Shown piece after piece: positions 1-64,000 of a DNA stretch of 64,000 nt. Each line of letters opens with the position of its first letter. The first letter of the stretch is position 1. Made by a program: the position numbers and the translations under genes. The notes under the pieces were generated by a model. That model did not search any database. It was not told the DNA's origin and saw nothing but the letters and a program-made list of their open reading frames with translations. Source of the DNA: Methylobacterium sp. CB376 (GTDB lineage: Bacteria > Pseudomonadota > Alphaproteobacteria > Rhizobiales > Beijerinckiaceae); assembly GCF_029714205.1 (NCBI RefSeq), contig NZ_CP121648.1:6859501-6923500 (forward strand). The letters are read 5' to 3'.

Positions 1-273
1 TGGTGCCGCATCGTCTGCGAGGAACCGGCATCCGCGTCGTCGGACGATGCGCCAGCCCCTCGGCCGCGCGGGGCGCGCGGCCCCCTCGGACGGTTGCCGC
101 CGCGACGCCGCGCGCCGGGCATGTCACGTCTCGAGCCTTCGTCGCGCAATGCAGGCTCTGTTCGCTCGCCTGAGCATTCTCGGATCTGCCTCACGCAAAT
201 AGATTATGTCGGTTTGTCGCAGATCCGGGCCATCCCCGTTCCTGGCCTCGATGCACTATCAATCTCATCTGGT

Positions 274-290
274 TTGACATAACTAGTCAA
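274..290. promoter_or_regulatory. inverted repeat upstream of the RTX gene
   Basis: The half-sites TTGAC and GTCAA are separated by 7 bases in an AT-richer stretch, 18 bases before the RTX start codon. It could be an operator, and the first arm resembles a -35 element. The rest of positions 1-273 holds no convincing gene; only its composition, falling in GC towards the start codon, suggests a promoter region. No regulator can be named from the sequence. Confidence 0.3.
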
Positions 291-307
291 GCTCAGGGGA
301 GAGACCG

Positions 308-1269
308 ATGTCCGTCAGCTACGATTCCGCAACGAATACATATACTGTGGTCGACGACGCCCAAAATGTGCCCGACGCAACCCTTACAAGTATGATCTGT
401 CCGGAACGACCGTCCCGGTCAATTTCCAGTTTCAGAGCTCGACTGGCAACGATTCGCTGTACGGCAGCACCGGTGCGGATACCATCTTGAGCGGATCCGG
501 CAACGACCAGATCGCGGGCGGCTACGGTAACGACCTGATCGACGGCGGCGGCGGTGACGACGTCATCGCGAGCGGGGGCAATGCCGATCTCGCGACCGGC
601 CGCGACACCGTCTACGGCGGCGGCGGAAGCGACGTCATCTACTGGGCCTACGACACCACCGGTTCCCTGCTCTACGGCGACGCGGGCGACGGAGCGGCCG
701 ACGGCGGCAACGACACGATCACCGGCGGCTCGGGCAACGACACGATCTTCGGGGAGGGCGGCGACAACTACATCCGCGGCGGCAAGGGGAACGACGCGAT
801 CGACGGCGGATCGGGCAATGACACGATCCGTGGGAGCGGCGGCGAGGGGATGGACACGGTTCACGGCGGCAGCGGGAACGACCTGATCACCTACACCACC
901 GACGCGTCGTCCGTTCGGCTCTTCGGTGATGCCGGGGACGACTCGATCGCCGGCGGCTACGGCGCCGACACTCTGATCGGCGGCGTCGGGAACGACACCC
1001 TGTCGGGTGGGCTCGGTGCCGATTCCTTCGTGTTCGGTGCCAACGACGGCACCGACGTGGTCCGGGACTTCTCCGTCGGCCAGGGCGACAAGATCGCGCT
1101 GATCGCCGGGACCACGGCCGAGAAATCCAGAGCCTCTGACGGATTTCTGCAGCTGAATTTCTACGACAGCGGCCATGTTCTCGGCGGCTCGGTCGAGCTG
1201 TACGGCGTGTCGTACAATACGAACCTGAACAATGTTCTCGTTCAGGCACCGAGCTCGATGACCGCCTGA
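308..1269 (+). CDS. RTX (hemolysin-type calcium-binding repeat) protein, frameshifted near the 5' end
   Basis: The protein carries many glycine/aspartate nonapeptides of the GGxGxDxUx type, for example GGYGNDLIDGGGGDD and GGSGNDTIFGEGGDN. These form calcium-binding parallel beta-rolls in secreted type I substrates. The C-terminus (GADSFVFGANDG followed by VVRDFSVGQGDKI) matches the usual end of serralysin/RTX proteins. The start at 308 follows a good Shine-Dalgarno (AGGGGAGAG). That frame closes at 490, while the repeat frame is open from before 420 and runs to 1269 (TTG at 487 is only an internal codon). One extra C in the CCC near 381-383 joins the frames and yields a plausible protein of about 320 residues. 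There is no catalytic domain, so a structural, adhesive or surface role is inferred. No type I secretion genes lie nearby. Confidence 0.75.
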
Positions 1270-1420
1270 GCGCTCTCGGCCACGCGCACGGCGCCCGGGC
1301 GGTGGCGTGCGCGTGCGGGGGCGGGCCGCTGCGCCGCGGCTCGATGGATCATCCCCCCTGCGTGCCGGCCCGGCCCGGGCGGTCGACGGCGCGCCGCGCC
1401 CCCGCCCAGGACCCGGCACA

Positions 1421-1621
1421 TCACCGCGTGGGCGCCGGGAAGTGCGGATCGTACCTGACCTCGGGCTCACCCTGCGGCGTCGCCTCGGCCCGATCCGGAT
1501 CGGCCGCGCGATCGCGGCGCGGCGCGCGAGGAAAGTACGGATCGAACGGCACGACCCTCGGGCGGCGCGGGGCTGCCTCGGGCGCTTGTGGTCGAACGGG
1601 TTGGGTCGGCCACTGAGTCAC
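1421..1621 (-). CDS. small hypothetical protein with repeated DPxFP motifs
   Basis: A 66-residue ORF starting at a GTG with a GGAGGAG Shine-Dalgarno about 6 bases upstream, which is why this start is preferred over an upstream TTG. Codon third positions are strongly G/C as in neighbouring genes. The sequence is proline- and arginine-rich and contains two related motifs, FDPYFPRAP and YDPHFPAP. No family is recognised, and no signal peptide or membrane segment is seen. Downstream it converges with the RTX gene. Confidence 0.45.
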   Translation of the reverse strand: MTQWPTQPVRPQAPEAAPRRPRVVPFDPYFPRAPRRDRAADPDRAEATPQGEPEVRYDPHFPAPTR

Positions 1622-1713
1622 GTGGACCTCCTCCATCCTGGGCAGCACCTCGCATCGATCGGTGCTGACGGGGCGACCCTACTCGGACGCCGAAGGAGAC
1701 GATCTGCAATTCG

Positions 1714-1923
1714 TCAACGAATCGTGAAAAAACCGGGTGCTGCGAGGTCGAGCTTCCTGTCTCCGACAGTCAGCGACTTCCCGGGACTGAGATCGTTCAG
1801 ACCGGCTTCAATGAGCGCGCCGAGATTTTCGTCCGCGTCATGCTGCTTCGTGAACAGATCTTCGATTGAGAGCTCGGCTGGAGCGCCGACGGTCGAAGTG
1901 GAATGACCATATTTGCAGCACAT
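1714..1923 (-). CDS. small hypothetical protein
   Basis: A 69-residue ORF from ATG at 1923; an upstream TTG at 1959 is an alternative start. The product has an N-terminal CCKYGH motif and an acidic middle part (SIEDLFTKQHDADENLG) ending LAAPGFFTIR. Codon use is less GC-biased than in the neighbours and no good Shine-Dalgarno is visible. It may therefore be a young or transferred gene, or spurious. No family is recognised. Confidence 0.35.
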   Translation of the reverse strand: MCCKYGHSTSTVGAPAELSIEDLFTKQHDADENLGALIEAGLNDLSPGKSLTVGDRKLDLAAPGFFTIR

Positions 1924-2095
1924 GACGGAGTTCTGTGCACCTGGACATCCCACGAGCAAGAGAATTGATCTGTCTCATGTTCAGGGATGCGTCCATGTAC
2001 TGGCGGCTCTGGATGCCCGCCGCCTCCGCGGGGCGGGGGCCGGGAGGTTCGCGCGGATCGGCGCGACACCCGCCGGGCGTTCGCGCATCGGGCGC

Positions 2096-2284
2096 TCAGC
2101 CGTAGAACGAGCTGACGGCCGGAAGCGACTCGGTCGACCTGCGGGTGCCGGGATCGATGCGCACGCGCGGGATCCTGGCCATCACCGCAGCGTAGCGCGC
2201 GGAGATCTCCGCGGGGACCAGCGGCGGACGGGCCGTGTCGGGGGTGGGAAGACGGGCGGCGGAACGCGTGTGCAGACTGGACAT
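2096..2284 (-). CDS. small hypothetical protein, possible
   Basis: A 62-residue reading frame with consistent G/C third positions and an even protein-like composition (for example VPAEISARYAAVMARIPRV). The ATG at 2284 has a GGAGG only one base upstream, which is too close to be convincing. The true start may lie elsewhere, since the frame is open further upstream. No homologous family is recognised. Confidence 0.35.
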   Translation of the reverse strand: MSSLHTRSAARLPTPDTARPPLVPAEISARYAAVMARIPRVRIDPGTRRSTESLPAVSSFYG

Positions 2285-3123
2285 GCCTCCGCAACAAACC
2301 GGCAGCGCACCGTGTTGCATCGCGGTCGCGCGCCGTGTGCGCTGCAGCACATGCCGCGGCCCGATCGGCACAGCGCGTGCGCACCTCGCGCCAGCGCATC
2401 CCGGAGGCCCGGAGCTCGACGGGGCGGGCGCCGGCGATCCCGCGCCGCAGCCCGTGGCGGCCCCCGCGTTCAGGCAGCTGTTGGCGGGGCCGTCCACGCC
2501 GCCGATCGGCGGGTGGAGGACCGTGCGGCGCGGCAAGGCCTGAGGAAAGCTCAGGCTGCGCCGGACGATCGAGGATCCTGGCCGGCTCGCCCGCCTCCGG
2601 TTTCGGGGGCGGGCGCGGGAGGCTGCTTGCCCATGGGCGAGAGATTCGGCCTTTCCGCCAGTCACTCGGCTCCCGAAGGTCGCGGAGAGGGGGGCGCCCG
2701 CGACTGCCGGGACGGCGCCGCGGCCGGCGGGCCGGCCGCACCGCATCGGCGGTGCTCAGCCTGAGGAACGGGGAGACGGCGGAGACTAGCTCAAGTGAAT
2801 GCGCCGGAACGGCGGGCGTGGTTCTCTGGTGCGGACCCAATCGCACACTCCCCGGCCCGCCCGGCCCGCCCGCGGCGGGCCTCTCTTTCGGTTTGGCCGG
2901 GGTCGTGCCGCGGAACTGCCGAACTTGGGTCCTGCTGAGCTTGGTCCCTAAGTGCTATTCTGGCCACCGCCCGGCGGGCCTACACTTCGACTGCTCTTCC
3001 TGAGCAGGATCTTCACCGAGACCCCTGGCCCGCCCGGCCCTTCCCCCTCGCCGTGGCGGGCTCTTCTTAGCACGGGCAGGGCAGCGTGAGATCCGCGCGG
3101 CGCTCGGGTGCCGGAGGATCGCG
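2285..3123. other. GC-rich stretch without a convincing gene
   Basis: Several long overlapping open frames exist on both strands, but their translations are arginine/proline-rich low-complexity sequence typical of shadow frames in GC-rich DNA. None has a good start signal. The only clear elements are the hairpins around 2863-2888 and 3031-3068. Confidence 0.4.
2863..2888 (+). terminator. Rho-independent terminator-like hairpin
   Basis: A perfect 8-bp stem (GGCCCGCC/GGCGGGCC) with a CGC loop is followed by TCTCTTT. It would terminate plus-strand transcription, although no confident plus-strand gene lies just upstream, so it may end an unrecognised transcript. A looser similar arrangement (GCCCGCC...GGCGGGC then TCTTCTT) follows at about 3031-3068. 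Confidence 0.5.
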
Positions 3124-3336
3124 ATGGTCGAGAACGATGGGCCGATCGAAGCTCGGCGGATGGCCGGGCCGGCGGGCAAGCCCTGGCAGCTCATCGATTG
3201 CAGCTTCCGTCCCGCGATCGTCCGCCTGACCCTCTTTCAGCAATCGGCCGCGCGGTCGCTGTGCGTGACCATGAACACGAAGGCTGGCTGCAAGCGGTAC
3301 GCCGTCCGGTGCGAAGGCAGCCCGAGTCCGTCCTAG
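3124..3336 (+). CDS. small hypothetical protein
   Basis: A 70-residue ORF starting at ATG 3124 with GGAGG six bases upstream, the best initiation signal in this stretch. Third positions are mostly G/C. The product has several cysteines (LIDCSF, SLCVTM, AGCKRY, VRCEG) and no signal peptide or membrane segment. No family is recognised, and an accidental ORF remains possible. Confidence 0.4.
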   Translation: MVENDGPIEARRMAGPAGKPWQLIDCSFRPAIVRLTLFQQSAARSLCVTMNTKAGCKRYAVRCEGSPSPS

Positions 3337-3474
3337 GCGCCGGACTGGAACGACCGCGACCGGCCGCCTGCCTCGGCCGGGTTTGACCTGCCCGCGCTGA
3401 CAACCCGCGGCGCCCGGGGACGAGGCGAGCGCCGGCGGTCCCCCGGCCGACCGGACCGCGGCCGGCCCGCCGGA

Positions 3475-3615
3475 TCAGGCTCCGGGAGACGGCTCGATTG
3501 CTTCGGGCGAGTGCGGTTTCGGTGTCGGCGGTGGCGCAGGGGGATCGTCCAGGGGCGGCGGCCCGGGCGGCGGGGGCGTCGAACCGCCTTCCTTGGTTTC
3601 GTTCTCTTCGGGCAT
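3475..3615 (-). CDS. very small proline-rich acidic protein
   Basis: A 46-residue ORF starting MPEENETKEGGS followed by runs such as PPPPGPPPLDDPP and PAPPPTPKP, ending EPSPGA. A GCGAGG lies about 6 bases before the chosen ATG; an in-frame ATG two codons upstream at 3621 is the alternative. The acidic head and polyproline body look like a genuine short disordered protein rather than a shadow. Function is unknown. Confidence 0.5.
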   Translation of the reverse strand: MPEENETKEGGSTPPPPGPPPLDDPPAPPPTPKPHSPEAIEPSPGA

Positions 3616-3717
3616 GATCATCCTCGCCGGCGCGACGCGTCGAGCCCTTGCTCATTCACGGCGCAATTGAAAAGCTGGCGCCGAACCCCGCGTGAGACGC
3701 CCAGGGGCCGGAAACGA

Positions 3718-3745
3718 CAAGGGCGACCCCCGGGGTCGCCCTTTG
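3718..3745. terminator. bidirectional terminator-like hairpin downstream of tRNA-Pro
   Basis: Stem GGGCGACCC/GGGTCGCCC (3721-3729 with 3733-3741) has an A-run on one side and CTTT on the other. It lies 28 bases beyond the 3' end of the minus-strand tRNA gene, so it is the likely tRNA terminator. Read on the plus strand, the short T-tract would also serve that direction. Confidence 0.6.
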
Positions 3746-3772
3746 CAAGTCGCTCAGGTGATCGCTGGAATT

Positions 3773-3850
3773 TGGTCGGAGCGGCGGGATTCGAACCCAC
3801 GACCCCTAGTCCCCCAGACTAGTGCGCTAACCGGGCTGCGCTACGCTCCG
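3773..3850 (-). tRNA. tRNA-Pro (anticodon GGG)
   Basis: On the minus strand the sequence folds as a cloverleaf. The acceptor stem is CGGAGCG/CGCTCCG, with encoded ACCA tail. The D arm contains AGCCCGGTTAGCGC. The anticodon stem CTAGT/ACTAG encloses loop CTGGGGG, giving anticodon GGG. The T arm carries the invariant GGTTCGAATCC. A terminator hairpin follows at 3718-3745. It is the only tRNA gene found in the window. Confidence 0.95.
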
Positions 3851-3924
3851 ACGGCCCGAGGCGGTCGAGGCCGCCCGTGAGCCCGGGGGTCTTAGCCGGC
3901 CCGGCTCGGCCGCGCAACCCCTTT

Positions 3925-3962
3925 CGCGGGCCCTCCGCCGCCGCGGCGGCGGAGGGCCCGCG
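3925..3962. repeat. perfect 19-bp-arm palindrome at the end of the peroxiredoxin gene
   Basis: Two 19-base arms meet with no spacer (centre between 3943 and 3944), all G/C, ending a few bases from the peroxiredoxin stop codon. It can form a very stable cruciform or RNA hairpin and probably protects or terminates the peroxiredoxin transcript. The downstream minus-strand bases are GAAAGG, not a T-run, so it is not a classical intrinsic terminator. Confidence 0.6.
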
Positions 3963-3967
3963 ACGCC

Positions 3968-4450
3968 TCAGAGCGACTTCAGCAGCGCCTCGGCGCTCGA
4001 CACCTCGGCCTTCGAGGGCGTGTCCTCGACGTTGAGGGCGCGCACCACCCCGTCCTCGACCAGCATCGCGTAGCGCTTCGAGCGCACGCCGAGGCCGAAC
4101 CCGGCCCCGTCCATGTCGAGGCCGATGGCCTTGGCGAAATCCCCGTTGCCGTCGGCCAGGAACTCGATGCCCTCCGCCCCGGCCGCCTTCGCCCACGCGT
4201 CGAGCACGAAGACGTCGTTGACCGAGGTCACGGCGATCCCGTCGATGCCGTGCGACAGGATCTCGGCCCGCTTGGCGACGTAGCCCGGCAGGTGGTTGCG
4301 GTGGCAGGTCGGCGTGAAGGCGCCCGGCACGGCGACCAGCACCACGCGGCGGCCCTTGAACACGTCGTCGGTGGTCTTGGCCACGGGGCCGTCCGCGGTC
4401 ATCACGCGGAAGGTCGCCTGGGGCAGGTGATCCCCTACCTGGATGGTCAT
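3968..4450 (-). CDS. peroxiredoxin, Prx5 family
   Basis: A thiol peroxidase that reduces hydrogen and organic peroxides in the cytoplasm using glutathione/glutaredoxin or thioredoxin. The 160-residue length is typical. The active-site motif PGAFTPTCH at about residues 41-49 carries the peroxidatic cysteine, and an Arg equivalent to the family's catalytic Arg lies further along. The N-terminus (IQVGDHLPQATF) and C-terminal VEDTPSKAEVSSAE are typical of bacterial Prx5. A GGGAGAG precedes the ATG. It appears monocistronic, ending in the palindrome at 3925-3962. Substrate and reductant are inferred from family only. Confidence 0.9.
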   Translation of the reverse strand: MTIQVGDHLPQATFRVMTADGPVAKTTDDVFKGRRVVLVAVPGAFTPTCHRNHLPGYVAKRAEILSHGIDGIAVTSVNDVFVLDAWAKAAGAEGIEFLADGNGDFAKAIGLDMDGAGFGLGVRSKRYAMLVEDGVVRALNVEDTPSKAEVSSAEALLKSL

Positions 4451-4574
4451 GGTGCTCTCCCGATGGTGAGGCCGCCGGGTCCCTTCGCCCCGGCCCCGGT
4501 GCCCGTTCCGGAGCGTCCAGCCCTCCGGAGGGCGCGTGCGCCCGGGGACGTCCGCCCCCGCGGGCCGCGGGTGC

Positions 4575-5479
4575 TTAGCGCGACCATTCCCGGGTGTCGA
4601 GATTGGCCTCGGTCGTCACCGGGCGCTGGCCCGGGCTCGCCAGGATCAGGCTGAGGGGCAGCTGGTCGGGGCCCTCGGGCGGACGCTCCAGGACGGGGAT
4701 GCGGAACAGCACCGTACCGGGCGCTTCGGGCAGGGGGCGGGGCGGCGGCAGCAGCAGCCAGCCGGGGGCGCCGAGACGAACAGGTCCGCCTTGTCGCCGC
4801 TCGGCACCCGCGCCCGCACCGCGACGAAGAGCCGGCCGGCGAGGCCCGGCGGCTCGGGCACCGCGCCCAGGACCGCGAGCGGCCCCTCGCCCAGGCGCAC
4901 CGGCCGCGGCGAGGCCGCCACCGCCTCCGCCACCCGCGGGTCGCCCACCGCCGCCGCATCGGCCGGCAGGGTCAGCGAGAGATCCGCGCGCACCGGGATG
5001 CAGATGTCGTTGCACACGCCGTAATCGAGGCGCAGCCGCAGGGAGACCGGCGCGCGGCCATCGGCCGGCACGACCCGGATCGGCAGCACGACGCGGTCCT
5101 CGTAGCCGAAGACCACGTCGCCCGCCTCCTTCATCCGCCGCGGCACCGGCCAGAGCACGTCGACCGCGGCGGCGTTGCGCGAGCTGGACCAGTCGATCGC
5201 GGGCGGCATCCCGGCCTCGCCCGGATCGCGCCAGAAGGTCTTGAAGCCGCGATCGAGCAGGATCTCCAGCCCGGCGAAGCGCACCCCGTCCGCCTGTCCC
5301 CCGGGGATCAGCCGCGCCCGCGCGTGCAGGCCCGTGGCCCAGGCCGAGGCCGCCCGGGCGGGCCCGGCCGCCTGGACCAGCGCCAGCACCGTCAGCGCCG
5401 CGCAGGCGGCCAGGGCGGCGGGGCGGGCGGCCCGGCGCCGCCCGGAAGCGCGATGGGTCCCGGAAGCACAGAGGATCAT
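4575..5479 (-). CDS. DsbD alpha-domain-like (protein-disulfide reductase) protein, frameshifted near the 3' end
   Basis: A secreted protein with an N-terminal hydrophobic signal (about residues 20-45 of the long start) and a DsbD-alpha/ScsB-type immunoglobulin-like domain. Markers are FKTFWRDPGEAGMPP and, in the centre, YGVCNDICIPV, where the CxxxC pair is the thiol-redox site. The open frame from 5479 runs into a Cys/Arg-rich shadow ending at 4646. Changing the five-C run (minus strand, near 4763-4767) to six restores a sensible C-terminus ending NLDTREWSR at 4575, giving about 301 residues. It lacks the DsbD membrane and thioredoxin domains, so it would need a partner. The frameshift may be a sequencing error. 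Confidence 0.7.
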
Positions 5480-5645
5480 GGCCTACTCGTCCGCACTCGC
5501 GCGGTGCGCGATACGCCGGCTCAGGTCACGTCGGATGAGCGTACCAGCAGGAAACAGACCAAGGCGAGAAACGATCACGTGACCGTGCCGGATCCGCGGC
5601 GGCGTGGAGGATGGACAAAGGCGGCCCGGGGCGTAGCATAGGGCC

Positions 5646-6278
5646 ATGCGCACGCGATCCGCTCCTGACGACACGACGGCGCCGGGCCGGGCCTCCGCGG
5701 CGGGCTACCTCGACGGGCAGCTGCTGGTGGCAATGCCGGGCATGGCCGACGAGCGCTTCGCCCGCTCGGTGATCTACCTCTGCGCCCACTCGGCCGAGGG
5801 GGCGATGGGGATCATCGTCAACAAGCCCGCGGCCGACCTCAACATGCCGGATCTGCTGGTCCAGCTCGACATCATCCGCCAGGACGACGCCATCCGGCTG
5901 CCGAACCGGGTCGGGCACATGCCCGTGCTGATGGGCGGCCCCGTGGAGTCGAGCCGCGGCTTCGTCCTGCACTCGCCCGACTTCCACATCGACCAGTCCA
6001 CCCTGCTGATCGACGACGGGATCTGCCTGACCGCGACGGTCGAGATCCTGCGGGCGATCGCGGCCGGGACGGGCCCGCGCGACGCCGTGCTGGCCCTCGG
6101 CTACGCGGGCTGGCAGCCGGGCCAGCTCGAGAGCGAGATCCAGGCCAATGGCTGGCTGCACTGCCCGGCCGATCCGGACCTGATCTTCAACGCCGCCCTC
6201 GATGCCAAGTACGACCGGGCCCTGCGGGCGATCGGGATCGAGCCCGCCATGCTCTCGATGAGCGCCGGGCACGCCTGA
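5646..6278 (+). CDS. YqgE/AlgH family protein (UPF0301)
   Basis: A 210-residue protein with the family's characteristic segments: [19 protein letters not shown] near residue 25, [29 protein letters not shown], and [14 protein letters not shown] near residue 160. Members are cytoplasmic. AlgH was reported in alginate regulation in Pseudomonas, but the molecular function is not established. An AGGG sits just before the ATG. It stands alone, divergent from the DsbD-alpha gene, with the dispersed repeat at 6301 downstream. Confidence 0.9.
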
Positions 6279-6300
6279 GGGCCGCGCGGCCGCCCCCGGC

Positions 6301-6440
6301 CTCATCCGACATCCGGTTGGTGGCTTCGCCATCTCCGATTTCGGCCATGCGGATGTCGGCTTCGCTCAGGCGCCGCGCTCAGGCGCCCGCGCGGGCGCGT
6401 GATCCGGGACCCGCTTCGATCAAGCGGAGCCCGGATCACT
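6301..6440. repeat. dispersed intergenic repeat, copy A
   Basis: About 140 bases shared with the copy at 12950-13080, including GGCTTCGCCATCTCCGATTT, GGCCATGCGGATGTCGG, TTCGCTCAGGCGCCGCGCTC and GTGATCCGGGACCCGCTTCG. It contains several self-complementary segments. Its end supplies the TGA stop codon of the adjoining minus-strand gene. Partial or reverse relatives lie near 15.1, 27.45 and 34.1 kb. There is no transposase, and it looks like a REP/MITE-like element. Confidence 0.75.
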
Positions 6441-7392
6441 CCCCGGTGTCGAGGAAGCCCGGGTTCATCCCCTCCACCGGCGGCGGGCGCCGGCGGACCG
6501 GGCGGGGCGCGTTGCTGGCGGTCGGGGCCGTGCTCACCGTCAAGCCGAGCCGCGTCGCGAGCGAGAGCACGCGCGCCTCGGTGATGCGCAGGTGGCAGAA
6601 GCCGTGCACCCCCTCGCGGGCATAGGCGCGGCACATCTGCTCCCGGTCCGCCGAGAAGGCCGCCTGCTCGGCGACGATCGGGCGGACCTCCTCGCGCTTG
6701 GCGCGCTGGGTCATCACCCGGTAGTTCTCGCGCACGGCGCGGTCGGCCGCCCCGCGGGCGCCGTCGAATTCCTGGGCGCGCGTCACCAGGGAGGCCGCGC
6801 CCGGCCCCCACAGGCCCTTCGGGGTGGTGGCGCAGTCCTGGGCCTGGAACACGCAGATGTCGGGCTCCGTCAGGGGCGTGACGAGCACGCTGCCCTCCAG
6901 GATCTCCATTCGGAGCGGGCAGACCAGGTCCGACGAGGCCAGCCGCGTGACCCCGTTCGGCCGCCCCTGGTCGGTGAGGGCGAGGGGCGCCCCGTTGTTG
7001 AGCGACACCCGGCAGGATTCGATCGGCTGCGAGATCCGGGTGCCCTCGAGGGTGACGCGGGCGGTGAGGCCGCCCTGGGCCCGTTCCAGCTTCAGGCTGC
7101 CGGCACTGCCGTTCTGCAGCAGGTCCTGGCCGATGGCGCCGTCGTCGCTCGGCGCCTTGATCACCACCGGCCTCGGCGCCGGGGGCGGCGCCGCCGGGCG
7201 CGGATCGGCCGCCGGGGGCGGCGCGTCCATCGGGGCCGCGGGCGCGGCCGGGCGGGGCGGCGCGGCCGGGCGCGCCGCCCGCCCGATGCCGAACAGCTCC
7301 TCGAAGAAGTTCTGGGCGGAGGCCGGGGCGGGCAGGGCGGCCCCGGCGAGGGCCAGGACGAGGGCCGTGGCGAGGGGGCGGAACGAGGGCAT
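6436..7392 (-). CDS. secreted hypothetical protein with proline/alanine-rich linker
   Basis: A 318-residue protein. The start at ATG 7392 is chosen because it begins directly with a signal peptide (hydrophobic residues 8-25, cleavage likely after PASAQ). An Ala/Pro-rich linker (about residues 40-85) precedes a globular domain with conserved-looking cysteines: ESCRVSLNNG, SSDLVCPLRMEI, DICVFQAQDCA, EQMCRAYAR and HGFCHLRITEA. The segment HGFCHLRI may bind metal. No named family is recognised. It is divergent from dnaK, and its 3' end runs into repeat copy A. Confidence 0.75.
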   Translation of the reverse strand: MPSFRPLATALVLALAGAALPAPASAQNFFEELFGIGRAARPAAPPRPAAPAAPMDAPPPAADPRPAAPPPAPRPVVIKAPSDDGAIGQDLLQNGSAGSLKLERAQGGLTARVTLEGTRISQPIESCRVSLNNGAPLALTDQGRPNGVTRLASSDLVCPLRMEILEGSVLVTPLTEPDICVFQAQDCATTPKGLWGPGAASLVTRAQEFDGARGAADRAVRENYRVMTQRAKREEVRPIVAEQAAFSADREQMCRAYAREGVHGFCHLRITEARVLSLATRLGLTVSTAPTASNAPRPVRRRPPPVEGMNPGFLDTGE

Positions 7393-7661
7393 CAGGCTCC
7401 TGAGCAGGCTCGCGGCAAGCGCCCGGTCGGTCCCGGACGACGACAGGCCCGCATCCCGACCGACAGGGCGGCCCGCCCGGGGCAGGTCCACCCGGGGCAG
7501 GTCCGCGCAAGGACGCGACGCGCAGACCTTCCTCCTAGCATGCGCCCCGTGGCGGGCGCGTGGCAAGGCCGCAACATTCTCGTGGCGGCTTGGCCGCTGG
7601 CCCGGATTCGCAGTTGACGGACGGGCCGCGCGCGGGCCGTCTCGGCGGGAGGGGACCTCGC

Positions 7662-7690
7662 CTTGCGGGCCTCCGGCGGCGTTCTTATAT
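7662..7690 (+). promoter_or_regulatory. RpoH (sigma-32)-type promoter of dnaK
   Basis: CTTG and CTTATAT are separated by 18 bases, matching the alphaproteobacterial heat-shock promoter form (CTTG, 17-18 bases, CYTATNT). It lies about 150 bases before the dnaK start codon, so a leader of about 145 bases is implied. The remaining divergent region 7393-7841 holds no gene. It has a 14-bp direct repeat (CCCGGGGCAGGTCC at 7476-7489 and 7491-7504) of unknown role. Confidence 0.6.
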
Positions 7691-7841
7691 CGCGTCCGGC
7701 GCGGGTCCCGGATCGTCTCTCCCCCCGAGGTTCCAGCGGATCCCGCCCGGCACAACCGATCTTCGTCACCTGTAGCACCATGGGCCGAGCTGCTTCGGGG
7801 CTCGGCGGTCTGCTTAAAAAACATCAACGAGGGATCCCACC

Positions 7842-9761
<1,920 letters not shown>

Positions 9762-9767
9762 GGCCCG

Positions 9768-9805
9768 GCGCGGCCGGGGGCGAGAGCTCCCGGCCGCGCG
9801 CGTTT
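9768..9805 (+). terminator. hairpin terminator after dnaK
   Basis: An 11-bp stem (GCGCGGCCGGG/CCCGGCCGCGC, 9768-9778 with 9789-9799) is followed by GCGTTTG, starting 6 bases after the dnaK stop. The T-tract is short, so termination may be partial, which would allow some read-through into dnaJ. Confidence 0.5.
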
Positions 9806-9828
9806 GCGTGAGCGCTCGCGCCCGGGCG

Positions 9829-9877
9829 GGCGCGCAGGATCCCCGCATCCCGGCAGGATGCGGGGATCCTGCGCGCC
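9829..9877. repeat. 22-bp-arm hairpin between dnaK and dnaJ
   Basis: Perfect arms 9829-9850 and 9856-9877 with a 5-base loop (CGGCA), including GGATCCCCGCATCC and its complement. There is no T-run. In dnaKJ operons such a structure would stabilise the upstream dnaK message or reduce dnaJ expression relative to dnaK. Confidence 0.6.
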
Positions 9878-9986
9878 GTCCTGACGCGGAATTCGGGGAA
9901 AGGCCGCCGCGGTCCCGGGCGCTCGCAGCGCCGGGGGCCGCGCGCCTTTGGGACGACACGGGGCCCTCCAGGCTCGGGGACGGGGA

Positions 9987-11150
9987 ATGTCGAAGCGCGA
10001 CTATTACGAGGTGCTGGGCGTCGCCAAGACGGCGGGCGAGGCGGAGCTGAAATCGGCCTTCCGGAAGCTCGCCATGGCCTACCATCCCGACCGGAACCCC
10101 GGCGACAAGGAAGCCGAGATCAAGTTCAAGGAGGTCAACGAGGCCTACCAGACCCTGTCGGACGACCAGAAGCGCGCCGCCTACGACCGCTTCGGCCACG
10201 CCGCCTTCTCGCAGGGAGGGCCGGGAGGGCCGGGCTTCGGGGCCGATTTCGGCGACTTCATGTCGGACATCTTCGACACGTTCTTCGGGGATGCCCGGGC
10301 GGGCGGCGCCGGCCCGCGCGGCGGCGGCGGGCGGGCCGGCGGCCGGGAGCGGGGCGCCGACCTGCGCTACAACCTGGAAATCTCGCTCGAGGAGGCGTTC
10401 ACCGGCAAGACCGAGACGATCCGGCTGCCGACCTCGGTCACCTGCGAGGTCTGCGCCGGCTCGGGCGCCAAGGCCGGCTCGAAGCCCCGCGTCTGCCCGA
10501 CCTGCGGCGGCTACGGCCGGGTGCGCGCGGCGCAGGGCTTCTTCGCCATCGAGCGCACCTGCCCGAATTGCCAGGGCCGCGGCGAGATCATCGACGATCC
10601 CTGCGCGGCCTGCGGCGGTGCCGGCCGGGTCACGCGCGAGCGCACGCTCTCGGTCAACGTGCCGGCGGGCGTCGACGACGGGCTGCGCATCCGGCTCGCC
10701 GGCGAGGGCGAGTCCGGCCTGCGCGGCGGCCCGGCGGGCGACCTCTACATCTTCCTCTCGATCAAGCCGCACCCGTTCTTCCAGCGCGACGGGGCCGACC
10801 TGTTCTGCCGGGTGCCGATCTCGATGGTGACGGCGGCCCTCTCCGGCGAGATCACGGTGCCGGTCATCGACGGCTCCCACACCACCGTGCGGGTCCCCGG
10901 CGGCACCCAGACCAACAAGCAGTTCCGGCTCAAAGGCAAGGGCATGCCGGTCCTGCGCTCGCGCGACGTCGGCGACCTCTACATCCAGGTCTTCGTCGAG
11001 ACGCCGCAGAACCTCACCAAGCGCCAGCGCGAATTGCTGCAGGAATTCGACCAGCTCGGCAGCCAGGCCGATAACCACCCGGAGAGCGCGGGCTTCTTCT
11101 CCCGGGTCAAGGAGTTCTTCGACGGGTTGAGCGGCTCGGGCCGCGCCTGA
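9987..11150 (+). CDS. dnaJ: chaperone protein DnaJ (Hsp40)
   Basis: Co-chaperone that delivers substrates to DnaK and stimulates its ATPase. ATG 9987 is chosen because the product then begins [12 protein letters not shown], the canonical J-domain start, with GGGGACGGGGA just upstream. The 387 residues comprise a J domain with the HPD motif ([10 protein letters not shown]), a Gly/Phe-rich region, and a zinc-binding domain with four CxxCxGxG-type repeats ([32 protein letters not shown]). C-terminal substrate-binding domains follow. It lies downstream of dnaK and probably shares its transcript in part. Confidence 0.98.
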
Positions 11151-11319
11151 GCTCGCGCCGCGAACCCGGGCCCCCGACGCGCGTTTTCCGCCCGGTCGTG
11201 CGGGGATCCGCCGCGCCGCGGCGGCGGCGGGTTTCTTGCCGGCTCCAGGCTTGACGGCGGCGCCCCTTTGGTCGAGAGCCGTTTCCCAATCGTCCGCGTG
11301 ATTTAAGGGTCCGACCGTC

Positions 11320-11946
11320 TTGCCCTTGCCCCGCCGATCCAGCGCGAAAGCCGTCGCCCTGCCCCGATCCGCGCCGCGGCGCGACCTGTTCGAGGACGAG
11401 GCGCGGTTCCTGCGCTCGTGGCTGGAGCGGCCGCTGGTGACCGGCGCGGTGACGCCCTCGGGGCGGCTGCTCGCCCGCACCATGGCCTCCTACGTCGATC
11501 CGCGCAGGCCGGGGCCGGTGATCGAGCTCGGGCCCGGCACCGGACCGGTGACGGACGCGCTGGTGCGCCGCGGCATCGAGCAGGAGCGCCTCGTCCTCGT
11601 CGAGTACAACCCGGATTTCTGCGACCTCCTGCGCCGCCGCTTCCCGCGCGCCACCATCCTGCGCGGCGACGCCTACCGGATGCGCGAGACCCTCGGAGAC
11701 GTGCTGGCCGAGCCGGCCTGCGCCACCATCTCGAGCCTGCCGCTCTTCACCAAGCCCCTGGAGCAGCGCCTCGACCTGCTGCAGGAGGCGCACGACCTGA
11801 TGCACCCGGACGCGCCCTTCGTGCAGTTCACCTACGCGGTGGTGCCGCCGATCCCGGCCCAGGCCTTCGGCTACACGGCGAGCCGCTCGAACAAGGTCTG
11901 GCTGAACCTGCCGCCGGCCCGGGTCTGGGTCTACCGCCGGTCCTGA
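11320..11946 (+). CDS. PmtA-like phospholipid N-methyltransferase (SAM-dependent)
   Basis: A class I SAM-dependent methyltransferase of the rhizobial PmtA type, which methylates phosphatidylethanolamine towards phosphatidylcholine at the inner membrane. The SAM-binding motif is VIELGPGTGPVTDAL (about residues 67-81), followed by an acidic residue in LVEYNPDF. The preceding FLRSWLERPLVTGAVTPSG stretch resembles the N-terminal membrane-associating region of PmtA. The 208-residue length fits. The TTG start at 11320 has AAGGG upstream, but the exact start is uncertain. The distinction from rRNA adenine methyltransferase-like paralogues is by motif impression only. Confidence 0.7.
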   Translation: MPLPRRSSAKAVALPRSAPRRDLFEDEARFLRSWLERPLVTGAVTPSGRLLARTMASYVDPRRPGPVIELGPGTGPVTDALVRRGIEQERLVLVEYNPDFCDLLRRRFPRATILRGDAYRMRETLGDVLAEPACATISSLPLFTKPLEQRLDLLQEAHDLMHPDAPFVQFTYAVVPPIPAQAFGYTASRSNKVWLNLPPARVWVYRRS

Positions 11947-12081
11947 CGGGCCGGCGACCGGCGCGCCCGCTTGCCCGGGTCTCGCCCGAAGGGCGGAGCG
12001 CGCCGCGCATCGCCGCCGGGCGCGGGCTGCCTATCTCCCCCCGGCGCGGCCAGCACGCCGCGTCGCGCGAGGAGAGAGACC

Positions 12082-12516
12082 ATGCACGTCACGATCGAGG
12101 AAGCCGAGAAGGCCATCGCGGCCGCCCGCGCCAAGGCGCAGGCGATCGGCACCCAGATGTGCATCGCCGTCGTGGATTCGGGGGGCAACCTCAAGGCCTT
12201 CTCCCGGATGGACGATGCCTGGGTGGGCTCGATCGACATCGCCCAGAAGAAGGCCCGCACCGCGCTGTTCTTCGGCATGCCGACCGGCCAGATCGGGGCG
12301 CTGTCGCAGCCCGGCGGCCCCCTCTACGGCATCGAGCACTCGAATGGCGGGCTGATCACCTTCCCGGGCGGGATCCCGATCGTGGACAAGGACGGGGTGA
12401 TGTCCGGGGCGATCGGCGTCAGCGGCTCGACCGTGGAGGACGACCACGCGGTGGCCGAGGCGGGGGCGCGGGCGGTGGGGGCGACCGAGCTTCCCGCGCA
12501 TCCCTGGCGGACCTGA
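12082..12516 (+). CDS. GlcG/HbpS family heme-binding-like protein (DUF336)
   Basis: A 144-residue protein covering the whole DUF336 domain: [19 protein letters not shown], a lysine-rich helix with KKARTA, the glycine-rich loop [16 protein letters not shown], and [20 protein letters not shown] at the C-terminus. Family members include GlcG of glycolate operons and HbpS, a heme-binding redox sensor. There is no signal peptide, so a cytoplasmic location is inferred. GGAGAGAG precedes the ATG. No operon partner is evident, so the ligand is unknown. Confidence 0.85.
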
Positions 12517-12613
12517 CGGGGGCGGCGGCACGGCCGAGCTACCCCCTTTTGGACGCGTTCCTCTGCTTTCAGCGCCGGGCCCGGCCGAACCGGGCTTGTC
12601 CAGGAGTGTCCCC

Positions 12614-12862
12614 GTGCTGCATCGCCTCGCCCTCGTCCTCGCCCTGACCTCGACGGGCGCCCTCGCGGCGCCCGTGCAGACGCCGGCTCCGGACCGCGCC
12701 GCCCTGAAGCAGTTCTGCACGGGCGACTACCTCACCTATTGCGGCAACTTCCCGCCGGACGGCCCCGAGGTGCAGGCCTGCTTCAAGCAGAACAAGGCCA
12801 AGCTCTCGCAGACCTGCCAGGCCGCGATCACCGGCTACGTGAAGGCGCAGCGCAAGGGCTGA
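12614..12862 (+). CDS. small secreted cysteine-rich repeat protein
   Basis: An 82-residue exported protein. The GTG start at 12614 is preferred because AGGAG lies 7 bases upstream and it opens directly on a signal peptide (hydrophobic stretch ending GALAAP). The mature part has the spaced cysteines of the Cys-rich repeat family: FCTGDYLTYCGNF, VQACFKQNKAKLS and TCQAAI. Such proteins are periplasmic and of unknown role. It is probably monocistronic. Confidence 0.7.
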   Translation: MLHRLALVLALTSTGALAAPVQTPAPDRAALKQFCTGDYLTYCGNFPPDGPEVQACFKQNKAKLSQTCQAAITGYVKAQRKG

Positions 12863-12949
12863 TCACCGTCCCCGGGCGCCGCGACGCGCCCGGCGCCGGA
12901 CGAACCGCGAGGTTGCCCAGGCCGTTGCGGCCCGTGCCTGAGGCGGCGT

Positions 12950-13080
12950 CTCATCCAACCTCCGGTTGATGGCTTCGCCATCTCCGATTTCGGCCATGCG
13001 GATGTCGGCGTCGCTCAGGCGCCGCGCTCAGGCGCCGCGCGGGCTAGTGATCCGGGATCCGCTTCGATCGAGCGGATTTC
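12950..13080. repeat. dispersed intergenic repeat, copy B
   Basis: Closest relative of copy A (6301-6440), sharing almost all of its length in the same window orientation, including GGCTTCGCCATCTCCGATTT and GTGATCCGGGATCCGCTTCG. The reverse complement of its second half matches the start of copy D (27425). Apart from this element, positions 12863-13307 contain no convincing gene. Confidence 0.75.
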
Positions 13081-13307
13081 GCCTCAGGTGGAGGGCCGCC
13101 CGGCCCGGGCGAGGCCGCGGGGCGGACCGCCCGGCCGATCGGTGAGCCGGCGCACATCCTCGGGCAAGCTGTTTCTGCCACAGTCGCGGAGGATCGGCCG
13201 CAGGGAGGGCCGGATCCGACGGGATCGCCCGATCGTGTCGCGCCGCGGCACTGGCGCCCCGCCGCCTCCGCCGCTCCACTGGACGGCCCTTGAGTGAGGC
13301 ACGGCCC

Positions 13308-13448
13308 ATGGCGGATGCATCCCTGTTCCTGAACCTCGGCGGCGCCATGGCGCTCGCCGCGCTCGCCGGGCACGGCATCCGCTGGGCGCTCGACGCCTGG
13401 GTCCGGCTCGCCCCGGCCGGCAGCGACGAGGTCGAGCCGGCCGAGTAG
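13308..13448 (+). CDS. very small hydrophobic protein
   Basis: A 46-residue ORF starting MADASLFLNLGGAMALAALA, giving one short hydrophobic helix, followed by GHGIRWALDAWVRLAPAG and an acidic tail EVEPAE. TGAGG lies 8 bases before the ATG and third positions are strongly G/C. It looks like a genuine single-pass small membrane protein. No family is recognised. Confidence 0.5.
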   Translation: MADASLFLNLGGAMALAALAGHGIRWALDAWVRLAPAGSDEVEPAE

Positions 13449-13568
13449 GCCGGCCCCCGCCGCCATGCCCGATCGCGGGACCGGGGCCCGGTCCGCGGGA
13501 CCTCGGCCGGGAAGGTGTCCGAGAAAGCTGTGGGCGGGCCCGAGCCGGGTCGGGCTCACCGTGGTTCA

Positions 13569-13585
13569 AGAAAAATTCTTTTTCT
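13569..13585. promoter_or_regulatory. AT-rich hairpin upstream of rlpA
   Basis: AGAAAAA and TTTTTCT flank a 3-base loop within a stretch (13560-13620) of conspicuously low GC. The gap 13449-13835 contains no other recognisable gene. The low-GC block about 230 bases before rlpA is a likely promoter or nucleoid-protein (for example MucR-like) binding region. The hairpin also has the shape of a weak terminator. Confidence 0.3.
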
Positions 13586-13835
13586 GTCAGGATCTTGCTG
13601 GCCTTTCTTGCTGTGCCGCACGAGAACTCGGCCGGAACCGCCGGGCGCCCTCCCGCGGGCCGATCTCCTCGTCCCTGCGGGGACTTGGCGGCTTGTCCTC
13701 GGGTGCCCGCCCCGTGCCGCGGCGGCGTTTGACTCCCTCCCGTCAAGTCTTCCTTCATGAAAGCGCGTCAGCGTGGCTGGAAGGCGGTCGCGGCCCGGAG
13801 GGCGGCGGCGGGGCGGCAGGGGGACCGAGAGCGCG

Positions 13836-15020
13836 ATGGCAGGATCCCAGAACGGTGGCTCCGGCACGGCCTCGGCCCTGCGGCTCGCGGCGGTGGCCGG
13901 CGTGGCGCTGCTCACCGCGAACTGCGCCGGGACCCCGCATCCGGGCGCGTCGGCCTCGGTCCGCGGCGGCCGGCAGGTCGACCCGAAATACGGCGTGGTG
14001 CCGAGCCCCCGGCTCTACGGGGAGAACGACCCGATCCCGAAGGGGGGCGGGCGCGCCATGGTGGGCAAACCCTACGTGGTGGCCGGCCACACCTACGTCC
14101 CGCGCGAGAATCCCCGCGGCTACGTCCGCGAGGGGCTGGCCTCCTGGTACGGCACCGCCTTCCACGGCCGCCAGACCGCCAATGGCGAGGTCTTCGACCG
14201 CTTCTCCGTGGCGGCGGCGCACCCGACCCTGCCGCTGCCGAGCTACGCCCGCGTCACCAACCTCGCGAACGGCCACTCGATGGTGGTGCGCGTCAACGAC
14301 CGCGGCCCCTATCACGCCGGGCGCCTGATGGACGTCTCCGAGCGGGTGGCCGAGGCGCTGGAATTCCACCGCCGCGGCACGACCCGGGTGCGGGTCGAGT
14401 ATCTGGGCATGGCCTCGGTGGCGGGCAGCGACGACCGCAAGCTGATGGCGACGCTGCGCACGGATGGCAGCCCGGCGGGCAGGCCCTCCGGCGCCAACCT
14501 AATGGTGGCGGATGCGGGCGAGGAGGCGAAGCCCTTCGCCTTCCGGCAGCCGGAGCCCGAGGCCGCGCCCGTGCGGCCGGTCGTCGAGCGCCCGCGGGTC
14601 GCCCCGGCGCCGGTCGTGGTGGCCGAGGCGCCGCGGCGGGCCGCCCCGGTCCGGGTGGCCGAGGTCGCGCCCCGGCCCGCGCCCGCCCCGGCCCCGGTGC
14701 GGGTCGCGCAGGCGGCCCCGCCGCGGCCCGGTCTCCGGGCCCTCCCGGCAGCGATGCGGCCCGACGCGGCGGCGCGGGACCGCGGCGCCCTGGCCCAGGC
14801 CATGCTGGCCGCCGCGCAGGCGGCCCCCGCCGCGCGGGCGGCCACGCCGCGCCACGCCGCGCCGCTGCCTCTGACCTCGCCGCTCCAGCTCAGCGGCGCT
14901 CCCCCGCGGCCGCCGCTGCGGCCCGGGCCTGAGCGCAGCCTGACCGCCAAGCTCGACGGGGCGGAGGCGGGCGAGCGCAAGGGCCGCGCGCCACGCGCCC
15001 GCACGGCCGACATGCTCTGA
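13836..15020 (+). CDS. rlpA: RlpA-like septal ring lytic transglycosylase / rare lipoprotein A
   Basis: A cell-envelope protein that cleaves naked glycan strands lacking peptide side chains in the family's studied members. ATG 13836 begins directly before an export signal. A cysteine follows in LLTANCAG, a loose lipobox with an unusual Asn before Cys, so lipidation is uncertain. The double-psi beta-barrel domain spans about residues 95-195: GLASWYGTAFHGRQTANGE, AHPTLPLPSYARVTNL and VVRVNDRGPYHAGRLMDVS. A long Ala/Pro/Arg-rich low-complexity tail follows, and no SPOR domain is evident. The total is 394 residues. The stop codon lies at the edge of the hairpin at 15020-15055. Confidence 0.85.
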   Translation: MAGSQNGGSGTASALRLAAVAGVALLTANCAGTPHPGASASVRGGRQVDPKYGVVPSPRLYGENDPIPKGGGRAMVGKPYVVAGHTYVPRENPRGYVREGLASWYGTAFHGRQTANGEVFDRFSVAAAHPTLPLPSYARVTNLANGHSMVVRVNDRGPYHAGRLMDVSERVAEALEFHRRGTTRVRVEYLGMASVAGSDDRKLMATLRTDGSPAGRPSGANLMVADAGEEAKPFAFRQPEPEAAPVRPVVERPRVAPAPVVVAEAPRRAAPVRVAEVAPRPAPAPAPVRVAQAAPPRPGLRALPAAMRPDAAARDRGALAQAMLAAAQAAPAARAATPRHAAPLPLTSPLQLSGAPPRPPLRPGPERSLTAKLDGAEAGERKGRAPRARTADML

Positions 15021-15055
15021 TCCGCTGTCCGGACGTGAGCGTCCGGACAGCGGAT
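15020..15055. terminator. 16-bp perfect hairpin at the rlpA stop codon
   Basis: Arms ATCCGCTGTCCGGACG and CGTCCGGACAGCGGAT enclose loop TGAG, beginning at the last base of the rlpA stop codon. There is no U-tract, so it is more likely a message-end stabiliser or Rho-assisted terminator. Repeat copy C begins immediately after it. Confidence 0.5.
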
Positions 15056-15201
15056 GACGCGCCCGCGCGGCGCGAGCCCGCGCGCGCGTGAGCGAAGCCC
15101 CAATCCGCCATCCCGAAGGGATCATGCGGATTGGGTATGACACGCCCGCGCGGCGCCTGAGCGACGCCGACATCCGCATGGCGACGCAATCCGTCGTGTG
15201 A
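15056..15201. repeat. dispersed intergenic repeat, copy C
   Basis: Contains GTGAGCGAAGCCCCAATCCG followed by CCATCCCGAAGGGATC, shared with copy D (27425-27545). It also has CCCGCGCGGCGCCTGAGCG plus GACGCCGACATCCGCATGG, the reverse complement of part of copy B. Short GCGCGCGCG tracts and nested inverted repeats make it highly structured. It lies between rlpA and the carboxypeptidase gene. Confidence 0.65.
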
Positions 15202-15376
15202 TGGGTGGCGGGCGGCGCGTTCCTCGCCGGACCGGCCGCCGCGGGGCGGCCGCCGTCCCGCCGCGCCTCCGGCTCGGTCGCGGCCGCGCTTCGGCAAGAT
15301 GGGCGTTCCGCCGCAATTGCTCCGTCCGGGCCGGGGCGGCAGAGTGGCGCCCGGTCGAGGACGCGGATGGTGGCGC

Positions 15377-16585
15377 ATGACGGGCAGGGCGGGACGGGCG
15401 GGCAGGGCGGTCACGGGGCTCGTCGCGGGGCTCCTCCTCGCGGCGGCGAGCGCGGGCGCCGCGCGCGCGCAGGGCTTCCAGAGCCAGGCGCCCCACGCGA
15501 TCCTCCTCGACGCCGATTCCGGCTCGGTCCTCTACGAGAAGAACGCCGACGAGCCGTTCTCGCCCGCCAGCATGGCCAAGCTCATGACCGTCGAGGTGAT
15601 CTTCGACGAGATGCGCAAGGGCCGCCTCAATCAGGACAGCGAGTTCCCGATCAGCGAGAACGCCTGGAAGCACGGCGGCGCGGGCGGGGGCGGCTCGTCG
15701 ATGTTCGCTCAGCTCAACAGCAAGGTGAAGCTGCCCGACCTCCTGCGCGGCATCATCGTGCAGTCGGGCAACGACGCCGCCATCGCGGCGGCCGAGGCGA
15801 TCGGCGGCACCGAGGACAATTTCGCCCAGATCATGAACCGTCACGCCCGCGAGATCGGGCTGACCCGCTCCACCTTCCGCAACCCCACCGGCTACTCGGC
15901 GCCCGACCAGAAGGTGACGGCCCGCGACCTCGCGAAGCTCGCCATCCACCTCATCGAGACCTACCCGGACGAGTACAAGCTGTTCTCCGAGCGCGAGTTC
16001 ACCTGGAACAAGATCCGCCAGCAGAACCGCAACCCGCTCCTCACCATGGATCTCGGCGCGGACGGGCTCAAGACCGGCTACCTGGAGGAATCCGGCTACG
16101 GCCTGACCGGCTCGGCGGTGCAGAACGGCCAGCGGCTGATCCTGGTGGTGAGCGGCCTGAAGAAGGCCAGCGACCGGGCGGCGGAATCCCGCAAGCTCCT
16201 CGACTGGGGTTTCCGGGCCTTCGAGGGCCGGCAGGTCTTCGCCCCCGGCGAGACCGTGGCCGAGGTCGACACCTATGGCGGGGAGAAGGGCAAGGTCGCC
16301 CTGGTCGCCAAGAAGCCCGTGCGCGTGCTCCTGCCCCGAGGCTCCGCCGACCGACTCACGGCCCGCGTCGTCTATCAGGGGCCCCTGAAGGCGCCGATCG
16401 AGGCCGGGCGCGAGGTGGCGCGGCTCAAGGTCACCCGGGGCGAGCAGCAGGTGCTCGACATGCCCCTCTACACCGCCGAGAGCGTCGGCCCCGGCAGCAT
16501 GACCCAGCGCGCCCTCGACGCGGCGCTCGAGGTCGGCACCGGCTGGGTGCGCGGCGCCTTCGCCAAGCTGACGAACCGGTCGTGA
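15377..16585 (+). CDS. D-alanyl-D-alanine carboxypeptidase (peptidase S11 / low-molecular-weight PBP)
   Basis: Removes the terminal D-Ala from peptidoglycan pentapeptides in the periplasm. The start at 15377 leads straight into a signal peptide (hydrophobic residues 11-30, AxA site before QGFQSQ). Catalytic motifs are present in order: SxxK as S65-MAK in SPASMAKLMT, SGN in IVQSGNDAAI, and KTG in DGLKTGYLEESG. The C-terminal beta-rich PBP5 domain follows, giving 402 residues. Its stop overlaps the tmk start by four bases (GTGA), so it leads a tmk-holB operon. Confidence 0.93.
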   Translation: MTGRAGRAGRAVTGLVAGLLLAAASAGAARAQGFQSQAPHAILLDADSGSVLYEKNADEPFSPASMAKLMTVEVIFDEMRKGRLNQDSEFPISENAWKHGGAGGGGSSMFAQLNSKVKLPDLLRGIIVQSGNDAAIAAAEAIGGTEDNFAQIMNRHAREIGLTRSTFRNPTGYSAPDQKVTARDLAKLAIHLIETYPDEYKLFSEREFTWNKIRQQNRNPLLTMDLGADGLKTGYLEESGYGLTGSAVQNGQRLILVVSGLKKASDRAAESRKLLDWGFRAFEGRQVFAPGETVAEVDTYGGEKGKVALVAKKPVRVLLPRGSADRLTARVVYQGPLKAPIEAGREVARLKVTRGEQQVLDMPLYTAESVGPGSMTQRALDAALEVGTGWVRGAFAKLTNRS

Positions 16586-17262
16586 GCGGGGCGCCGCGCC
16601 CGGGCCTGTTCATCACCCTCGAGGGCGGGGAAGGGGCCGGCAAGTCGACCCAGGTGGCGCGCCTCGCCGAGTGGCTGCGCCGGAGCGACCGGGAGGTGGT
16701 CACCACCCGCGAGCCCGGCGGCTCGCCCCGGGCCGAGCAGATCCGCACCGCCCTGCTCGCCGGCGCCGCCAAGGATCACGGGCCCTTCGCGGAGGCGCTG
16801 CTCTTCTCCGCCGCCCGCCTGGACCACCTCGCCAGCCTGATCCGGCCGGCCCTGGCCCGCGGTGCCGTGGTGGTCTGCGACCGCTTCGCGGACTCGACCC
16901 GGGCCTACCAGGGGGTCGCCGGCGGCATCGATCCGGAGTGCGTGGCGGCGCTGGAACGGGTCGTGGTCGGCGCGACGCGGCCCGACCTGACGCTCATCCT
17001 CGACCTGCCGCCGGAGATCGGTCTCGCCCGCGCCCGGGGGCGCGAGCGCGGCCTCGCCCGCGGCCCGGACCGGTTCGAGGCCGAGGCGCTCGCCTTCCAC
17101 CAGCGCCTGCGCGAGGCGTTCCGCGGCATCGCCGCGCGGGAGCCGGCCCGCTGCGCGCTCGTGGACGCCGCCGGCGAGCCCGACGCGGTGGCGGCCGCCA
17201 TCCGGGCCGTCGTGGCCGGGCGCCTACCGGAACTCGGCCTGGGGCTCGGCCATGCCGCCTGA
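16582..17262 (+). CDS. tmk: thymidylate kinase
   Basis: Phosphorylates dTMP to dTDP for DNA synthesis. The GTG start overlaps the preceding stop codon as GTGA, indicating translational coupling. The P-loop GGEGAGKST spans about residues 15-23. The dTMP-binding TTREPGGSP and the DRFADSTRAYQGVAGG motif follow, then LID-region arginines (ARGRERGLARGPDRFE). The 226 residues match bacterial TMK. It overlaps holB by 11 bases; tmk-holB adjacency is common in bacteria. Confidence 0.95.
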   Translation: MSGAPRPGLFITLEGGEGAGKSTQVARLAEWLRRSDREVVTTREPGGSPRAEQIRTALLAGAAKDHGPFAEALLFSAARLDHLASLIRPALARGAVVVCDRFADSTRAYQGVAGGIDPECVAALERVVVGATRPDLTLILDLPPEIGLARARGRERGLARGPDRFEAEALAFHQRLREAFRGIAAREPARCALVDAAGEPDAVAAAIRAVVAGRLPELGLGLGHAA

Positions 17263-18295
17263 GGCGACGGCCGAGGATCTCGAACCCGGCGACGTGCCGG
17301 GAATCGCCCGGCCCCGGGCGCGGACGGTCCTGATCGGCCAGGAGGCCGCCGAGCGGGCCTTCCGGGAGGCGATCGGCGCGGGCCGGCTGCACCATGCCTG
17401 GCTCCTCGGCGGCCCGCGCGGGATCGGCAAGGCGACGCTCGCCTACCGGGTGGCGCGCCACCTCCTCGCCCACGGGGCGGGGCGGGGCCTGCCCGAGACG
17501 CTCGCCGTGCCGGAGACCCATCCGGTCGCCCGGCAGGTGGCGAGCCTCGCCCATCCGAACCTCGTGGTGCTGCGCCGCCAGCGGGCCCCCGGCGCCAAGA
17601 CGCTGCCGACCCAGATCACCGTCGAGGCGGCGCGCCGCGCCCTCCACCTCTTCGCCGAGACCTCGGCCGATGCGGGCTACCGCGTCTGCGTCGTCGATTG
17701 CGCGGAGGAACTGAACCTCGCGAGCGCCAACGCCCTGCTCAAGCTGATCGAGGAGCCGCCGCCGCGCTCGCTCTTCCTGATCGTCAGCCACGCGCCGGGC
17801 CGGCTGCTGCCGACCATCCGCTCCCGCTGCCGCCGGCTCGGCCTGCGCCCCCTCGGCGAGGGCGAGGTGGTGCGGGTGCTGCGCGGGCTCGGCGAGGCCG
17901 TGGCGGCGCATCCGCCGGAGGTGCTGGCCCGGGCGGCCGCCCTGAGCGAGGGCTCCGTCGCCCGCGCGCTGGGGCTCCTCGATCCGGCCACCCTCGCCCT
18001 CGTGGACGAGGTCGAGGCGCTGCTCCGCGCGCCCGACTGGCGGCGCGTCCTGGCGCTCGCCGAGCGCCTGAGCGGGCGCGAGGCCGAGGCGCTCTACGAG
18101 GTGGCCCTCGACACGGCGCAGCGCCACCTCGCGGCCGAGATCGGCCGGCGCCTCGCCGAGCCGCCGGCCCGGCTCGCGGCCCTGGCCGAGGCGAGCGAGC
18201 GCATCGCCCGCGTCGCCCGCGAGGCCGCGACCTACAACCTCGACCGCCGCCCGGTGATCCTGTCGCTGTTCGAGGAGGTGGCGGCGGCGCGCTGA
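17252..18295 (+). CDS. holB: DNA polymerase III subunit delta prime
   Basis: Clamp-loader AAA+ subunit that helps open the beta sliding clamp. The 347-residue protein has Walker A GPRGIGKAT (residues 54-62), the CAEELNLASANALLKLIEEPP segment typical of clamp loaders, and the SRC sensor motif in TIRSRCRRLGLRPL. The four-cysteine zinc module of the E. coli protein is not seen. The start overlaps the end of tmk, so the carboxypeptidase, tmk and holB genes form one coupled operon. Confidence 0.93.
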   Translation: MPPEATAEDLEPGDVPGIARPRARTVLIGQEAAERAFREAIGAGRLHHAWLLGGPRGIGKATLAYRVARHLLAHGAGRGLPETLAVPETHPVARQVASLAHPNLVVLRRQRAPGAKTLPTQITVEAARRALHLFAETSADAGYRVCVVDCAEELNLASANALLKLIEEPPPRSLFLIVSHAPGRLLPTIRSRCRRLGLRPLGEGEVVRVLRGLGEAVAAHPPEVLARAAALSEGSVARALGLLDPATLALVDEVEALLRAPDWRRVLALAERLSGREAEALYEVALDTAQRHLAAEIGRRLAEPPARLAALAEASERIARVAREAATYNLDRRPVILSLFEEVAAAR

Positions 18296-18676
18296 CCGGG
18301 CACGCGGCGCACCCGCCCCACGCCGCCGGCTGCCTCGGCGCGGGCCGCCGGCGCGCGGTGATCGCCCGCACCGCGCCGCCATCGCGCGACCCCGCCGGAC
18401 TCCCTCGCGGACGCAGCGCGCGCCGCGGGGCTGGTCTCCCGCGGCATCGCCGGCCCGGAGGATGCCGGGATGCGCGGCCTCGTCGGCTTCGACGGCGCGG
18501 CGCCGATCGCGGATGTCCTCCGGCCATCGCGGCCTTGCCCGGGAGCCGGCGCGCCGCTACATTCCCCTGCGTCAAGCTCCTCGCAATCCTGCCCGGTGGA
18601 GCGGCTGCTCCGACCGGCCGAGGTTCTGTGACCGTTCGGCCGGCGCGGAGGGCGACCCCCGCCCGAGGCGAGACCG
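18296..18676. other. GC-rich spacer, possible gene remnant
   Basis: No complete gene is supported. One plus-strand frame (about 18395-18540) translates to protein-like segments such as LADAARAAGLVSRGIAGPED and MRGLVGFDGAAPIADVLR, with G/C third positions but no start codon or Shine-Dalgarno. It could be a decayed gene or chance. The promoter of the YunG-like gene should lie at the right end. Confidence 0.3.
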
Positions 18677-19027
18677 ATGACATCGTCCCCCGACTCCCTC
18701 CTGCCGATCCTGCAGCAATGCTGGTCCGCCGAGACCAGTCCCGAATGGCGGCCGAACAATCCCGCGCGCGGCCAGTGCGGCGTCACCGCCCTGATCGTCC
18801 ACGACCTCCACGGCGGCACCATCCTCAAGACCGAGACGGGCCGCGGGTGGCACTTCTACAACCGGGTGGACGGGACGCGTCACGACCTGACGGCCGGCCA
18901 GTTCGAGACCTCGATCGACTATGCGGACATCGCCAGCAGCCGGGAGGAGGCGCTGGCCGGCACCACGATGGAGCGCTACCGGACCCTCAAGATGCGGGTC
19001 AGGCAGCGCCTCGCGCAGCTTTCCTGA
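18677..19027 (+). CDS. YunG-like conserved hypothetical protein
   Basis: A 116-residue soluble protein with motifs recalled for the YunG family: QCWSAETSPEW near the start, NPARGQCGVTALIVHD, GGTILKTETGRGWHFYN, and DLTAGQFETSIDY. A conserved Cys in RGQCGVTA and the WHFYN block suggest a small thiol-protease-like fold, but no activity is established. GAGGCGAGACCG precedes the ATG. It converges with the SDR gene, with only 9 bases between stop codons. Confidence 0.7.
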   Translation: MTSSPDSLLPILQQCWSAETSPEWRPNNPARGQCGVTALIVHDLHGGTILKTETGRGWHFYNRVDGTRHDLTAGQFETSIDYADIASSREEALAGTTMERYRTLKMRVRQRLAQLS

Positions 19028-19036
19028 GCGCCCCGC

Positions 19037-19819
19037 TCAGGCGACGGTGTAGCCGCCGTCGATGACCGCGACCTGCCCGGTCATGTAGGCGGAGGCCGCG
19101 CTCGCGAGGTAGACCGCGATGCCGCCGAAATCCGCCGGCTGTCCGTAGCGGCGCAGCGGGATGCGGGGGAGGGTGTTCGCCACGAACTTCTCGTTTCCCA
19201 TCAGCCCCGCCGTCATGTCGCTCGCGATCCAGCCCGGCAGGATCGCGTTCGCGGTCACGCCGTAGCGGGCGAGTTCGACCGCGAGCGCCCGCACCAGGGC
19301 GTTGAGCGCTCCCTTGGTCGCCCCGTAATGCTCGTTGCGCGCGGCGCCGAGGAGCGAGGCGACGCTCGAGGTCGCGACCAGCCGCCCGTAGGCGTCCCCG
19401 GCCTCGGCCCGCGCGGCCATGTGCCGGGCGGCCTGCTGGAACACCCCCACCACCCCGTCGAGGTTGACCGCGAAGGTGCGCCGCCACTCGGCCGCGTCCC
19501 GCTCCAGGAAGGAGCGCCGCCCGCCGCCCGCCACGCCCGCATTGGCGAAGACCGCGTCGACCCGCCCGAAGCGCCGCAGCGTCGCGGAAAAGCTCGCCTC
19601 CACCGCCTCCGGCTCGGCCACGTCGCACAGGAAGGCCTCGGCCGGCGCGCCCGTCGCGGCGAGCCGCGCCAGGGCGGCGCGGTTCTTGGCCTCGTCGCGG
19701 CCCCAGATCGCGACCGCGGCGCCCGCCCCGGCCAGCGCCTCCGCCATGCCGAGCCCGATGCCGCCATTGCCGCCGGTCACCAGCGCGACCCGCCCGGTCA
19801 GATCGAACATCCCCGCCAT
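19037..19819 (-). CDS. SDR family NAD(P)-dependent oxidoreductase
   Basis: A classical short-chain dehydrogenase of 260 residues. Features are the cofactor motif TGGNGGIGLGMAEAL near residues 15-29, the NAG segment VFANAGVAGG, the active-site Ser in VATSSVASLLG, and YGATK with catalytic Tyr/Lys (HYGATKGALN). The C-terminus is QVAVIDGGYTVA. GGAGG lies 4 bases before the chosen ATG, and a second in-frame ATG 9 bases later is possible. Substrate is unknown; it resembles 3-oxoacyl-ACP or gluconate dehydrogenase-like members. It stands alone. Confidence 0.9.
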   Translation of the reverse strand: MAGMFDLTGRVALVTGGNGGIGLGMAEALAGAGAAVAIWGRDEAKNRAALARLAATGAPAEAFLCDVAEPEAVEASFSATLRRFGRVDAVFANAGVAGGGRRSFLERDAAEWRRTFAVNLDGVVGVFQQAARHMAARAEAGDAYGRLVATSSVASLLGAARNEHYGATKGALNALVRALAVELARYGVTANAILPGWIASDMTAGLMGNEKFVANTLPRIPLRRYGQPADFGGIAVYLASAASAYMTGQVAVIDGGYTVA

Positions 19820-20061
19820 CCCGCCTCCCGGCCCCGCGCGGTGAGCCGGTCCGCCGCGGGGCGGCGGCGGACCGGGATCCGGACCCTCGGCCAAAGCCGC
19901 CGGGCGGGCAAGCGGCCGCCCCGTCGGGCCGCCGGCCGAACCCGGTCCGCGGCCGCGAGCGCGGGGTCCCGCGCATGGCACGCCTGCCCCGGGCGCGCTT
20001 GCATCCCGGGCCCCGGCGCCAAATCTGGGACGGGGCCTGACGCGACACACGGGAGCCCGCG

Positions 20062-21069
20062 ATGCCGCCCTTCTCCGTCCTCGACCTCGCGCCGATCCCG
20101 CTGGGCGCGACGCCCGGCGACGCGCTGCGCAACACGCTCGACCTCGCCCGCCACGCGGAGCGCCTCGGCTACACCCGCTACTGGCTCGCCGAGCACCACA
20201 ACATGGTGGGCATCGCCAGCGCCGCGACCGCGGTCGTCATCGCCCACGTGGCGGCCGGCACGGCGCGCATCCGGGTCGGGGCGGGCGGCATCATGCTGCC
20301 GAACCACGCGCCCCTGGTGATCGCCGAGCAGTTCGGCACGCTCGCGTCCCTGCATCCGGGCCGGATCGATCTCGGCCTCGGCCGCGCCCCCGGCACCGAC
20401 GGGCGCACCCTGCGGGCCCTGCGCCGCGACCCCGCCGCCTCCGACACGTTCCCGCAGGACGTGCTCGAACTCCAGGCGCTGCTCGGCCCGGTGCAGCCGG
20501 GGCAGGTGGTCCAGGCGGTGCCGGGGGCGGGCACGCAGGTGCCGCTCTGGATCCTCGGCTCCAGCCTGTTCGGGGCGCAGCTCGCCGCGATGCTCGGCCT
20601 GCCCTTCGCCTTCGCGTCGCATTTCGCGCCCGACGCGCTGATGCAGGCCCTCGACCTCTACCGGTCGCGCTTCGAGCCGAGCGCCCAGCTCGACCGACCC
20701 TACGCGATGGTCGGCGTCAACGTGATCGCGGCCGAGACCGACGCCGAGGCGCGCCGGCTGTTCACCTCCGCGCAGCAATCCTTCACCAACCTCTTCCGCG
20801 GCACCCGCGGCCAGCTCCTGCCGCCCATCGACGACATCGAGACCTACTGGTCGCCCGCCGAGAAGGTGCAGGCCTCGCGCATGCTCGCCTGCTCCTTCGT
20901 GGGCGCGCGGGAGACGGTGCGCGAGGGCCTGGCCGCGTTCCTGGCCCGCACCGGGGCCGACGAGATCATGGTGGCGGCGGCGATCCACGACCACGGCGCG
21001 CGGCGCCGCTCCTACGAGATCCTGGCCGAGCTCCGGGAGGCGCGCCTGCCCGAGCCGGCCCTCGCCTGA
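20062..21069 (+). CDS. LLM class flavin-dependent oxidoreductase (luciferase-like)
   Basis: A 335-residue FMN-dependent monooxygenase-like TIM barrel. It begins with the typical [20 protein letters not shown] and continues with the family marker [15 protein letters not shown]. Further motifs are [36 protein letters not shown] and [16 protein letters not shown]. This matches the luxA-like/YhbW subgroup of unknown substrate. It is preceded by GGGAG and divergent from the SDR gene. Confidence 0.9.
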
Positions 21070-21082
21070 TCCCGACGGTCGC

Positions 21083-21126
21083 GGGACATGGCCGTCCCGG
21101 GACATGGCCTTTGGGGGGACATGGCC
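21083..21126. repeat. triplicated GGGACATGGCC upstream of lysyl-tRNA synthetase
   Basis: Three copies of the 11-mer start at 21083, 21099 and 21116, a spacing of 16-17 bases. They lie between the oxidoreductase stop and the lysyl-tRNA synthetase start (21253). The phased spacing would suit an operator, but no matching regulator is known to me; simple duplication is equally possible. Confidence 0.45.
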
Positions 21127-21252
21127 GTCGGGACCGACGGCCGGCGGCCTCCGGACCGGGGGCGAGCTTCGTTGACCGGGGGGAGCGCACTCCCTAGGGT
21201 GCGCGCCTCACCCACCCGCCCGCGCCCGCCCGTCCGGGGCCCACGAGACACC

Positions 21253-22956
21253 ATGCCCGCCTCGCTCCGCATCGACCCCGCCCTCCTCGACGCCGCCGCG
21301 ACCTCCGCGGCCTGGCCCTTCGAGGAAGCGCGCAAGCTCGTCGCCCGGCTGGAGCGGAACCCGAAGGCCGAGCTGCTGTTCGAGACCGGCTACGGCCCCT
21401 CGGGCCTGCCGCATATCGGCACGTTCGGGGAGGTCGCCCGCACCTCGATGGTCCGCCACGCCTTCCGGCTGCTGACGCGGGACGCGGTGCCGACCCGGCT
21501 CATCGCCTTCTCGGACGACATGGACGGGCTGCGCAAGGTGCCGGACAACGTGCCGAACCGGGCCCTCCTGGCCGAGAGCCTCAACAAGCCCCTCACCGCC
21601 GTGCCGGATCCCTTCGGCACCCACGACAGTTTCGGCGCGCACAACAACGCCGAGCTGCGCCGCTTCCTCGATTCCTTCGGCTTCGACTACGAGTTCCTCT
21701 CGGCCACGGAATGCTACCGGGCGGGGGTGTTCGACGCGGCGCTCCTGCGCGTGCTGGAGCGCTACGACGCCGTCATGGCGGTGATGCTGCCCTCGCTGCG
21801 GGCGGAGCGCTCGGCCTCCTACTCGCCCTTCCTGCCGCTGCACCCGGTCACCGGCCACGTCATGCAGGTGCCGATCGACGAGGTGAAGGTCGCCGCCGGC
21901 ACGATCGTCTGGCGCGACCCGGCGACGGGCGAGCGCTACGAGACCCCGGTGACCGGCGGCCACGCCAAGCTGCAGTGGAAGCCCGACTGGGCCATGCGCT
22001 GGGTCGCGCTCGGGGTCGATTACGAGATGGCCGGCAAGGACCTGATCGACTCGGTGAAGCTGTCGAGCCAGATCGCCCGCGTGCTCGGGGGCGAGCCGCC
22101 CGAGGGCTTCAACTACGAGCTCTTCCTGGACGAGAAGGGCCAGAAGATCTCGAAGTCGAAGGGCAACGGCCTCACCATCGACGAGTGGCTGGCCTACGGC
22201 ACGCCCGAGAGCCTCGCGCTGTTCATGTACAACAAGCCGCGGGAGGCCAAGCGCCTGCACTTCGACGTGATCCCGCGCCACGTCGACGACTACCTGTCCT
22301 TCCTGGAGAAGTTTCCCGGCCAGGAGCCGAAGCTGCAGCTCGGCAACCCGGTCTGGCACATCCATGCGGGCGCGCCGCCGGCGCCGGAACTGGCGGCGGG
22401 CGGCGGCGCCATCACCTTCGCGATGCTGCTCAACCTGGTGGCGGTGGCGAATACCGAGGATCCGGCGGTGCTGTGGGGCTTCATCCGCCGCTACGCGCCG
22501 GAGGCCTCGCCGCGGACGCAGCCGCGCCTCGACCGGCTCGTCCACCACGCGGTGCGCTACTTCCGCGACTTCGTGCGGCCGCAGAAGCAGTACCGGGTGC
22601 CCGACGCCCAGGCCGGGGCGGCCCTCGCCGACCTGTCGGCGACCCTGGCGGAGCACGAGGGCTCGACCGATCCCGAGGCCCTGCAGGCCTTGGTCTACGA
22701 GGTCGGGCGGCGCCACTACCCGGACCTGTCCGGCAAGGCCAAGAGCCCGGACGGGCGCCCGGGCGTGGCGCAGGCGTGGTTCACCACGCTCTACGCCACC
22801 CTGCTCGGCGAGGCGCGCGGACCCCGCTTCGGCTCCTTCGTGGCGCTCTACGGCGTGGCGGAGACCCGGGCCCTGATCGCCCGCGCCCTCTCGGGCGACC
22901 TCGCCGCCGAGCACGAGGCCTTCCTGGAGAGCCGGGCGCCCAAGGCGGCGGAGTAG
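21253..22956 (+). CDS. lysK: lysine--tRNA ligase, class I
   Basis: Charges tRNA-Lys. The 567-residue protein is the class I (archaeal-type) enzyme usual in many alphaproteobacteria, unrelated in fold to class II LysRS. The Rossmann signature is [13 protein letters not shown] (HIGH equivalent) near residues 46-58, and the KMSKS loop is [32 protein letters not shown] and [13 protein letters not shown] are further family markers. The C-terminal anticodon-binding region is all-helical. ATG 21253 follows CACGAGACACC, and earlier in-frame codons lie in the repeat region. Confidence 0.95.
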
Positions 22957-22965
22957 ACGCCCCGC

Positions 22966-23124
22966 TCAGGAGGCCCGGCGGGCCCGGGCCAGCCGCACCG
23001 TCCGCAGGGAGAGGTCGCGCCGCACGCGCGCGAGTTCCCGTTCCTGCATCCGCACGGCCGCGTAGGCGAGCGCCACGACGAGGGCCGGCGTGGCGGCGAA
23101 GGCGAGGAGCGCGGTGGCCATCAT
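22966..23124 (-). CDS. small single-pass membrane protein
   Basis: A 52-residue ORF with one hydrophobic segment (about residues 4-23) followed by a basic cytoplasmic-like tail (ERELARVRRDLSLRTVRLAR). The start ATG overlaps the stop of the upstream gene as ATGA, supporting coupled translation and arguing that both are real. It ends near the lysyl-tRNA synthetase stop, converging with it. No family is recognised. Confidence 0.55.
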   Translation of the reverse strand: MMATALLAFAATPALVVALAYAAVRMQERELARVRRDLSLRTVRLARARRAS

Positions 23125-23405
23125 GGCAGAAGCCCGTTGAGGAGACGCCTCGCCAGGCAATGTAGGAGGATCGCCGCCGCGAGCCAACCGAGAACCCCGA
23201 GCCCGAGCACCGCGAGGCTCAGCGAGGTCTGCAGGCCGCTGACATTGTAGAGCCAGCCCGCCGCGGGCGTGGCGACGCCGACCGTGAAGCAGGCCGTGGA
23301 GGCCCGGTCGATGTTGCCGGCGAGGAGCCGGACCCGCTCGTTGACGCGCTGCTTCTCGGCGAAGAGCGGGTCCGCCGGGGCAGGATCGGGGTCGGCGGGC
23401 GTCAC
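23121..23405 (-). CDS. small two-pass membrane protein
   Basis: A 94-residue protein starting at GTG 23405; no ATG is available. It has a polar acidic N-terminus and two hydrophobic stretches (about residues 38-53 and 60-83) around GWLYNVSGLQTS. Its stop overlaps the start of the following 52-residue gene, so the two form a small membrane-protein pair. Function unknown. Confidence 0.6.
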   Translation of the reverse strand: MTPADPDPAPADPLFAEKQRVNERVRLLAGNIDRASTACFTVGVATPAAGWLYNVSGLQTSLSLAVLGLGVLGWLAAAILLHCLARRLLNGLLP

Positions 23406-23472
23406 GCCTCGGCGGCGCCCGCCGCAGGCTCGGGCCGCCGCGCCGCCTCAGGCGCCCGCACCCGCGCGCCGC

Positions 23473-23898
23473 CTACGCGCCCAGCGCGAGCGCCCGCGGC
23501 GCCCGCGCCGCGGCGGCCCGGCGCCGGGGGGGCGGGGCGAGGCGCACGAGGTCGGCCAGCGGCACGAAGCCCTCCGTCTCCGGCGCGGGCAGCCGCGTGC
23601 CGAAGCCGAGCGCGAAGGAGAGGGTGAGCTTCGGATCGGGCGCGATGCCGAAGGCCTGCAGGGCGGCCAGGAACGCCTCGCGGAAGCTGCGCACGCCGCA
23701 CCACGCCTTCTCGGAGAGGTGCAGCGGCCAGTCCCAGTAGCCGTCCGGACGCTTGGCGCCGAGGCTCCCGCGGGCGATGAAGTAGCCGGTGGCGCGGTGC
23801 TCCAGCCCGTCCTCCGACAGGATCCAGTCCCGGTTCTCGAACAGCACCGCGTCGTCGAGGCCGGTCGCCGCCGAGGTTGCCGTCAAGGTCGCCGCCAT
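23473..23898 (-). CDS. conserved-looking hypothetical protein
   Basis: A 141-residue soluble protein; ATG 23898 is chosen because GGAGG lies 9 bases upstream. Distinct patches are ENRDWILSEDGLEHRATGYF, the tryptophan-rich DGYWDWPLHLSEKAWCG, and FREAFLAALQAFGI, ending in an Ala/Arg-rich tail. No family is recognised. Its promoter region contains the LexA-box-like sequence at 23961-23975, 63 bases upstream, so damage induction is possible for it as well as for the divergent operon. Confidence 0.6.
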   Translation of the reverse strand: MAATLTATSAATGLDDAVLFENRDWILSEDGLEHRATGYFIARGSLGAKRPDGYWDWPLHLSEKAWCGVRSFREAFLAALQAFGIAPDPKLTLSFALGFGTRLPAPETEGFVPLADLVRLAPPPRRRAAAARAPRALALGA

Positions 23899-23960
23899 GA
23901 TCACAGGCCTCCCGGTCCCGGTGCGGGCCCGTGCCGCGTGGCGCCGGCGCCCGATTCATG

Positions 23961-23975
23961 GAACAGATAAGGAAC
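23961..23975. promoter_or_regulatory. LexA (SOS) box, alphaproteobacterial type
   Basis: GAAC-AGATAAG-GAAC reads GTTC-CTTATCT-GTTC on the minus strand, an exact match to the direct-repeat GTTC-N7-GTTC recognised by alphaproteobacterial LexA. It sits in an AT-richer divergent promoter region, 130 bases before the coiled-coil gene and 63 bases before the 23898 gene. With 8 fixed positions a match can arise by chance, but its position upstream of a Rad50/Mre11-like operon makes function plausible. Confidence 0.55.
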
Positions 23976-24104
23976 ACTGGTCCGATTTGCGGCACAGGTC
24001 AATGGCTCTCGGCGAACAATCCCGGAACGGCGTCGGGGCGGACTTTCCCCTGGCGCCCGGGCCCGCCCGATGCCACCTCTGTCCCGCACGCGACGGGGAG
24101 GAGC

Positions 24105-24404
24105 ATGGAGCGCAGCCGGACGAGCCAGGAGACCGAGGCCCTCAGGCGGTTGGAGGCCCTGCGCCCGGCCTACGAGCGCCTGCGGGCGGACCGCATCCGG
24201 GCGGAGGGCGACGTCGAGCGCCTGAGCGCGGAGCTGGAGGCCGCCCGCGCCCAGGCCCGGGAGGAGCTCGGCACCGACGACGAGGCGGCGATCCGGGCGA
24301 TGATCGAGGAGGTCCGGGCCGAGAATGCCCGCCGGGTCGAGGCCTTCGCGCAGGCGCTGCGCGCCGTGCAGGCCGAGCTCGACGGCCTCTCCGAGGCGCG
24401 CTGA
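24105..24404 (+). CDS. small coiled-coil protein, first gene of the Rad50/Mre11-like operon
   Basis: A 99-residue, almost wholly helical acidic/basic protein with heptad-like leucine/alanine spacing (ALRRLEALRPAYERLRADR and DVERLSAELEAARAQAREEL), then AIRAMIEEVRAENARRVEAF. GGGGAGGAG precedes ATG 24105. Its stop overlaps the next gene's start as ATGA, implying coupled translation and stoichiometric production. It may supply part of the second coiled-coil arm that is nearly missing from the permuted ATPase, or act as a regulator; both are inference. No known family is recognised. Confidence 0.75.
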   Translation: MERSRTSQETEALRRLEALRPAYERLRADRIRAEGDVERLSAELEAARAQAREELGTDDEAAIRAMIEEVRAENARRVEAFAQALRAVQAELDGLSEAR

Positions 24405-26338
24405 TGAGCCCTGCGGAGGCCGCGGCCGCCCTCGACCGGCTCGGCCGCGCGCTCGCGCGCGCCGAGGCGCGCCGGGCCGCCCTGACCGGGGAGCGCGACG
24501 GGCTGGTCCGGGCGGTCGCGGCCGCCAAGGGCCGGCTGGAGCGGCGCGACGCGGTCGATCTCTGCCTGCGCGAGCTGCAGCAGGAGACCCACCAGCGCAG
24601 CCTCGCCCGCATCGAGACCCTGCTCTCGGCCGTGGTGCAGGAGGTGCTGCCGGGGGAGAAGCCGGTCTCCCTCGACCTCACCACGGAGCGCGGCCTGCCC
24701 GCCCTCGACATCGGCCTGCTGCGGCCGGACGGCGGCCGCGAGGACGTGCTGGAGGACAATGGCGGGGCCATGACCAACGTGGTCGGGATGGGCCTGCGGC
24801 TGATCGCGGTGGTCAAGGCGGGTTTGGGGCGCTTCATCGCCCTCGACGAGGCCGATTGCTGGATCGCGCCGGCGCGGGTGCCGGCCTTCTACCGGGTGCT
24901 GGAGGACGGGGCGGCGCGGCTGTCCCTGCAATGCCTCGCCATCTCGCACCACGACGTCACGGGCTTTCCGCCCGGCACGCGGGTGAGCCGCATCGGCGGC
25001 GACCCGGCGCGCGGCGTGCTGATCGACGGCCCGGCCGAGGAATGCGCCGCCGCCTGGGAGCCCGACGCGCCGGGCTTCCGCCACATCCGCCTGATCGACG
25101 TGCAGGGCTTCGCCGACGCGGTCCTGCCCCTCGCGCCGGGCGTCAACGCGCTGGTGGGGCCGAACAACCGCGGCAAGTCGACGGTGATCCGGGCCCTGCG
25201 CGCGGTCTTCTACGGCGAGGCCCGCGACGGGCTGGTGCGGGCCGGCAAGCCCGCCTGCCGGATCGAGATCGGGGTGGCGGGCGGCCGGATCCTGCGCTTC
25301 GTGCGCCAGGTTCGGCGCTCGCCCGTCAACCTGTGGTCGCTGCACGAGCCGGACGGATCCCTGGTCCGCCAGGACGGGGCGACGCTGGAGACCGGCGGCC
25401 GGGACGTGCCGGACTGGGTCGACCGGCTCTTCGGCATCACCCGGGTCGAGGAGCTGGAGGTCCACGTCGCGCACCAGAAATTCCCGGTCTTCCTCCTCGG
25501 CGAGAAGGCGCCCAAGCGCTCCGCCGTGCTCTCGCTCGGCCGGGAGGCCGGCTACATCCGCGCCATGCAGGACCTCCAGCGCGAGCGCGTGGCGGAGGAC
25601 CAGCGCGCCGTGCGCGAGGGCGAGCGGCGCCTCGCTCTCCTGGCCGAGCTCCTCGCCCCCCTGGCCGGACTCGAGGCGGCGGCCGCCTCCCTCGCGGCCC
25701 TGCGCGAGGAGGCCGGGCGCCTCGCCGAGGGCGAGCGGCGCCTCGCCGGAATCGAGGCCGGGCTGAGCGCCCTGGCGCGGCTGCGCGCCGCCCGGGACGC
25801 GGCCTCGGGCCGGGCCCGGGCCCTCGCGGCCCTGCCGGGCCCGGAGGTCCCGGCCGACCTCGCCCGCGGGCTCGCCGAGGCGCGCCACCGGGAGGGCGTG
25901 GGGGAGCGTCTCCTCGGCCTGTCCCGGGACCTCGCCCGCGCGCGGGCCCAGCTGGCGGCCCTGGCGGGCCTGCCGGCGGCGCCGGTGCCGCGGGCGAGCG
26001 CCGCCGCCGAGGCCCACGCCGCCGCCCTGGCGCGCCTCGCCGCCGACCTCGCCCGGGCGCGCGCCCGGGCGGCGGCGCTCGCGGCCCTGCCCGAGGCGGC
26101 GCCGGCCCTCGCCGCGCCGGAGGCGGCCCTGCGCGGCGCCCGGCGCCTCGCGGAGCTCGGCCGGCAGCTCGCCGCGGCGCGGGGGCGGACGGCCGAGGCG
26201 CGGGCGGGCCTCGCCGCGATCGAGGCCGAGACCGCGGCGCTGCTCGCCGCGACCGGCGGGCGCTGCCCGGCCTGCGGCGGCACAGCCGCCCCGGAGAGCC
26301 TGCTCGACGGGCACCGCCACGCGGGGGCGGCCGCGTGA
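24404..26338 (+). CDS. Rad50/SbcC-like ABC ATPase with permuted head halves
   Basis: A 644-residue SMC/Rad50-type ATPase in unusual order. Residues 1-70 are coiled coil. Residues 80-185 resemble the C-terminal head half: an NGG-containing signature-like helix (EDNGGAMTNVVGMGLRL, 117-133), Walker B FIALDEADCW (D148, E149) and an H-loop AISHHD (179-184). Only afterwards come the N-terminal-type features: IRLIDVQGFADAV at 228-240 and Walker A GPNNRGKS at 252-259. About 220 residues of coiled coil follow from about 400, ending in a zinc-hook-like CPAC (621-624) near the C-terminus. The order equals Rad50 opened at the hook and joined between its two termini. It overlaps its neighbours as ATGA and GTGA. 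Expected role is DNA end or hairpin processing with the downstream nuclease. Confidence 0.85.
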   Translation: MSPAEAAAALDRLGRALARAEARRAALTGERDGLVRAVAAAKGRLERRDAVDLCLRELQQETHQRSLARIETLLSAVVQEVLPGEKPVSLDLTTERGLPALDIGLLRPDGGREDVLEDNGGAMTNVVGMGLRLIAVVKAGLGRFIALDEADCWIAPARVPAFYRVLEDGAARLSLQCLAISHHDVTGFPPGTRVSRIGGDPARGVLIDGPAEECAAAWEPDAPGFRHIRLIDVQGFADAVLPLAPGVNALVGPNNRGKSTVIRALRAVFYGEARDGLVRAGKPACRIEIGVAGGRILRFVRQVRRSPVNLWSLHEPDGSLVRQDGATLETGGRDVPDWVDRLFGITRVEELEVHVAHQKFPVFLLGEKAPKRSAVLSLGREAGYIRAMQDLQRERVAEDQRAVREGERRLALLAELLAPLAGLEAAAASLAALREEAGRLAEGERRLAGIEAGLSALARLRAARDAASGRARALAALPGPEVPADLARGLAEARHREGVGERLLGLSRDLARARAQLAALAGLPAAPVPRASAAAEAHAAALARLAADLARARARAAALAALPEAAPALAAPEAALRGARRLAELGRQLAAARGRTAEARAGLAAIEAETAALLAATGGRCPACGGTAAPESLLDGHRHAGAAA

Positions 26339-27327
26339 TCCTGGCCGGCGAGCGCCTCGACGCCCCGCCCGTGCCCTGCGCGGGCCTGCTCCTGATCGGC
26401 GATCCCCACGTGGCCTCGCGGCGGCCGGGCCGGCGCAAGGACCCGGACTGGCCCGCCCCCGTCCTCGCCAAGCTCGACCATTGCGTGGCCCTGGCCAATG
26501 CCCGCGACCTCGCGCCGGTGCTGCTCGGCGACCTGTTCGAGCACCCGGTCGAGCCCGACGAGAGCCTGAAGGCGCGCCTCATCCGCACCCTGAAGGGGTT
26601 CCGCCACCGGCCGCTCGCCAATGTCGGCAACCACGACATCCGCCACACCCGCCTGTCGGACGGGGACAGCCTCGCCGTGCTGGCGGTGAGCGACGTCCTC
26701 GACGCGGCGGCGGAATCCGGGCCGGCCGCGCATTACGCCCTGCCGGGGCTGCGGCTCGGGGTCGGGGCGACGCCCTACGGCCAGCCGATCCCGGCGGACG
26801 TGCGCGGGCTGATGCCGGAGGCCTCCCGGGTGCTCTGGCTCACCCACCACGACCTCGCCTTCGGGGCGGGCTATCCGGGGGCGGTGCCGCCGCACCCGAT
26901 CGCCGGCTGCGCGCTCGCCGTGAACGGCCACGTCCACAAGCGCCACCCGCCCGCGCGGCTCGGCGGGACCGTCTGGTTCAACCCCGGCACGATCACCCGG
27001 GGCTCGGTCGATCTCCTGACCCATGCGCCCGCGGTGTTCCGGCTCGGCCCGGACCTTGCGCCGGTGGAGGAGGTCCTGCCGCACCGGGCCGAGGTCTTCG
27101 ACCTCACGGGAAGGCAGGTGGCGCCGGCGCGCGGCGAGGCGGAGCCGGCGGAGAGCGCCTTCGTGTCGCTCCTCTCCGCCGAGAGCGCCACCGACCTCGC
27201 GCGCACCGACGACGGGGCGGTGATCCGCGAGGCGATCGAGGCGAAGTTCCTGCGCGACGGCACGCCCGAGCCGGTGCGGGCGGTGATCCGCTCCCTGATG
27301 GAGGAGGCGGTGGCGCGGCGGCGGTGA
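26335..27327 (+). CDS. Mre11/SbcD-like metallophosphoesterase
   Basis: A calcineurin-like phosphoesterase of 330 residues, probably the nuclease partner of the upstream ATPase. The GTG start overlaps that gene's stop (GTGA). Metal motifs are in order: GDPH (22-25), GDLFE (65-69, with Glu in the last position where Asp is common), GNHD (98-101), THHD near 170-173, and GHVH (198-201). The C-terminal part (ESAFVSLLSAES...VRAVIRSLMEEA) could be the ATPase-binding capping region. It resembles T4 gp47/SbcD. Overlaps and order support one complex; nuclease activity itself is inferred. Confidence 0.85.
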   Translation: MILAGERLDAPPVPCAGLLLIGDPHVASRRPGRRKDPDWPAPVLAKLDHCVALANARDLAPVLLGDLFEHPVEPDESLKARLIRTLKGFRHRPLANVGNHDIRHTRLSDGDSLAVLAVSDVLDAAAESGPAAHYALPGLRLGVGATPYGQPIPADVRGLMPEASRVLWLTHHDLAFGAGYPGAVPPHPIAGCALAVNGHVHKRHPPARLGGTVWFNPGTITRGSVDLLTHAPAVFRLGPDLAPVEEVLPHRAEVFDLTGRQVAPARGEAEPAESAFVSLLSAESATDLARTDDGAVIREAIEAKFLRDGTPEPVRAVIRSLMEEAVARRR

Positions 27328-27424
27328 GGGGCGGGCGCCCACCCGTCCGGGAACGGGGGAGCGGGAACGCGCAGGCCGGGCAGCCGGTCTCAGCCTCGCC
27401 GTGCGGCGACGCTGAACCGATCGA

Positions 27425-27545
27425 CCGAGAACCGCGTGATGCGGGATCCGGTTGATCGAAGCGGATCCCGGATCACGCGCCCGCGCGGCGCGTGAGCGAA
27501 GCCCCAATCCGCCATCCCGAAGGGATCGAGCGGATCGGGCGTGAC
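27425..27545. repeat. dispersed intergenic repeat, copy D (reverse orientation)
   Basis: Begins with sequence matching the reverse complement of the end of copy B (GATCGAAGCGGATCCCGGAT) and continues with GTGAGCGAAGCCCCAATCCG and CCATCCCGAAGGGATCGAG, shared with copy C. It bridges the two halves of the family and shows that the modules are combined in different ways. It lies between the phosphoesterase gene and the MocR gene, two convergent stops. Confidence 0.7.
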
Positions 27546-27573
27546 GCCCCCCGGAGAACCCGGCCGCCCGGGC

Positions 27574-28977
27574 TCAGCGCGCCGCCCGCTCCGCCGCCAT
27601 CGCCCGCTCCAGCACGGCGAAGACCTTCGGGTCGGCGCATTGGGCCACGTTGAAGCGCAGGAACGATCCGGCGCTCTGCGACAGGCTGAACACGTTGCCC
27701 GGCGCGAGCACCACCCCCTCGGCCAGGGCCCGGCGGGCGATCCCGGCGGCGTCCAGCCCCTCCGGCAGGGACACCCAGAGATAGAGCCCGCCGCGGGGTT
27801 CGAGCCAGGGCGTCAGGCCGGCCGCGGCGAGCCGGCGGCGCGTCGCGCCCATCGCGTCGGCGAGGCGGGCGCGCAGACCGTCGAGGGCGCGGCGGTAGCT
27901 GCCATCCGCCAGGAAGCGGTGCACGAGGCCGGCCGCGAGCCGCCCGCTGCCGAAGCTCGCGGCGAGCTTGAGGTCGACCACCCGGTCGACCCAGTCCGGC
28001 CGCATCGCCGCGTAGCCGCAGCGCACCGCCGCCGAGAGCGTCTTCGAGAAGCTGCCGATCGCGATCACGCGGTCGAGCCCGTCGAGGGTGGCGAGCCGGG
28101 GCGCCGGATCGGGATCGAGATCCTCGAACAGCGCGTCCTCGACCACCAGCACGTCGTGCGCCTCGGCGAGCCGCAGCAGCCGATGGGCGATCCCGGCGCT
28201 CATCGTCGCGCCGGTCGGGTTCTGGAAGGCCGAGTTGGTCACGTAGAGGCGGGGGCGATGCGCCCGCAGGGCCGCCGCGAAGGCGTCGAGGTCGGGGCCG
28301 GCCGGCGTCCACGGCACCCCGACGAGCCGCGCCCGGTGGGCCTGCAGCAGGGACCGGAAGTTGAAGTAGCAGGGATCGTCCACCAGCACCGGGTCGCCGG
28401 GCTCCAGAAGCAGGCGGGCGACGAGGTCGAGGGCCTGCGTGGCCGAATCGGTGAGGACGATCCGCTCGGGGCCGGCCGGGATGCCGCGGTCGTGCAGGCG
28501 GCGGGCGAGGGCGCGGCGCAGGGGGGCGTGGCCCAGGGGCTCGTCGTAGGCCAGCAGGTCCGCCGCCTCGCCGCGGGCGAGGCCGCGCAGGGCCCGGCGC
28601 AGGGCCTCGTCCGGCAGCCAGGAGGGCGGGAGCCAGCCGCAGCCGGGCATCGGCACCCCGGTCCCCGCCTCCAGGCTCTGGCGGGTCACCCAGAGGGAAT
28701 CCACCGCCCGGTCGAGGCGCGGGCCGATCTCCGCCAGGGTGAGGGGCCGCGCCGTCCCCGCCACGTAGAAGCCCGAGCCGGGCCGGGCCGCGATGGCGCC
28801 CTCCGCCACCAGCCGGTCGTAGGCCTCGACCACCGTCGATTTCGACACCCCCATCTGGGCGGCGAGGCCGCGCACCGAGGGGATGCGCGCGCCGGGGCCC
28901 AGGGCGCGGGCCGCGATCCGCGCGCGGATCGCCTCCGCCACCGCCTCGGTCCGGGTCGCGTCCCGCGCCGTCTCCAT
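27574..28977 (-). CDS. MocR/PdxR family transcriptional regulator (GntR HTH plus aminotransferase domain)
   Basis: A 467-residue two-domain regulator. The N-terminal GntR winged helix spans about residues 10-80 (IRARIAARALGPGARIPSVR, QMGVSKSTVVEAYDRL). It is followed by a fold type I aminotransferase domain with the PLP lysine in GSFSKTLSAAVRCGY and NPTG in SAFQNPTGATMS. GGAGG lies 9 bases before ATG 28977; earlier in-frame codons lie in the palindromic promoter region. Such regulators usually control the divergent neighbour in response to an amine or vitamin B6-like ligand. Here that neighbour is an EamA exporter. Confidence 0.92.
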   Translation of the reverse strand: METARDATRTEAVAEAIRARIAARALGPGARIPSVRGLAAQMGVSKSTVVEAYDRLVAEGAIAARPGSGFYVAGTARPLTLAEIGPRLDRAVDSLWVTRQSLEAGTGVPMPGCGWLPPSWLPDEALRRALRGLARGEAADLLAYDEPLGHAPLRRALARRLHDRGIPAGPERIVLTDSATQALDLVARLLLEPGDPVLVDDPCYFNFRSLLQAHRARLVGVPWTPAGPDLDAFAAALRAHRPRLYVTNSAFQNPTGATMSAGIAHRLLRLAEAHDVLVVEDALFEDLDPDPAPRLATLDGLDRVIAIGSFSKTLSAAVRCGYAAMRPDWVDRVVDLKLAASFGSGRLAAGLVHRFLADGSYRRALDGLRARLADAMGATRRRLAAAGLTPWLEPRGGLYLWVSLPEGLDAAGIARRALAEGVVLAPGNVFSLSQSAGSFLRFNVAQCADPKVFAVLERAMAAERAAR

Positions 28978-28995
28978 CCGTACTGGCCTCCGCAC

Positions 28996-29044
28996 CCGGA
29001 CAGTTCGTCCGGATCGTACCGGTTCCGTCCCTGTCGCGACAGGG
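28996..29044. promoter_or_regulatory. two palindromes between the MocR and EamA genes
   Basis: CCGGAC-AGTTC-GTCCGG (28996-29012) and the perfect 16-bp palindrome CCCTGTCGCGACAGGG (29029-29044) lie in the 104-base divergent intergenic region, their near edges 16 bases apart. They are strong candidates for operator sites of the adjacent MocR regulator or for another repressor. The second also sits close to the EamA start and could affect its translation. Confidence 0.45.
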
Positions 29045-29081
29045 CCGTCCACCCGATGGTGGCGCTGATCGGGGGGATGCG

Positions 29082-29996
29082 ATGCGCAGCGAGGTCTTGG
29101 CCGCCGGGACGACGATGCCGGAGCGGGAGAGGGCGGACCGGGCCGTGGCCCGCCGGGCCCTGCGCGACGGGCTGATCGGCGTCGTGATCTTCGCCGGCTC
29201 CCTGCCGGCGACCCGGGTCGCGGTGGCGGACCTCGACCCCTTCTTCGTGACGGCCTTCCGGGCCGGGGCGGCGGGGCTGACGGCGCTCGGGCTCCTCGCT
29301 CTCCTGCGCCAGCCGGCGCCCGGGCGGCGCGACCTCGGCGCGCTCGCCCTGGTGGCGCTCGGCGTGGTGCTCGGCTGGCCGCTCTGCACGGCGCTCGCCC
29401 TCCGGACCGTCACGGCCGCGCACGGCACCGTGACGGTCGCCTGCCTGCCGCTCGCCACCGCCCTGTTCGGCGTCTGGCGGGGGAGCGAGCGCCCGCGGCG
29501 GGCCTTCTGGCTGTTCTCGGGCCTCGGCAGCGCGATCGTGGCCGGCTTCGCCCTGCGCCAGGGCGGGGGCCGGCTCGGGGCGGGGATGCGTGGCTGTTCC
29601 TCGGGATGGTGCTCTGCGCCCTCGGCTACGCAGAGGGCGCGCGGCTCGCCCGGCGGCTCGGCGGCTGGCAGGTGGTGGCCTGGGCGCTCGTGCTGTCGCT
29701 CCCGGTCTCGCTGCCCGCCGCGTGGCTGCTGCGGCCGGGGGTGGGCGGGCGTCGGCCTGCCGGCGCTGGCGAGCCTCGCCTACGTGTCGCTGTTCAGCAT
29801 GCTGATCGGCTTCGTGTTCTGGTACCGGGGCCTCGCCCGGGGCGGCATCGCGGCGGTGGGGCAGGTGCAGTTGCTCCAGCCCTTCTTCAGCCTGATCCTC
29901 GCCGGGCTCGTGCTGGGCGAGCCGGTCGACGCGGCCCTGGTCCTCGCCTGCGCCGGCGTCGTCGCCACGGTGGCGGCCGCCAAGCGCTTCGCGTGA
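29082..29996 (+). CDS. EamA/DMT family transporter with two compensating frameshifts
   Basis: An inner-membrane drug/metabolite exporter of the EamA type with about ten hydrophobic segments, for example VIFAGSLPATRVAV, ALALVALGVVLGWPLC, LLQPFFSLILAGLVLGEPV and ACAGVVATVAAA at the end. The frame open from 29082 to 29996 becomes Cys/Arg/Ser-rich between about 29583 and 29745. In that interval another frame reads naturally (WLFLGMVLCALGYAEGARL, VVAWALVLSLPVSLPAAWLL). Adding one G near 29581-29584 and removing one G near 29738-29742 restores a normal transporter. Both are G homopolymers, so sequencing error is likely. It is divergent from its probable MocR regulator. Confidence 0.8.
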   Translation: MRSEVLAAGTTMPERERADRAVARRALRDGLIGVVIFAGSLPATRVAVADLDPFFVTAFRAGAAGLTALGLLALLRQPAPGRRDLGALALVALGVVLGWPLCTALALRTVTAAHGTVTVACLPLATALFGVWRGSERPRRAFWLFSGLGSAIVAGFALRQGGGRLGAGMRGCSSGWCSAPSATQRARGSPGGSAAGRWWPGRSCCRSRSRCPPRGCCGRGWAGVGLPALASLAYVSLFSMLIGFVFWYRGLARGGIAAVGQVQLLQPFFSLILAGLVLGEPVDAALVLACAGVVATVAAAKRFA

Positions 29997-30030
29997 CACC
30001 CCGACCGGGGCGGCCCGGGCGCGGCGGGGC

Positions 30031-30969
30031 TCAAGGGTCCTTGGCAATCGCCTCGATGTCGCGGTCGACGCCGCTCTCGACCTTGAAATCCTGGGTGTAG
30101 ACCTTGCCGTCGTGGCGGGCGATGAGCTGGTACTCGCCCTCCGCCAGGGTCACCTGCGGGAAGGCGCCGATCGCCTCGCGGATCGTGTCGCCGCCCGGGG
30201 TGAGCACCGAGAAGGCGGTGCCCGCGAAGGCCTCGGTGCCGGGCGCGGCCACGAGCTTGAGGGTCACGGTCGCGGCCCGGTGGTTGAGGGTCGCGTCGGT
30301 GATGCGGCCGTTCTCGACCTTGAGGTCGGCGCGCTGGATGGCGTTGGAATCGCCCCAGGTCGAGACCACGTGGTAGGTGCCCTCCGGCAGCCGGATCAGC
30401 TCGCCGGCCTTGACCCCGTCGCGGACCAGCCGCCCCTCCGGGTTGTTGCCGATCGGCACGAAGATCGCGAAGGCGAGCTGGCCCGGCGGGATCCGGGCAT
30501 CGCCGACCGCGCCGGCGAGGCGCAGCGCCCCGGCATTGACCGTGACCTGGTCCTGCAGCCCGGTCGGCGCCAGGGTGACGCGCTTCGAGGTGCTGACGAA
30601 GCCGTAGGTGACGTTGGCGAGGTAGCTGCCCGGCGCCAGCCGGAAGGTCGGCTGGGGCTCGTCCGAGCGGGCGAGCAGGGCGGGTTTCCCGGCATCGCCG
30701 CGATCCTCGTAGATGCGCCAGGTCAGGCCGCCGCGGATCGGCTTGCCCTCGCTCGTCAGCACGGCGCGCAGGGAGAGCGGCGCCTCCGCGGGGCCCGGCG
30801 CCGGGGGCGTCATGGCGGGATTGGCCAGGGGCGGGTTCGCCATGGACGGCGTCGGGCGGCCCGGTTCCTGGGCCGCCGCCGGACCCGCGCCGGGAAGCCC
30901 CAGGGCCGCGCCGCCGAGGACGACTCCGCCGAGGACCGCCTTACCGAAGAGCCGTCTCGCCCGCCTCAT
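30031..30969 (-). CDS. secreted hypothetical protein with repeated beta-rich modules
   Basis: A 312-residue exported protein: signal peptide (hydrophobic residues 11-33, AAAQ), an Ala/Pro-rich linker, then beta-rich repeats with similar phrases (APGSYLANVTYG, PEGTYHVVSTWG, AEGEYQLIARHDGKVY). The repeated G-x-Y pattern suggests carboxypeptidase-regulatory or Ig-like modules that bind envelope material. No named family is certain. Its start lies 29 bases inside the end of the upstream YfhO gene, so the two form a coupled unit. Confidence 0.75.
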   Translation of the reverse strand: MRRARRLFGKAVLGGVVLGGAALGLPGAGPAAAQEPGRPTPSMANPPLANPAMTPPAPGPAEAPLSLRAVLTSEGKPIRGGLTWRIYEDRGDAGKPALLARSDEPQPTFRLAPGSYLANVTYGFVSTSKRVTLAPTGLQDQVTVNAGALRLAGAVGDARIPPGQLAFAIFVPIGNNPEGRLVRDGVKAGELIRLPEGTYHVVSTWGDSNAIQRADLKVENGRITDATLNHRAATVTLKLVAAPGTEAFAGTAFSVLTPGGDTIREAIGAFPQVTLAEGEYQLIARHDGKVYTQDFKVESGVDRDIEAIAKDP

Positions 30970-33346
30970 TCCCGTCCCTCGCCAGCAGGTCGCTCGCCGC
31001 CGCCATCAGGTTGCCGACCGAGAGGGGCCGGAACCGGAACTCCACCACGTGGCGCCCCTTGGGCACCTCGACGCCGCGGAACAGCAGGTTGGTGCGCAGG
31101 ATCGGCCGGCGCACGCCGTCCACCCGCGCCTGCCAGCCCGGATAGTAGAGATCGTGCAGCACCAGCACGGCGTCGCGGTCGGTGTCGACCTCCACCGTGA
31201 CGAGAGTGCGGCGATAGGCGAGGATCTGCGCGCCGCCGGCGGCGGGCGTCACCTGGGCGGCGGGATCGGCCTGGCCGTAGGATCCCTTGACCTTCGGCAG
31301 GCTGTCCTGGTCGATCAGGGCGGTGTCGTTCCCCTCGAATTCCGGCAATTCGTCCTGCGAGAGCACGTCCTCGGACTCGACCGGGACGAGGCGGGTGGCG
31401 AGGTAGGCGCGGGGCCGGGCCGGGTCGAGGCGGTAGATCCACATCTGGCCCGAGCCGTAGAGGAGCTTCGCCCCGGTCAGCTGCGGGAAATGCCTGGGCA
31501 GGCGCTCGGCCGGGCGGTCGAGGACGAGGTATTCGAGGCCGAGCAGGCTCGCGAGCCGCGAGCGGTAGCCGCGGAACAGGGCCGGGAACTGGCGCAGGTT
31601 CGGGTCGGCGGCGTTCTCGCCGGGGCCGACGGCCCGCTCGTAATCGGACAGGCGCAGGGGATTGTAGCCGATCGTGTCCTCGAGCCCGAGCACCATCGAG
31701 GCGTTCTGCCACGCCCCGCCCAGCCCCAGGATCTCGACGCGGGGATGGTCGCCCTTGGCGTGGCGGGCGTCGAGCTCGGCCTTGAGGATGGTGAGGCCCT
31801 GGAGCTGCTCGGGGGGCAATTGCCGGAACACCGCGTAGCGCTCGGCGGGCTCGGCGTTGAGCGACGAGCCGGCATTGCGCCAGATCAGCTCCGCCCCGGT
31901 CACCGCGACGAGGCCCGCGGCCGCGAGCGCCCGCGAGCGCGGCCGGCACAGGACGAGCACCGCCGCCCCCGCGAGGCCCGCCCCCAGCGCGATGTCCCGC
32001 AGGGCGTCGGCGAGGTGCCCGCGCGGCCCCGAGAAGAGCAGGGCGCCGGCGAGCGCGGCGGCCAGGAGCGCGAGTGCGAGGAGCGGCAGCAGGCGGCCCC
32101 GGCCGCGCGGCAGGGCGGGCAGGCCGTCGCGCACGTAGCGGTGGACGAGGTAGCCGGCCGTGAGCGCGAGGCCGATATTGACCACGAAGGTCGCGTCGGC
32201 GGGCCGGCGGTAGAGGTCGATGCCCGGCACGTGGTCGAACAGCAGGGCGAAGAGCGGGGTGTAGCGCCCCAGCGCGTAGGTCAGCGCGCCGGCCAGCACC
32301 AGGACCGGGAAGCGGATCTCGCGGGCGAGGAGCCGCCCGCCCGCCACCCCGTGCCAGAGGATCAGCAGGGCCGGGATGGTGCCGGCGAAGATGTAGTTGA
32401 TCGCCCGGTCGGTCCAGGTGCCGCCCTCCAGGGACGACCAGTCCGGGCCCCAGTAATCGTAGGTCCAGCGCAGGGACCCGAACACGTCCGCGAACAGGCC
32501 GGTGGCGAGGCTCTGGGGCGGCAGCGAGCCCATGGCGGCGACGCCGTAGCCGAAGGAGGGCCGGGTCGAGGTCATCAGGAGCTGCATGGTGAGCAGGGAG
32601 GGCACCGCCAGCAGCGCCCCGCCGACGAGCCCCATCGCGGCGAGCAGGGGAAGCCGCGTGCGCAGGAAGGCGAGGGGCGCCGGCGCCTCCAGCACCGCCC
32701 AGAGGGCGCGGGCGATCAGCACGGTGCCGCACAGGAAGGCCACCTGGTCCCGCCCGACCGTCATCAGCGCCGCCGCCACCGCGAAGCCGAGGCCGAAGGC
32801 GAGGGAGCGCCGGTCCAGCGCCTCCTCAAGCAGCCAGAGGGCGAGGGGGAAGTAGCCGTAGGACAGGATCATGCCCGTGTGCTGCAGCCGCGCCGAGGCC
32901 GAACCGCCGAGGACGAAGATCATGGCGGCGGCGACCGCCCCGGCCGGGTGCCAGCCCCGGCGGCGGAACAGCGGCAGCATCGCCACGGCGCCCGGCAGGA
33001 GATGGGCGAAGACCACCGCGTCGAACAGCTCCATCGAGGGCGACGGGTCGAGCCACGCGAAGAGCAGCATGGTCGGCGTGAACAGGAGCGATTGCGGGTC
33101 CGCCACGGAGGGGTGGCCGGCGAAGTGGTAGGGATTCCACAGCGGCAATTCCCCGTTCGCCAGGGCGGCGCCGAGGTAGCGCAGCATCGGGTAGAAGTGG
33201 TTCTTGGAATCCCACGGCACGACCGCGCCGGTGAGCGGCCAGACCGCGGCGGCGGCGGCCCAGAAGATCAGCACGGCGGCGAGCGCGAGGCGGACGTCGC
33301 GCGGCGTCCAGGCCTGGTCGCGCGGCGGGGCGGGGAGGCGGCTCAT
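30941..33346 (-). CDS. YfhO-like multipass membrane protein (GT-C glycosyltransferase-like)
   Basis: An 801-residue integral membrane protein with about a dozen hydrophobic segments over residues 20-480 and an extracytoplasmic C-terminal domain. Marker stretches are VVPWDSKNHFYPMLRYLGAA, GELPLWNPYHFAGHPSVADP (the acidic/aromatic loop typical of GT-C enzymes), and DLYYPGWQARVDG near the C-terminus, characteristic of YfhO. YfhO of Gram-positives takes part in glycosylation of teichoic or lipoteichoic acid; the sugar acceptor here is unknown. It overlaps the following secreted protein gene. Confidence 0.85.
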   Translation of the reverse strand: MSRLPAPPRDQAWTPRDVRLALAAVLIFWAAAAAVWPLTGAVVPWDSKNHFYPMLRYLGAALANGELPLWNPYHFAGHPSVADPQSLLFTPTMLLFAWLDPSPSMELFDAVVFAHLLPGAVAMLPLFRRRGWHPAGAVAAAMIFVLGGSASARLQHTGMILSYGYFPLALWLLEEALDRRSLAFGLGFAVAAALMTVGRDQVAFLCGTVLIARALWAVLEAPAPLAFLRTRLPLLAAMGLVGGALLAVPSLLTMQLLMTSTRPSFGYGVAAMGSLPPQSLATGLFADVFGSLRWTYDYWGPDWSSLEGGTWTDRAINYIFAGTIPALLILWHGVAGGRLLAREIRFPVLVLAGALTYALGRYTPLFALLFDHVPGIDLYRRPADATFVVNIGLALTAGYLVHRYVRDGLPALPRGRGRLLPLLALALLAAALAGALLFSGPRGHLADALRDIALGAGLAGAAVLVLCRPRSRALAAAGLVAVTGAELIWRNAGSSLNAEPAERYAVFRQLPPEQLQGLTILKAELDARHAKGDHPRVEILGLGGAWQNASMVLGLEDTIGYNPLRLSDYERAVGPGENAADPNLRQFPALFRGYRSRLASLLGLEYLVLDRPAERLPRHFPQLTGAKLLYGSGQMWIYRLDPARPRAYLATRLVPVESEDVLSQDELPEFEGNDTALIDQDSLPKVKGSYGQADPAAQVTPAAGGAQILAYRRTLVTVEVDTDRDAVLVLHDLYYPGWQARVDGVRRPILRTNLLFRGVEVPKGRHVVEFRFRPLSVGNLMAAASDLLARDGNEAGETALR

Positions 33347-33522
33347 GGTCGGGCTTCCGGCAGGTCGTGTCCCACGGGTGCGGTCGGCGGGCCGCGTGCC
33401 CGATCCCCGTGACGGTTTTCGGGCCGGATTGCAAAGCCCGCCGCGCGGCGCCTAAGAGGAGGGGCGGCGCGGCGGCCCGCCTTGCCCCGCCTCGTCTCTG
33501 GCTCATCCGCACTGAAGGTCCG

Positions 33523-34086
33523 ATGAACGCGACTCTCGACTTGCTGCGCCGCCGACGCTCGGTCCCTCCCGCGCTCCTCGCCGGCCCGGGCCCGACGCCC
33601 GAGGAACTCGCGACGCTCCTCACCATCGCGTCGCGGGTGCCGGACCACGGCAAGCTGGCGCCCTGGCGCTTCCTGGTGATCGAGGGCGAGGGGGCGGCGC
33701 GGATCGGCGCGGTGATCGAGGCGGCCTACGCGGCGGACCACCCGGAGGCCGACGCGGCGCGGCGCGCCCTCGAGCGCGACCGGCTCGCCCAGGCGCCGCT
33801 CGTGGTCGGGGTGGTGTCGCGGGCCGGCCCCCACGTGAAGATCCCGGACTGGGAGCAGGTGCTGTCGGCGGGGGCGGCGGCGATGAACCTCGTCGTGGCG
33901 GCGAACGCGATGGGCTTCGCGACCGCCTGGCTCACCGAGTGGATCGCCTACGACCGGCGGGTGCTCGACGCGCTCGGCCTCGCGCCGCAGGAGCGGATGG
34001 CGGGCTTCGTCCATATCGGCCGCGCCGCCCAGGCGCCCGCGGACCGGCCCCGCCCCGACCTGGCGGCGATCGTCACGCGGGTCTGA
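33523..34086 (+). CDS. nitroreductase family protein
   Basis: A 187-residue FMN-dependent oxidoreductase of the compact YdjA-like type. It starts ATLDLLRRRRSVPPALLAGP, with the FMN-binding RRRRSVPP loop, then ASRVPDHGKLAPWRFLVIEG, AGAAAMNLVVAANAMGFATA and WLTEWIAYDRRVLDALGL. AAGG lies 4 bases before the ATG. Substrate is unknown. It is divergent from the YfhO gene and followed by repeat E. Confidence 0.9.
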   Translation: MNATLDLLRRRRSVPPALLAGPGPTPEELATLLTIASRVPDHGKLAPWRFLVIEGEGAARIGAVIEAAYAADHPEADAARRALERDRLAQAPLVVGVVSRAGPHVKIPDWEQVLSAGAAAMNLVVAANAMGFATAWLTEWIAYDRRVLDALGLAPQERMAGFVHIGRAAQAPADRPRPDLAAIVTRV

Positions 34087-34126
34087 TCCGGGAGCCGCTG
34101 CGATCACGCGGATCCCGGATCATCCC
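34085..34126. repeat. dispersed intergenic repeat, short copy E
   Basis: A short palindromic fragment (GATCCGGGAGCCGCTGCGATC...GGATCCCGGATCAT) related to the hairpin module of copies A, B and D. Its first bases overlap the nitroreductase stop codon. The remainder of the gap to 34266 holds no gene. Confidence 0.5.
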
Positions 34127-34266
34127 GACGGCCCAGGATACGGACGCCTCGGGCCGTCGACCCGCTCGGATCGCCGATGCCGGGCCGAAGGCTCGTCCGC
34201 GTCGTCGCACCGGTGACCGCGGCGGCGAATAGTGCTTAGGCTCCGCCCATCCCCGGAGGCGCCCCC

Positions 34267-34893
34267 ATGCACTACGACGCCGAGACCCGCCCGCTGCCCC
34301 ACAACCCGTTCAAGGCCCTCGTCGCGCCGCGGCCGATCGGTTGGATCAGCGCGCTCGACCGCGAGGGGCGGCTCAACCTCTCGCCCTACTCGTTCTTCAA
34401 CGGGGTCGCGGACAATCCCGAGATGGTGATGTTCTCGTCCTTCGGCCGCAAGGACGCGCTCGCCTTCGCGGAGGAGGGCGGCGAGTTCGTCTGCAGCTTC
34501 GCCAGCCTCGCCCTCAAGGACGCCATGAACAGGACCTCGGCGCCCCTGCCGCGCGGCGAGAGCGAGTTCGCCTTCGCGGGGCTCACCCCGGCGCCCTCGC
34601 GCAAGGTGCGCCCGCCCCGGGTGGCCGAGGCGCCCGCCGCCATCGAGTGCCGCTGGCTGCAGACCGTCCCGCTCGTGCCCCTGGGCGGCGGCGAGGCCCG
34701 CTACTTCATGGTGATCGGGCAGGTCGTCTCGATCTACGTCGACGACCGCTTCGTCACGGAGGCGGGCCGGGTCGATACCGGCGCCATGCAGCCGCTGATG
34801 CGGGGCGGCTACTTCGACTACTTCGCGGTCGACGGCCAGAGCCGCTTCGAGATGCGCCGGCCCGAGGGCGGCGGAGACGTGACGCGGCGCTGA
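34267..34893 (+). CDS. flavin reductase family protein
   Basis: A 208-residue FMN-binding split-barrel protein: LPHNPFKALVAPRPIGWISA near the start, the NLSPYSFFNGVADNPEMVMF flavin-site block, and a central EFVCSFASLALKDAMNRTS. These match the flavin reductase-like domain that binds FMN and may supply reduced flavin or act as an independent oxidoreductase. GGAGG lies 7 bases before the ATG. The adjacent nitroreductase is also an FMN enzyme, but the intervening repeat argues against a tight operon. Confidence 0.9.
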   Translation: MHYDAETRPLPHNPFKALVAPRPIGWISALDREGRLNLSPYSFFNGVADNPEMVMFSSFGRKDALAFAEEGGEFVCSFASLALKDAMNRTSAPLPRGESEFAFAGLTPAPSRKVRPPRVAEAPAAIECRWLQTVPLVPLGGGEARYFMVIGQVVSIYVDDRFVTEAGRVDTGAMQPLMRGGYFDYFAVDGQSRFEMRRPEGGGDVTRR

Positions 34894-35008
34894 GCGGCGG
34901 CCCGGCCCGTCCGGTTTCGGGACGCTTCAACCTTCATTTACCATGATCCGAGCATGGTGACCCTTGGAGACGGCACCCGCCCGGGCGGTGCCGCCCCGCC
35001 GGGGCGCC

Positions 35009-36040
35009 ATGTTCCTGTTCACCACATCCCCCCCACCATCCCGCGAGGCCCCGCCGGCGCGCGCGGCGGGCGCCGGCCCGGTGGTCGAGGCGATCCGCCA
35101 GGGCGCGGAGAAGACCGGCACCGGCTTCGACTACCTCCTCGCCACGGCGCAGCGGGAATCGAGCCTCGACCCGAGCGCCAAGGCCGCGACCTCCTCGGCG
35201 AGCGGGCTGTTCCAGTTCATCGAGCAGACCTGGCTCGCGGTGCTCAAGCAGGACGGCCCGTCGCTCGGCCTGTCCTCCTACGCGGAGGCGATCACGCCGC
35301 GCCCCCAGGGCGGCTACACGGTGAGCGACCCGGCCGCGCGGCAGACCATCCTCGACCTGCGGCGCGACCCGGACGTGGCCTCCGCCATGGCGGGCGCGCT
35401 GACCCGGCGCAACCACGACGCGCTCCTCGCCGAACTCGGCCGCGAGCCGACGCGCGGCGACCTCTACGCCGCCCACCTGCTCGGGCCGCGGGGCGCCGCG
35501 ACGCTGATCCGGTCGGCCCAGTTCACGCCCGCGCGGGCCGCCGCTGCCGACCTGCCCGAGGCGGCCGCCGCCAACCGTGCCCTGTTCTACGACCGCTCCG
35601 GCCGGGCCCGCGGCGCGGCGGAGCTCTACGCGCTGCTCTCCGCGAGCCAGGCCGCCCCCGCGCCCCCCGTGGCCGCCGCGGGTGCGGCCGCCGCGGGCGA
35701 GGCTGCCGGGAGCGAGGCCGCCGCCTACGCGCCGGCGCGCGAGACGGGCCTGCGCTCCCTGTTCCAGACCGAGGCGAGGCGCGGCCCGGTCTCGGACGGG
35801 GTGGCGCGGCTCTGGCAGGGGCGGGCGGGCGGGGAGCCCGCCGCCCCGAGCTACTTTCCGCGCTCCGACGACGATCCCGCGCCCGCGGCGCCCGCCGCCG
35901 CGGCGCCCCGCCCCGACCCCGCCCCGCCCACCCTGTCCGCCGCGCCGCTCCCGCCGGCCCGGCCGCCCGAATTCGCCGCCCGGCCGCCCGCGGCCGCCCG
36001 GCCCCTTGTCACGCTCTACCGCACCACCGACCGTCCCTGA
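35009..36040 (+). CDS. transglycosylase SLT domain-containing protein
   Basis: A 343-residue protein with a lytic-transglycosylase-like domain at about residues 25-190: TGFDYLLATAQRESSLDPSA (candidate catalytic Glu in QRESS), ASGLFQFIEQTWLAVL, and GDLYAAHLLGPRGAATLI. There is no clear signal peptide. A long Ala/Pro-rich disordered tail follows. ATG 35009 is the likeliest start; an upstream TTG at 34964 adds 15 residues. Such soluble SLT proteins in alphaproteobacteria often lie near flagellar or secretion genes. None is here, but the DUF2336 gene follows after 28 bases. Confidence 0.85.
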   Translation: MFLFTTSPPPSREAPPARAAGAGPVVEAIRQGAEKTGTGFDYLLATAQRESSLDPSAKAATSSASGLFQFIEQTWLAVLKQDGPSLGLSSYAEAITPRPQGGYTVSDPAARQTILDLRRDPDVASAMAGALTRRNHDALLAELGREPTRGDLYAAHLLGPRGAATLIRSAQFTPARAAAADLPEAAAANRALFYDRSGRARGAAELYALLSASQAAPAPPVAAAGAAAAGEAAGSEAAAYAPARETGLRSLFQTEARRGPVSDGVARLWQGRAGGEPAAPSYFPRSDDDPAPAAPAAAAPRPDPAPPTLSAAPLPPARPPEFAARPPAAARPLVTLYRTTDRP

Positions 36041-36068
36041 CGCCGCCACGCCTCCCGGATTGCCCCCG

Positions 36069-37289
36069 ATGATGATCCGCCAGTTCCTGCTCTGGACGCA
36101 GCACGAATCCGCCGGCCGGCGGGCCGAGGCCGCCTCGTCCCTGGCGCGGGCCTACCTCTACGCGGACCTCGACCCGGAGGCGCGCTGGGAGGCCAAGACC
36201 GCGGTCACGGCGCTCCTCGACGATTCCTCGCCCCTGGTGCGCCGGGCGCTGGCGGAGGCCTTCGCCAACGCCGCCGAGGCGCCCCGGCCGGTGGTGGTGG
36301 CCCTGGCGCAGGACGTGCCCGAGATCGCCGCCCTGGTCCTGGCCCGCTCGCCGGTCCTGTCGGATGCCGACCTCGTCGATTGCGCGGCGATCGGCGAGGA
36401 GGAGGCCCGCTGCGCCGTCGCGGCGCGTCCGAACCTGTCGCCGATGGTCTGCGGGGCCTTGGCCGAGATCGCCGGGGTGCCGGCCCTGCGCGGCCTCGCG
36501 GCCAATCCGGGCGCCGCCATCACCCCCGGCAGCCTGCTGCGCATGGTCGAGCGCCACGGGGAGGACGGGGGCCTGCGCGAGGCGCTGCTCGCCCGGCCGG
36601 ACCTGCCGCTGGAGGTCCGCCAGGCCGTGACCGCCCGGCTCGCCCAGTCGCTCTCGGACTTCGTGGTCGGCTGCGGCTGGCTCAGCCCGGATCGCGGCGA
36701 GCGCGTGGCGCGCGAGGCGCGCGACCGGACCACGCTGGGCCTCGCCGAGGGGGCCGCCCGGGAGGACCTGCGCCGTCTCGTGACCTACCTGCGCCGGAAC
36801 GGCCAACTCACCGCCGGCCTGGTCCTGCGGGCGATGCTGTCCCGGCGCATGGCCTTCACGGAGGCCGCCCTGGCGGATCTCTCGGGCCTGCCGCCGGCGC
36901 GGGTCGCCGGCCTGCTCCTCGACGGGAGCGGCCAGGGCTTCTCCGCCCTCTACCGCCGGGCCGGCCTGCCCGCCTCCCTCGAACCTGCCTTCGCGGCGGC
37001 GATGTCGGCGTGGCGCGAGGAGGCGCAGGGCTTCACCGAGGAGAGCGGGCCGGCCCTGTCCCGCCGCATGATCGAGCGCGCGGTGACCGCCTGCGAGCGC
37101 CTGCCCTTCGCGGAGAGCCACGCCCTGGTGGCGCTGCTCAACCGCTTCGAGGCCGAGGCGGCGCGCGAGGAGGCCCGGGTTCTCGCCCAGAGCCTCGCCA
37201 CCGAGGCCGCCGTGGCGGCGGTGCTGGACTCGATCCCGGCCGCCCTCATCGAGAGCTACCGTCAGGACCGCCTGCGCATCGCGGCCTGA
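36069..37289 (+). CDS. DUF2336 domain-containing protein
   Basis: A 406-residue cytoplasmic, mainly helical protein typical of alphaproteobacterial DUF2336. It has HEAT-like helices over its first half (EARWEAKTAVTALLDDSSPL, RRALAEAFANAAEAPRPVVV, VLSDADLVDCAAIGEEEARC) and a C-terminal domain including FAESHALVALLNRFEAEAA. The ATG pair at 36069/36072 follows shortly after the SLT gene stop, so co-transcription is likely. Function is unknown; family members are often found with signalling or cell-cycle genes. Confidence 0.85.
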   Translation: MMIRQFLLWTQHESAGRRAEAASSLARAYLYADLDPEARWEAKTAVTALLDDSSPLVRRALAEAFANAAEAPRPVVVALAQDVPEIAALVLARSPVLSDADLVDCAAIGEEEARCAVAARPNLSPMVCGALAEIAGVPALRGLAANPGAAITPGSLLRMVERHGEDGGLREALLARPDLPLEVRQAVTARLAQSLSDFVVGCGWLSPDRGERVAREARDRTTLGLAEGAAREDLRRLVTYLRRNGQLTAGLVLRAMLSRRMAFTEAALADLSGLPPARVAGLLLDGSGQGFSALYRRAGLPASLEPAFAAAMSAWREEAQGFTEESGPALSRRMIERAVTACERLPFAESHALVALLNRFEAEAAREEARVLAQSLATEAAVAAVLDSIPAALIESYRQDRLRIAA

Positions 37290-37689
37290 CCCCGCGGCCG
37301 CGCGGCGCGGCCCGCGCGGGCCCGCCGCGGGCCGTCCGGGCCGGCCTCCCGCAGGGTTAGGGCGGCCGGTGCGGCGCCGGGTCTCAGAATCCATCGCCGC
37401 GTCCGGCCCGGACGAGCGGACGGACGCGTCGCGCTCCGCCCGGCGCAGGTCAATCCGGACAAGCTGAAGTCAAGACTCGGGCCTGACCCGCCGCGGCGGC
37501 ATCTCTTCGTGCACCTGATGGACGAGGGTGAGTACCGTCATGGGGCGCGCAAGTTTGCTTCTCTCATCTTCCCTGATTGCGCGGCCGCGGGTCGTCTGCG
37601 CGGCGGCGCGCGGCCGGTGAACTCCTCTGGTCGCCGGGTCGGAACAGCTGCGCGAAACCTGTGCCTTGACCGGTTCCAGGGCCAAAAGA

Positions 37690-37830
37690 ACGGGGATGAA
37701 TTTCTTACAAATTTTGCTGCAACCATAACAGAAACATACAACCTAAGGTTTGTTTTTCTCCGCCCTTTCGCAGGGATCGTCCACAAGAACTACGTATCTG
37801 GGGCAGCAATGTTTCGTTCTCCATCTTGCG
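37690..37830. promoter_or_regulatory. mucR: AT-rich regulatory region upstream of mucR
   Basis: Within the 693-base gene-free gap 37290-37982, positions about 37690-37830 fall sharply in GC. They contain AATTTCTTACAAATTTTGC, AACCATAACAGAAACATAC and GGTTTGTTTTTCTCC, with many T-A steps. MucR/Ros proteins bind such AT-rich sites and repress their own genes, so autoregulation is a natural reading. The rest of the gap shows no convincing ORF. Confidence 0.45.
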
Positions 37831-37982
37831 GGATGGGGCAAACGGAGCGAACACATCTGCTGCGCACTCCCGGGTAGTGCATTCGCACCGTCAGGAGAGC
37901 GCCCAAGGAGACCAAGAGGGCCGACCGTCGACGCCTCGTGCGGGGACGGGCCCGGCCCCATCAACCTGACGGACGGATCTGG

Positions 37983-38423
37983 ATGATGACTGACGTGGAC
38001 GGCCAGGATGCGGACCCTGAGGATCTCGTCGCCCTGACGGCCGACATCGTGTCGGCCTACATCTCGAAGAATTCAGTGCCGGCGGCGGACCTGCCCGGGC
38101 TGCTGACCTCGATCCACGGCACGCTGCAGGCGCTGGTCCTGCCGCCGCCGCCCGAGCCGGCCAAGCCGGTGCCGCCGATCCCGATCAGAAAAACGGTGAC
38201 GCCGGACGCGATCATCTCGCTGGAGGACGGCAAGCCCTACAAGTCGCTGAAGCGGCACCTGACGACCCGCGGGCTCACCCCCGAACAGTACCGGGAGAAG
38301 TGGGGCCTGCCGCCGGACTACCCGATGGTGGCGGCGAACTACGCCGCGCAGCGCTCCGAACTCGCCAAGAGCATCGGGCTCGGCCAGCAGCGCAAGAACC
38401 GCGTCCCGCCGCGCAAGGGCTGA
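37983..38423 (+). CDS. mucR: MucR/Ros family transcriptional regulator lacking most zinc ligands
   Basis: A 146-residue regulator with the N-terminal helical oligomerisation region (DLVALTADIVSAYISKNSV) and the C-terminal Ros/MucR DNA-binding domain (DGKPYKSLKRHLTTRGLTPE, QYREKWGLPPDYPMVA, QRSELAKSIGLGQ). MucR proteins act as H-NS-like global repressors of exopolysaccharide, motility and symbiosis or virulence genes. At the positions of the Ros zinc ligands the protein has S79, D82, H92 and G97, so three of four are replaced, as in zinc-free Ml-type relatives. A proline-rich linker lies at 53-68. The start at 37983 is an ATG pair. Confidence 0.93.
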   Translation: MMTDVDGQDADPEDLVALTADIVSAYISKNSVPAADLPGLLTSIHGTLQALVLPPPPEPAKPVPPIPIRKTVTPDAIISLEDGKPYKSLKRHLTTRGLTPEQYREKWGLPPDYPMVAANYAAQRSELAKSIGLGQQRKNRVPPRKG

Positions 38424-38436
38424 CGCGGGTGGTGCG

Positions 38437-38600
38437 GGCCGCCCGCTCGGCGGGCGGCCCCACGTCGCTGCGCGGACGACCCGCTGCGGCCGCCCGCTCG
38501 GCGGGCGGCCCCACGTCGCTGCGCGGCCGCCGGCTCGGCGGGCGGCCCGGCCTCGTGGCGCCGGAGGACGAGGCGCTGGCCGCCCGCTCGGCGGGCGGCC
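38437..38600. repeat. array of four 23-bp hairpin repeats between mucR and lpd
   Basis: Four copies of a GGCCGCCCGCTCGGCGGGCGGCC-type palindrome start at 38437, 38488, 38525 and 38578 (the third has one mismatch). Their spacers share CACGTCGCTGCGCGG or close variants. The array fills the convergent gap between mucR and lpd and probably acts as a bidirectional transcription barrier. Unit number may vary among strains. Confidence 0.7.
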
Positions 38601-38667
38601 TCGCGTCCCTGCGCGGACGACGAGGCGCGGGCCGCCACGCGCGGCGGCGCGGCGGCCGCCCGACTCC

Positions 38668-40545
<1,878 letters not shown>

Positions 40546-40557
40546 CGCGCGGGCTCC

Positions 40558-41880
40558 TCAGATCACGAGCCGCCGCACGTCTTCCAGGACGTGGGCGAGG
40601 TGGCGGGTGAAGCGGGCCGCGAGCGCCCCGTCGATGACGCGGTGGTCGTAGGAGACCGAGAGCGGCAGCATCAGGCGCGGCTTGAACTCCGACCCGTCCC
40701 AGACCGGCGCCATCCTGGAGCGCACGACGCCGAGGATCGCCACCTCGGGCGCGTTGACGAGCGGCGTGAAGGCGGTGCCGCCGATGCCGCCGAGCGACGA
40801 GATCGTGAAGCTCGCCCCCTGCATGTCGCCGCTGCCGAGCTTGCCGTCGCGGGCCTTCTTCGACAGGGCGCCGAGCTCCTGGCTGATCTCGCCGATGCCC
40901 TTGCGGTCGGCATCCTTGACCACCGGCACCACGAGCCCGTCGGGCGTGTCCACCGCCACCCCGATATTGTAGTAGCGCTTGAGGATCAGCGCCTCCTTGT
41001 CGGGCGACAGCGAGGCGTTGAACTCCGGGTGCTGGCGCAGGGCCGAGACCGAGGCCTTGATCAGGAAGGCCAGCAGCGTGACGCGGTAGCCCTTGTCCTT
41101 GGCGGTCTTGTCGAGGTCCTTGCGGTAGGCTTCGGTCTCGGTGATGTCGGCCTCGTCCTGGTGGGTGACGAGGGGCACGTTGAGCCAGGCCCGGTGCAGG
41201 TGCGGCCCCGAGATCTTCTTGATCCGGGCGAGCGGCTTGGTCTCGGTGGGGCCGAACTTCGAGAAGTCGACCGCCGGGATCTCCGGAATGCCCATGCCGC
41301 CGCCCGCGAAGACCGCGCCGGAGGGCGCCGGGGCGGCCGAGCGGGTGAGGTGGCCCTTCACGTCCTCCTTGGTGATGCGGCCCTTCTCGCCGGTGCCCTT
41401 GATCGCGTTGAGGTCGACGCCGAGCTCGCGGGCGAGCCGCCGCACGGCCGGGCTGGCATGGATCTGCGAGAAGTCCGGGATACCCGCCCCGGAGGCCGCC
41501 GGGGCCGGAACCGGGGCCGGCGGCGCCGCGCTCTCGGGCGGCTCCTGCTTGGCGATCAGGGCGGCGGTGTCGGCCGGGGCGGCCCCGTTGCCCTTGCTCT
41601 CGCTTTCGCTCCTGGGCGCGCTCGTCGCGTCGCCCTTGGCATCGCCCTCGCCCTTGAGCAGCAGGATCGGGTGACCCTCGCTCACCTTGTCGCCGATCTT
41701 GATCAGCAGCTTCTCGACCACGCCGCCGGAGGGCGCCGGCACCTCCATGGTGGCCTTGTCGGATTCGAGCGAGATGATCGGGTCGTCCGGCCCGATCGTG
41801 TCGCCCTCCTTCACGTGCACCTCGATGATCGGCACATCCTTGAAGTCGCCGATATCCGGAACCTTGACCTCGGTCGCCAC
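40558..41880 (-). CDS. aceF: pyruvate dehydrogenase complex E2, dihydrolipoamide acetyltransferase
   Basis: Core acetyltransferase of the pyruvate dehydrogenase complex. The GTG start at 41880 follows GGGAGA. The 440 residues comprise one lipoyl domain (LESDKATMEVPAPSGG near residue 40), an Ala/Pro-rich linker, and the peripheral subunit-binding domain (ASPAVRRLARELGVDLN near 140). The catalytic domain ends SYDHRVIDGALAARF with the active-site His/Asp. Having one lipoyl domain here fits the extra one carried on E3. It lies between aceE and lpd. Confidence 0.96.
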   Translation of the reverse strand: MATEVKVPDIGDFKDVPIIEVHVKEGDTIGPDDPIISLESDKATMEVPAPSGGVVEKLLIKIGDKVSEGHPILLLKGEGDAKGDATSAPRSESESKGNGAAPADTAALIAKQEPPESAAPPAPVPAPAASGAGIPDFSQIHASPAVRRLARELGVDLNAIKGTGEKGRITKEDVKGHLTRSAAPAPSGAVFAGGGMGIPEIPAVDFSKFGPTETKPLARIKKISGPHLHRAWLNVPLVTHQDEADITETEAYRKDLDKTAKDKGYRVTLLAFLIKASVSALRQHPEFNASLSPDKEALILKRYYNIGVAVDTPDGLVVPVVKDADRKGIGEISQELGALSKKARDGKLGSGDMQGASFTISSLGGIGGTAFTPLVNAPEVAILGVVRSRMAPVWDGSEFKPRLMLPLSVSYDHRVIDGALAARFTRHLAHVLEDVRRLVI

Positions 41881-41996
41881 GACGTCTCTCCCGTCACGTC
41901 ACTGGGTGGGCTGGATGGGACGCGCGGGGCGCGGACCGCGGATCCCTCGCCCGCGGGCGAGGGATCCGCGGCCTGCGCGCCGCGCGGGGGCCGGAC

Positions 41997-44666
41997 TCAC
42001 ACCGTCCAGGGCGCCGGCTTCTCCGGATCGAGGCCGTACTTGGCGATCGCCTCCGAGACCTTCGCGGTCGGCACCATCTGGTCCTCCGCGAGGCTCTTGA
42101 GGGCCGCCACCGCCACCCAGCGCCGGTCGACCTCGAAGAAGTCGCGCAGCCGCACCCGGTAATCCGAGCGCCCGAACCCGTCCGTCCCCAGCACCTTGTA
42201 GCGGGCGGGCACGAAGGGGCGGATCTGGTCGGCGAACAGCCGCATGTAGTCGCTCGCCGCGATCACCGGGCCGGAGCGGCCCGACAGGCAGGTCTCGACG
42301 TAGGATTTGCGCGGGGTCTCGTCCGGGTGGAGCATGTTCCAGCGCTCCACCGCCATCGCCTCGCGGCGCAGCTCCGTGAAGCTCGGGCAGGACCAGATGT
42401 CGGCCACGATGCCGAAATCCTTCTCCAGGAGTTCGGCCCCGGCGATGACCTCGCGCAGGATCGTGCCCGAGCCCAGGAGCTGCACCCGCGGGCCCTTCCC
42501 CTTGCCCTCGCGGAACAGGTACATCCCCTTGATGATGCCCTCCTGCGCCCCGTCCGGCATGCCCGGATGGGCGTAGTTCTCGTTCATCACGGTGATGTAG
42601 TAGAAGACGTCCTCCTGCTCGCCGTACATCCGGCGCAGACCGTCCTGCACGATCACCGCCACCTCGTACGAGAAGGTCGGGTCGTAGGAGACGCAGTTCG
42701 GGATCGTGGCCGAGAACAGGTGGCTGTGGCCGTCCTCGTGCTGCAGCCCCTCGCCGTTGAGCGTGGTGCGCCCGGCCGTGCCGCCGATCAGGAAGCCGCG
42801 CGCCCGCAGGTCGCCCGCCGCCCAGGCCAGGTCGCCGACCCGCTGGAAGCCGAACATCGAGTAGTAGATGTAGAACGGGATCGTCGGCGCGTTCGAGTGC
42901 GAGTAGGAGGTCGCCGCCGCGATCCAGGACGACATCGCCCCGGCCTCGTTGATGCCCTCCTGCAGCATCTGCCCGTTCTTGTCCTCCTTGTAGTACATCA
43001 GCTGGTTGGCATCCTCGGGCCGGTAGAGCTGGCCGACCTGGCTGAAGATGCCGAACTGGCGGAACATGCCCTCCATGCCGAAGGTGCGGCTCTCGTCGGG
43101 CACGATCGGCACGATGCGCTTGCCGATCTCCTTGTCGCGCAGGAGCGTGTTGAGCACCCGCACGAAGGCCATGGTGGTGGAGATCTCCCGGCCCGCCGTC
43201 TCCTTGAGCTGCGCGTCGAAGGCCTGGAGCGGCGGGATCGCGAGGCTCTCCGACTTCCGCCGCCGGGCGGGGAGCGGCCCGCCGAGGGCTTGGCGCCGCG
43301 CCATCAGGTAGCGGTGCTCCGGCGAGCCCTCGGGGAAGCGGATGAACGGGATGCCGGAGACCTTCTCGTCCGAGAGGTCGATCTGGAAGCGGTCGCGGAA
43401 CTGCTTGAGGACCGCCTCGCCCATCTTCTTCTGCTGGTGGGTGATGTTCTGGGCCTCGCCGGCCTCGCCCATGCCGTAGCCCTTGACGGTCTTGGCGAGG
43501 ATGACGGTGGGCTGGCCCTTGTGGTTCACCGCGGCGTGGTAGGCCGCGTAGACCTTGCTCGGGTCGTGGCCGCCGCGGGTCAGCCGCCAGATGTCGTCGT
43601 CGCTCCAGTCGGCGACCAGCGCCTTGGTCTCCGGATAGCGGCCGAAGAAGTGCTCGCGGATGTAGGCGCCGTTCTTCGACTTGAAGTCCTGGTACTCGCC
43701 GTCGACGCACTCGGCCATCACGCGGGCCAGCATGCCCGAGGAATCGCGGGCGAGCAGCTGGTCCCACCCTGAGCCCCACAGCACCTTGACGACGTTCCAG
43801 CCCGCGCCGCGGAAATTGGCCTCGAGTTCCTGGACGATCTTGCCGTTGCCGCGCACCGGCCCGTCGAGGCGCTGCAGGTTGCAGTTGATCACGAAGACGA
43901 GGTTGTCGAGTTTCTCCCGCGCGGCAAGCGAGATCGCGCCGAGCGACTCGGGCTCGTCCATCTCGCCGTCGCCCATGAAGGCCCAGACCTTGCGACGGTC
44001 GGTGTCGGCGAGGCCGCGATGGTGCAGGTAGCGGAGATACCGCGCCTGGTAGATCGCCATCAGCGGCCCGAGGCCCATCGAGACGGTCGGGAATTGCCAG
44101 AAATCCGGCATCAGCCAGGGATGCGGGTAGGAGGACAGGCCCTTGCCGCCGACCTCCTGGCGGAACGAGAGCAGCTGCTCCTCGCTGAGGCGCCCTTCGA
44201 GGTAGGCGCGGGCGTAGATGCCCGGCGAGGAATGGCCCTGCACGAAGATCAGGTCGCCGCCATGCGTCTCGTCGGCGGCGTGCCAGAAATGCATGAAGCC
44301 GGTGTCGTAGAGGGTCGCGGCCGACTGGAAGCTCGCGATGTGGCCGCCGAGCTCGGAGGATTCCTTGTTGGCCCGCAGAACGATCGCGATGGCGTTCCAG
44401 CGGATCGCCGAGCGGATGCGGTGCTCGATCGCCCTGTCGCCCGGGTGGGGGGGCTGCGCCTCGACCGGGATCGTGTTCAGGTAGGCGGTGTTGGCCGAGT
44501 AGGGGACGGGGGCGCCCTTCTTGCGGGCCTCCTCGATGACCTGCTCGATCAGGAAATGCGCCCGCTCGGGCCCCTCGACTTCGAGCACCCCGTCGAGGGA
44601 CTCGAGCCATTCCCGGGTCTCGATGGGGTCGGGATCGCGCGGGTCGCGTTCGCGGCTGCGTTCCAC
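41997..44666 (-). CDS. aceE: pyruvate dehydrogenase E1, homodimeric type
   Basis: Thiamine-diphosphate enzyme that decarboxylates pyruvate and acetylates E2. The GTG start at 44666 is chosen because GGAGG lies 8 bases upstream and the product begins with the family's polar head. The 889 residues carry the ThDP motif [10 protein letters not shown] with [14 protein letters not shown], plus [12 protein letters not shown] and [14 protein letters not shown]. The TK-like C-terminal domain includes [20 protein letters not shown]. It heads the aceE-aceF-lpd operon. The upstream 275 bases should hold its promoter. Confidence 0.96.
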
Positions 44667-44940
44667 TCGTCTGTCCTCCCTCGTTGGTCCCGCGGCCGCC
44701 TTTCGGGGGCGTCCGGCGGTGTCCGGCCCGCATCGAGCACAGGCCGTGCCACCACTCACGCTATTGGACCAGCGAGGAAGTGCAAGGGGTTGCGAGTGCT
44801 CCCGGCCATCGTCGTTCCGGAATTTCGGAATGGAACCGAAACGCTGTCCGGAAGTTCAGACCGTCGCGCATGCCGCCCGGCCGCTCGCGAGGCGGCCGGG
44901 ATGTCTTCGCGCGCGGCGAGGCCGGGCGTGCGGACAACGT

Positions 44941-45693
44941 TCAGAAACGTTCGGCCGTGCGGAGCCGGGAGACGGGCCTTGCGTCGCCCGGCGCGTCCGG
45001 GGCGGGCGCCGTGCCGGCGACGAGCGGGCTGCCGGGCCTGGCGAGCGTGAGGAGCGTGACGCCGACCGCCAGGACGGCCGCGAGGCTCGCCGGAAACAGG
45101 AAGGCGCGCTCGTCGAACTGGCCGTGCAGCAGGCCCCCCACCACCGCCCCGGTGCTGAGCGCGCCCCAGAGCGGCGCCTGGATCCAGAAGGACTTGGCCG
45201 GCTTGTGGAGGAGCAGGTTGGCGAGCCCGGTGCCGAAGCGGACCACCGCGCCGGTGACGTAGGTGAGGGCGAGGCTGCGCCCGTCCTCGTCCTGGAGCGT
45301 GGCGTTCTGCATGCCGAGCGCGAAGACGACCGGGTAGGCGTGGACCGGGAAGGCGAAGGGCCCGGGCGGCATGACGAGCCCGATGGTCAGGAAGCCGGCC
45401 TGCAGGCCGAGCAGCACCGGCAGGCGCCAGCGCCCGGCCCAGGCGGCGATCACCGTGCCCACGAAGGCGCCGAAGCAGAACACGGCGATGACGGAAGCGA
45501 CGCGGGTCGTGCCGTCCCAGTCCCCGTGCGCCGCCGCCACGCCGAAGCGGGTGGTGTTGCCGGACATGAAGGACATGAAGAGCTGCGAGAATTGCAGGAA
45601 GCCGATCGCGTCGGCGCATCCCGCGAGGCCCGACAGGGCGAGGGCGAGCGGGATGCGCGTGGTCGGGCTGGCGGGAAAGGACTTGTCGTGCAT
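44941..45693 (-). CDS. YoaK family membrane protein (DUF1275)
   Basis: A 250-residue inner-membrane protein with about six hydrophobic segments. The family marker [20 protein letters not shown] followed by GNTTRFG sits near residue 30, and [10 protein letters not shown] and [10 protein letters not shown] later. The function of DUF1275 proteins is unknown; a transporter-like role is assumed. ATG 45693 is selected because GGAGATCCC lies directly before it; a longer start at 45735 is less likely. It stands alone upstream of the pyruvate dehydrogenase operon on the same strand. Confidence 0.9.
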
Positions 45694-45857
45694 GGGATCT
45701 CCGGTTCCGGCCCAAAACCGCCGGAGCCGTCGCACGTTCCCCTAGGGCGGGGCGGGCCGGATGCCGCAGCCTTCCTCGGGATTAGAGTCCGTCATGGGCC
45801 GGAGCAGGAAATTCCCCTCGGGCAGGTTCGACCGCCGCGGCACGCCCCGCCCCGCCC

Positions 45858-46124
45858 TCACTCGTTGCGGGCCGGCGGGGAGGACCCGCCGCCGAAGCCC
45901 TGCTGGAACATCTTCAGGAACAGGGACTGCATCTGGTCGGCGTTCTGGGGAAACAGCGAGAACCAGCTGCGCATGATCGTGTCGGGGGAGAAGCGCTCCA
46001 TGTCGGCGAGCATGCGCCGCTCGACCTCGGCCATCACCGCCGCCTGCATGGGCTCGACGTTCGGGAGGCCGACGAACTGGCGCGCTTCGAGCGGAGTGCA
46101 GTCGACCTCGACGCGGAACTTCAT
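45858..46124 (-). CDS. DUF6489 family protein
   Basis: An 88-residue small protein starting MKFRVEVDCTPLEARQFVGL, with VEPMQAAVMAEVERRM and a C-terminal ADQMQSLFLKMFQQGFGGG, as I recall for DUF6489. GGAAGG lies 5 bases before ATG 46124. Function is unknown. A perfect FNR/FixK-type site lies 100 bases upstream (46224-46237), well placed for activation of this gene under low oxygen. Confidence 0.75.
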   Translation of the reverse strand: MKFRVEVDCTPLEARQFVGLPNVEPMQAAVMAEVERRMLADMERFSPDTIMRSWFSLFPQNADQMQSLFLKMFQQGFGGGSSPPARNE

Positions 46125-46223
46125 GACCACCTTCCCTCAAGAGCGCGCGGCGCCCCGGATCACACAGGGGCATTCCCGTCCTTTTGTAAAGGGCGCGGAC
46201 CGGGATTCGCCCGAAACCCCTAG

Positions 46224-46237
46224 TTGATATGGATCAA
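46224..46237. promoter_or_regulatory. FNR/Anr/FixK-type box
   Basis: TTGAT-ATGG-ATCAA is an exact match to the symmetric consensus TTGAT-N4-ATCAA bound by FNR/FixK regulators. If it activates the minus-strand DUF6489 gene from -41.5, the leader would be about 65 bases. In the other direction the nearest known gene starts at 46620, leaving a long leader or an unseen transcript. The surrounding gap 46125-46619 contains no convincing ORF. Confidence 0.6.
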
Positions 46238-46619
46238 CGCGGGCTCGGTCGCGCCCGGCGAGGATCGCTCGTCGGCCCGCTTCGGCTTGGTGGCGAAGGG
46301 ACGACGACGGGCCGGGTCTTGCTGGACCGGGGGGACCTTCGAGCCCGGCCCGCCTCTTCGCCCCATTTCTCCAGCAAGCTCGTCCTATGTGAACAGCGCG
46401 GCCGCTCGCCCCGTGCGAGAGGAGTTCTGCCGCGCCGATCGTCCAGCCCCTCTCCTGACGGCGCGGCGGCGGGCCGGGCTCCTCGTGTCCGATTGCGCCA
46501 AACCCGGCCCGCCCCTTCCCGGTGACATTCGGCACATTCGTCTGGGCTGCCGAAGACTATTCCTTCTCTTGTTCCTGCTTCGCGATGCCGCGAATGGATA
46601 ATCGAGAGGAGATGTCACC

Positions 46620-46919
46620 ATGATCAACACCAAGGTTCTGGCGCTGGCCGTGGTCGCCGGCGGTCTCGGGTTCGCTTCGGCGGCGAGCGCCGCGCCGGGC
46701 GCGGTGGCGCCGGCCGGCCTGATCGCGGGCGACGCCCAGGTCCAGACCGTCGCGTATGGCTGCGGCCCGGGCTGGGCTCCGAACGCCTGGGGTCACTGCC
46801 GCCCGTTCTACCGTCCCTACGGCTACGGCTTCTACCGCCCCTACCGCCCGGTCTACGGCTACGGCTACGGCTATCGTCCCTGGCACCCCCATCACGGGTT
46901 CGGCCTCCGCTTCTTCTGA
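46620..46919 (+). CDS. small secreted Tyr/Gly/Pro-rich protein (GCG_CRPN type)
   Basis: A 99-residue exported protein with a signal peptide (VLALAVVAGGLGFASAASAA), followed by the short motif YGCGPGWAPNAWGHCRP and then Tyr-Gly-Pro-Arg repeats (PYGYGFYRPYRPVYGYGYGY). The CGPG...HCRP block fits the GCG_CRPN prefix domain of alphaproteobacterial small secreted proteins of unknown function. GAGGAG lies shortly before the ATG. Three tandem hairpin repeats begin directly after the stop codon. Confidence 0.8.
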   Translation: MINTKVLALAVVAGGLGFASAASAAPGAVAPAGLIAGDAQVQTVAYGCGPGWAPNAWGHCRPFYRPYGYGFYRPYRPVYGYGYGYRPWHPHHGFGLRFF

Positions 46920-47018
46920 GGCCCGCTTGGCGGGCCCTCACGGCGGCCCGCTTGGCGGGCCCTCACGGCGGCCCGCTTGGCGGGCCCAGGGCGGCGTCCC
47001 GCCGGGCGGGACGCCGCC
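46920..47018. repeat. three 25-bp tandem hairpin repeats plus a longer hairpin
   Basis: GGCCCGCTTGGCGGGCC occurs at 46920, 46945 and 46970, separated by CTCACGGC. A 14-bp-arm hairpin (46990-47003 with 47005-47018, GGCGGCGTCCCGCC) follows. All lie immediately after the GCG_CRPN gene. They are probably terminators or mRNA stabilisers amplified by slippage. No T-tract follows. The stretch from there to 47294 has no gene. Confidence 0.7.
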
Positions 47019-47294
47019 ACCGCGCGCGGCGGCCGGGCGGCGGGGCAGGGGCGGCGCTCCCCAGGGGTCCGGGTCGGGGCGGCGAGTCGCGGGTGACGTC
47101 GCGCGCAGGCCCGACCCGCCCGCGCGGGGAGACCGGCGCAGCCGCGGCTCCTCAGAATCATGTTGATAACGGGGACAAGTGGCCCGACTCGGCCGGCTCC
47201 CCCGCGCGGTGGCGCGGCTGTCGCATCCCGTTCACGGGCCGGGCCCTGTCAGTCTAGGGCCCGATTGTGCGAGGCGGAACCTTGCGAGGCGGCC

Positions 47295-47495
47295 ATGGAG
47301 TTTCGGGTCGAGCAGGAAGGACCGGGGAAGTGGGGCTGGCGCCTGCTCGGGCCGCGCGGCGCGACTCTGCTGCGCTCGGACGAGACCTACGGCAGCCACG
47401 TCCAGGCCTCGGCCGCCGCGACCGCCTTCGCGCGCCTCGTCGCCCAGGCCTCGCGCCGCATGACAGCGCCGGGGCCGCTCGGCGCGGCGCCGTAG
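47295..47495 (+). CDS. small protein, DUF1508/YegP-like
   Basis: A 66-residue protein. The segment FRVEQEGPGKWGWRLLGPRG followed by ATLLRSDETYGSHVQA resembles one YegP/DUF1508 repeat (beta strands, then a helix with SHVQASAAATAFARLVAQA). GCGAGG lies 6 bases before the ATG. It is soluble and its function is unknown. Converges with the 47520 gene. Confidence 0.55.
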   Translation: MEFRVEQEGPGKWGWRLLGPRGATLLRSDETYGSHVQASAAATAFARLVAQASRRMTAPGPLGAAP

Positions 47496-47519
47496 CGGCC
47501 CCCATCGCGGCGCCCCCGC

Positions 47520-47963
47520 TCAGCGGATCAGGCAGGCCTCGTTCGCCCCCGGGCCCAGGACGATGTCGCCCTGGCGCGGCGCGTTGACCGCGAAGGGGCC
47601 CGTGCCCTGGAGTCCGAGGAAGCCGCGCCCGAACGTCGAGGCCAGGACGTTCGTGCCGATCTCCACGTAGCAGCGGTCGAGGACGGCCTCGTAGGGGACG
47701 TGCAGGTCCGCCACGACGCTGCCCGCCGGCCCGCAGGTGGCGAGGAGGTCGAACTGCCCCGGCGCCGCGAGCCGCACGGTGCGGGAATGGCCGGGCGGCA
47801 GCACGAAGGCCGGCCCGCCGTTCTGGCTTCCCACCAGGGTCAGCGCCGAGCGGTTGGTGATCCGCCTCGTGCAGCCGGCCTGCGCCGCGTCGAGGCCCGC
47901 CGGCAGCAGGACGAGCGCCGCCAGGGCGGCGCGGAGCGGACGGAGGCGGGAGGCAGCGCGCAT
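47520..47963 (-). CDS. secreted hypothetical protein
   Basis: A 147-residue protein with a signal peptide (hydrophobic ALAALVLLPAGLDAAQA) and a beta-rich mature part: CTRRITNRSALTLVGSQNGG, HSRTVRLAAPGQFDLLATCG, and LDRCYVEIGTNVLASTFG. Four cysteines (the last in NEACLIR) could form two disulfides. GAGGGA precedes the ATG. No family is recognised. Confidence 0.65.
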   Translation of the reverse strand: MRAASRLRPLRAALAALVLLPAGLDAAQAGCTRRITNRSALTLVGSQNGGPAFVLPPGHSRTVRLAAPGQFDLLATCGPAGSVVADLHVPYEAVLDRCYVEIGTNVLASTFGRGFLGLQGTGPFAVNAPRQGDIVLGPGANEACLIR

Positions 47964-48064
47964 GTCAGGGATCCCTCGCCGTGGCGGCCCGCGGCCCGGG
48001 TCCGCGACGGTCAAGCCTATTTGCCCCCGAAACGGGGCGAGTGCAAACCGGTTCCGGCGCAACT

Positions 48065-48319
48065 TCAGCGGCAGCCGGCGCAGATCGTGCCGTCGATCGC
48101 GTCGTCGCGGCGCTCCTCGCGGGTGCGGCCCTCGATGCCCCGCTCCAGGGCGCGGTCGTCGCCCCGGGGCATCGTCCGCCCGCTCGAGCTCGTGTGCGGC
48201 GCCGTGATGGTCGAGCGCGGTCCGCCCCCGGTCCCGGTCCGGTCGGCGTCGGATTGCGCGCGGGCGGCGGCGGGCGCCAGGAGCGCCCCCGCCAGCAGGA
48301 GGCTCGTCGCGGATCTCAC
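48065..48319 (-). CDS. small secreted hypothetical protein
   Basis: An 84-residue exported protein starting at GTG 48319 with GGAGG 6 bases upstream. The signal peptide is VRSATSLLLAGALLAPAAARAQ. The mature part is hydrophilic and Arg/Asp-rich, ending GTICAGCR with a CxxC that could bind metal. No family is recognised. It lies just downstream of mfd on the same strand. Confidence 0.6.
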   Translation of the reverse strand: MRSATSLLLAGALLAPAAARAQSDADRTGTGGGPRSTITAPHTSSSGRTMPRGDDRALERGIEGRTREERRDDAIDGTICAGCR

Positions 48320-48408
48320 GGGGTTCCTCCACCTCGGATGGAGCCCCGAGTGTCGTTCAACCCCGGATCGATAACAACCGCCCCGATCGAGGGCCGCGCG
48401 GCTCCGGA

Positions 48409-52020
<3,612 letters not shown>

Positions 52021-52178
52021 CTCGAACGAATCTCGGGAATCCGGGGCTGCGCGGCCCCTGCGGGGCGGGGGCGGGTCCCCTGCAGGGCGAGGCGGGCCCC
52101 CGCGGGGGAGAGCTTCGCCCGCAGGAGGCCCGCGCGGCCCCTCACCCGCGCCGAAGGGGCCTCGCTCCCTCGGATTCC

Positions 52179-52475
52179 TCAGGTGTGGATCGGGGCGCCG
52201 TGCTGGTGGAAGCCCTTCAGGCGGCGGAAGACGGGGGTGTCGTAGTTCGACGGGGCCTCCTCCTCGCCGCTGATCCAGCGGAAGAGGTCGCGGTCCGGCA
52301 CCTCGATCAGGCGCTCGAAATTGTCGAGCTCCTCCTCCGTGAGGGTGCCGATCTCCGCATCGGCGAAGCGGCCCATGATCAGGTCCATCTCGCGGATGCC
52401 CCGGTGCCAGGAGCGGAACAGCGTGCGGCGGCGGCGCGGATCGAGGTCGGCGCTGCTGCGGGTGGTGCCGGTCAT
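52179..52475 (-). CDS. sdhE: FAD assembly factor SdhE
   Basis: A 98-residue protein that promotes covalent flavinylation of succinate dehydrogenase SdhA. The conserved RGxxE motif is present as SWHRGIREMDLIMGRFAD, followed by the family's NFERLIEVPDRDLFRWI. The ATG at 52475 is the first in a head of variable length. It is adjacent to and divergent from recG, a gene order common in alphaproteobacteria (mfd-sdhE-recG). The spacer to mfd contains GC hairpins only. Confidence 0.92.
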   Translation of the reverse strand: MTGTTRSSADLDPRRRRTLFRSWHRGIREMDLIMGRFADAEIGTLTEEELDNFERLIEVPDRDLFRWISGEEEAPSNYDTPVFRRLKGFHQHGAPIHT

Positions 52476-52646
52476 CGTCGGGTCCCGAAGCGCAACGGGG
52501 GAGATCCGCAGGGCCACGCGGCCCGCGCGGATCGGTCTCGTATATGGGAGATGCCGCCGCCCGCGTCATCCCGCATCGTCGCAGGGCCCTCCGGGCCCGC
52601 CGCGCTCGTGTATACCGCCCCGGTCCCGCTCCTCGCCCACCCCCGC

Positions 52647-54761
52647 ATGTCGCTTCGTCCCTCCCTGCTCGATCCCCTGTTCGCGCCCGCGACCGTGCTC
52701 CTCGGGGCGGGGCCCAAGATGGCGGCGCTGCTCGACAGGCTCCTCGGCACGCCCGAGCACCCGGCGCGGGTGGTCGACCTGCTCTTCCACCTGCCGCACG
52801 GCGGCGTGGCGCGGCAGCTGAAGGGGTCGATCGCCGAGGCGCCGACCGGCGAGCCGGTGACGCTCTGCGTCACCGTCGTGGCCCATCGCCCGCCCCAGAC
52901 CGTCGGCGCCCGCAGGCCCTACCGGGTGCTGGTCGAGGACGGGAGCGGCGACATCAGCCTCGTCTTCTTCAACATGCCCCGCGCCCGCATCGAGAAGATG
53001 CTGCCGGTGGGCGCGCGCCGCTACGTCTCGGGCCGGATCGAGCTCTGGGACGGCTTCCGCCAGATGGTCCATCCGGCCCGCATCCTCGACGACAAGGGTT
53101 TCTCGGACCTGCCCGCCGTCGAGCCCCTCTACGGAGCGACCGAGGGCCTGACCTCGCGGGCGATCGGCAAGCTGGCGCAGGGCGCCGTCGAGCGCCTGCC
53201 GGACCTGCCCGAGTGGCAGGATCCGGCCTGGCTCGCCCGCCAGCGCTGGCCCGGCTTCGCGCAGGCCCTGCGCGCCGAGCACCGGCCCGACGCGCCGCCG
53301 CCCGCCGAGGGCGAGCCCCCGCCCGCGACGCGCCGCCGCCTCGCCTACGACGAACTCCTCGCCTCGCAGCTCGCCCTGGCGCTCGTGCGCAGCCGGATGC
53401 GGCGGCCGCCGGGGCGGATCAACGCGGGCGACGGCGACCTCTCGCGGCGGATCGAGGCGGCGCTGCCGTTCCGGCTCACCGGGGCGCAGATCCGCGCGCT
53501 CGCCGAGATCCGCGGCGACATGCGCTCCGACCGGCGCATGCTGCGCCTGCTCCAGGGCGATGTCGGCTCGGGCAAGACCGCGGTGGCGATGCTCGCCATG
53601 GCCTCGGCGATCGAGGCCGGGCGCCAGGCGGCCATGATGGCGCCGACCGAGATCCTGGCCCGCCAGCACGCCGAGCGCCTGCGCCCCCTGGCGGAATCCG
53701 CCGGCCTCTCCCTGGTGCTGATGACGGGCCGCGACCGCACCGCCGAGCGGCGCGCGACCCTGAAGGGGCTCGCCGAGGGCTCGATCGCCATCGCGGTCGG
53801 CACCCACGCCCTGTTCCAGGAGGAGGTGGCCTTCCGCGATCTCGGCCTCGCCGTCGTCGACGAGCAGCACCGCTTCGGCGTGCATCAGCGCCTCGCCCTC
53901 GGCGCCAAGGGCGAGGCGGTGGACATCCTGGTGATGACCGCGACGCCGATCCCGCGCAGCCTCGCGCTGACCTATTTCGGCGACATGGAGGTCTCGGTCC
54001 TCGACGAGAAGCCGGCCGGCCGCCAGCCCATCGCCACCCGCCTCGTCTCGACCGAGCGGATCGACGAGGTCGTGGCCGGGCTGGAGCGGGCGCTCGCCCG
54101 GGGCGAGCGGGTCTACTGGATCTGCCCCCTCGTCGCCGAGTCGGAGGTGATCGACCTCGCCGCCGCCGAGGAGCGCTGCGCCGACCTGCGCCAGCATTTC
54201 GGCGCCGCGGTCGGCCTCGTCCACGGCAAGATGCCGGGGCGCGACAAGGACGAGGCGATGGCGCGCTTCGCCTCCGGGGAGACCCGCATCCTGGTCTCGA
54301 CCACGGTGGTGGAGGTGGGCGTCGACGTGCCGGAGGCGACCATCATGGTGATCGAGCACGCCGAGCGCTTCGGCCTCGCGCAGCTCCACCAGCTGCGCGG
54401 CCGGGTCGGGCGGGGGGCGGCCGCCTCGACCTGCCTGCTCCTCTATCGCGGGCCGCTCGGCCAGGTGGCGCGGGCGCGGCTCGAGATGATGCGCGAGACC
54501 GAGGACGGATTCCGCATCGCCGAGGAGGACCTGCGCCTGCGCGGGGAGGGCGAGGTGCTGGGCACCCGCCAGTCGGGCCTCGCCGCGTTCCGGCTCGCCC
54601 GGCCGGAGGTGGACGGCGACCTCCTGCTCGCGGCCCGCGACGACGCGCGGCTGATCGTCGAGCGCGATCCCGGCCTCGCGGGCGAGCGCGGCCGGGCGCT
54701 GCGGGTGCTGCTCTCCCTGTTCGAGCGGGACGCCGCCGTGAGGCTGCTCGGAGCGGGGTAG
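52647..54761 (+). CDS. recG: ATP-dependent DNA helicase RecG
   Basis: Remodels stalled replication forks and Holliday junctions. The 704-residue protein has the N-terminal wedge/OB domain (KGSIAEAPTGEPVTLCVTVV, YRVLVEDGSGDISLVFFN). The helicase core has Walker A GDVGSGKTAVAMLAMASA, DEQHRFGVHQRLALG, TATPIPRSLALTYFGDM, VSTTVVEVGVDVPEATIM and QLHQLRGRVGRG. ATG 52647 is the first in the conserved frame start (MSLRPSLLDPLFAP). Confidence 0.95.
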   Translation: MSLRPSLLDPLFAPATVLLGAGPKMAALLDRLLGTPEHPARVVDLLFHLPHGGVARQLKGSIAEAPTGEPVTLCVTVVAHRPPQTVGARRPYRVLVEDGSGDISLVFFNMPRARIEKMLPVGARRYVSGRIELWDGFRQMVHPARILDDKGFSDLPAVEPLYGATEGLTSRAIGKLAQGAVERLPDLPEWQDPAWLARQRWPGFAQALRAEHRPDAPPPAEGEPPPATRRRLAYDELLASQLALALVRSRMRRPPGRINAGDGDLSRRIEAALPFRLTGAQIRALAEIRGDMRSDRRMLRLLQGDVGSGKTAVAMLAMASAIEAGRQAAMMAPTEILARQHAERLRPLAESAGLSLVLMTGRDRTAERRATLKGLAEGSIAIAVGTHALFQEEVAFRDLGLAVVDEQHRFGVHQRLALGAKGEAVDILVMTATPIPRSLALTYFGDMEVSVLDEKPAGRQPIATRLVSTERIDEVVAGLERALARGERVYWICPLVAESEVIDLAAAEERCADLRQHFGAAVGLVHGKMPGRDKDEAMARFASGETRILVSTTVVEVGVDVPEATIMVIEHAERFGLAQLHQLRGRVGRGAAASTCLLLYRGPLGQVARARLEMMRETEDGFRIAEEDLRLRGEGEVLGTRQSGLAAFRLARPEVDGDLLLAARDDARLIVERDPGLAGERGRALRVLLSLFERDAAVRLLGAG

Positions 54762-54782
54762 GGGGCGCCCGCCGCGGGCGCC

Positions 54783-55124
54783 TCAGAGGTCGGGCTCGTT
54801 CAGCACCCGCGTGCCGATCCGGCTCTGCAGGTCGATCGGCCCGCCATTCTGACCGCCGGCCTCGTCGATCACGATCACCGGGATGCCGGCCGTGCGCATC
54901 TGCTCGCGCAGGCGCTCGGCCATGGCGCGGAACGACCCCGCCTCGCGCGGGGGCACGTGCAGCAGGACCGCCGCCGGCCGGGGGATCACGGCCAGAACGT
55001 CATCCGCGGCTTCGAGCGAGGCGGTCACGCTCGCGTAACCCAGCCCGGCCAGCTCGGCGGAGAGAGCCCGATCGATGGCGCGGTGGCCATCGTCGACGAC
55101 GAGAACTTTCTGCAGCGCACCCAT
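54783..55124 (-). CDS. degenerate response-regulator receiver protein
   Basis: A 113-residue stand-alone CheY-like fold: KVLVVDDGHRAIDRALSAEL with the acidic pair D11-D12, and beta strands spaced as in receivers. The phospho-acceptor Asp is replaced by His56 (AAVLLHVPP), and the conserved Thr/Ser and Lys positions appear as Asp (VIVIDEAGG) and Asn (RVLNEP). It is therefore unlikely to be phosphorylated and may act as a constitutive or phosphorylation-independent adaptor. No Shine-Dalgarno is obvious. Confidence 0.65.
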   Translation of the reverse strand: MGALQKVLVVDDGHRAIDRALSAELAGLGYASVTASLEAADDVLAVIPRPAAVLLHVPPREAGSFRAMAERLREQMRTAGIPVIVIDEAGGQNGGPIDLQSRIGTRVLNEPDL

Positions 55125-55305
55125 GAGGCAAGTGGTAATCCGTCGCGCGCCTCTCGTGAAGGCGCCGCAGCATCAACTCGGATAGCCACCAAAGGTTCAC
55201 CGCGGTGCGGCGCGGGGCTCCCGGCCGCGCGGCGCGCGGGACCGCCGGGCCATTCGCTAAGGCCCTGGTGAACCAAGCGTAAGCGGCGCCGCGAGCCGCC
55301 CCGTC

Positions 55306-56583
55306 TCAAACCGGCTCCAGGGCCGTGGCGACCCCGCCGAGCCGCGTCGCCCGGAAGCGCGACACCGTCCACTCATCCACACTTTCGTTGCGGGCGATGC
55401 CGCGCTGCAACACGCGCGCGGAGGCGGCCGGCCCCCGAACCGCGAGGCGCCCGTCCGGCTCGCGGCGAAGCTGCAGGAGGCCGCCCGCGCCGGCGCGCTC
55501 CGGCGCGGCCAGCATGAGGGCGACGTCCTGCGCGTCCCGGCGGCCGGCCACCAGGGCGAGCTCGTCGAGCACGACGACGTCGGTGACGCCGCGCCGCCCG
55601 GGCGCGCGGCCGCTCAGCCGGACGGGCGCGCGATGCACGAAGACGAGGCTGCGCAGGCGGGCGGGCACCTCCGTGCGGCCGAGGCCCGGCTCCATCCAGC
55701 CGGGCGCGACGAGATGCGTCGGGACGTCCCGCGCCAGCGTCGCCGCCAGGGAGGCGCTGTCGAAGACCGGGTGCGATTCCAGGGTCGCCCCCGCCAGCAG
55801 GGCCGCGGCGAGGCCGGGCACGAGGCCGCGCAGGTCGGCGGGCGGGAGCAGGCTGACGATGCGGTCGCCGGGCTCGATCCGGGCCGGGACCAGGAACTGG
55901 GCGGTCGCGGCCGTCAGCCCGTCGCCGTCGCGCAGGACCGGCCGGGGCGTCTCCTCGCCCGCGAAGGTGACGAGGCCGGCCACCTCGGCGCTGCCGAAGG
56001 CCGCGTCGGCCCGGTGGTCCAGCACCAGCCGGTCGATTCCCAGCACCCCGTCCGGGACGTGGGGACCGAAGGCGGCGACGAAGCGCAGGGGGAAGTAGCG
56101 CGCCGCGACCCGGCACAGGCGCTCGGCGGGGCGGTCCTCGCCGATCTGGCCCTGGGTGATCACGGCCTGGACCTGCGCCGCCTCGACGGCCTGGAGCAGG
56201 CGCGCCTCGTCCCAGGTCACCGGCAGCAGGCAGGGCAGGTGGCCCGCCTGCTCGATCGCCAGCAGGGCGAGGTGGCTCTCGGTGATCCCGGCCATGCACA
56301 GGCCGACGGGGCTGCGCGGCGGCAGGCGCAGGGCCTGCAGGCCGGCCGTGAGCCGCGCGGCGATCTCGCGCGCCGCCGCGAAGGTCCAGGTAATGGCGGG
56401 GCGCCCGCACCAGCTCGGCTTGTCGGGCTGGTCGATCAGGGCGATGCGCTCGGGATGGCGGTCCGCCGTGGCGGCGAGCAGCGCCGCGAGGCCGAGCGAC
56501 CGCGCCGGCGCCGCCCCGGGCTCCCGCTCCGCCCCGGGGCGCGAGGCTCCCGCGTCCCGCATCACCGCATTCTGAGCCGCCAC
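55306..56583 (-). CDS. AMP-binding (acyl-CoA synthetase-like) protein, divergent
   Basis: A 425-residue protein resembling the N-terminal part of the ANL (adenylate-forming) superfamily: AALLAATADRHPERIALIDQ, AREIAARLTAGLQALRLPP, SPVGLCMAGITESHLALLAI and IEPGDRIVSLLPPADLRGL. The family's phosphate-binding Ser/Thr/Gly-rich loop and the C-terminal lid domain are not recognisable, so catalysis is doubtful. The GTG at 56583 is chosen for its GAGG 6 bases upstream; ATG 56562 is the alternative. There is no pathway context. Confidence 0.6.
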   Translation of the reverse strand: MAAQNAVMRDAGASRPGAEREPGAAPARSLGLAALLAATADRHPERIALIDQPDKPSWCGRPAITWTFAAAREIAARLTAGLQALRLPPRSPVGLCMAGITESHLALLAIEQAGHLPCLLPVTWDEARLLQAVEAAQVQAVITQGQIGEDRPAERLCRVAARYFPLRFVAAFGPHVPDGVLGIDRLVLDHRADAAFGSAEVAGLVTFAGEETPRPVLRDGDGLTAATAQFLVPARIEPGDRIVSLLPPADLRGLVPGLAAALLAGATLESHPVFDSASLAATLARDVPTHLVAPGWMEPGLGRTEVPARLRSLVFVHRAPVRLSGRAPGRRGVTDVVVLDELALVAGRRDAQDVALMLAAPERAGAGGLLQLRREPDGRLAVRGPAASARVLQRGIARNESVDEWTVSRFRATRLGGVATALEPV

Positions 56584-56831
56584 CGCGCACCTCGCCCGTC
56601 CGGCGCCACCCTCGCCGCTCGTGGTTAAGATCGGTTGAAGATGGCTCTCGCCAGGGCGGCGCCCCTGCGCTAAGGGCGGCGCCGGGAGGTCATGTCTTCG
56701 CCTCAATCGGCGGGGAAGCAGGCGCCCGAAGGTCGAGCGAGGTCGCCGGCCCCGCTCCCCACACCGTCCACACGCCGCCCGCGCGGCGCACGGCTTCAAA
56801 AAACCAAGCCGAACCGAGGGGTTCCCAGCTG

Positions 56832-57593
56832 ATGTTCTTCGCGACACGTCCCGCGCGCCCGCACCAGGCCGCCCTCTGTCTCGCCCTGGCCGGGCTCGGG
56901 CTCGGCCTCGCGACCGGCCCCGTTCTGGCCCAGCCGAAGAAGCCCGCTCCCGCGCAGCCGGCGGCCCCGGCCCCGGCGGCCCCCGCGCCGCAGGGCGCGG
57001 CCCCGCAGCAGACCGGCCCGCAGATCGTGACCGTGAAGTCCGAGCCGTCCCAGACGGAATGGACCAAGGTCTGCGGCAAGGACCAGGGCAGCAACGCCGA
57101 GGTCTGCTACACCACCCGCGACTTCGTCTCCGAGCAGGGCCAGCCGGTTCTCGCCGCCGCGATCTACGACCTCAAGGGCGCGCAGGGCAACGTGCGCGTC
57201 GCCCGCTTCCTGCTGCCGCTCGGCCTGCTGCTGCAGCCGGGCATCCTGTTCTCGGTCGACCAGGGCCAGTCGACGCCGGGCAAGTACGCGGTCTGCTTCC
57301 CGAACGGCTGCTTCGCCGAGGTGGCAGGCCTGAAGGACGACCTCATCGCCGCCCTCAAGAAGGGCACGACCCTGAACCTGACCGTGCAGAACCAGGCGCA
57401 GCGCCCGGTGACCTTCGCGGTGCCGCTCGCGGGCTTCGGCAAGGCCTTCGACGGCCCGCCGATCGACCCGAAGGTGCTGGAGGAGCAGCAGAAGAAGCTG
57501 CAATCCGAGCTGGAGCGCCGCAGCGAGGAGATGCGCAAGCAGCTCGAGGCCCAGAAGGGCGGCGCCCCGGCCGCGGCCGCCCAGCCGAAGTGA
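56832..57593 (+). CDS. invasion associated locus B (IalB) family protein
   Basis: A 253-residue periplasmic protein: signal peptide (LCLALAGLGLGLATGPVLAQ), an Ala/Pro-rich linker, then the IalB domain starting SQTEWTKVCGKDQGSNAEVC. It continues with LLPLGLLLQPGILFSVDQGQ, KYAVCFPNGCFAEVAG, and VTFAVPLAGFGKAFDGPPID. The paired cysteines probably form disulfides. A charged helical tail follows. IalB was first linked to erythrocyte invasion by Bartonella, but the family is widespread in free-living relatives. It ends in a clear terminator. Confidence 0.9.
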   Translation: MFFATRPARPHQAALCLALAGLGLGLATGPVLAQPKKPAPAQPAAPAPAAPAPQGAAPQQTGPQIVTVKSEPSQTEWTKVCGKDQGSNAEVCYTTRDFVSEQGQPVLAAAIYDLKGAQGNVRVARFLLPLGLLLQPGILFSVDQGQSTPGKYAVCFPNGCFAEVAGLKDDLIAALKKGTTLNLTVQNQAQRPVTFAVPLAGFGKAFDGPPIDPKVLEEQQKKLQSELERRSEEMRKQLEAQKGGAPAAAAQPK

Positions 57594-57618
57594 GGGGGGG
57601 CCCGGCAGGGACGAGGAC

Positions 57619-57645
57619 GGCCGGGCGGCGACGCCCGGCCTTTTT
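57619..57645 (+). terminator. Rho-independent terminator of the ialB-like gene
   Basis: An 8-bp perfect stem GGCCGGGC/GCCCGGCC with loop GGCGAC is followed by TTTTT, 26 bases after the stop codon. It is the cleanest intrinsic terminator in the window. Confidence 0.85.
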
Positions 57646-57729
57646 CATGGGCGCCTTTCATCGGCGCGTGTCATGGGTGCGTGTCATGGGCGGCGTCCCG
57701 CGCGGCGGGCCGGAGGCCGGGGCGCCGGC

Positions 57730-58077
57730 CTAATTCGCGGTCTCGGCCCGCATCCGGTAGGTGCCGGTCGCCGCGTCGTGCACGAAGAGGTCGGGGATGC
57801 GGGCGTGGCGCAGGGCCTCGCCCGAGGTGTCGGGCACGAGGTTCTGCTCGGAGACGTAGGCCACGTACTCGGTGTCCTGGTTCTCGGCGAGCAGGTGGTA
57901 GAAGGGCTGGTCCTTGGCCGGCCGCACCTCCTCGGGAATCGCCAGCCACCATTCCTCGGTGTTGTTGAATACCGGGTCCACGTCGAAGATGATCCCGCGG
58001 AACGGGTAGATGCGGTGGCGCACCACCGCCCCGATGTTGAACTTGGCGCGGCGGATCGCGACGGGCGGCGGAGACAT
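57730..58077 (-). CDS. hspQ: heat shock protein HspQ
   Basis: A 115-residue hemimethylated-DNA-binding (YccV-like) domain protein. In E. coli HspQ is a substrate and specificity-enhancing factor of Lon. Markers are AKFNIGAVVRHRIYPFRGII, FDVDPVFNNTEEWWLAIPEE, QPFYHLLAENQDTEYVAYVS and EQNLVPDTSGEALRHARI. ATG 58077 gives the usual length; in-frame ATGs at 58092 and 58128 are alternatives and none has a strong Shine-Dalgarno. Confidence 0.9.
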   Translation of the reverse strand: MSPPPVAIRRAKFNIGAVVRHRIYPFRGIIFDVDPVFNNTEEWWLAIPEEVRPAKDQPFYHLLAENQDTEYVAYVSEQNLVPDTSGEALRHARIPDLFVHDAATGTYRMRAETAN

Positions 58078-58226
58078 GGCGGGGCCCATGGCGGGACTGA
58101 CGGCGGGGTCGGGGGGACGGGTGTGCATCGCGCACAGGTAGGTGCGGCGGCACCGGCTTTCACCGGGCCGCCATGCCGCATCATGCCACAGGACGCGCGT
58201 CCCGGGGAGCCTCGGAGGCCGTCGCC

Positions 58227-59276
58227 TCAGAGCCCGTAGCTTTTGGCGAGGTCGGGATCCTTGGCGGCGACGAGCCGGGCGAGGTCCACGATCACCCGCG
58301 CCTGCTTCCAGGTCGCGTCGTCCTGCATCTTGCCGTCGATCATCACGGCGCCGGTGCCGTCCGGCATGGCCGCCAGGATGCGCGTGGCGAACGCGACCTC
58401 GGCCGGGTCCGGCGCGAACACCGCCTTGGCGATGGCGACCTGGCTCGGATGCAGCGTCCAGGCGCCGGCGCAGCCCATCAGGAAGGCGTTGCGGAACTGC
58501 GCCTCGCAGGCGGCGGCGTCGGAGAAGTCGCCGAAGGGGCCGTAGAAGGCCTTGATGCCGTTCGCCTGGCAGGCATCGACCATCTTGGCGATGGTGTAGT
58601 GCCAGAGATCCTGCTGCGCGCTCGCCCGCGCGGCCCCGCCCTCGGCCGGGTCGGCGAGGACGCGGTAATCCGGGTGGCCGCCGCCGACCCGGGTCGTCTT
58701 CATGCCGCGGGAGGCCGCGAGGTCGGCCGGGCCCAGGCTCATCCCGTGCATGCGCGGCGAGGCGCAGGCGATGGCGTCGACGTTGGCCACGCCCTCGGCC
58801 GTCTCCAGGATGGCGTGGACCAGGATCGGCTTGGCGATCCCGGCCCGCGCCTCGAGCTGGGCGAGGAGCTGGTCGATGTAGTGGATGTCCCAGGGCCCCT
58901 CGACCTTGGGCACCATCACGACGTCGAGCCGGTCTCCGACCTCGCCGACGATGTCGATCAGGTCGTCGAGGATCCAGGGGCTGTTGAGGGCATTGATGCG
59001 CGTCCACAGGCCGGTGCCGGCCGCCGCGAAGTCGGTGGCCTTCGCCATGGCGATGAAGCCCTTGCGCGCGGCGAGCTTCTGGTCGGCCGGGACCGCGTCC
59101 TCCAAGTTGCCCAGCACCACGTCGACCTGGCTGGCGAGGTCCGGCACCCGAGCCCGGACCTTGTCGTTGTGGGGCGGCACGAAGTGGATCATCCGCTCGA
59201 GGCGCACCGGCAGGTCGCGGAACGGGGCGGGCGCCCCGGTGGCGAGGGGCTGGAAGAAGCGGCGCGGCAGTTTCAT
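58227..59276 (-). CDS. mcl: malyl-CoA / beta-methylmalyl-CoA / citramalyl-CoA lyase, Chloroflexus-type
   Basis: An HpcH/HpaI (CitE-like) aldolase that cleaves or forms 3-hydroxyacyl-CoA thioesters such as L-malyl-CoA (to glyoxylate plus acetyl-CoA). The 349 residues include [74 protein letters not shown] and [20 protein letters not shown]. From memory these follow the trifunctional Mcl of Chloroflexus more closely than the serine-cycle MclA of Methylobacterium extorquens. AGGAGA precedes ATG 59276. A role in C2/C3 assimilation is inferred. Confidence 0.85.
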
Positions 59277-59466
59277 GGCGTGATCTCCTGGTGGGGGTCG
59301 GGTCCCGTCGGGGGCTTCCCCCGGCCCGAGCCCTGCGCCGCGCGGGGCGGGGAGGCCCGTCCGCCGCCCTGGCTCGCCCGCGAGGGTTAGTGCATGCGCT
59401 GCGCCAGCGTAAAGACGCGGGCGCTCCGCCGATGGTCGGGGGCGGACCGGCGGCCGGGAGCGGAGC

Positions 59467-59835
59467 GTGGATGTCCAGGGATTGTTCGATCTCTTGGCCC
59501 CGTTCTTCGGGCTGATCGCCGTCGGCTGGGTCTCGGGGCGCTTCGTGCCGCGGCCCGAGGGGCGGCGGGCTTCGCGTGGCTGCAATTCTGCGTCATCCGC
59601 GTGGCGCTGCCCTGCCTGTTCTTCCGCCTCGTCTCGGACGAGCCCCTCGGCGAGACGACGCCGATGGGGCTGGCGGGCGCTTGCGCCCATAGCGGCCATA
59701 TGGCTCCGCCCCTGGTGCTGGGGGCGCTCGGGCCCGCCGCGGGAGCGCCGGTCGCCCTGATCTTCGTGGCCGACAGCCTGTTCCTGGTCACGGCCGTGCC
59801 CCTGCTGATGGCGCTGGCCGGCCACGAGGGGCGGT
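59467..59835 (+). pseudogene. AEC (auxin efflux carrier) family transporter remnant
   Basis: The start (GTG 59467, [20 protein letters not shown], then [12 protein letters not shown]) is the usual N-terminus of an AEC permease. A frame change near the GGGG at about 59560 leads to [20 protein letters not shown], the expected second segment. Next, about 45 residues expected before the conserved motif are missing, giving [20 protein letters not shown] and [20 protein letters not shown]. Nothing of the remaining half of a normal protein of about 310 residues follows. It is a decayed, internally deleted gene. Confidence 0.7.
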
Positions 59836-59947
59836 GCCGTGAGGCGCCGCGCGGGAGCCCTTCGCGCGGCGCGAAGCGCCCCTTGCCCACTCACGCATGT
59901 CGGCGCGGCTCCGGTCATGCGATGCGGGGGCCAGGAGGAATCGCCAC

Positions 59948-61249
59948 ATGGGACCTGCCCTCGCCCCCGGGAGCCTGCTGCTGCCCGGCCTGATCGCTCT
60001 CGGCACGATCCTGCTCTGGGCCACCGCGCGGCTGCCCGAATACCTCACCGCGCTGCTCTTCTTCGCCGCCGCCATGGTGCTGCGGGCCGCGCCCGCCGAC
60101 GCGGTCTTCGCGGGCTTCCAGTCCGCCGCCTTCTGGCTGGTGCTGAGCGGCTTCGTGATCGGGACGGCGATCCGCAAGGTCGGCCTCGCCGACCGGGTCG
60201 CCCGCGCCCTCGCCCCGCATCTCTCGGGCTCCTGGCCGCGCCTCGTCGGCGGCACCGTGGCGCTCGCCTACGCGCTCGCCTTCGTGATGCCCTCCAACAT
60301 GGGCCGCATCGCCCTGCTCATGCCGATCGTGATGGCGCTGAGCGAGCGCTGCGGCCTCGCCGAGCCGGGGCGGATCGCGCTCGCGCTCGCGGTCGGCTTC
60401 GGCACCTACGAACTCTCGGCCAGCATCCTGCCGGCCAACGTCCCCAACCTCGTCATGGCGGGCGCGGCCGAGAGCGCCTACGGACTCCACGTCCCCTACC
60501 TGTCCTACCTCGCCCTGCACGCGCCGGTGCTCGGCGTGCTGAAGGGGCTGGTGCTGACCGCCTGCCTGTGCGCGCTGTTTCGCGCGACGCCGCGCCCGGT
60601 CGCGCCCGAGCAAGCGGCCCCCTTGAGCCCGGCGGAGCGGCGCCTCGCCCTTCTCCTCGCCGCCACCCTGATCCTCTGGGCCACCGACGCGCTGCACGGC
60701 GTGCCCCCGGCCTGGATCGGGCTCGCCGCCGCCTGCCTCTGCCTGCTGCCCCGGATCGGCTTCCTCAGCGGCGAGGATTTCGCCGCGGGGGTCAACATCC
60801 GCACCTGCCTCTACATCGCGGGCGTGCTCGGCCTCGCCGCCCTGGTCGCCCGCACCGGCCTCGGCGACGCGATCGGGCGCGAGGTGCTGGCGGTGCTGCC
60901 CCGCGACCCCGCGCGGCCGGCGCTCGGCTTCGCGGGCGTGCTCGGCCTCGTCACGGTGCTCAACTTCACGGTCACCGGCAGCGCCGCCCCGGCCCTGTTC
61001 ACCCCGCTCGCCCGCGCCCTCGCGGACGGAACCGGCCTGCCGCTCGCCGCCGTGGTGATGGCGCAGGTGATCGGCTACGCGACGCCGCTCCTGCCCTACC
61101 AGGCGGCGCCGGTCGTCGTGGCCATGGGCATGGCCGGGGTCCCGGCGCGGGCGGGCCTGATCCCCTGCCTCGCCGTCGCCCTCGTCACCTTCGTGCTCCT
61201 CGCCCCCCTCGACTACGCCTGGTTCCGCCTCCTCGGCTGGATCCCCTGA
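59948..61249 (+). CDS. SLC13/DASS family permease
   Basis: A 433-residue inner-membrane transporter with about eleven hydrophobic segments ([64 protein letters not shown] at the end). The hairpin-like motifs [16 protein letters not shown] and [20 protein letters not shown], and [10 protein letters not shown], correspond to the Ser-Asn-Thr substrate/cation motifs of divalent-anion symporters. Likely cargo is a dicarboxylate or sulfate-like anion, coupled to Na+ or H+. AGGAGG lies 9 bases before ATG 59948. Confidence 0.85.
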
Positions 61250-61514
61250 CCTCCCGCGCGATGTTCAGCCGGCTCACAGTCCCGCGCGGACCAGGCCGAG
61301 ACGTCGTGGGGCCGCTCCACTGCCGTCGATTCGTGCAAATCCCCGGGTGAGCCGGACGGATCGCCCCGGCGGCACCCGAGGGTGCGCGGATACTTGGGGG
61401 CGCAAGTCGAGCCAGCCCCCTCATGTGTCGTCCCGCACATGCGGCGGCGCCGGGCCGGAACGGGGCCGGGAGCGGGGCGTTTCCTCTGCGAGGCGGGCGG
61501 CGGAGGACGAGACG

Positions 61515-62879
61515 ATGTCGGGATCGACCCGGCGGCGCGGCATGGCCTGCGCCGCGATTCTGCTCCTCGGGGCGGGCCTCGCGACGCCGGCGACGGCCGG
61601 CAACCCGGCGGCCCCCGGACGGCGCGGCGACGCCCGCACCGAGTTCGCCCGCACCGAGTTCACGGCCGGCGACCTCGCGGCGGCGCGGCCCGAGGGTCTG
61701 CCCGCGCAGGTCCGCCTGAACGGCGACGACCCCGCCGCCTTCCGCGACCTCCTGGCCGGGGCGCCGCGGGCCGGGCAGGCGCCCTGGCTCGTGCTCTCGG
61801 GCGGGGGCGAGAACGGCGCCTACGCGGCGGGTCTGCTGAAGGGCTGGAGCGGCGCCGGGAACCGGCCGGATTTCGGCGTCGTCACGGGGGTCTCGACCGG
61901 CGCGCTGATCGCCCCCTTCGCCTTCGCGGGCGCCCGCTACGACGCGGCCCTCGAACAGGCCTACACGCAGACCACCGCCGCGGACGTGTTCGAGTTCGGG
62001 GGCAGCGACGCGGCGCTCACCGACACCTGGCCGCTGAAGCGCCAGATCGAGAAGAGCGTCACGCCCGCGCTCCTCGCCGAGGTCGCGGCCGAGCACCGCA
62101 AGGGCCGCCGCCTCCTGGTGGCGACGACCGAGCTCGACAGCGGCCGCCCGGTCCTGTGGGACATGGGGGCCATCGCCGGGATCGGCGGGCCCGCCGGGCT
62201 CAAGCTGTTCCGCGAGGTGATGCTCGCCTCGGCGGCGGTCCCCGGGCTCTTCCCGCCGGTGATGATCGACGCGGCCGGCCCGTCCGGCAAGAGGTTCCAG
62301 GAGATGCACGCGGACGGCGGCACCACCGCCCCGTTCTTCCTGGCGCCGGGCCGCCAGATCCTCGGGGAGGAGCCGGGCGGCCTGCCCGCGCCCGCCGTCT
62401 ACCTCGTCGTCAACAACAGCCTCGCGCCCGATTTCCAGGTCGCCTCGCGCACGATGCTGAGCGTCCTCGGCCGCTCGCTCTCGGCGGCGATCCGGGCCCA
62501 GACCGCCGCGGCGGTCGCGCTCGCCCGCGGCTTCGCGGGCCGCACCGGCCTGACGCTGCACGTGGCGCTGATCGATTCCCGCTTCAGCCGCCGCTCGCCC
62601 GCGCCCTTCGACCAGGGCTACATGCGGGCGCTCTTCGCCCATGGCGAGGCGCTCGGGCGCGACGGCACGGCCTTCGACTGGCGGCCGGACGCCGTCACCA
62701 CGAGCGCGATCGAGGGCAAGGGCGGCGAGGCCGAGGCCAAGCGCGGCGAAGCCGAGGTCAAGGGCGGCGAAGCCGAGGTCAAGGGCGGCGAAGCCGAGGT
62801 CAAGGGCGGCGAAGCCGAGGTCAAGGGCGGCGAGACCGCACGGAAGGGCACGGACCGGCGCGCCGAGGCGGCGCGCTGA
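61515..62879 (+). CDS. patatin-like phospholipase with heptad-repeat tail
   Basis: A 454-residue exported lipid hydrolase. Signal peptide: MSGSTRRRGMACAAILLLGA then LATPATAG. Patatin domain: oxyanion loop LSGGGENGAYAAG (about residues 94-106), nucleophile elbow VTGVSTGALIAPFAF with Ser in GVSTG, and catalytic Asp in EMHADGGTTAPFFL. The C-terminal 50 residues are a low-complexity acidic/basic tail of tandem GGEAEVK heptapeptides, encoded by 21-bp repeats at 62717-62838. GGAGGACGAG precedes the ATG. The substrate is probably membrane phospholipid or acyl ester; not related in context to its neighbours. Confidence 0.88.
   Translation: MSGSTRRRGMACAAILLLGAGLATPATAGNPAAPGRRGDARTEFARTEFTAGDLAAARPEGLPAQVRLNGDDPAAFRDLLAGAPRAGQAPWLVLSGGGENGAYAAGLLKGWSGAGNRPDFGVVTGVSTGALIAPFAFAGARYDAALEQAYTQTTAADVFEFGGSDAALTDTWPLKRQIEKSVTPALLAEVAAEHRKGRRLLVATTELDSGRPVLWDMGAIAGIGGPAGLKLFREVMLASAAVPGLFPPVMIDAAGPSGKRFQEMHADGGTTAPFFLAPGRQILGEEPGGLPAPAVYLVVNNSLAPDFQVASRTMLSVLGRSLSAAIRAQTAAAVALARGFAGRTGLTLHVALIDSRFSRRSPAPFDQGYMRALFAHGEALGRDGTAFDWRPDAVTTSAIEGKGGEAEAKRGEAEVKGGEAEVKGGEAEVKGGEAEVKGGETARKGTDRRAEAAR
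62717..62838 (+). repeat. 21-bp in-frame tandem repeats in the patatin gene
   Basis: Six successive 21-bp units, the last four identical or nearly so (GGCGAAGCCGAGGTCAAG core), encode GGEAEVK heptapeptides. Because the unit is a multiple of three, slippage changes tail length without breaking the frame. Confidence 0.85.
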
Positions 62880-62886
62880 GGGCGCC

Positions 62887-63294
62887 TCACCCGGCCGGGA
62901 CGAGGCGGGCCCCGGCCGGCCCGGCCTCGACCGCGCGGTAGAAGCAGGAGCGGCGGCCGGTGTGGCAGCAGCCGCCGTCGCCGCCGACCCTCACCCGCAG
63001 CAGCAGCGCGTCCTGGTCGCAATCGACCCGGATCTCCACCACGCTCTGGACCTGGCCGCTCGTCGCACCCTTGTGCCAGAGCTCGCCCCGCGAGCGCGAC
63101 CAGTACCACGCCTCCCCGGTCTCCAAGGTGCGGGCGAGGGAGTCCCGGTTCATGTGGGCGAGCATCAGCACCTCGCCGGTCTCGGCGTCGACGGCGAGCG
63201 CCGTGATCAGCCCGTCCGGCCCGAAGCGCGGCGTGAAGGCGGCGCCCTCCTCGACCTGGTGCCGGTCCCCGGGCGGCGCGAAGGCGAGGGCCAT
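62887..63294 (-). CDS. hisI: phosphoribosyl-AMP cyclohydrolase
   Basis: Opens the adenine ring of phosphoribosyl-AMP in histidine synthesis. The 135-residue single-domain form has no HisE fusion. Metal/active-site motifs are [18 protein letters not shown] ([16 protein letters not shown]) and [12 protein letters not shown], plus [22 protein letters not shown] 63294 overlaps the folE stop by one base (TGATG), so it is translated from the folE transcript. Linkage to folE rather than the his operon is seen in other alphaproteobacteria. Confidence 0.95.
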
Positions 63295-63953
63295 CAGCGC
63301 TGGTCGCGCACGAGGGTGAGGAAGCGGACCTGCTCGTGCGGGTCCTGCTTGAACACGCCGGTGAACTGGGTGGTGAGCGTCGAGACGCCCGCCTTCTGCA
63401 CCCCGCGCATCGCCATGCAGAGGTGCTCGGCCTCGACCATCACGGCGACCCCGCGGGGATTGAGCACCGCGTCGATCGTGTCGGCGATCTGGGCCGTCAT
63501 CGTCTCCTGGGTCTGCAGCCGGCGCGCGAAGGCATCGACCACCCGGGCGAGCTTCGAGAGCCCGACCACGCCCCGGCGCGGGTAATAGGCGATGTGCGCC
63601 CGGCCGATGAACGGCACCATGTGGTGCTCGCAATGGGAGTGGAACGGGATGTCGCGCACCAGCACGATGTCGCCGTAGCCCTCGACCTCCTCGAAGACGC
63701 GGTCGAGGATGTGGGTCGGCTCCTGGCGGTAGCCGCCGAAGATCTGCTCGTAGGCGCGGGCGACGCGCTGGGGCGTCTCGCGCAGGCCCTCGCGCTCGGG
63801 ATCGTCGCCGGCCCAGCGGATCAGGGTGCGCACCGCCGCCTCGGCCTCCTGCCGGGTCGGCCGCTCGGTCACGCGCTCGGGGCGGCCCGTGTCGCTGCGC
63901 TTGTCGGCGGCGTCCGGCAGGCGGACCGACAAGGACTTCAGCACCGCATCCAT
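63294..63953 (-). CDS. folE: GTP cyclohydrolase I
   Basis: Converts GTP to dihydroneopterin triphosphate, the first step of folate synthesis. The 219-residue protein has zinc and catalytic motifs [20 protein letters not shown], the [20 protein letters not shown] helix, and a C-terminal Cys/His site [16 protein letters not shown] followed by TGVFKQD. Start at 63953 gives a complete gene inside the window, upstream partner of hisI. Confidence 0.96.
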
Positions 63954-64000
63954 GGAGCCTCCCGCCCGCGGGATACGGGCCTCACCTGCGCCTCTTCCCC

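Follow-up and report, generated by a model that had tools for sequence, protein, structure and literature searches.

The window, a stretch of 64,000 nucleotides of the Methylobacterium sp. CB376 genome (contig NZ_CP121648.1), harbors an overlapping operon encoding, in this order, a small coil protein, a circularly permuted Rad50-type ATPase and an Mre11-like phosphoesterase, as shown in Table 1. The operon quite probably specifies a Mre11-Rad50 (SbcCD-type) machine that processes DNA ends, in which Rad50 would be made up of two chains, the permuted chain and the coil protein. The order of the motifs, the conservation of that order, the Rad50-like lobes, the Mre11-like partner, the overlapping operon and the LexA-type boxes were all established by computation.

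Table 1. Features of the operon and its upstream region (positions within the window; residues of the permuted chain).
Feature	Residues	Position	Strand	Basis or remark
Divergent 143-aa gene, operon membership uncertain		23473..23904	-	intergenic region common with the operon
LexA (SOS)-type box 1, GAAC-N7-GAAC, alphaproteobacterial form		23961..23975	+	exact match; between the divergent and coil genes
LexA-type box 2, GAAC-N7-GAAC, 53 bp past box 1		24014..24028	+	exact match
Small coil protein, 99 aa, central GTDD motif		24105..24404	+	sequence; homologues in split operons
Circularly permuted Rad50-type ATPase, 644 aa		24404..26338	+	one uninterrupted frame
C-lobe (limit approximate)	48-208	24545..25027	+	AF2 secondary structure; phrog_15167; Foldseek
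Signature-type motif NGGAMTNVVGMGLR	119-132	24758..24799	+	G121, N125 invariant; G120 at least 90%
Walker B FIALDE	144-149	24833..24850	+	D148, E149 invariant
H-loop His182-His183	182-183	24947..24952	+	H182 invariant
C-lobe/N-lobe joint, former natural termini	209-226	25028..25081	+	pLDDT; motif spacing
N-lobe	227-379	25082..25540	+	
Walker A GPNNRGKS	252-259	25157..25180	+	sequence; G252, G257, K258 invariant
Q-loop HQK	357-359	25472..25480	+	Q358 invariant
Arm 1	380-620	25541..26263	+	AF2
Zinc-hook type CPAC	621-624	26264..26275	+	C621, C624 invariant; profile match to Rad50 construct
Mre11/SbcD-type metallophosphoesterase, 330 aa, C-terminal three-helix tail		26335..27327	+	profile, Foldseek, motifs

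A single plan is ascribed to Rad50, SbcC and SMC proteins alike, with the N-lobe and the C-lobe at the two ends and, between them, two arms that meet at a hinge or hook. The permuted chain is laid out as a Rad50 C-lobe, an N-lobe and one arm, with the CPAC located 20 residues from the C-terminus. The traits of Rad50/SbcC were found in both lobes, namely Walker A and Q-loop in the N-lobe, and signature, Walker B and H-loop in the C-lobe, whose match to Rad50 is weak when taken alone. Residues G121, N125, D148, E149, H182, G252, G257, K258, Q358, C621 and C624 are invariant in an alignment of 53 sequences, and the signature is of the NGGA type with its invariant N125, the usual form in Rad50 and SbcC being SGGE. 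A first-pass annotation, made from the sequence alone, had placed D148-E149, H182-H183, GPNNRGKS (252-259) and CPAC (621-624) in one reading frame, with a single arm running to the CPAC, and these positions, the frame and the arm all proved correct. The extent of about 80-185 that it gave for the first head half is too narrow, and the C-lobe with its arm stub really occupies residues 1-208, where the arm-2 stub helix lies N-terminal of the C-lobe at residues 3-46 and runs on through 48-81 in the AF2 secondary structure. The helix of arm 1 breaks near 421, 476-480, 521-532 and 561-572 in the same model, and the 20 residues after the CPAC form only a short helix, with no SMC hinge at the tip of the arm. 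AF2 values for ten-residue blocks over residues 1-350 ranged from 79 to 97 (24 of 35 above 90), the joint region was well predicted (pLDDT 91, 93 and 95 across blocks 201-230), and the pTM of the permuted chain was 0.59. Monomer structure prediction had been proposed as a check, together with profile searches for each half and a collection of homologues, and both lobes are confidently predicted within one chain, judging by the secondary structure and confidence values of the model.

The family profile returned two Rad50 matches among solved structures, 5f3w and 3qku, both in swapped order. Profile positions 223-438 correspond to residues 5-221 of the 5f3w chain and positions 126-185 to residues 289-348, this second, C-lobe piece being weak by itself (4.1 bits), whereas for 3qku positions 225-263 correspond to 5-43 and positions 129-201 to 279-350 (12.0 bits). 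Among phage families, phrog_16465 matched residues 227-405 in the N-lobe half (E 1.4e-8) and phrog_15167 matched residues 9-183 in the C-lobe half (E 8e-5). The fold of the N-lobe also matches Rad50 chains. For the C-lobe, Foldseek placed 1f2u_B, which we take to be the C-terminal fragment of Rad50, at rank 2 (TMt 0.71, given without a model range). When stand-alone C-lobes alone made up the profile, no Rad50 chain among the solved structures reached E ≤1, and the top match was 6qpw_E, a head fusion of a cohesin SMC (E 2.4e-4, 144-185); like the weak C-lobe piece above, this counts against the Rad50 reading. Profile positions 561-624 match residues 13-79 of the Rad50 construct 6zff, presumably a zinc-hook construct (E 2.1e-5), and this hook match derives from the family profile, since a zinc-hook query with the C-terminus of a single split protein gave no Rad50 match.

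The order Walker B, Walker A, CxxC was observed in 71 of 74 related loci spanning the alpha-, beta- and gammaproteobacteria, with the other three interrupted by contig ends, and the permuted fusion defines, by sequence, one clade across three proteobacterial classes. The reversed placement of the Walker B and Walker A halves claimed at first is borne out by these loci together with the swapped Rad50 match, and the order and frame kept in them rule out a chimera as well as the frameshift that had already been called unlikely. The spacing from Walker B to Walker A was 104-108 in 65 of the 71 loci and 113-175 in the remaining six, and the CxxC is invariant and lies 7-58 residues before the C-terminus (71 loci). 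A joining of the halves solely at the window locus is ruled out by the homologous fusions elsewhere; separate-gene homologues, which the first-pass annotation had named as evidence against its reading if fused only here, do exist, but the fusion is clade-wide.

The coil protein and the Mre11 homologue are the two neighboring products to which the first-pass annotation had referred. All 74 loci have a coil gene that lies at most 17 bases from an in-frame start of the permuted gene, the offset from the coil stop to the nearest such start being 0 or -3 in 53 of these loci, and the Mre11-like gene was found in 71, its three absences falling at contig ends, with an offset of -3 from the permuted stop to the phosphoesterase start in 52 of 70. 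The coil-gene stop of the window overlaps the permuted-gene start (TGATG), and the phosphoesterase start overlaps the permuted-gene stop (GTGA). The phosphoesterase profile matches Mre11 and SbcD, every Foldseek hit at ranks 1-23 was an Mre11 or Mre11-Rad50 entry (E 3.6e-8 for the best), and the motifs GDPH, LLGDLF, GNHD, LTHHD and GHVH were found. The earlier statement that only a stub of the second arm is left holds for the permuted chain, but the ever-present coil gene probably supplies the missing distal piece of that arm, although the length of the coil protein (mostly 92-127 aa) did not covary with that of the arm (rho 0.06, n=68), a finding at odds with a simple second arm matched one to one. 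Natural fusions of coil and permuted chain were rejected as well: P0101 was the only one-frame case among the tested proteins and its middle reads frameshift-like, and L056 and L064 owe their long ORFs to frame extension only.

The operon is a likely candidate for DNA-damage control via LexA-type boxes in a divergent promoter shared with the 143-aa gene. The alphaproteobacterial LexA motif is given as GTTC-N7-GTTC in PMC3323433. In 52 of 74 loci a LexA-type motif occurs in the 300 bp that precede the coil gene, the expectation being 0.059 sites per region, and the exact motif also lies upstream of lexA in this genome, recA having a one-mismatch match only. The 22 loci without LexA-type boxes also lack CTGT-N8-ACAG and have CTG-N10-CAG at chance level (3 of 22). 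Of the two genes that flank the boxes, the divergent one is nearer, its start being 57 bp away, and 51 of 61 genome loci keep it next to the operon on the upstream side, so that the boxes may serve the divergent gene instead; this gene had no match in Pfam or NCBIfam at E ≤1.

The permuted chain of such a Mre11-Rad50 machine would read, in order, arm-2 stub, C-lobe, short joint, N-lobe, arm 1 and CxxC, and the coil protein would supply the distal part of arm 2, adjoining the hook. A complete head would fold from both lobes of one chain, two ATP would be sandwiched between two heads, the partner of arm 1 would be the N-terminal stub close to the head and the coil protein at a greater distance from it, and one zinc could be common to two CxxC ends. 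ATP hydrolysis would then drive the Mre11 nuclease at broken or blocked DNA ends, and DNA damage would induce the operon via LexA. The family breaks the Rad50/SbcC/SMC plan in nature yet keeps the working motifs, so that an old question becomes testable, whether ATP signals can get to hook and nuclease only if the arms connect the two head lobes. We tentatively consider a further possibility, that the Rad50 ring is open by design, with a one-chain permuted head, the coil as an exchangeable second-arm subunit and DNA gate, an arm 1 growing by a module of about 40 residues, and a Mre11-Rad50 machine derived from head halves on separate genes; if true, Rad50 function would do without a continuous arm-hook-arm polypeptide.

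Relatives with N-lobe, coil and C-lobe as separate genes were observed in phages (phrog_16465 and phrog_15167), on a Cetobacterium plasmid and in another bacterial phylum (P0216, from the C-lobe family, is annotated Planctomycetes), and they offer the pieces of Rad50 as separate proteins. Their operon order is N-lobe, Mre11, coil, C-lobe, with the N-lobe before the C-lobe in 14 of 14 split loci having both lobes (L010, L011, L094, L095 and L105-L114), the C-lobe gene almost always directly preceded by the coil gene, and the N-lobe proteins stopping 9-24 residues past the hook CxxC (13 of 13 among those listed). The A2-A5 HMMs, built on mixed permuted and split rows, found all four parts in nine of nine loci outside the building set (L105-L113; L114 is the same locus as L073, used in building), with the coil HMM at E 7.6e-19 or better in each, and Magritte phage (L093) has a C-lobe only within the stretch examined. 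Rotation of the split gene order gives that of the window operon, and the permuted rows form one clade (SH-aLRT 95.8 joint, 75 for the C-lobe, 90 for the N-lobe) that is nested among split rows in an outgroup-rooted tree (supports 81-88, outgroup branches long). The preferred history has a Rad50 already split at the hook fused again in rotated order, in place of a one-step opening and closing of Rad50, so that the earlier picture of a Rad50 opened at its hook with its termini joined fits the layout but less well the history. A Rad50 gene would have been cut just past the hook, giving the split operon, whose order was later rotated, and C-lobe and N-lobe would have been fused once, in a proteobacterial ancestor or on a mobile element. 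The unfused order coil, C-lobe, N-lobe, Mre11 is absent from the 14 split loci with both lobes. The AU test does not reject a tree in which the split rows make up a single clade (p 0.159), and the phylogeny accordingly leaves the split-to-permuted step unproven. That AU value means that split rows need not be ancestral, which would suit a direct circular permutation, the tandem duplication of a single-chain SbcC trimmed to its hook ends, with the split systems sister or derived; tandem duplication and trimming is the textbook route to such proteins, but this origin is unlikely, as it would by itself leave unexplained the separate coil gene and its position before the C-lobe common to split operons, and the rotation of the whole operon and the nesting of the permuted rows also speak for re-fusion.

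The permuted gene is rare (two of 398 genomes of the phylum sample), its operon is patchily distributed and carried on megaplasmids, and a scan of viral_contigs with the A1 and A7 profiles gave no confirmed permuted member. Canonical SbcC and the permuted gene were detected in 26 and 14 of 89 genus genomes with an overlap of zero (Fisher p 0.008, uncorrected for descent), SbcC being called at E 1e-20 because none of the 89 genomes reached the cut-off of the family itself (controls 1/14), and in those Methylobacterium genomes where canonical SbcC was not detected the operon may provide repair that is inducible by damage. On several plasmids the annotated neighbors act in repair or replication, such as RecQ, an ATP-dependent helicase, RecJ, LigD, a topoisomerase and RdgC; lysyl-tRNA synthetase, aminotransferase, transporter and luciferase-like neighbors were found only at L012 among 61 loci (about 4 kb each side). 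Lamassu, PARIS and Gabija are defence systems with a Rad50-like sensor, and an anti-phage or anti-plasmid system of this kind would suit the patchy, megaplasmid-borne operon and the matches of the P-loop half to the PADLOC models LmuB (E 2.9e-10), GajA and others. Such a role is improbable, with all matches of the 25 of 49 PADLOC families listed lying within 212-350 and none covering the C-lobe, with nothing better than E 0.08 for the coil protein and no PADLOC match for the phosphoesterase, and with the repair and replication genes adjoining the operon. An SMC-like structural complex for large replicons, tethering DNA or forming loops with no nuclease machine, is very improbable: it would suit the loss of the phosphoesterase metal motifs in eight of eight members of one gammaproteobacterial clade, where the nuclease therefore cannot be the whole function and seven of the eight are borne by plasmids between 328 kb and 1.17 Mb in size, and the Variovorax operon near parAB and a replication gene, but nearly all other phosphoesterase rows retain the motifs (GNHD exact in 90 of 102 aligned rows; besides the eight, four deviate with GSHD, GNHE, GQHD and one gap) and a CxxC-ended arm stands in place of the SMC hinge.

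Among known systems, Mre11-Rad50/SbcCD likewise has both head lobes, a Q-loop, a CxxC hook motif and an Mre11-type partner, whereas the permuted chain reverses the single-chain order of Rad50/SbcC, has its C-lobe first and its CxxC near the C-terminus instead of centrally between two arms, and is mostly without a second arm, with a separate coil gene always beside it. The Lamassu LmuB and GajA ATPases differ in that the match is confined to the P-loop half (best, LmuB, 228-314) and the partner genes are unmatched. Rearranged Mre11-Rad50 genes of viruses and plasmids include the Mre11/Rad50 fusion proteins, Mimivirus R555 and others, with one SbcC P-loop segment not observed in two of them; there Mre11 is joined to Rad50, and the available text makes no mention of a permuted head (PMC3175470). 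Hinge-less marine SMC proteins are alike in their unusual SMC-like topology but have no CxxC, and the available text does not describe a permuted lobe order for them (PMC12153180). No description of a permuted Rad50 or SMC head was found in the part of the mostly open-access literature that was covered. The split relatives of another phylum and phages, cut at the zinc hook judging by their sequences, are new, and they share with the window the four parts, an N-lobe with terminal CxxC, Mre11, a small coil and a C-lobe; the lobes are on separate genes there, whereas the window has them in one frame, in the opposite order and in a rotated operon, and the reversed halves and hook-cut separate genes suggest a DNA-repair machine rebuilt via gene fusion.

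Read in one clean frame, the 644-residue protein runs from an N-terminal helix through NGGAMTNVVGMGLR, Walker B FIALDEAD and the H-loop SHHD to Walker A GPNNRGKS, the Q-loop HQK, followed by a long arm of helices and, 20 residues before the C-terminal end, a CPAC motif; the order of the two halves and the place of the CPAC are as the first-pass annotation had described. The two lobes were assigned to separate PHROGs families, with residues 9–183 (C-lobe half) matching phrog_15167 (211 positions, E 8e-5) and residues 227–405 (N-lobe half) matching phrog_16465 (491 positions, E 1.4e-8); in Pfam the P-loop part of AAA_23 alone passed the cut-off, and matches to the 25 PADLOC families shown all lay within the P-loop half. 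A family profile built from 53 relatives aligned its N-lobe part with the start of the Rad50 chains 5f3w and 3qku and its C-lobe part with the region near their ends, which bears out the swapped lobe order claimed in that annotation; the C-lobe piece was weak when taken alone (4.1 and 12.0 bits, respectively). Positions 561–624 of the profile matched the Rad50 construct 6zff (E 2.1e-5), a type of match not obtained with the C-terminus of one protein from a split locus, where the lobes are separate genes. Among the solved structures, the stand-alone C-lobe profile picked out a cohesin SMC head (E 2.4e-4) and did not hit any Rad50 chain.

Features of the permuted Rad50 operon and its surroundings (window coordinates)
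Feature	Position	Strand	Remark
Permuted Rad50-type ATPase	24404-26338	+	ORF, 644 aa
Arm 1	25541-26263		
Coil gene	24105-24404		99 aa; stop overlaps permuted-gene start codon (TGATG)
Divergent gene	23473-23904	-	143 aa; no known family; kept in 51/61 genome loci
Further exact GAAC-N7-GAAC box	13624-13638		
Further exact GAAC-N7-GAAC box	18623-18637		

The permuted order is real and conserved. With a cut-off of E 1e-3, the protein search recovered 307 proteins (the best 120 of the 307 listed), and a one-piece match across both halves was observed in 21 of 22 plasmid records, from Bosea, Methylorubrum, Rhizobium, Acidiphilium, Variovorax, Pseudomonas, Vibrio, Aeromonas and Alteromonas, the match in the 22nd (Cetobacterium) being confined to the N-lobe. 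The genome scan gave 63 loci: 61 were permuted, L073 was split, and L074 held a C-lobe fragment where the contig stops. Among the 74 permuted loci analysed (13 plasmid and 61 genome loci, non-independent and many from Microvirga), Walker B preceded Walker A and Walker A preceded the CxxC in 71, the remaining three being cut by contig ends, and between 7 and 58 residues separated the CxxC from the C-terminus. The family is rare, being detected in 2/398 genomes of the phylum sample (E 1e-20), 2/297 of the order sample (counting matches through both lobes), 6/139 of the taxonomic family sample and 14/89 of the genus sample.

The coil gene was found in all 74 permuted loci, its stop at most 17 bases from a start codon in frame with the permuted gene (offset 0 or -3 to the nearest one in 53/74), and the phosphoesterase gene in 71, the three misses stopping at a contig edge. 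The permuted gene and the phosphoesterase gene overlap by GTGA in the window, and the offset between them was -3 in 52/70 loci. Profile search matched this third product to Mre11 and SbcD (best E 1.3e-9), and fold search gave Mre11 or Mre11-Rad50 entries at all of ranks 1–23 (best E 3.6e-8); its metal motifs are present, and its C-terminal tail of three helices may bind Rad50. The roles of the operon products as ATPase, nuclease and arm are predicted ones. In one gammaproteobacterial clade (L006, L007, L008, L009, L072, L086, L087 and L088; 7/8 on large plasmids), the Mre11-like partner lacks metal-binding motifs in 8/8 members with gene and operon place kept, so that a seemingly nuclease-dead Mre11 is paired there with a permuted Rad50; the motifs are retained in the gammaproteobacterial L071, outside this clade. 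An ATP-dependent helicase gene lies 5' of the coil gene in L006, L008, L086 and L087 (UvrD-type by name in L086), and L007 and L009 have a divergently oriented RecQ-type gene.

The first-pass annotation had also considered that the two halves might be separate genes fused only here; separate genes do exist, in L073 and in phage and plasmid loci, and the 61 permuted genome loci contradict the restriction to this one. With a cut-off of E 1e-3, the stand-alone C-lobe search yielded 1684 proteins, and the stand-alone C-lobe occurred in 10/246 genomes of the phylum of the L073 genome. This phylum is presumably Planctomycetota, as the genomes listed for it share none with those listed for the Pseudomonadota sample and P0216, from the C-lobe family, carries the annotation Planctomycetes. 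The N-lobe was ahead of the C-lobe in 14/14 split loci with both lobes. The order N-lobe, Mre11, coil, C-lobe was read on one strand in all ten of L105–L114 (L114 and L073 being one locus) and in a Microcystis phage, where the coil was called from annotation and sequence as the HMM did not reach it; the huge phage L094 reads N-lobe, Mre11, coil, clamp-like gene, C-lobe, and the order in a Bacillus phage and the Cetobacterium plasmid is N-lobe, coil, C-lobe, Mre11. L094 is a 485-kb uncultured phage, with 6816-7949 sliding-clamp-like by eye; in the Cetobacterium plasmid L010, the N-lobe gene (7977-9123) seems to be in two overlapping reading frames with the CxxC in the second, and an IscB gene parts the C-lobe and Mre11 genes. 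In 13/13 N-lobe proteins inspected (L010 excluded), the CxxC lies 9–24 residues from the C-terminus, which places the cut in these Rad50s directly behind the hook.

In the permuted loci, and in all split loci with a recognised coil other than L094, the coil gene lies immediately 5' of the C-lobe. Because this is where a canonical gene would encode the hook-distal half of arm 2, the second coiled-coil arm, the coil protein is probably the missing arm piece, but coil length and arm length were not correlated (rho 0.06, n 68), which counts against a simple version of that reading. Arm 1, measured from Walker A to CxxC, varies in steps of about 40 residues in the closest lineages (290, 330, 370) and from 312 to 409 residues in farther members. 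A lag of 39 was its best self-match in 4/5 relatives tested (L105, L108, L111, L004), and was not in L005 or the window protein; arm 1 seems to repeat a unit of about 39–40 residues in tandem, a pattern not clear in the window protein itself.

In the joined-lobe tree (29 permuted, 14 split and 2 canonical rows, with E. coli SbcC and T4 gp46 as the outgroup), the permuted rows were monophyletic, with SH-aLRT 95.8 for joined lobes, 75 for the C-lobe and 90 for the N-lobe alone, and sat among the split rows. Long branches lead to the outgroup, and an alternative tree uniting all split rows in one clade was not rejected (AU p 0.159), so that the main grounds for a split-to-fused direction are the coil gene common to both kinds of locus and the rotation of the gene order.

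Two GAAC-N7-GAAC boxes, 53 bp apart, lie 5' of the coil gene, and the whole window holds four matches against 0.79 expected. The motif is the opposite-strand reading of GTTC-N7-GTTC, given as the alphaproteobacterial LexA motif in the consulted part of PMC3323433; in this genome an exact box lies 5' of lexA, and recA has only a one-mismatch copy. A box was present within 300 bp 5' of the coil gene in 52/74 loci, mostly Methylobacterium and Microvirga, the expectation derived from the same set of loci being 0.059 sites per region; in the 22 box-less loci CTGT-N8-ACAG was absent and the looser CTG-N10-CAG occurred in three, a chance level. The divergent gene and the operon flank this common intergenic region, and as box 1 is nearer the divergent-gene start (57 bp) than the coil start (130 bp), the boxes may serve the divergent gene, the operon or both. 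Among the 89 genus genomes, 26 carried canonical SbcC (called at E 1e-20, no match exceeding the SbcC family's own cut-off), 14 the permuted gene, none both and 49 neither at the thresholds used (Fisher p 0.008, not corrected for descent), and the window genome had no SbcC match at 1e-20. Taken together, these observations point to a repair machine of the MR type that is probably induced by damage.

No permuted Rad50 or SMC head was found described in the consulted portions of the literature searched, including PMC3175470, PMC12153180, PMC3323433, PMC7824862 and PMC3710099. Mre11-Rad50 fusions are known, in two of which one P-loop segment was not observed, according to the part of PMC3175470 consulted. 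As far as searched, the permuted Rad50 is an undescribed variant of the Mre11-Rad50 machine, and compared with the split operons its order of coil, C-lobe fused to N-lobe and Mre11 is a rotation of N-lobe, Mre11, coil and C-lobe.
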